Below are positions 1 through 23,497 of a stretch of DNA of 23,497 bases, in pieces. Numbering within the stretch: the first letter of the stretch is position 1; every line of letters begins with the position of its first letter. The stretch spans positions 1 through 23,497 of the forward strand of contig JAHZJY010000252.1 in the NCBI GenBank assembly GCA_022600695.1, in the 5' to 3' direction. This DNA comes from Actinomycetes bacterium (GTDB lineage: Bacteria; Actinomycetota; Actinomycetes; Mycobacteriales; Mycobacteriaceae). Below the pieces are notes generated by a model. The model was given only the letters and a program-made list of their open reading frames with translations. It searched no databases and was not told where the DNA came from. The position numbers and the translations under genes are program-made.

Positions 1-813
1 CCGGTTGACGTGTTCGAGTTGAATGCGGGTCTCGCCGTTAAGGACGCCGTTGATGGTGAACCGCACAGCGGCCACCCGGCCGGGTTCGATCATCCCCTTG
101 GCGGTCTGCCGGGCGGTCGGCGTCACCCACTTTTCCCAGGTAGTGGTGATCTCGTCGAGTTCGATCCCGGCGGCGTGCGCGATCATCGGCACGGTCGCAC
201 CCCAGGCGAACACCAGGATGTCCGGGTTCTGCAGCAGCGGAACGAATTCCGGCTCCCGGCCGATCCCCATCTCGAACTCGTAGTCGCCCTCGTAGTTGGT
301 GTAGTCCAGCAGTTCCGAGGCCCGGACAATGCGCACCTGCGCGCACAGGCCCATCAGGGTCATCGGGAACAGGTCGTTGGCGAATCCCGGGTCGATGCCG
401 GTGGTGAAACACGACGCGCCGCCCTCAGCGCAGGCCTCGGTGATCGGCTCGATCCAGTTCGGCGGGTTCAGTTTCATCGCCGGCCATACCCACGGTGTCA
501 TCGCCGTGGAGCAGACGTCGATCCCGGCGCGCAGGAACCGGCCGATCAGGTCGATATTGGCCTCGGCGTGCGCGGCGGTGGGGCCGTAGTGCACCAGGGC
601 GTCGGGTGCCAGCGCGATCAGTGCGTCGATATCGTCGGTGGCCGTCACGCCGACCGGGCCGGGCAGTCCGCAGATATCGCCGACGTCCAGGCCCACCTTG
701 TCCGGGTTGCTGACCCCCACCCCGACCAACTCGAACTCGGGGTGTGCGAGCACCTCGGGGATGACCATCCTGCCGACGAATCCGGTGCCGAACACCACGA
801 TGCGTTTCGACAC
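1..813 (-). CDS. Dihydrodipicolinate-reductase-like NAD(P)-dependent dehydrogenase (partial, C-terminus off window)
   Basis: This is an open minus-strand frame of 271 codons that continues past the left edge. It begins MSKRIVVFGTGFVGRMV, a Rossmann start with a GxGxxG-type motif (residues 9-14). This resembles the DapB N-terminal / amine-dehydrogenase-like proteins common in mycobacteria; a substrate cannot be read from sequence. The GTG start is one base after the stop of the Rieske gene (TGA-G-GTG), so it is very likely the next gene of the carotenoid operon and translationally coupled to it. Later segments such as CFTTGIDPGFANDLFP fit this dehydrogenase family. It could act on a carotenoid-derived carbonyl or alcohol, or be an unrelated passenger. 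The family call is fairly sure; the role is inference. Confidence 0.75.
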   Translation of the reverse strand, partial: MSKRIVVFGTGFVGRMVIPEVLAHPEFELVGVGVSNPDKVGLDVGDICGLPGPVGVTATDDIDALIALAPDALVHYGPTAAHAEANIDLIGRFLRAGIDVCSTAMTPWVWPAMKLNPPNWIEPITEACAEGGASCFTTGIDPGFANDLFPMTLMGLCAQVRIVRASELLDYTNYEGDYEFEMGIGREPEFVPLLQNPDILVFAWGATVPMIAHAAGIELDEITTTWEKWVTPTARQTAKGMIEPGRVAAVRFTINGVLNGETRIQLEHVNR

Positions 814-814
814 C

Positions 815-1825
815 TCAGTGAATATCTCTGCTGCGCAGCGTATATCGACGTTCGGCGTAGGCGAGGTCGTCGCGCCACAGCCGGGTGGCCGCGATCCTCA
901 TCAGCGGCCTGAGCACCGGGGCGGCGCGCAGCGCGTACCGGAAGCCGCCCAGGTCGGAGGTGGCGATGACGGCCTCGATGACCGCCGTGCGGGGCCGGCC
1001 GTCCGGGGCGGGTCCGATCGGGGTGGCGTGGGTTTCCACGACACTTCCGGCGCCCTCGCCGTCGACGATGTGCATGATGACCGTGCGCGGGTCCGGGCAG
1101 CTGAACTCGGCGATCACCGGGGCGCCGAGCCGGCCCATCCGGAAGGTGACGGCGACCTGGAAGACGTCGTCGGCTTCGGTGGCGTCGACCGGCGGTGCGC
1201 TGAGCACCCCGAGCCGGGCGAACGAGTACGGATGAAACCAGGCACCGTGCCAGGGGTCGAGCCGGTTGGAGATCACATCCTGCGGTTCGCACACACCGTC
1301 CAGTCGGGTCACCGCGACCAGCCGGGGGCCGTCGGGCCGCACCGACAGCACCGGGGAGTCCAGCGGCTCCTCGCCGCCGACCTTGTCCAGACGCACCCAC
1401 ACCAGCACACCGTCATCGTGGGCCGGCAGCGGCTTCCAGCCGAACTCGCGGCCGCCGTCCAGTCGCAGGCCGTGCCACGGGCAGATCAGACCGCCGCAGT
1501 CGACCGTGCCGGTGGACAGGTCCGCCCCGAGATGCGGGCAGGACGCCGGACCGACGTGAAGTACGCCGTGCCGGCCACGCCAGGCCACAATCTCGGTGCC
1601 GCCAACCTCCACCCCGAACGGTCGGTCGGCGCGGATATCGGTACTGGCGGCGAAGACGAACCAGTTACCGCTGGGCCGGCGGTGGGCACGCTGCAGGGCG
1701 GCGTCGATGATGCCCGGCTGGGCATCCTGGAAAGTGGGTTTCTGGTGAGCCCAGTCGAGCTTCGGAAGCACCTCCAGCGGAATCTCTTTCGGCATCCGGT
1801 CCGCCAGCAGCGACCACATGTCCAT
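815..1825 (-). CDS. Rieske [2Fe-2S] non-heme iron oxygenase-like protein of the carotenoid operon
   Basis: The protein is 336 aa. Rieske cluster ligands are visible as CPH (C96, H98) and CPWH (C115, H118), separated by 16 residues. Downstream, residues 190-198 read DPWHGAWFH. This D-x2-H-x4-H pattern matches the mononuclear iron site of Rieske oxygenases and suggests a catalytic oxygenase rather than only an electron carrier. The C-terminal half (WRDDLAYAERRY near the end) also resembles the oxygenase domain; from memory, actinobacterial proteins of this build carry a DUF5914-type domain. The start ATG shares one base with the crtU stop (TGATG), with a purine-rich GAGAGGGGG just upstream inside crtU, so the two are coupled. 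Position after crtU suggests oxidation of a carotenoid end group or another isoprenoid; this is inference. No reductase partner is seen nearby. Confidence 0.82.
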   Translation of the reverse strand: MDMWSLLADRMPKEIPLEVLPKLDWAHQKPTFQDAQPGIIDAALQRAHRRPSGNWFVFAASTDIRADRPFGVEVGGTEIVAWRGRHGVLHVGPASCPHLGADLSTGTVDCGGLICPWHGLRLDGGREFGWKPLPAHDDGVLVWVRLDKVGGEEPLDSPVLSVRPDGPRLVAVTRLDGVCEPQDVISNRLDPWHGAWFHPYSFARLGVLSAPPVDATEADDVFQVAVTFRMGRLGAPVIAEFSCPDPRTVIMHIVDGEGAGSVVETHATPIGPAPDGRPRTAVIEAVIATSDLGGFRYALRAAPVLRPLMRIAATRLWRDDLAYAERRYTLRSRDIH

Positions 1826-3366
1826 CAGCCCATCCCCCTCTCGGCGAGCCGCCGCAGCCAGGGTGAGCGGCCGGCGACCGGCACCGTGTGCAGGGTGTGC
1901 CCGCTGACCCCCCAGTCCGCCAGCAGCCGGTTGGCCGCCGTCCAGCCGGTGGTGGCGGCCCGTTCCATCAGTGCCACCGGCAGGTCGATCCGGATTCCGT
2001 CGCCGGCCAGCATCAACCCGGCAACCGGGGTCTCGACCGTCGGGCGGCGGGTGAAAGAACCCGGCGAGAACAGCGGGCAGTCCTGTTTGAACAGGATGCG
2101 CTCGGCGACGATGCCGGCCTGCGCGGTCTCTGGGTACAGCTGGTGCAGGCGGGCCAGCATGGTCTCCCGCAGCCCCTCGAACGGCGGCGGGTCGATGACG
2201 GAGTAAGAGTGCACCTCCACCACCGAGCCGCCGTGCGCCCGCGCCCAATCGGCGGCCTGGCGCTCGTAGTTGCTCACCACACTGATGTTGTCGATCGGTT
2301 CCAGACCGCCGGTGCCCAGGAAATCGGGCCGGTCGGTGTTCACCGGCCGGTCCAGCCACAGCCGCTGCACCACGAACGGCGGAGCGACCTGCATTCCCGC
2401 CACCCGTTCGCGCCAGGACGCGTCGCCGAGTTCCGGTGAGGCCGAGATGATCTGCTGCAGACCGCCGGTATCGACGGCCAGCACCACGGCGTCGGCGTCG
2501 ATAACCCGCCCGTCGCCGGTTCGCACGGTGAACCTTTTTGCGCCGCCCAGCGAAACCGAGTCCACCGGAACCGCGGTGTGCAACCGCACGCCCAGCCCGG
2601 TCAGATACTCCCCCAGCGGATTCCACAGCGCGGTGTCGAAATTCGAGTCCGCCACATCGAAGACCAGACCTTCGCTGGAACCAAGGAAGTACATGTGGAA
2701 CATCGCCGCCAGTTCGGCCGCCGACAGCCGCTCGGGCCGGGCAAAGAAACTGCGGGCGAAAACCTCGAACGCCAGATGCCGGGCGGCCTTGGGGAAGTTG
2801 ATCTGGTCCAGGAAGGTGCCGGCGTCGCGGTCGTCGAGGCGCTCGTAGATATCGGGGACCGACACCGCGGCCAGCGGCGCGGCGGCTTTGGCGTCGATGC
2901 GCACCAGATCCCGGAACCGGAACGTCGGGCTGCGCAGGGCGAAAACCAGCGCATTCCACGGCGGGCTCTGCGGAAGCCCGCGGAAGGTGTCGCGGCGACC
3001 CTCGCCGTCGACGAGGGGATAGTCCTCGACCGCGCGCAGCCGGTCCAGTCCCGGATCGCTGCGCCGCAGCAGCGCCCGCAGGTTGTAGTACTGCCGGAAG
3101 AAGGCGTGGAAGCCGCGGTTGTTGGCCACCTCGGTTCCGGCCAGCGGGCCGTCGTCGAGGTGTTCGGTCCAGCCTGCCACCCGGCCGCCCAGGTTCGGCT
3201 CGCGTTCCACCACCTCCACCGTGACCCCGCGTTCGGCCAGGCCGGCGGCGGCGGCCAGTCCGGCTATCCCGGCGCCGACGACCACGACGTGCGGAACATC
3301 GGTCAGCGCGGCGGCGCTCGGCAGCCCGGGGGTGGCCGGGTGGGCTATCGCGCGTGGATCCTTCAC
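1825..3366 (-). CDS. crtU: Isorenieratene synthase-type carotene desaturase/methyltransferase (CrtU)
   Basis: The protein is 513 aa. An FAD-binding VVVVGAGIAGLAAAAGL motif lies at residues 27-43, followed by GGRVAGW. The segment NRGFHAFFRQYYNLR is characteristic of CrtU proteins of Streptomyces and Brevibacterium, and the C-terminal FAD motif reads GDGIRIDLPVALMERA. CrtU converts the beta-ring of beta- or gamma-carotene into an aromatic phi-ring by desaturation and a methyl shift, giving isorenieratene or chlorobactene. The GTG start is preceded by GAGG at 6-nt spacing. It lies 38 bp after the methyltransferase stop, within an array of 14-bp repeats, and overlaps the Rieske gene by one codon edge. 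The length is normal for the family and no defects are seen. Confidence 0.88.
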   Translation of the reverse strand: MKDPRAIAHPATPGLPSAAALTDVPHVVVVGAGIAGLAAAAGLAERGVTVEVVEREPNLGGRVAGWTEHLDDGPLAGTEVANNRGFHAFFRQYYNLRALLRRSDPGLDRLRAVEDYPLVDGEGRRDTFRGLPQSPPWNALVFALRSPTFRFRDLVRIDAKAAAPLAAVSVPDIYERLDDRDAGTFLDQINFPKAARHLAFEVFARSFFARPERLSAAELAAMFHMYFLGSSEGLVFDVADSNFDTALWNPLGEYLTGLGVRLHTAVPVDSVSLGGAKRFTVRTGDGRVIDADAVVLAVDTGGLQQIISASPELGDASWRERVAGMQVAPPFVVQRLWLDRPVNTDRPDFLGTGGLEPIDNISVVSNYERQAADWARAHGGSVVEVHSYSVIDPPPFEGLRETMLARLHQLYPETAQAGIVAERILFKQDCPLFSPGSFTRRPTVETPVAGLMLAGDGIRIDLPVALMERAATTGWTAANRLLADWGVSGHTLHTVPVAGRSPWLRRLAERGMG

Positions 3367-3377
3367 TGCTGTCCTCT

Positions 3378-3419
3378 CACTGGTGCCCTGTCACTGGGGC
3401 CCTGTCACTGGGGCCCTGT
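3378..3419. repeat. Three tandem 14-bp repeats at the crtT-crtU junction
   Basis: On the plus strand the unit is CACTGGGGCCCTGT, present twice perfectly (3392-3405, 3406-3419) and once with one mismatch (3378-3391). The array covers the stop codon of the methyltransferase gene and most of the gap before crtU. Each junction recreates a TGA on the minus strand, so unit gain or loss would change spacing but not the methyltransferase end. Confidence 0.9.
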
Positions 3420-4148
3420 CCCGGCCGGCGCGTCACCGAGGAAGGTGTGCACGATATCGCGCTGCCAGCCGGGCATGGTCTCGCTGTGTACCCCGGCGAA
3501 ACCCGCCGCGGTCAGCCGGCGCTGGAAGTCCGTCGCGCCGTCGAAGCTGTTCACACTGCGCCACAGGTGCCGGTAGAGGGTGCTGTCACCGGTCCTGAGC
3601 CGGCCCGCCGGAATGATGACGCCCCAGCAGACCGCGGTCCAGATAGCCCGGGCCGCGGTGGAATCGCGCACCGAGTACTCGTGGACGGCCAAGGCCGCTC
3701 CCGGTCGCAGCAGATCCCGGAACCGGCGCAGCTGGGCGTCCGGGTCGGCCAGGTTGCGCAGCAGGTAGGCGGCCAGGATGCCGTCGAACGGTCCGCTGAC
3801 GCCTGCCTGCTCCAATGCCTCGATGGGGGTGTGCACGAAACGGACCGTCTCCGGCCAGGACTTGGCGGCGGCCTGATCGAGCATGCCGGCCGAGGCGTCG
3901 ACGGCCACGATCTGCGCGTGCGGGGCGGCCTCCAGCAGGGCCGCGGTCGAGGCGCCCGTTCCGCAGCCCGCGTCGAGCAGGCGCAGGCCCCGGCCACCGT
4001 CCGGAAGCCGCATCCGCCGCGCCGAGATTCGCAGATGATCGTGGTACCCCGGGTTTGCCCCGACCAGCCGGTCGTAGGCGGCCGCACCGACATCGAAGGC
4101 TCCCGGCACCTCGGCTCGGCGCAGACCGGACCGCGACAGCCCGGTCAT
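3405..4148 (-). CDS. crtT: CrtT-like class I SAM-dependent methyltransferase
   Basis: From the chosen start the protein is 247 aa. SAM motif I reads LLDAGCGTGAST (residues 58-69). The preceding GAFDVGAAAYDRLVGANPGY matches the N-terminus typical of CrtT proteins next to crtU and crtY in Streptomyces carotenoid clusters. The ATG at 4148 overlaps the stop of a small upstream frame (ATGA). An in-frame extension to a GTG at 4334 is possible, but it adds 62 residues with no family-like sequence. CrtT function is not firmly established; an O- or C-methylation of the pigment is an inference from context. The gene ends inside a 14-bp tandem repeat. Confidence 0.78.
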   Translation of the reverse strand: MTGLSRSGLRRAEVPGAFDVGAAAYDRLVGANPGYHDHLRISARRMRLPDGGRGLRLLDAGCGTGASTAALLEAAPHAQIVAVDASAGMLDQAAAKSWPETVRFVHTPIEALEQAGVSGPFDGILAAYLLRNLADPDAQLRRFRDLLRPGAALAVHEYSVRDSTAARAIWTAVCWGVIIPAGRLRTGDSTLYRHLWRSVNSFDGATDFQRRLTAAGFAGVHSETMPGWQRDIVHTFLGDAPAGTGPQ

Positions 4149-4327
4149 CGCCGGCCGGTCGGGTCGGCGGGACAACGGGTCTGCCCCGGTGTGTGAAAAC
4201 CCAGCATGATCACCATCGATATCCAGTAGGCGGGCCACCGGAGCAGCCCGTTGTGTAGTACCGCCAATTCCAGCACACGCACTGCGACCACCGAAACGAC
4301 GGCGGACCAGGCACGGCCCCTCTTCGC
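4145..4327 (-). pseudogene. Short membrane reading frame, possibly a truncated lycopene cyclase subunit (CrtYd-like)
   Basis: The 205 bp between crtB and the methyltransferase start hold an open frame ending in the ATGA that starts the methyltransferase. It reads VVAVRVLELAVLHNGLL, then RWPAYWISMVIMLGFHT, then a short polar tail to the stop. The hydrophobic run is membrane-like, and YWISMVIMLGF resembles, from memory, a segment of CrtYd/CrtYf-type heterodimeric lycopene cyclase subunits that would normally continue for tens of residues. The only in-frame start is a GTG at 4291 (48 aa) with no clear ribosome site. It is either a decayed cyclase gene or a small membrane protein. The cyclase idea is weak; the frame and the coupling are seen directly. 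Confidence 0.4.
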
Positions 4328-4353
4328 CCATCACCGCGCCATGACTGCATGGC

Positions 4354-5280
4354 TCAGGCGGCGGTGCGGCGGGCCCGCCGGGCGCGCACCAAACCGCCGG
4401 TGAACACCTGCAGCCGCCGGCCCATCCCCACCGAGGCCCGCTCGCTGAACACCCCGAAGTCGATGTCCTCGATCCGGTCGAGGATCTCGGCGTAGAGGGT
4501 GAAGGCGGTGGCCACGCAGGGCCTCGACTGCGGGGCCAGAAGCGCTATGCCCTTATGCGCCTCGCGGTAGATGGCCCGGGTGATCGCGTGCTGGGCGGCC
4601 AGCGCCTGCCGCACCCTCGGATCGGTGCGGGCGTTGCGCTGGCACCAGGTCAGCAATTCGCGGTCCACGCCGAAGGCGGCCAACTCGTCGGCGGGCAGAT
4701 ACACGCGGTTACGTTGCAGGTCCTCGTCGATATCGCGGAGGAAATTGGTCAGCTGGAAGGCCCGGCCGAGCGCCTCGGCGGTGGGCTTGGCGTCATCGAG
4801 CGGTCCGACGGTTCCCAGGATCGGCAGCATCTGCAGGCCGATCACCTCCGCGGAGCCACGCATGTACCCGTTGAGCGCAGCCCGGTCCGGGTAGTCGGTG
4901 ACGGTGAGATCCATCCGCATGGCGGCCAGGAACTCCTCGAACAGGGTCAGCGGGATGCGGTAGGTGCGCGCGGTGTGCAGCACGGCGGGCAGCACCGGTT
5001 CGCTGGCCTCGTCACCGTCGAAGAACTTCGAGGCCAGCCGCTCGAGCCGGGCCTCCCGGTCGGCGACACCGGCATCGGACTGCAGGTCGTCGAGGATGTC
5101 GTCGGCGTAGCGGGCGAAACCGTAGAGGGCGTGCACGGCCGGCCGCTGGGACGGGGCCAGCAGCCTGGTCGCCAGGAAGTAGGTGCGGCCGTGTTCGGCG
5201 TTGAGCCGCCGGCAGTAGCGGTAGGACTCCCGCAGCCGGTCCCCGGTGATCCCGGCGGCCTGGAGTTCGGTGTGGATCAT
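4354..5280 (-). CDS. crtB: Phytoene synthase
   Basis: The protein is 308 aa, normal for the family. It condenses two GGPP molecules to phytoene. Both aspartate-rich motifs are present: YADDILDDL at residues 58-66 and FLRDIDEDL at 181-189, followed by the typical NRVYLPADE. YFLATRLLA near residue 34 is also characteristic. The ATG overlaps the crtI stop by 4 bp (ATGA), so the two are translationally coupled. A 205-bp gap, unusually large for this operon, separates it from the next gene. Confidence 0.96.
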   Translation of the reverse strand: MIHTELQAAGITGDRLRESYRYCRRLNAEHGRTYFLATRLLAPSQRPAVHALYGFARYADDILDDLQSDAGVADREARLERLASKFFDGDEASEPVLPAVLHTARTYRIPLTLFEEFLAAMRMDLTVTDYPDRAALNGYMRGSAEVIGLQMLPILGTVGPLDDAKPTAEALGRAFQLTNFLRDIDEDLQRNRVYLPADELAAFGVDRELLTWCQRNARTDPRVRQALAAQHAITRAIYREAHKGIALLAPQSRPCVATAFTLYAEILDRIEDIDFGVFSERASVGMGRRLQVFTGGLVRARRARRTAA

Positions 5281-6806
5281 GCCCGTACCCGGGTGGCCGA
5301 ACCGGTGATCGTGCGGGTCTCGGGCCCACCCGCCGGCCCGGTGACGCGCTCAGCGGCCAGCCGCCCCGACAAAAGCGCGGTCGGAACGCCCACACCGGGC
5401 ACCGTCGACCCACCGGCCAGCACCGCATTGTCGATACCGCGCACGAGGTTGGCCGGGCGGAACGGTCCGGTCTGGGAGAAGGTGTGCGCCAGCGCGAACG
5501 GGGTGCCGGCGTACATTCCCTGCCGGGCCCAGTCGACCGGTGTCACGACGTCGAGGATGTCGACGTCCTCATCCATCCCGGGCAGCAACCGTTCGGCCGC
5601 CGTCGCCAGCACCTGGCGGGCGTAGGCGTCGCCTTCGGCGGCCCAGTTGACTTTGCCGACTTCGAGATTCGGGCACGGCGCCAAGACGAACAGCAGGTCG
5701 CGTCCCGGCGGCGCGAGCGTCGGGTCCCCCGCAGTGGGCATGGTGACCAGCAACGACGGGTCGCTCATCAGCACACCGTCATCGATGATCTCGTCGAAGG
5801 TCTTCGACCAGTTCTTCCCGAAGCTGATGTTGTGGTGCGCCAGCGCATTCCCGACCGCGGGTACCCCGGCGTGGATGACCACCGCCGACGGGGAGGGCCG
5901 GAAGGTGATGGAGCGACGCGGGGTCTTACCGAGCAGCTGGTAGGTCAGCGGCAATTCGGTGGTGAGTACCACCGCGTCACAGGCGATCCGGTCACCGGAG
6001 TCGGTGCATACCGCCGTCACCCGCGAGCCGGATCGCTCCAGGGCCGTGACGGTGGTCCCGTAGCGGAAGGTGACGCCGGCGTCGGACGCGGCGGCGGCCA
6101 GCGACTCGGGAACCGCCCGCATGCCGCCGCGCGGGAAGTACACCCCGGCGATGGTGTCCATGTAGGCGATCACCGCGTAGGCGGCCAGCGCCTTCTGTGG
6201 CGGTACCCCGGCGTAGAGCGCCTGGAAGGTGAAGATCCGCTGCAGGCGTTCGTCGGTGATGAATCTGCCCACCATCTTCTCCCAGCCGCGGAAGCCGCCG
6301 ATGGCGGCCAGCCGGGCCAGCTTCGGAGTCAGCAGCGACAGCGGGGAGGAGAAATTGGATCCGATGAACCCGTCGATCTCCAGGGTGTAGAGCTCGGTCA
6401 GCCAGTCCCGCAGCCGCAGGTAGCCGGCGGCCTGTTCGGGTCCGGCGAACTCTTCGATGGCGGCCGTCATCGCCGCGAGATCGGAATGCACGTCGAGCAC
6501 GCTGCCGTCGGCGAACGAGGCCCGGTAGGCCGGGTCGGACGGCATCAGCTCCAGGTAGTCCTTCATCGACTTTCCGACGGCGTCGAACGCCTCCTCGATG
6601 ATGTCGGGCATGGTGAGAACGGTGGCGCCGGTGTCGATGCGGTAGCCGCGGATATCGGCCTGGCCCACCCGGCCGCCGGGGAAGTCGTAGCGTTCGACGA
6701 CGGTGACCGACCGGCCCTGCCCGGCCAGGTGCATGGCGGCCGACAGTCCGGACAGTCCGGCGCCCACCACGACGACGTGGTCGGTGCTCCCTGGAACGGT
6801 TCGCAT
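5277..6806 (-). CDS. crtI: Phytoene desaturase (lycopene-forming)
   Basis: The protein is 509 aa and FAD-dependent. It has VVVVGAGLSGLSAAMHLAG at residues 11-29, FPGGRVGQ after it, and the C-terminal CrtI signature GGSTVPGVGVPTALLSGR. It introduces double bonds into phytoene to give lycopene. The ATG has a good ribosome site (AAGGGA, 6-nt spacing). It follows crtE after 39 bp and overlaps crtB by 4 bp. No irregularity is seen. Confidence 0.96.
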   Translation of the reverse strand: MRTVPGSTDHVVVVGAGLSGLSAAMHLAGQGRSVTVVERYDFPGGRVGQADIRGYRIDTGATVLTMPDIIEEAFDAVGKSMKDYLELMPSDPAYRASFADGSVLDVHSDLAAMTAAIEEFAGPEQAAGYLRLRDWLTELYTLEIDGFIGSNFSSPLSLLTPKLARLAAIGGFRGWEKMVGRFITDERLQRIFTFQALYAGVPPQKALAAYAVIAYMDTIAGVYFPRGGMRAVPESLAAAASDAGVTFRYGTTVTALERSGSRVTAVCTDSGDRIACDAVVLTTELPLTYQLLGKTPRRSITFRPSPSAVVIHAGVPAVGNALAHHNISFGKNWSKTFDEIIDDGVLMSDPSLLVTMPTAGDPTLAPPGRDLLFVLAPCPNLEVGKVNWAAEGDAYARQVLATAAERLLPGMDEDVDILDVVTPVDWARQGMYAGTPFALAHTFSQTGPFRPANLVRGIDNAVLAGGSTVPGVGVPTALLSGRLAAERVTGPAGGPETRTITGSATRVRA

Positions 6807-6812
6807 CAGGTA

Positions 6813-6818
6813 TCCCTT
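6813..6818 (-). promoter_or_regulatory. Ribosome binding site of crtI
   Basis: On the minus strand AAGGGA lies 6 nt before the ATG at 6806. This supports that start, and independent translation initiation in the middle of the operon. Confidence 0.6.
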
Positions 6819-6845
6819 TTCTGTCTTGCTGTCAGGACGGTTCGC

Positions 6846-8021
6846 TCAGGTCAGCCGCTGGGTGCACGCGGCGGCCATATCGGCCAGTGCGGACTGCGCC
6901 CACTCGTCGATCCGGTTGTCGTGAACGAGTTCGGTGGCGGCCGCCACCCGCTCGGCGATGAGTTCCTCGATCCAGGCCGGCGCTCCGGTGGCCACGATCA
7001 GGTTGCGCCAGTGCACGATATCCGCCTCGCCGAGTTCCTCGGCGGTCATCAGCGCGGTGAACTGCCGACGGACCGCCGCATCGCCCATCCGCTGGGCGGC
7101 CACCACCACGCTGGTGGCCTTACGTTCGGCGAGGTCACCACCGGCCGGTTTACCGGTCACCGAGGGCGCCCCGAACACCCCGAGGATGTCGTCGCGCATC
7201 TGGAAGGCCTCGCCGACCGCGCTGCCATAGGCGCCGAGGACCTCGATCAGGTCCTCGCGGCCGGCCATCGCCGCGCCGATCTCCAGCGGCCGCCGCACGG
7301 TGTAGTTGCCGGACTTGCGCCGCGCCACGTCCAGGACGGCTTCCAGGGTGGGAAGGGCCCCGGCGTCGTTGGCGATATCGGCGATCTGACCGACGGCCAG
7401 TTCGATCCGCATGGCGTCGTAGTGCGGCCAGGCCCGGCTCAGCGCGTCCGCGGTCACCCCGCTCTCCCGCATCATCTGCTCGGCCCACACCAGGCACAGA
7501 TCGGAGAGCAGGACGGCCAGCGCTGCCCCGAACCGGTCCGACGATCCGGACAGTCCGTGGTCGCGATGCCAGCCGCCGAACCGCACGTGGGCCGCCGGCC
7601 GGCCCCGGCGCAGCGCCGAGTCGTCCATGACGTCGTCCTGCAGCAGCGCGAAAGCGTGCAGCATCTCCAAGCCGGCCGAGGCCCGCAGGGCGGCGGCATC
7701 GGCGACGGGGTCGCCGTCGGCCCCGCACAGCCAGCCCAGATACATGAAGGTCGAGCGCAGACATTTGCCGCCGTCGAGGAACTCACCGAGTACGTCGGGG
7801 GCGATGTCCACACCGGCCCGCTGCAGGTGGGGTGCGCACCGGGTTCGGACGAAATCAGCCACCTCGTCCAGCGCCCTGGTCCGCACACCGTTTCGCCAGA
7901 GCCCGAAGCCGGCCCCCGGCGATTCGATCGCCATACCGGTAGCGGTGCTGTGACCGCCGCCGGTCGACGTGGCGTCAGTCGCGCGCACAATTCTCCTGTT
8001 CTGCCCGGGCTCAGACTCCAC
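6846..8021 (-). CDS. crtE: Geranylgeranyl diphosphate synthase (polyprenyl synthetase)
   Basis: The protein is up to 391 aa. The first aspartate-rich motif is LLQDDVMDDS (DDVMD at 129-133), followed by RRGRPAAH; the second is RDDILGVFG (DDILG at 277-281), then TGKPAGGDLAERKAT. These are typical of actinobacterial GGPP synthases feeding carotenoid synthesis. The start is uncertain. GTG at 8021 has GAGGGG a few bases upstream. GTG at 7988 has AGGAG at 4-nt spacing and would remove 11 residues of low-complexity N-terminus; the conserved domain starts later in either case. It is the first gene of the crt operon and divergent from an SDR gene. Confidence 0.93.
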   Translation of the reverse strand: MESEPGQNRRIVRATDATSTGGGHSTATGMAIESPGAGFGLWRNGVRTRALDEVADFVRTRCAPHLQRAGVDIAPDVLGEFLDGGKCLRSTFMYLGWLCGADGDPVADAAALRASAGLEMLHAFALLQDDVMDDSALRRGRPAAHVRFGGWHRDHGLSGSSDRFGAALAVLLSDLCLVWAEQMMRESGVTADALSRAWPHYDAMRIELAVGQIADIANDAGALPTLEAVLDVARRKSGNYTVRRPLEIGAAMAGREDLIEVLGAYGSAVGEAFQMRDDILGVFGAPSVTGKPAGGDLAERKATSVVVAAQRMGDAAVRRQFTALMTAEELGEADIVHWRNLIVATGAPAWIEELIAERVAAATELVHDNRIDEWAQSALADMAAACTQRLT

Positions 8022-8173
8022 GGCCCCTCTTCTATTGAAGACGACCGGGCCGACAGGCGCCCGCCGAGGCCCCTATGGTCATCCACGCGTAATGATTCCA
8101 GAGCGGCAGCGGCAGTAATCTACGCTGGCGTTGACCTGCGGTTTCGGACATGAATACGTCGAGAGGGCCCCCC
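8022..8173. promoter_or_regulatory. Divergent intergenic region between crtE and an SDR gene
   Basis: These 152 bp must hold the promoter of the crt operon and that of the SDR. For the SDR, TTGACC at 8131-8136 lies about 15-17 bp before a weak -10-like GAATAC/ATACGT. For crtE, GGAATC on the minus strand (around 8095-8100) could be an ECF-type -35, but no clear matching -10 is seen. I see no clean operator palindrome. Confidence 0.35.
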
Positions 8174-8914
8174 ATGACACAGCTGAGCGACAAGGTCGCC
8201 CTGGTGACCGGGGCGTCCTCCGGACTGGGCGCGCAGGTCGCTCAACTGTTCGCCGAACGCGGCGCGACGGTGTTCGGTATCGCCCGCGACACGACCCGAC
8301 TGGCCGGTGTCTTCGAGGACGTCCCGGGCGGGGTGTGCGCCGCAGCCGATATCACCGACCCGATGGCCTGCCGAGACGCCGTGGCGCAGTGCGTGGCCCG
8401 CTTCGGCCGGCTTGACGTGCTGGTCAACGCGGCGGGTTTTCATCAGATGCGGCACACGACCGACGTCACCGACGACGACTGGGCCTACGACCTGGCCGCC
8501 AACCTGACGGGGCCGTTCAACCTGTGCCGGGCCGCGCTGCCGCATCTGCTGGAAACCGGCGGCAACATTGTCAACGTCGCCTCGGTGGCCGGGGTCGAGG
8601 GCGAGGTCTACTCCGCCGGGTACTGCGCCGCCAAGCACGGCCTGGTCGGGCTGACCCGCGCCCTGGCCGTCGAGTTCACCAAGGAACGCCTGCGCGTCAA
8701 CGTGGTCTGCCCGGGCGGCATGCTGACCCCGCAGGTCACCGACTTCACCGCCCCGGACAACGCCGACTACAAACTCATCATGCGGATCGCCGCCCCGCGG
8801 GGGCTGATGGAACCGCGCGACGTGGCCTCGGTGATCGCGTTCCTGGCCGGCGACGAAGCCGCCGCCGTGCACGGGGCGGTGTACGTGGTCGACCACGGCA
8901 AACTCGCCGGCTGA
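8174..8914 (+). CDS. Short-chain dehydrogenase/reductase (SDR)
   Basis: The protein is 246 aa. It has the classical SDR layout: cofactor motif TGASSGLG (residues 13-20), NAAG in the middle of the fold, and catalytic Ser (NVASVAG) with Tyr and Lys in YCAAKHG. The PGG segment after the active site is also typical. The ATG at 8174 follows GAGAGG at about 7-nt spacing. An upstream ATG at 8150 lacks a ribosome site. It is divergent from crtE. Substrate unknown; a role in pigment or retinoid-like alcohol oxidation would be speculation based on position only. Confidence 0.9.
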   Translation: MTQLSDKVALVTGASSGLGAQVAQLFAERGATVFGIARDTTRLAGVFEDVPGGVCAAADITDPMACRDAVAQCVARFGRLDVLVNAAGFHQMRHTTDVTDDDWAYDLAANLTGPFNLCRAALPHLLETGGNIVNVASVAGVEGEVYSAGYCAAKHGLVGLTRALAVEFTKERLRVNVVCPGGMLTPQVTDFTAPDNADYKLIMRIAAPRGLMEPRDVASVIAFLAGDEAAAVHGAVYVVDHGKLAG

Positions 8915-8939
8915 TCGGGGTCGCCCCCCGCAGGTGCGG

Positions 8940-9275
8940 CTACTGCGCCGCGTTCTGCAGCACACCTATTCTGTCCGGGCAGTACGTGTTGATGGCCGCA
9001 CCGACGAACTGCCAGGCCTGAGACTGGGTGGAGTCCCGATCCAGATTCCGGGAGACGAAGAACGCCGAGGCGTAGGCGTCGCCGTCGACCCCCTTGGCCA
9101 GACGCTTGCAGGTGATCTTTCCAAGCCAGGCGTTGTAATCACGGGGCCCGTAAATGCCGAACTCGTGCAACTGATCAGCGAAGGCGATGTCGGGGTCCGC
9201 CTGCGCCGCGGGAGCGAGCAGGACCGCCACCGCCGCCGCCGCAAGCCCGGTCGCCATCCGCGTCGAGAAGCTCAT
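8940..9275 (-). CDS. Secreted DUF732 protein
   Basis: The protein is 111 aa. A signal peptide with a hydrophobic core ends at AQA (residues 24-26), followed by DPDIAFADQLHEFGIY, the usual mature start of DUF732 proteins, which are abundant and mostly uncharacterised in mycobacteria. Two cysteines (ITCKRLAKG and NTYCPD) are likely disulphide-bonded. The ATG at 9275 sits exactly 7 nt after a TACAAT box, which suggests a leaderless mRNA; an ATG at 9284 is less likely for that reason. It is convergent with the SDR and divergent from the DUF5078-like gene. Confidence 0.8.
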   Translation of the reverse strand: MSFSTRMATGLAAAAVAVLLAPAAQADPDIAFADQLHEFGIYGPRDYNAWLGKITCKRLAKGVDGDAYASAFFVSRNLDRDSTQSQAWQFVGAAINTYCPDRIGVLQNAAQ

Positions 9276-9282
9276 AGTCCGC

Positions 9283-9314
9283 ATTGTAAGCGGAACACTT
9301 ACATCAGCTAATCT
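9283..9314. promoter_or_regulatory. Overlapping divergent promoters of the two small secreted-protein genes
   Basis: Minus strand: TACAAT (9288-9283), then 7 nt, then the ATG at 9275. Plus strand: TAATCT at 9309-9314 with a possible -35 TTGTAA at 9284-9289 (19-nt spacing), followed by GGGAGG before the DUF5078-like start. The minus -10 and the plus -35 share bases, so the two promoters may exclude each other. Confidence 0.45.
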
Positions 9315-9332
9315 CTTCTCGGGAGGATCATG

Positions 9333-9782
9333 ATGAGATCTCTGCGAATTGCGCCCGTGCTGGCCGCGTTGGCCGTCGCCGCCGGGTCGATGGTGGCCCC
9401 CACGATCGCATCGGCGGACGCCACCGACGACTACCCCATCCCCAACCGGATGCTGCAGACCACCTGCACCGCCGAGCAGATCATGGCCGCGGCCCGTGAT
9501 GTGGAACCGGTCTACTTCGAGCGTTACATGATCGACTACAACAACAAGTCGCCGGAGGTCCAGCAGGCCGCACGGGACTATATTCACGACTTCTACGCCA
9601 AGACCCCGGCGGAGCGGCGGGCCTGGTCCGAGGAGTTGGCCACCAATATCTACGCCGATCCGCTGGCGTTCCAGTGGCCCAACCACTCCAAGCTGTTCTT
9701 CAACAACAAGGGTGTGGCGGCGAACACCACCGACATCTGTAACCAGTACCCGCCCAGTGACATGTCACTGTGGGAATGGTGA
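9333..9782 (+). CDS. Secreted DUF5078-like protein
   Basis: The protein is 149 aa. A signal peptide ends near IASA, followed by DATDDYPIPNRMLQTTC. The conserved body (RYMIDYNNKSPEVQQAARDY, then FFNNKGVAANTTDIC) looks like DUF5078, a mycobacterial secreted family of unknown function (family name from memory). Two cysteines flank the domain and may pair. GGGAGG precedes two adjacent ATGs; the second, at 9333, has the better 6-nt spacing. Its stop overlaps the start region of the NTF2-like gene, which implies co-translation. Confidence 0.72.
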   Translation: MRSLRIAPVLAALAVAAGSMVAPTIASADATDDYPIPNRMLQTTCTAEQIMAAARDVEPVYFERYMIDYNNKSPEVQQAARDYIHDFYAKTPAERRAWSEELATNIYADPLAFQWPNHSKLFFNNKGVAANTTDICNQYPPSDMSLWEW

Positions 9783-10186
9783 GCACCCCGGCGGTCATCG
9801 AACGCTGGCTGCGCATCATCGAGAGCGGTCAGACCGAAACCGGGTATCTGACTACCGAACTCGAGGACATGCTCACCGAGGACGCGGTGTTCTACTCGCC
9901 CGCCGTGTTCTCCCCGCAGCGGGGCCGGGCCACGACGGTCGCGTATCTGCTCGCTGCCGAGCGGATGTTCGCCGGAACCGACTTCCACTATGTGGAGAAA
10001 TGGTTCGGCGATGACTCCGCGGTATTGCAGTTCACCGCCGACGTCGATGGGCTCACCGTGGAGGGTATTGACATGATCCACTGGAACGACGAGGGCAAGA
10101 TCACGACGGTCAAGGTGATGATCCGCCCGTTCACGGCGCTGCAGGGTGTGGTCGGCAGGATGGCCGAACTCCTCGCCGCCGGTTAG
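9776..10186 (+). CDS. NTF2/SnoaL-like small protein
   Basis: The protein is about 136 aa, cytosolic, with no signal peptide. The layout (helical N-terminus VIERWLRIIESG, EDAVFYSPAVFSPQRG, HYVEKWFGDD, IDMIHWNDEGKITTVKVM) is that of the NTF2/SnoaL cone fold. Such proteins are isomerases, hydrolases or ligand binders; the function here is not readable. The ATG at 9776 or GTG at 9779 overlaps the stop of the preceding gene, so they form a two-gene unit. Confidence 0.75.
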   Translation: MVSTPAVIERWLRIIESGQTETGYLTTELEDMLTEDAVFYSPAVFSPQRGRATTVAYLLAAERMFAGTDFHYVEKWFGDDSAVLQFTADVDGLTVEGIDMIHWNDEGKITTVKVMIRPFTALQGVVGRMAELLAAG

Positions 10187-10277
10187 CAAGGTAGCTGCGG
10201 GCACTTCAGGCCGCGATAACGGTTTGCCCACAATCCGCCCCGAGTCAGGCTTGGAGAAGTGCCGAAAAACTGCCCCA

Positions 10278-10302
10278 AGCAGGGTCTTCACCTCACCCTG
10301 CT
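10278..10302. other. Perfect 8-bp inverted repeat in the gap before the DUF4185 gene
   Basis: AGCAGGGT (10278-10285) and ACCCTGCT (10295-10302) are separated by a 9-nt loop. There is no T-run after it, so it may be a weak terminator of the NTF2-like unit or an operator. The rest of the 246-bp gap shows only a weak promoter candidate. Confidence 0.4.
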
Positions 10303-10316
10303 GACCCGGCGAGGCG

Positions 10317-10346
10317 TTGGAGGAATGTGGCCAATGTGAGTAGAGT
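10317..10346 (+). promoter_or_regulatory. Candidate promoter of the DUF4185 gene
   Basis: TTGGAG (10317-10322) and TAGAGT (10341-10346) are 18 bp apart, about 85 bp before the ATG. The -35 match is poor; position is the main support. Confidence 0.25.
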
Positions 10347-10432
10347 TCACTCAAGCCCGTTGCCGGGACGTAGATGCTGCGAGTTTGCCGTCGGCGGTGA
10401 CCGGCAATCAGCCACAGGCAGGAGTGTTCGCG

Positions 10433-12409
10433 ATGAGTTCAGCCAGGGGTGGCGCCGTTCATATCGGCCGGATCGGGGCGCTGGCGCTCACCCTGGGCGT
10501 GGGTGCCGCCGTGGCCTCCGGTACCGCCGTGGCGCGGGCCGATACGGCGGATTCGGACGGTCCGGGTTCCTCGGAACGGTCCTCGCAGCGGGCCTCTGCC
10601 GGCAGCGCCCCGAACGCCGCGTCAGCGAACACTCCGCGGCGCGCGCCCCGCGGCGCCACGGTCCGCACCAATCCGCGGTCGGACCCAACCACCATCGCCG
10701 AAGGCGGCATATCCGCTACCGCCCAGCGGCCCGCTGCGGGCTCAGCGTCCGTCACCAGAGACAACGCATCAGATGCCCGAACGACGATTCCGGTCGTCTC
10801 ACCAGCCGCGAAGGCGACACCGAAGCCATCGGCCGCATTGACCCCGCTGCCCGCCCCGGCGAAACCCGTGGCGCCGATCCTGGTCTCGAAGCCGGCGGTA
10901 GCGCCCCTGCCCGCCCCGGTCGCCGCGCAGGTCATCGTGCCCGCACCCGCTGTGACGAGCGTCCCCGTTGCAGTCGCTGCGCCGAAGCCCGCCCCCGCCC
11001 GTGCAATGAGGGGGGCACCCCGGTTGCTGAACGCTGTCGGCCTGGACCCGGCTGCGGCCTCGACGACAACCGGGACCCTGCTGGACACCCCGGCGCTGTG
11101 GGCGCTGATGGCCTTCAGCCGCGGCGAGATCGGGCGCAGTCGCGCGCAGGCCGCCAGGGTCGCCGGACCCAGCGCCGCGGTCCCCACAGCGCTCGTCACG
11201 ACTCCGTCCAACCTCCCCTCGGCCGAACGTGGCTGGGTGACCGGCCAGCGCAATACGGCCTGGCCCGGCTTCAACTGGTCGCAGACCAACAACACCCGAT
11301 GGGCCAGCATCGACGGCACCGATCTGGGCATCATGTGGTTCAACGGCGATAACGGCCTGACCCAGGTGGCCTTCGGCGACACTTTCAGTGGGCCCAATAT
11401 GACCGGCGACTGGCGCTCCAACACTCTGCTGCTCAGCGATGACACCCAGCTGTACGACGGTTTGTCGCTGATCAACACCGGATATGCGGGCCAGTTCATC
11501 CCCGCCGCCCGCAACCAGGTGTTCTTCATCGGCTCCGAAGTCACCAACATCCCCACCTCCGCGGTCTACGCCCGCGGCGAGAACTACGTCAACTACATGT
11601 CGGTGAAGTCATGGGATAGCCCCGGGCGCTGGACCACCAACTACTCGGCGATCTCGATGTACAACGAGGCCACCGACAAATGGGTGCTGCAGCCCTCCTC
11701 GGTGCGCTCGGCCGGCTGGTTCCGCTCGTCCACCCCGTACGTGGCCGGCAGCCAGAACTTCCAGCAGATGGCCTACGTCCTGGAACCGGAGAGCAAGGTC
11801 GTCGGTGATACCCGCTACATCTACGCCTTCGGCACTCCGGCAGGCCGGACCGGCTCGGCCTTCCTGTCCCGGGTCCCGGACGGCGCAATCACCGACCTGA
11901 AACAGTACGAGTACTGGGACGGTGACAGCTGGGTGCTGGACAAGCCGGCGGTGGCCGCACCGGTGATCGGCGACTCGCCCAACTCTGCCGGGTTGTTCGG
12001 CTTCGTCAGAGACATCGCCAACAACCCGGACTTCTTCGGGGGCTGGTTCGCCGGGCTCACCGGCGCGAAGACTGGCGGCAACGTCAGTGAGATGTCGATC
12101 CAGTACAACGAGTACCTCGACAAGTACGTGGTGATGTACGGCAACGGTCTCAACAACGTCATCCTGCGCACTGCCGACAGCCCCGAGGGCGCCTGGTCGG
12201 ATCCGATAACGGTGGCCACCTCATTGCAGTATCCGGGCCTCTACGCTCCGATGATCCACCCGCTGTCGGGCACCGGTGAGCTCACCGACTCCGACGGCAA
12301 CCCCGACGTGTCAAACATGTACTGGAACATGTCGCTTTGGGGCAACTACAACGTCGTGCTGATGCAGACCGACCTCGCCCCGCTGGCTCCCGTCACCACG
12401 CTGGTCTGA
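10433..12409 (+). CDS. Secreted DUF4185 protein (GH183-type D-arabinanase candidate)
   Basis: The protein is 658 aa. A signal peptide (GALALTLGVGAAVASGTA) ends at ARA near residue 36, as in many mycobacterial exported proteins. A long Ala/Pro/Ser-rich linker spans about residues 40-260, followed by a DUF4185 domain from about 265 to the end (GWVTGQRNTAWPG, VAFGDTFSG, MSIQYNEYLDKYVVMYGNG, YPGLYAPMIHPLSG). From memory, DUF4185 members were shown to be endo-D-arabinanases (CAZy GH183), which would make mycobacterial arabinogalactan or lipoarabinomannan the likely substrate; this member's activity is inferred. The ATG has AGGAG at 8-nt spacing. An LCP ligase gene follows 64 bp downstream. Confidence 0.8.
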   Translation: MSSARGGAVHIGRIGALALTLGVGAAVASGTAVARADTADSDGPGSSERSSQRASAGSAPNAASANTPRRAPRGATVRTNPRSDPTTIAEGGISATAQRPAAGSASVTRDNASDARTTIPVVSPAAKATPKPSAALTPLPAPAKPVAPILVSKPAVAPLPAPVAAQVIVPAPAVTSVPVAVAAPKPAPARAMRGAPRLLNAVGLDPAAASTTTGTLLDTPALWALMAFSRGEIGRSRAQAARVAGPSAAVPTALVTTPSNLPSAERGWVTGQRNTAWPGFNWSQTNNTRWASIDGTDLGIMWFNGDNGLTQVAFGDTFSGPNMTGDWRSNTLLLSDDTQLYDGLSLINTGYAGQFIPAARNQVFFIGSEVTNIPTSAVYARGENYVNYMSVKSWDSPGRWTTNYSAISMYNEATDKWVLQPSSVRSAGWFRSSTPYVAGSQNFQQMAYVLEPESKVVGDTRYIYAFGTPAGRTGSAFLSRVPDGAITDLKQYEYWDGDSWVLDKPAVAAPVIGDSPNSAGLFGFVRDIANNPDFFGGWFAGLTGAKTGGNVSEMSIQYNEYLDKYVVMYGNGLNNVILRTADSPEGAWSDPITVATSLQYPGLYAPMIHPLSGTGELTDSDGNPDVSNMYWNMSLWGNYNVVLMQTDLAPLAPVTTLV

Positions 12410-12473
12410 GTGGGCGCTACCGAGCACAGCGGCCCGCGCTCACCCCGTACCGGCTAACCACACACTGGCGATC

Positions 12474-14024
12474 ATGTATCCGACGCCGATCCCCCCGGCG
12501 ACCACCGGTGGCAAGCGGCGCGGGCGGCACCGGCGGAGACACGATTCGCCCCGCCGCGCGGCCCGGATCGCCGCGCGCACCGCAATTGGGCTGGTGTCGG
12601 CGCTGGTGATCCTGAGCACCGGTCTGGCCTACTGGGAGACCCACGGGCTGCTCGGCGGGATCACCATCTCACGGGCGTTGGGCGTCGACGAAGCGCGATC
12701 ACCCGACGGAGCAATGAATATCCTGCTCATCGGCCTCGACTCCCGAAAAGACCAGGCGGGAAACGAGTTGCCGCCGAAAATCCTCGACCGGTTGCACGCC
12801 GGCGACTCCGAATCGGGCGGCTACAACACCAACACCCTGATCCTGGTGCACGTCGGGGAAGATGATCGCGTGGTGGCGTTCTCCATCCCGCGCGACGATT
12901 ACGTCGCCGTCAGCGGAATCACCGGCTACGACCACATCAAGATCAAAGAAGCCTACGGGCTGACCAAGGCCCAGACCGAACAGGAACTCATCGACGACGG
13001 CGTGACCGATCAGGCCGAACTCGAGAGCGCGGGGCGCGAGGCGGGCCGCGCGGCAACCATCCGCGCGGTACGCAACCTGACCGGCCAGCCCATCGACTAC
13101 TTCGCCGAGGTCAACCTCGCCGGCTTCTACCATCTCACCGAAAGCCTCGGCGGGGTCGAGGTGTGCCTGAACACTGCCGTTGACGACGACTACTCCGGGG
13201 CCGACTTCCCGGCCGGGCGCCAAACACTGAACGCCGAACAGGCGCTGGCCTTCGTCCGTCAGCGCCACGGGCTGGAGAACGGCGACCTCGACCGCACTCA
13301 CCGCCAGCAGGCATTCCTGCTGGCGGTGATGCGCCAACTCCAGGACTCCGGCTCGTTCACCGACCTGGACCGGTTCCGGAGCCTGATGGACGTCGCCCGC
13401 GAGGACATCGTGCTGTCCCAGGGCTGGGGTGAGGACCAATTCCGCCGGATGGCCGCGCTGGCCGGCGGCGACGTCGAATTCCGAACGCTACCGGTGCTGC
13501 GCTACGAGAACATCAACGGCCAGGACGTCAACATCGTCGATCCCGCACAGATCCGCTCGGAGATAGCCCAAATCATCGGGGGCACCGCGACCCCGACCAT
13601 CGACGCCACAACGCCACCGAACCCGGACACCGTCGTCGACGTGGTCAACGCCGGCGATACCGCGGGACTGGCCGCGAAAACCGCCGAGTTCCTCAGCGAT
13701 CTGGGCTACACGACCGACGAGATCCGCGACCGGGAATCCGGGGAACCGCTTGAGACGACCGTCGACTACGGGCCTGGCGCACAGACCGACGCCGAGGCCC
13801 TGGCCACCCGTCTCGGCATCGACGACGCCCCGCAGCCCAGCAGCGCACTGGCCGTCGACCACGTCCGCATCGTGCTCGGTCCGGGGTACCAGGTGCCGAC
13901 CGCAGGCCCGGATCCGCAACCATCACTCGAACCGACCGGGGCCGAGTACGGCACAACGGTTACCCAAACCCCCGACGAGGGTGCACCGATCACCGCCGAC
14001 GACGGAATTCCCTGCGTCAACTAA
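12474..14024 (+). CDS. LytR-CpsA-Psr (LCP) family cell-wall ligase with LytR_C domain
   Basis: The protein is 516 aa. A basic, Arg-rich cytoplasmic tail (about 15-35) is followed by one membrane helix (about 36-54). The extracytoplasmic LCP domain starts at NILLIGLDSR (residue ~82) and holds the conserved SIPRDD and the later FVRQRHGLENGDLDRTHRQQ with its arginine and aspartate residues. A C-terminal LytR_C domain begins near VVDVVNAGDTAGLAAKT. LCP proteins transfer glycopolymers from a lipid carrier; in mycobacteria they attach arabinogalactan to peptidoglycan. The ATG at 12474 has no clear ribosome site. It probably shares a transcript with the DUF4185 gene. Closest by build to the mycobacterial CpsA/Lcp1 group; which member is not decided. 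Confidence 0.9.
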   Translation: MYPTPIPPATTGGKRRGRHRRRHDSPRRAARIAARTAIGLVSALVILSTGLAYWETHGLLGGITISRALGVDEARSPDGAMNILLIGLDSRKDQAGNELPPKILDRLHAGDSESGGYNTNTLILVHVGEDDRVVAFSIPRDDYVAVSGITGYDHIKIKEAYGLTKAQTEQELIDDGVTDQAELESAGREAGRAATIRAVRNLTGQPIDYFAEVNLAGFYHLTESLGGVEVCLNTAVDDDYSGADFPAGRQTLNAEQALAFVRQRHGLENGDLDRTHRQQAFLLAVMRQLQDSGSFTDLDRFRSLMDVAREDIVLSQGWGEDQFRRMAALAGGDVEFRTLPVLRYENINGQDVNIVDPAQIRSEIAQIIGGTATPTIDATTPPNPDTVVDVVNAGDTAGLAAKTAEFLSDLGYTTDEIRDRESGEPLETTVDYGPGAQTDAEALATRLGIDDAPQPSSALAVDHVRIVLGPGYQVPTAGPDPQPSLEPTGAEYGTTVTQTPDEGAPITADDGIPCVN

Positions 14025-14058
14025 GGTCCGTCGACCGTCTTCCACCCCCAGTCGAGCC

Positions 14059-14718
14059 CTAACAGTCGGCCAGGACCCGCGCGATCGCATCGCGTTCGGC
14101 GTCGGTCACCCACAGCCCGTACGCGGCTTTCACGTCGACGATGCGGCTGACGTAGGTGCAGCGGTAGGACCTGTTGGGCGGCAGCCAAGTCGCGGCGTCG
14201 CCGGCGCCCTTCTGCTGGTTCACCCACCCGATGGTGGCCTGCAGGTTGGCGGGGTCGTTGGCGAAGTTCTGGCGGGCGAACTCGTCCAACTGCTGAGCGC
14301 CCTTCTGCCAGGCGTCTGACAGCGCCACCACGTGGTCGATCTGAACATCCGCCGATGTTCCCGGGCCGCGAAGGAACGGCACGACGCTGCCGGTGTAGGG
14401 GTCATCGAGGACGCCGCTCAGCACCGTGCACCCGTTGGAACCGGGCCGAATGACGACGTCGACCAGGTCACGGCGCAGCATGTCATTGCGGGTGTCACAG
14501 CCGTTGTGCCCGTCGTCAACCGTGACGTCATCGGTCCAGCGCTGACCGAACAGATCCCGGTCATAGCCGGTCTTGGGGGCGCGTCCCTTGACCGCAAGCG
14601 TGTCGAGTTTCTCCAGCGTGTCCGTGGCGGAGTCGGCCGCCGCCGGGGCCGGGGCACTCAGCAGGCCGGCCACCACAACCGTCGCCAGTGCCGTGCACCG
14701 GAACGTCTTGCGCGCCAC
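14059..14718 (-). CDS. Secreted DUF1524 (HNH-type) nuclease-like protein
   Basis: The protein is 219 aa. The signal peptide ends at about residue 28 (APAAA|D). DUF1524 features are IDHVVALSDAWQKGA at 127-141, then NDPANLQATIGWVNQQKGAG, then WLPPNRSYRCTYVSR. The D-H pair of IDH and the following N are the expected HNH metal site. Members occur widely as exported proteins in actinobacteria; a role as extracellular nuclease is inferred. The GTG start follows AGGGGG at 4-nt spacing. It converges on the LCP gene and is divergent from the PTS operon. Confidence 0.8.
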   Translation of the reverse strand: MARKTFRCTALATVVVAGLLSAPAPAAADSATDTLEKLDTLAVKGRAPKTGYDRDLFGQRWTDDVTVDDGHNGCDTRNDMLRRDLVDVVIRPGSNGCTVLSGVLDDPYTGSVVPFLRGPGTSADVQIDHVVALSDAWQKGAQQLDEFARQNFANDPANLQATIGWVNQQKGAGDAATWLPPNRSYRCTYVSRIVDVKAAYGLWVTDAERDAIARVLADC

Positions 14719-14788
14719 GATCCCCCTCGCAGTGTCGCCTGGCAGCGTGTGGCCCCGACGCTACTCGACCGTTGCAACACTCTGCTGA

Positions 14789-14839
14789 TTCAACGACGTC
14801 GCTGTTTCAACGACGTCGCTGTTTCAACGACGTCGCCGG
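14789..14839. repeat. Three 17-bp direct repeats upstream of the PTS operon
   Basis: The unit TTCAACGACGTCGCTGT recurs at 14789, 14806 and 14823, with the last copy differing at its 3' end. Each unit holds the palindrome CGACGTCG. The array lies between divergent genes, about 70-120 bp before the PTS start, and looks like a set of operator sites at less than two helical turns per step. A separate GTTGCAAC palindrome lies at 14771-14778. Confidence 0.8.
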
Positions 14840-14891
14840 CCGTCCCCGCGACCGAGTTGAGCGATACCGGCAGGTTGCCCGGCTGCTGCGG

Positions 14892-14900
14892 TGTTAACGT
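14892..14900 (+). promoter_or_regulatory. Extended -10 element of the PTS operon
   Basis: TGT precedes TAACGT, giving an extended -10. Seven bases later comes the ATG at 14908. This suggests transcription starts at the ATG (leaderless), consistent with the absence of a ribosome site. No good -35 is seen. Confidence 0.45.
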
Positions 14901-14907
14901 CCCGGGC

Positions 14908-15681
14908 ATGCCGGGTCTGACTGGATTGCTCTGCGGGGATTGCATCGCCCTTGACGTGTCCGCGGCGACCTGGGAGCAGGCCGTGCTGGCGGCCGGCGGC
15001 CTGCTGGAACGGGCCGGGATAGCGGGCCCCGCCTACACCGGGGCGATGATCGACAACGTCCAGACCAACGGCCCCTACATCGTGGTGGCGCCGGGATTCG
15101 CCTTCGCCCACGCCCGGCCGTCCGAGGCCGTTCACCGCACCGGAATGTCCTGGGTGCGTCTCGCGCGTCCCGTTCCATTCGGCCATCGGACCAACGACCC
15201 GGTCGACCTGGTGGTCGCACTGGCCGCCACCGACGCCGGCGCGCACGCCGCGGCCATGGCCGAACTCGCCAAGGTGGTCGGCAGTGCCGACAAGCGGGCC
15301 GCCCTGGGCGCGGCGACCCGACCCGCCGACGTGCTGGCGATTCTGGACGGATCGCCGGTACCCGCCGATCCCGGTTCGGTTCCGCCGCGACGGAGTACCA
15401 ACCTGATCCTCACCGTCTGCGGAAACGGCCTCGGCACCAGCCTGTTCCTGAAGAACACCCTCGAACAGGTGCTCGGAACCTGGGGTTGGTCCCCGTTCAT
15501 CACCGTCGAGGCCACCGACACCATCTCGGCGAAGGGGCGGGCGAAGGAGGCCGATCTCATCATGACCTCCGGTGAGATCGCCCGGACGCTCGGCGATGTG
15601 GGCGTGCCGGTGAAGGTCATCGAGAACTTCACCTCCACCCGCGAGATCGACGCAGCACTGCGAACTTGCTACGACATCTGA
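14908..15681 (+). CDS. Ascorbate-type PTS enzyme IIA-IIB fusion (UlaC-UlaB-like)
   Basis: The protein is 257 aa. The IIA domain (about 1-148) holds the phospho-acceptor His68 in FAFAHARPSE, at the same position I recall for E. coli UlaC. A proline-rich linker (about 149-163) leads to the IIB domain with the phospho-cysteine C171 in LTVCGNGLGTSLF. Phosphate would pass from HPr to His68 to Cys171 to the sugar in the membrane IIC encoded next. In E. coli these are separate proteins; here they are fused. The ATG is chosen because a -10 box lies 7 nt upstream; the frame is open further upstream but without family sequence. No EI, HPr or catabolic gene is nearby, so the substrate may not be ascorbate. 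Confidence 0.85.
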   Translation: MPGLTGLLCGDCIALDVSAATWEQAVLAAGGLLERAGIAGPAYTGAMIDNVQTNGPYIVVAPGFAFAHARPSEAVHRTGMSWVRLARPVPFGHRTNDPVDLVVALAATDAGAHAAAMAELAKVVGSADKRAALGAATRPADVLAILDGSPVPADPGSVPPRRSTNLILTVCGNGLGTSLFLKNTLEQVLGTWGWSPFITVEATDTISAKGRAKEADLIMTSGEIARTLGDVGVPVKVIENFTSTREIDAALRTCYDI

Positions 15682-15694
15682 CTGGAGGAGCACC

Positions 15695-17248
15695 ATGAAC
15701 TGGCTCGTCGCCGTCGCCGAGTTCGTCGTCAACGAGATCCTGGCCGTTCCGGCCTATCTCATCGGCATCATCACCGCCGTCGGCCTGATCGCGTTGCGCA
15801 AGAGCACCGGTCAGGTGATCGGCGGCGCGCTCAAGGCGACACTGGGCTTCCTGCTCATCGGCGCCGGCGCGACCCTGGTGGTGGCCTCGCTGAAGCCGCT
15901 GGGCATCATGATCCAAGGCGCCGCCGGTACCCAGGGTGTGGTTCCGACCAATGAAGCGATCGTCGGTATCGCCCAGGAGGAGTTCGGCGCGCAGGTCGCC
16001 TGGCTGATGATCCTGGGCTTCGCGATCAGCCTGCTGCTGGCCCGGTTCACCCCGCTGCACTACGTGTTCCTCACCGGCCACCACACCCTGTTCATGGCCA
16101 CCCTGCTGACCATCGTGCTGGCCAGCGCCGGACTGCCGGGCGGCACCGTCGTCGCCGTCGGCGGCGTGCTGCTCGGTGTGGTGATGGTGGCACTGCCGGC
16201 CATCTCCCAACCCTGGACCAAACGCATCACCGGCGATGACAGCATCGCGATCGGGCATTTCGGCACCCTCGGCTATATCGCGGCCGGGATCACCGGCCGC
16301 TTCGCCGGCGGCAGCAAGAGCCGGTCCACCGAGGACTTGAAACTGCCCGAGTCACTGCGGTTCCTGCGCGACTCGATGGTGGCCACCGCGCTGTCGATGG
16401 TGCTGATGTACCTGGCGGTATCGCTGATCTACCTGGCCAGGGCAGGTGGCGACACAGCATTCCAGGCGTTCGCCGACGACGGCGGTGGTGGCGCTGCCAC
16501 CGGCGTCGGCAATTATCTGATGCTGGGGGTGACGCAGGGCCTGGGCTTCGGGGTGGCCGTCGCGGTGATCCTCTTCGGGGTCCGCACCATCCTCGGCGAA
16601 CTCGTTCCGGCGTTCCAGGGCATCGCCGAGCGGATGGTTCCCGGGGCGGTACCCGCCCTGGATGCCCCGATCGTGTTCCCGTACGCCCAGAACGCGGTGC
16701 TGATCGGGTTCGTGTCCAGTTTCGTCGGCGGGCTGATCGGCCTGGCGGTGCTCTCGGTCTGGCTGGGTCCGGCATTCGGCTGGGTGCTGGTGCTGCCCGG
16801 GCTGGTGCCACATTTCTTCACCGGCGGTGCGGCCGGTGTCTACGGCAACGCCACCGGCGGGCGGCGTGGCGCGGTCGCCGGCGGGTTCGTCAACGGCCTG
16901 ATCATCACGTTCCTCCCGGCCCTGCTGGTGCGGGTGCTCGGATCGTTCGGCTCGGAGAACACCACCTTCGGCGATGCCGACTTCGGCTGGTACGGGATCC
17001 TGCTCGGCAACGCCGCCAAGCTCGGTTCGGCCTGGGGTGTGGTCACCATGCTGGCAATAGGTGCCGGTTTGCTGGCCCTGGCGGTCGCAGTGCAGCGCAA
17101 ACTGGTGGACACCGGCTGGGATCCCGCACCCGGCCGGCCGAAGCCGACCGGGGTTGAGGCATCCGGCGCCACGGTCACGGCCGGACGCAGCTTCGAGAAG
17201 ATTCCCGCGCCCGTCGGCGCCCCGACACCACCGCCGCCGCCGGCCTGA
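15695..17248 (+). CDS. ulaA: Ascorbate-type PTS permease, enzyme IIC (UlaA/SgaT-like)
   Basis: The protein is 517 aa with about ten or more hydrophobic segments. The N-terminus (LAVPAYLIGIITAVGLIALR), FTPLHYVFLTGHHTLFMATL, and the C-terminal GLVPHFFTGGAAGVYGNATG fit UlaA/SgaT permeases. A Pro-rich cytoplasmic tail of about 50 residues ends the protein. The ATG follows GGAGGAG at 4-nt spacing, 13 bp after the IIA-IIB stop, so it is one operon. The transported sugar is unknown. Confidence 0.88.
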   Translation: MNWLVAVAEFVVNEILAVPAYLIGIITAVGLIALRKSTGQVIGGALKATLGFLLIGAGATLVVASLKPLGIMIQGAAGTQGVVPTNEAIVGIAQEEFGAQVAWLMILGFAISLLLARFTPLHYVFLTGHHTLFMATLLTIVLASAGLPGGTVVAVGGVLLGVVMVALPAISQPWTKRITGDDSIAIGHFGTLGYIAAGITGRFAGGSKSRSTEDLKLPESLRFLRDSMVATALSMVLMYLAVSLIYLARAGGDTAFQAFADDGGGGAATGVGNYLMLGVTQGLGFGVAVAVILFGVRTILGELVPAFQGIAERMVPGAVPALDAPIVFPYAQNAVLIGFVSSFVGGLIGLAVLSVWLGPAFGWVLVLPGLVPHFFTGGAAGVYGNATGGRRGAVAGGFVNGLIITFLPALLVRVLGSFGSENTTFGDADFGWYGILLGNAAKLGSAWGVVTMLAIGAGLLALAVAVQRKLVDTGWDPAPGRPKPTGVEASGATVTAGRSFEKIPAPVGAPTPPPPPA

Positions 17249-17257
17249 TCCATCGAG

Positions 17258-17306
17258 TGAGGAGCTACGCAGGGGGCCTCTCGCAGTTCGCCTGCGAGAC
17301 TCCTCA
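17258..17306. terminator. Two-part hairpin between the convergent ulaA and DsbA-like genes
   Basis: The inner stem TCTCGCAG (17279-17286) pairs with CTGCGAGA (17292-17299) around a 5-nt loop. An outer TGAGGAG (17258-17264) pairs with CTCCTCA (17300-17306), leaving a 14-nt bulge on one side. There is no T-tract. The DsbA-like stop codon lies in the outer arm. It probably limits read-through in both directions. Confidence 0.5.
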
Positions 17307-18020
17307 GTCGATGCGGTCGTTGCGGTCGGTGCGGTCAAAGGCGATGACCTGCCCGCGGTTGATCGACACCCAGTCGCGGGCCTCGAGATAGGGCCGCAGG
17401 GTCCCGACGATCGCCTGCTCGTCGGCGACGCTCTTGGGACGCTGCAGCTCGTAGAGGTGCGGGAACTCGGTCCAGGCCAGCACCGCGTCCCACAGCCGCA
17501 GGGCGGCGTCACCGCCAGGCGGGTCGATGAGCACCGGCCCGAACAGGCATTGGCCGTCCGGGAAGAACAGCGTCGGCACGCCGTAGCCGCCCGCGTCGAG
17601 CACCCGCCGGTGGTCGGCGAGTACCTCGTCGCCGGTGCTCGGGTCGGCGATGGCTTGATCGACTAAGGCGGGGTCAAAACCCAACTCGGCCAGCAGGTGC
17701 CGCGCGACCGCCTTCTCGTGCGGTTTGTGTCCCTCGACGTGCAATGCCCGGGCAGCACGTTGGTACCAGACATCGACATCGGCCATTGACTGGCGGCGCA
17801 GCAGCGCACCGATCCGCATCATCGACCAGCCGTAGGACCACTCCCGCTCCCACGGGTGTTTCTTCCCCGCGACCCGATTGACCTCCTCGAGGCTGAAGAA
17901 CCGCCAATTCACCACCAGCCCGGTCAGATCGCTGACCTCCCGAATCCAGCGGGACGTCTGGTACGCGAACGGGCACATGACGTCGAAATGAAAGTCGATG
18001 TAATCGGGCCGGGCGGACAC
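17304..18020 (-). CDS. DsbA-family thioredoxin-fold protein related to mycothiol-dependent nitroreductases
   Basis: The protein is 238 aa. It has a thioredoxin-like start, [17 protein letters not shown], with motif C16-P-F-A, and the cis-Pro loop GVPTLFF. The order and later segments ([29 protein letters not shown]) match the Rv2466c-type mycothiol-dependent reductase family, which normally has CPWC. Here the second cysteine is alanine, so a monothiol mechanism with mycothiol is likely. No signal peptide, so cytosolic. The GTG start has no strong ribosome site. Confidence 0.8.
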
Positions 18021-18128
18021 GGACCAACCTTAGTCGGCCCCGCGCGTCGGCCGCGACCTCTTTGCGCCCAGCCGCCGGGGAAGGCACCATGAGCCCCGTC
18101 CCAAACGGAATCCAGCAGGGAGTCTCGC

Positions 18129-19382
18129 GTGGTACTCGTCCTCGTCTACGGCTTGGTGTTGCTGATCAGCGTCTCGCTGTCCGGTCTTGCCGCACGGACG
18201 GTGCTCTCCACCGCGCTGCTGTTCCTGGTGGGCGGAGCGCTGCTGGGCCCCGGCGGGCTCGGCGTGGTCAACGCCAGCGACACGTTCGTCGCGGCCCTGG
18301 CCGATATCGCCCTGTTCACCGTGCTGTTCACCGACGGTCAGCGGGCCAACCTGCCGGCGTTGCGAGACGGCTGGCGGCTGTCCGGACGGGCCCTGGGACT
18401 GGGCATGCCGCTGTCGATGATCGGCGTCGCCATTCCCGCGCACTACCTGGCCGGTCTGGACTGGCCGGAGGCTTTGCTGCTGGGCGCGATCCTCTCCCCG
18501 ACCGACCCGGTGTTCGCCTCGGCACTCGTGGGCCGCCACGACATACCGCTGCGCCTGCGCAGGCTGCTCAACGTCGAATCCGGGCTCAATGACGGGCTGG
18601 CACTTCCGTTCGTGCTGATCTTCCTGGCCATGACCCAGCACGAGAGCTCGCACGTCAGCACTGTTCTGCTGGAGTTGGTCCTCGGTCTTGCCATCGGGAT
18701 CGGTGTCGCGGTGGTGGTCGCATTGGCCTGGCGCAGCAATATCCTGACCGCCGAGCCCCGACTTCAGCCGCTCGGGCCGGTCGCGATCGCGCTCGTGGTG
18801 TACGCGACGTGCCACCTGACCCACGCCAATCCGTACCTGGCGGCGTTCGCGGCGGGGTCCGCGCTGGCCACCCTCGACCATGTCGCGGCGGAGACGTTCG
18901 AGCCGTTCGGCGATCTGCTTTCCGAGCTGACCAAGTTCGCGGCCCTGCTGGTGTTCGGCGCGCTCATCACCCCGGAGCGGCTGTCCCATCTGGGATGGCA
19001 GGGCTGGCTGCTGGCGGTGCTGGCCATCATGGTGGTGCGGCCGGCCTCGATGCTGCTATCGCTGATACGCACCCCGATGCCCCGCGCGGAGCGGCTCACC
19101 GCGGCGTGGTTCGGCCCCAAGGGGTTCGCCTCGGTGGTCTACGGCCTGCTGGTGCTCCAAGCCGGCATACCGAACGGCGAAAAACTCTTCGACCTCATCG
19201 CCGTCACCATCGCGCTGTCGATCATTCTGCACTCCTCGACCGACGTCCCCGTGGCGCACCGGCTGCGGATCGAACCGCCCGACCACCTGCCCGCCGGTCA
19301 CGACCCGGTCGTGGCACCACCCCCCGAGGGGCACGCGCCGGAACACGGGGCACCGGCGAAAAAGGGCGATATCGACCTTTAG
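18129..19382 (+). CDS. CPA1-family Na+/H+ antiporter
   Basis: The protein is 417 aa with about 12 hydrophobic helices. The signature LSPTDPVFASALVG (residues ~122-135) and VESGLNDGLALPF (~149-161) carry the conserved Asp and Asn-Asp residues of the CPA1/NhaP ion site. The last ~50 residues are a polar, Pro/His-rich cytoplasmic tail. The GTG start follows AGGGAG at about 6-nt spacing. It is divergent from the DsbA-like gene. It probably exchanges Na+ or K+ for protons; ion choice cannot be read. Confidence 0.88.
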   Translation: MVLVLVYGLVLLISVSLSGLAARTVLSTALLFLVGGALLGPGGLGVVNASDTFVAALADIALFTVLFTDGQRANLPALRDGWRLSGRALGLGMPLSMIGVAIPAHYLAGLDWPEALLLGAILSPTDPVFASALVGRHDIPLRLRRLLNVESGLNDGLALPFVLIFLAMTQHESSHVSTVLLELVLGLAIGIGVAVVVALAWRSNILTAEPRLQPLGPVAIALVVYATCHLTHANPYLAAFAAGSALATLDHVAAETFEPFGDLLSELTKFAALLVFGALITPERLSHLGWQGWLLAVLAIMVVRPASMLLSLIRTPMPRAERLTAAWFGPKGFASVVYGLLVLQAGIPNGEKLFDLIAVTIALSIILHSSTDVPVAHRLRIEPPDHLPAGHDPVVAPPPEGHAPEHGAPAKKGDIDL

Positions 19383-19409
19383 CCGACCCCGGCAGACCTC
19401 CGACCCGCG

Positions 19410-20924
19410 CTATTCCCGCATCCGGTGCGTGCGCTCGCGGCTGAGCGTCTGGCCGCGGAAGAAGGCCGGGGCCTTGAGGTTCCAGAAAATCATCAGCAGC
19501 ACGCCGATGAACAGGCTGAACACCCCGATGATGAACACCGTTCCGATACCGGCGAGCGATCCGGTCGACCCGTACTCCGGGTTGGTCATCCGGTAGGCCT
19601 CGATCAAGCCCACCGGGACGAGCACCACCGCTCCGATAGCCGGCAGGATGACCTGTTCCAGTGCGGTGCGCCAGTGCTCGAACGCGGTGTCCCAGAAGTA
19701 GACGACCGAGGACACCGCCACCACGGTGTAGTAGGTCATGATCGCGATACCGACGCTGTACACGGTGTCTTCGACGATGCTGTCGCTGACCACGACCAGG
19801 CCCCCGTAGATGGCCAGCGTGGTCAGTCCGATGAACCAGGTGGCGAAGGTCGGAATGTGCCGGACTTCGTCGACCGAGCCGAACCGGCTGGGCAGCGCCT
19901 TGTAGGTGGCCATCGCCAGGACGCCGCGCACCGTCGCCATCACCGTGGACAGCGTCGCCGAGAACGCCGACAGGCCGACGATCACCGCCGCGATCAGGGC
20001 GCCACTGGGGCCCACCGCATCACGGGCCAGGCTGGAGAAGATGTCGTCGATATTGGCTTCGTGGGTGAGGCTGCCCATGCTGCTGTCGTCGATACCGGCA
20101 TAGGCCAACGCGGCCACGCTGAACACGACGTAGGTGATGACCGTGATGATGATGGCCGTCACACCGCTGCGGCCGGACTGCTCAGCGGTTCCTTGGGTTT
20201 CCTCCGACATCGACAGCGCGGCGTCGAAACCCCAGAAGATGAAGACCGCCACCAGGAAACCACCGAGTAGCGCACTGAAACTGGTGATCTCGAACGGGTT
20301 GAACCAGTGCCACGAGAACGGTTCAGCGGTGGGGTTACTGTCGTTGCGGGCAATATTGATGCCCAGGATCACCGCGAACAGTGCCAGCCCGCCGTACTGG
20401 ACGACGGTCAGAACCAGCGTCGTGCGGGAGGATTCTTCGGCACCCCGTGCAACCAGCCAGGTGGTGACCACGATGAAGAGGGCCGCGATCGCGACCTTCA
20501 GCCAGCCCGATGGGTTCTCCAGGCCGAACGCCACGGTGGCCGCGTTCACGGTGATCCCGGCGGCGCCGACGCCGGCCAGGATGCTCGACAGCATCAGGGC
20601 GAAGCCCCCGATCCAGCCGATATGCGGCATGATCGCCTTGGATCCCCAGGTGAACACCGTGCCCGCATCCGGCGCGGCATCGGTGAGGTGTTTGTAGGCC
20701 AGGGCGATGAAGTACATCGGGATGACCGCGAGAATGAAGACGACCGGCATCTGGTAGCCGGCCTCCTGGGCGCCGTGCCCCAGCGCCCCGGTCAGCGAGT
20801 ATGCCGGCGCGGTCGCGGCCAGACCGATCGCCACCGCACCGATCAGCGAGATCGACCCTTTCTTGAGGCCCTTGGATCTCAGTTCGTGCATCGGCGGGTC
20901 GACGACCCCCTCGTCCTGCGCCAT
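19410..20924 (-). CDS. APC-superfamily amino-acid permease
   Basis: The protein is 504 aa with about 12 membrane helices. The first helix segment GAVAIGLAATAPAYSL and the later FWGFDAALSMSEET are typical of APC amino-acid/polyamine permeases in actinobacteria. The ends are hydrophilic. The ATG at 20924 lies 7 nt after an extended -10 (TGCGACAAT), suggesting leaderless expression. It converges with the antiporter gene and is co-directional with the MgtC/DUF4010 gene 41 bp upstream. Substrate not readable. Confidence 0.88.
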   Translation of the reverse strand: MAQDEGVVDPPMHELRSKGLKKGSISLIGAVAIGLAATAPAYSLTGALGHGAQEAGYQMPVVFILAVIPMYFIALAYKHLTDAAPDAGTVFTWGSKAIMPHIGWIGGFALMLSSILAGVGAAGITVNAATVAFGLENPSGWLKVAIAALFIVVTTWLVARGAEESSRTTLVLTVVQYGGLALFAVILGINIARNDSNPTAEPFSWHWFNPFEITSFSALLGGFLVAVFIFWGFDAALSMSEETQGTAEQSGRSGVTAIIITVITYVVFSVAALAYAGIDDSSMGSLTHEANIDDIFSSLARDAVGPSGALIAAVIVGLSAFSATLSTVMATVRGVLAMATYKALPSRFGSVDEVRHIPTFATWFIGLTTLAIYGGLVVVSDSIVEDTVYSVGIAIMTYYTVVAVSSVVYFWDTAFEHWRTALEQVILPAIGAVVLVPVGLIEAYRMTNPEYGSTGSLAGIGTVFIIGVFSLFIGVLLMIFWNLKAPAFFRGQTLSRERTHRMRE

Positions 20925-20931
20925 GACGCAG

Positions 20932-20940
20932 ATTGTCGCA
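20932..20940 (-). promoter_or_regulatory. Extended -10 element of the APC permease gene
   Basis: On the minus strand TGC precedes GACAAT, with the ATG 7 nt further on. No SD sequence is present. This fits a leaderless start and means the permease may be transcribed apart from the gene upstream. Confidence 0.4.
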
Positions 20941-20965
20941 CCTGATGACCCGTCCGGACGGTCGA

Positions 20966-22198
20966 TCAGCCCACGGCGATCACGGTGGCCAGGGCCGCCC
21001 CGAACACGACCGTCGGCGCTGCCATCCCGGCGAGGAATCCGAGCCCGAAACGTCGGCCGCCGGCGGCGAAGGCAAGCACGATCTTGACAAGCAGATTGGA
21101 GCCCAGCGCGGCGGCGATGGCGACGAGCGCGGTGTCGACACCGATATCACCGGCCGCGGCCAGTGTCGCGACGGCAATCGCCCCGGCGTGGGCGTCGGCG
21201 AGTCCGGCGGCCAAGGCGGCCAGTACCGCGCCCTCCGGGCCGAGGACGTCGGCCCCCCATCGGCCGATCAGCAGGGCGAACACCAGCACAGCGGTCAGGA
21301 TGAGGGCGGGTCGCAGCGCGAACGGTCGGCCGACCGGGATCTGGGCCGGGTCGTGGGTCCGGGCCGCGCCCCGGTAGACGGCGGCCGCGATCACCACCAG
21401 GACCGCCGCCGAGGCGAGCACGGCCGGCCACAGCCGGCGCAGCACCTCGGGGTCAACGTAGGCGATGACGACGACCAACTGCACGAAGGTCGCCAGACTC
21501 GCAGCCAGGGCGCTGGCCAGCGGTGCCCGCAGGCCCGCCCCGGCCCGGCTCAGCCGTCCCATCGAGGCCGTGGTCGCGGTGGCCGAGACGAACCCGCCGG
21601 CCAATCCGGTGACCAGCAGTCCCCGCTCGGGCCCCAGCGCTCGTACCCCGATATAGCCGGCCCACCCGATACCGGTGAGCAACACCACCAGCAGCCACAC
21701 CTTCTCCGGGTTGAGCACACCGTAGGGACCCAGCGACCGATCGGGAAGCAGCGGCAGGATGACGAATGCCACCACGAAGAACTTGATGGCATCCTCGAGT
21801 TCGACCTCGCTGATGATCTCCCGGGCGAAACGGTGAATCCGCTTCTTGGACAACAGCAGACCGACGACCACAACGGCCAGCGCAACCGCCAATGCCTGCC
21901 GAGAGTAGGCCAGCGCACCGAGCAGATAGGTGATCAGGGCGGCGATCTCGGTGGTGGTGCCGGGGTCGTCCTCGTTGGTGCGGAAGTAGGCCAACACCAC
22001 CAGCGCCCCGATCCCGAGCAGGCCCACCGCCACCGCCCAGCCTCCGAATGCGGCGGCGACCGCGCCGAGGAGTGCCAGCAATGCGAACGAGCGGGAGCCG
22101 GCCGGAAGCCGCCGGTTGTGGCTGCGCTCGCGTTCCAGGCCCAGCAGCAGTCCGATGGCAAGTGCCACCAGGAACGGCTGCAACTGCGGCCAGCTCAT
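20966..22198 (-). CDS. MgtC/SapB-type membrane protein with DUF4010 domain
   Basis: The protein is 410 aa with about 12 hydrophobic segments. The N-terminal FLVALAIGLLLGLERERS matches the MgtC/SapB family start. The C-terminal half (GADVLGPEGAVLAALAAGLA, LGSNLLVKIVLAF) matches DUF4010. Function unknown; MgtC proteins affect Mg2+ starvation survival and membrane ATPase activity in pathogens, but this longer DUF4010 type is uncharacterised. The ATG start has only a weak ribosome site. Confidence 0.82.
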   Translation of the reverse strand: MSWPQLQPFLVALAIGLLLGLERERSHNRRLPAGSRSFALLALLGAVAAAFGGWAVAVGLLGIGALVVLAYFRTNEDDPGTTTEIAALITYLLGALAYSRQALAVALAVVVVGLLLSKKRIHRFAREIISEVELEDAIKFFVVAFVILPLLPDRSLGPYGVLNPEKVWLLVVLLTGIGWAGYIGVRALGPERGLLVTGLAGGFVSATATTASMGRLSRAGAGLRAPLASALAASLATFVQLVVVIAYVDPEVLRRLWPAVLASAAVLVVIAAAVYRGAARTHDPAQIPVGRPFALRPALILTAVLVFALLIGRWGADVLGPEGAVLAALAAGLADAHAGAIAVATLAAAGDIGVDTALVAIAAALGSNLLVKIVLAFAAGGRRFGLGFLAGMAAPTVVFGAALATVIAVG

Positions 22199-22229
22199 GG
22201 CGACCCGGGCTCCGGACCCGTGTACCTCG

Positions 22230-22500
22230 TCACACCCTGACCCTGTCAGGTTGGGGCGGCTGGCGGAGTACTTCGCCGGCGATGATCATCTTGCGCATCT
22301 CGGTCGTCCCGGCACCGATCTCGAGGAGTTCGATGATGCGCGACAGCCGGTTAAGCGACCGGAACCGCCACGTCGTCGAAGACCAGTTCGGCGGTCTGGG
22401 ATCCCCGCAAGCCCATCTTGACCAGCTTCTGCGCCACCGGGAATCCGGCCGTGGCGGTGTCCACCACGAAGGCCGTGATGCCCTTGCTGCCGCGGTCCCA
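22230..22500 (-). pseudogene. Acyl-CoA dehydrogenase remnant (internal deletion)
   Basis: Two fragments in different frames survive. The first (about 22491-22351) reads GSKGITAFVVDT, then KMGLRGSQTAELVFDDVAV, the middle beta-domain of acyl-CoA dehydrogenases, and stops at TAA. The second (about 22358-22230) reads RIIELLEIGAGTTEMRKM then IIAGEVLR, the typical C-terminal end. The roughly 120 residues that should lie between them are missing, and nothing convincing of the N-terminal domain remains upstream. The gene is clearly non-functional. Confidence 0.85.
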
Positions 22501-22565
22501 TCCATCACCGGCCCGATCGCCGCACCCAGTATGCCGTGCCGGCCGAAGCCGGCCATCCGGTCCGA

Positions 22566-23255
22566 TCAGGCCGTGAAGTCCGCCGCGGCGACCTCACGCT
22601 CACCGGCCCGGATGGCCGCGATGATCCGACCGGCGACCGCCTCCGGCTGGAGGCCTTCGCGCAGCCGGGGCGCGGTCCCGGCGATCGGGCGGTCAGCCAG
22701 CCCGGTCTCGGTGTGCGGCGGGCGGGCGTCTGTCACGGAGATGCCGGCGGCGCGCAGTTCGCGGGTCAGCGCACGATCCGCAGCCGTCAGGGCGGCTTTG
22801 GACGCGGCATAGGCCACCATCCCGGGCATCGGCTGCTCGGCGACGACCGCGCTGATATTGGCGATGAACCCGCGTGACTCCGTCAGTGCAGGCAGTGCGG
22901 CTCGGATCAGCCACAGCGGCCCGAGGACGTTGGTCAGGAACAGATCCTCGATCACCTCGTCACCGGTGTCGGCCAGCGATCCGAACGCGACGACGCCGGC
23001 CGCGTTGATCAGCCCGTCGAGCCGGCCGTAGGCGGACAGCGCGGTGTCCACGATCGCCCTGCCGGCTTCTGCATCGCGCAGGTCCGCGGTGACCACCGCG
23101 GCGTCGGAACCGAGCTTTTCCAGGGGTTTTCGGTCCCGCGCCGCCAGGGTCAGCCGGGCGCCGGAGTCGGCGAGTTGCCGGGCGATGTGGCGGCCTAGGC
23201 CACCGCTGGCGCCCATCACTGCGATCGACGCACCGTCGAGAGAACGTTCAGCCAT
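22566..23255 (-). CDS. Short-chain dehydrogenase/reductase (SDR)
   Basis: The protein is 229 aa. It has the cofactor motif GASGGLGRHIA (residues ~15-25), DLRDA after the second strand, NAAG, catalytic Ser in NISAVVAEQ, and Tyr/Lys in YAASKAAL. The ATG at 23255 has AGG 8 nt upstream; an ATG at 23261 is possible but too close to it. Substrate unknown. It lies intact between two decayed genes. Confidence 0.88.
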   Translation of the reverse strand: MAERSLDGASIAVMGASGGLGRHIARQLADSGARLTLAARDRKPLEKLGSDAAVVTADLRDAEAGRAIVDTALSAYGRLDGLINAAGVVAFGSLADTGDEVIEDLFLTNVLGPLWLIRAALPALTESRGFIANISAVVAEQPMPGMVAYAASKAALTAADRALTRELRAAGISVTDARPPHTETGLADRPIAGTAPRLREGLQPEAVAGRIIAAIRAGEREVAAADFTA

Positions 23256-23261
23256 CCTCAT

Positions 23262-23486
23262 ATCCTCACATGGCCGGCTACCGCGCAAGAGGGCTGCCGA
23301 CGATGAGCCCGCGTCCATGGTTGTCACAGACCGCGGCGCGGCGCGATCGAGTCGGCAATCCGCGCTGGGCGGAAGTCGGTCGACGGGCGGCGTGCGGACT
23401 CGTCGCTGACGACGTTCCGGACGGGCGGAGTCCCCCACCGCTTCGGCGGCGGCGAGTACGTCGTCCAGCGTGAGGTAATCGGTCAC
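23262..23486 (-). pseudogene. Truncated Doc/Fic-type toxin remnant
   Basis: A GTG at 23486 opens MTDYLTLDDVLAAAEAVGD, the typical N-terminus of death-on-curing (Doc) toxins. After about 20 residues the frame loses family sequence. A neighbouring frame then reads VRNVVSDESARRPST, reminiscent of the next Doc segment, which suggests a frameshift plus loss of the catalytic HxFx(D/N)GNKR region. The start overlaps a TGA stop (GTGA), as expected for an antitoxin-toxin pair. Confidence 0.6.
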
Positions 23487-23497
23487 GCCTCGGCGAG
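23483..23497 (-). CDS. Last codons of a probable upstream antitoxin gene (partial)
   Basis: Only four codons (LAEA) and a TGA are in the window. The GTGA overlap with the Doc-like start is the sole support, together with the usual antitoxin-toxin order. Confidence 0.3.
   Translation of the reverse strand, partial: LAEA

Follow-up and report, generated by a model that had tools for sequence, protein, structure and literature searches.

The Rieske gene in the window, the whole 23,497-nucleotide stretch of DNA analysed here, is the mycobacterial crtV, a member of the Pfam family DUF5914 that is already known in isorenieratene clusters. The encoded Rieske oxygenase is intact and has the iron-ligand motifs expected of such an enzyme, and the gene is co-distributed with CrtU and lies in a crtE-I-B-T-U operon. 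The product is probably a carotenoid end-ring oxygenase; as parts of the same reading, the DapB-like gene next to it would be an unrelated neighbour, and beta-carotene would be supplied by a PF05834 cyclase encoded elsewhere.

The crt operon and its Rieske protein

The window is contig C301 of an assembly of 2.82 Mb in 401 contigs, and its named relatives are for the most part Mycobacterium and Mycolicibacterium records. The minus strand carries crtE-crtI-crtB-crtT-crtU, the Rieske gene and a DapB/DAP_DH_C dehydrogenase, in this order (Table 1). The crt gene names were assigned from Pfam families and the position in the cluster, and none of the 25 NCBIfam matches listed for the CrtU-type protein exceeded its curated cut-off. 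For crtT, the ATG at 4148 was preferred as the start, with the GTG at 4334 as the alternative. The stop codon of crtU (TGA, 1825–1827) and the start codon of the Rieske gene (ATG, 1823–1825) have one base in common (TGATG), and the stop codon of the Rieske gene (815–817) is followed by the single base 814 and then by the GTG start (811–813) of the dehydrogenase. The one-base overlap and the one-base gap described in the initial annotation therefore agree with the coordinates.

Table 1. Positions of the crt genes, the neighbouring genes and the ligand motifs of the Rieske protein in the window.
Feature	Position	Strand	Basis
DapB_N/DAP_DH_C dehydrogenase, cut by contig end	1..813	-	Pfam; synteny
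crtV, Rieske non-haem iron oxygenase, intact, 336 aa, DUF5914 C-terminal domain	815..1825	-	Pfam, translation, alignment, model and fold matches
D319-D320 of the invariant WRDD, C-terminal helix	866..871	-	alignment, model
Mononuclear iron motif D190-x2-H193-x4-H198	1232..1258	-	invariant in alignment
Rieske [2Fe-2S] ligand region C96-x-H98 ... C115-x2-H118	1472..1540	-	invariant in 16 aligned sequences
crtU, isorenieratene synthase-type desaturase, 513 aa	1825..3366	-	name from cluster position and homologues
crtT, UbiE-like methyltransferase	3405..4148	-	Pfam; core conserved in relatives
crtYd (lycopene cyclase) remnant, 29 codons, 69% identical	4187..4273	-	comparison with relatives, translation
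crtB, phytoene synthase	4354..5280	-	Pfam
crtI, phytoene desaturase	5277..6806	-	profile matches
crtE, polyprenyl (probably GGPP) synthase	6846..8021	-	Pfam
Short-chain dehydrogenase (SDR)	8150..8914	+	Pfam; 72–76% match to the SDR of the conserved block of the DapB-like gene

In the Pfam analysis, the 336-aa protein consisted of a Rieske domain (56.5 bits) followed by DUF5914 (PF19299; 291.2 bits, against a cut-off of 27). The four motifs C96-P-H98, C115-P-W-H118, D190-x2-H193-x4-H198 and W-R-D319-D320 were conserved without exception in the 16 aligned sequences, which include the window's own. From its position in the C-terminal helix, D319 or D320 is likely to provide the third iron ligand, a carboxylate. 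A Rieske oxygenase fold was found for the protein from the predicted model and its fold matches. A sequence search of solved structures matched only the Rieske half, so that the assignment of the C-terminal half depends on the fold comparison. Three other Rieske oxygenases, KshA, dicamba monooxygenase and guaiacol O-demethylase, have about 16–19% identity to the window's protein, but their substrates differ and the sequence match is confined to the Rieske half. The iron-ligand motifs and the predicted fold support the original impression that the protein is catalytic.

The initial annotation had regarded this Rieske protein as undescribed, but the name CrtV is already in use for S. coelicolor, S. 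argillaceus and M. smegmatis. S. argillaceus CrtaV is described as a Rieske non-haem oxygenase, and in 2018 CrtV of this species was proposed to be the leprotene (isorenieratene) hydroxylase and CrtT the methyltransferase, on the basis of the hydroxylated and methylated leprotenes obtained from S. albus with the S. argillaceus cluster (PMC5993118). Many isorenieratene clusters of actinobacteria include CrtV. The family consists of Rieske oxygenases, yet the labels in published entries are 'methylesterase' and '2Fe-2S ferredoxin': gene 188 of S. coelicolor is entered as crtV, putative methylesterase (PMC8539372), MSMEG_2343, the final gene of the M. smegmatis crt locus, as a methylesterase (PMC4694148), and crtaV of VITGV38 was labelled a 2Fe-2S ferredoxin in a 2025 paper (PMC11998277). 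SCO0188 and S. argillaceus CrtaV were equated with the window's CrtV by name and gene order, and by the same means MSMEG_2343 is probably the M. smegmatis crtV. No paper on DUF5914 was found in the open-licence PMC literature.

The M. smegmatis operon is given as crtIBYcYdUV, in a crt locus that is SigF-dependent (PMC4694148). It resembles the window in that V follows U in an operon of one direction, but differs in that YcYd are present, crtE is distant, and no crtT is named in the description of the locus (PMC4694148). In Streptomyces crtEIBV, V is the last gene and crtU and the cyclase are on the opposite strand, whereas in the window V comes directly after crtU in a single operon, from which the clustered cyclase has been lost. 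We found CrtV matches of 56–62% identity in 14 plasmid records (Streptomyces 11, Streptantibioticus 2, Kitasatospora 1), which are mostly annotated as DUF5914. The S. griseofuscus and S. anulatus plasmid records read polyprenyl synthetase-phytoene desaturase-phytoene synthase-DUF5914, with an FAD oxidoreductase and a lycopene cyclase on the opposite strand; the FAD oxidoreductase is CrtU (53% and 54% identical, respectively).

Distribution of CrtV and CrtU

In a survey of the phylum, DUF5914 was found in 11 of 296 genomes, the window's own among them, and CrtU of at least 54% identity was present in all 11. The exceptions in this survey were G214, which has CrtU (51%) without DUF5914, and G204, which has only a 42% CrtU relative. 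A class survey of 394 genomes, which overlap partly with those of the phylum survey, gave DUF5914 in 72 and a CrtU-type match at 1e-60 in 77, and all of the 72 were within the 77. When CrtU was taken at 50% identity or more, both proteins were present in 71 genomes (a count that takes in G431 via a partial CrtU match), DUF5914 only in one (G516), CrtU only in three (G214, G421 and G652), and neither in 319. The association gave a Fisher value of 1.7e-73 with kinship ignored. The profile search detected DUF5914 in none of the 14 control genomes. The tailoring proposal of the initial annotation was to fall if the Rieske gene were common without crtU, but 71 of the 72 DUF5914 genomes of the class survey have CrtU at this identity.

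The named loci were fetched by the Rieske gene and are biased to mycobacteria. Among the best 80 of at least 581 confirmed loci, the fetched stretch held crtU in 76, crtT in 74 and crtB in 72, and some of the missing genes are explained by contig edges. Because crtU is present in 76 of these 80, the arrangement of crtU and the Rieske gene is not due to chance. Two of the four loci that lack crtU in the stretch, L101 and L119, have it elsewhere in the genome. These results strongly link CrtV to crtU and tie it to aromatic-carotenoid clusters. Within the same 80 loci, two MAG records titled Bifidobacterium breve (L044 and L045) carry a mycobacterial crt operon of 76–87% identity, and their titles are probably wrong.

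The three genomes with CrtU only belong to one genus, and in each of them crtT and crtU are followed directly downstream by a cytochrome P450, in the place that CrtV occupies in the window. The protein of G214 matched the Pfam cytochrome P450 family with 42.9 bits, and its counterparts in G421 and G652 are 88% and 96% identical. No match to this P450 (E up to 1e-3) was found in the other 90 of the 93 loci examined for it, and 88 of these 90 hold V. As the three genomes are of one genus, the replacement counts as one event, not three. In Brevibacterium, the isorenieratene hydroxylase is a cytochrome P450 (PMC12096840). The P450 found here is likened to that enzyme as a cytochrome P450 only; the reaction proposed for both and for CrtV is the same, but they are haem enzymes and not Rieske proteins. 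The presence of a P450 at the position of CrtV beside crtU in three V-less clusters therefore supports the reading that CrtV hydroxylates the ring.

Loss of the clustered lycopene cyclase

Most relatives carry two small PF18916 genes (crtYcYd; PF18916 confirmed for L060) between crtB and crtT. In the window this clustered pair is gone, with no match to crtYc and only the scrap of crtYd left. The pair is absent too in L043, L044, L049, L056, L083, L085, L097, L105, L107 and L110, ten of the best 80 of at least 581 loci in which the crtB-crtT stretch is in view, and scraps of the cyclase remain in L049, L056 and L110. Mapped on a tree of 34 selected CrtV rows, the loss corresponds to six changes, at least five of them by well-supported branches, when L051 and L055 (stretch not in view) and L118 (partly matched) are scored as not lost. 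Both crtT and crtV were kept through these repeated losses. It is unlikely that the loss is an artefact of assembly, as L043, L044 and L049 are also without the pair and L049 has a different scrap.

PF18916 was detected in none of the eight whole genomes searched out of the 11 loss cases, compared with five of five genomes keeping the pair, and it was not found in the window's assembly, which is 85.8% complete. A PF05834 cyclase of at least 170 bits was present in 10 of the 11 loss genomes, the exception being G304; membership of PF05834 is a family assignment, which does not prove lycopene cyclase activity. The window's genome encodes a PF05834 protein at C133:45-1022, cut by the contig end. 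Since the clustered crtYcYd is gone, beta-carotene for CrtU is presumably supplied by this candidate PF05834-family lycopene cyclase encoded elsewhere. A pathway broken by the loss of the lycopene cyclase was considered and rejected because of the presence of this protein.

The function of CrtV and the place of the dehydrogenase

We infer that CrtV is a carotenoid end-ring hydroxylase, which is the best reading of the data and has already been proposed in print. A reductase encoded elsewhere would pass electrons to CrtV, which would insert oxygen into the carotenoid end ring. The most likely site would be carbon 3 of the ring made aromatic by CrtU, yielding 3-hydroxy- and 3,3'-dihydroxy-isorenieratene, which CrtT may then O-methylate. 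According to work cited in PMC5993118, isorenieratene formation in S. griseus is reported to need neither crtV nor crtT; this fits late tailoring and in itself shows no function. Several observations run counter to the hydroxylase reading. The M. smegmatis pigment was reported as plain isorenieratene despite crtV in the operon (PMC4694148), and the host in the S. argillaceus work could have been the source of the hydroxylase. In addition, no CrtT was detected in L103, L106 and L108 (among the best 80 of at least 581 loci), three V clusters whose visible stretch includes both crtB and crtU; the P450 replacement is a single event in one genus; and CrtV persists in two lineages that have no clustered crtU.

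The last of these observations bears on whether CrtV is instead a general end-ring hydroxylase, which would work ahead of CrtU or without it and attack the beta-ionone ring or some other intermediate. In L085 (M. lacusdiani) and L083 (a close MAG), both among the best 80 of at least 581 loci, the order is B-T-V with an open V and no crtU, and in G516 it is B-Yc-Yd-T-V with only scraps of crtU between T and V. Thus crtV and crtT have been kept without a clustered crtU in L083, L085 and L224, which represent two lineages. The dN/dS values between L083 and L085 were 0.066 for V, 0.062 for T, 0.043 for I and 0.078 for B, each from only 4–7 nonsynonymous differences, and V and T accordingly look, from these few amino-acid changes, as if they were still selected. 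If so, either a paralogue serves as CrtU or V needs no aromatic ring, and the substrate of CrtV may not have to be aromatic. On the side of a paralogue, G305 and G516 (isolate or near complete) have CrtU-like genes that may replace crtU, one of 42% in G305, with no closer one, and one of 43% in G516, 120 kb away; G304, the assembly of L083, gave no CrtU-like match at 1e-40. A 42–43% paralogue is present too where crtU is kept (G074, G600, G639 and G655). Together with the retention of CrtU in nearly all DUF5914 genomes, the candidate paralogues make a general hydroxylase rather unlikely. We give no more than tentative credence to the extended form of the idea, in which CrtV would be a distinct Rieske-type class of end-ring hydroxylase, the counterpart of the Brevibacterium-type P450 with no need of an aromatised ring, and in mycobacteria that have lost crtU its substrate would be beta-carotene, with hydroxylated or methoxylated carotenoids as the products. 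It is more improbable still that the target of CrtV is a compound other than the carotenoid, such as a quinone or lipid, or that CrtV supports CrtU by carrying electrons. Its substrate is not readable from the fold, the sources returned from the open-licence PMC literature contained no biochemical test or enzyme assay of CrtV, and the ferredoxin label of the 2025 paper would suit a carrier; however, the protein has the mononuclear iron motif besides the Rieske cluster, and a P450 stands in its place in the V-less clusters found.

In the initial annotation, the Rieske enzyme was paired with the DapB-like dehydrogenase in a two-gene module that would produce first an alcohol and then a carbonyl. 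The dehydrogenase of the window matched DapB_N with 27.2 bits (cut-off 25.6) and DAP_DH_C with 48.5 bits; 271 aa are present before the contig end, and the called relatives have 354–425 aa, mostly 356–362. In favour of the module are the one-base gap in the window and, in 13 of the best 80 of at least 581 loci, a dehydrogenase match of at least 80% that lies no more than about 1.6 kb from V; these 13 are all among the nearest relatives of the window, with one organism occurring twice (L057 and L058). Against it, the two genes are about 1.5 kb apart in L056–L059, with two other called genes between them in L056, and in L048 and L053 V is followed by a methyltransferase without the DapB-like gene. 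A dehydrogenase orthologue of at least 77% was present in 11 of the 17 genomes searched, beside the crt cluster in four and outside the fetched V locus in seven. In these seven crtV genomes the orthologue is 77–84% identical, and the stretches around it gave no crt match. G301, G303, G308 and G318, in which the V locus is without the dehydrogenase, had no 77% orthologue elsewhere in the genome.

The seven stretches share members of one gene block, namely an alcohol dehydrogenase, a metallo-hydrolase, the carboxyl-type methyltransferase seen after V in L048 and L053, an Hsp70-like protein, the DapB-like gene, a secreted protein (no Pfam match), a peptide-binding protein, three ABC genes and the SDR of Table 1. 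The names of the Hsp70-like protein, the peptide-binding protein and the SDR are from Pfam, and the others from inspection of the sequences. Judged at loci with both sides in view, the crt cluster lies between the SDR/secreted-protein/transporter side of the block and the DapB-like gene in the window, L046, L047, L050, L052, L054, L056, L057 and L059. Because the orthologue sits in a block without crt genes in seven genomes and the gene is near V in so few loci, the dehydrogenase looks like an unrelated syntenic neighbour of the crt cluster and is not judged to be a member of the carotenoid pathway. The module was rejected on this synteny, which shows no consistent association of the dehydrogenase with the crt cluster in the genomes compared, and we regard it as hardly credible. 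The expected co-occurrence of the Rieske family with crtU was thus borne out and that with the dehydrogenase was not; likewise, from the idea of oxidised aromatic carotenoids, hydroxylation is retained, which the P450 beside crtU fits, and the carbonyl step is dropped.

If CrtV hydroxylates isorenieratene, a reaction familiar from P450s would also have a Rieske-based route. What is new here is the close co-distribution of CrtV and CrtU, the P450 in the place of CrtV, and the exclusion of the dehydrogenase as a pathway enzyme. The first two make a specific test of isorenieratene hydroxylation by CrtV worthwhile. The DapB-like dehydrogenase should stay out of pathway models, a negative result of equal use.

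A second CrtU-like gene was also seen in L186, L187, L225 and L228. The stretch around it held no further crt match beyond a nearby CrtI-like gene of about 30% identity, and the second gene itself is 41–43% identical to CrtU (50% in L228).
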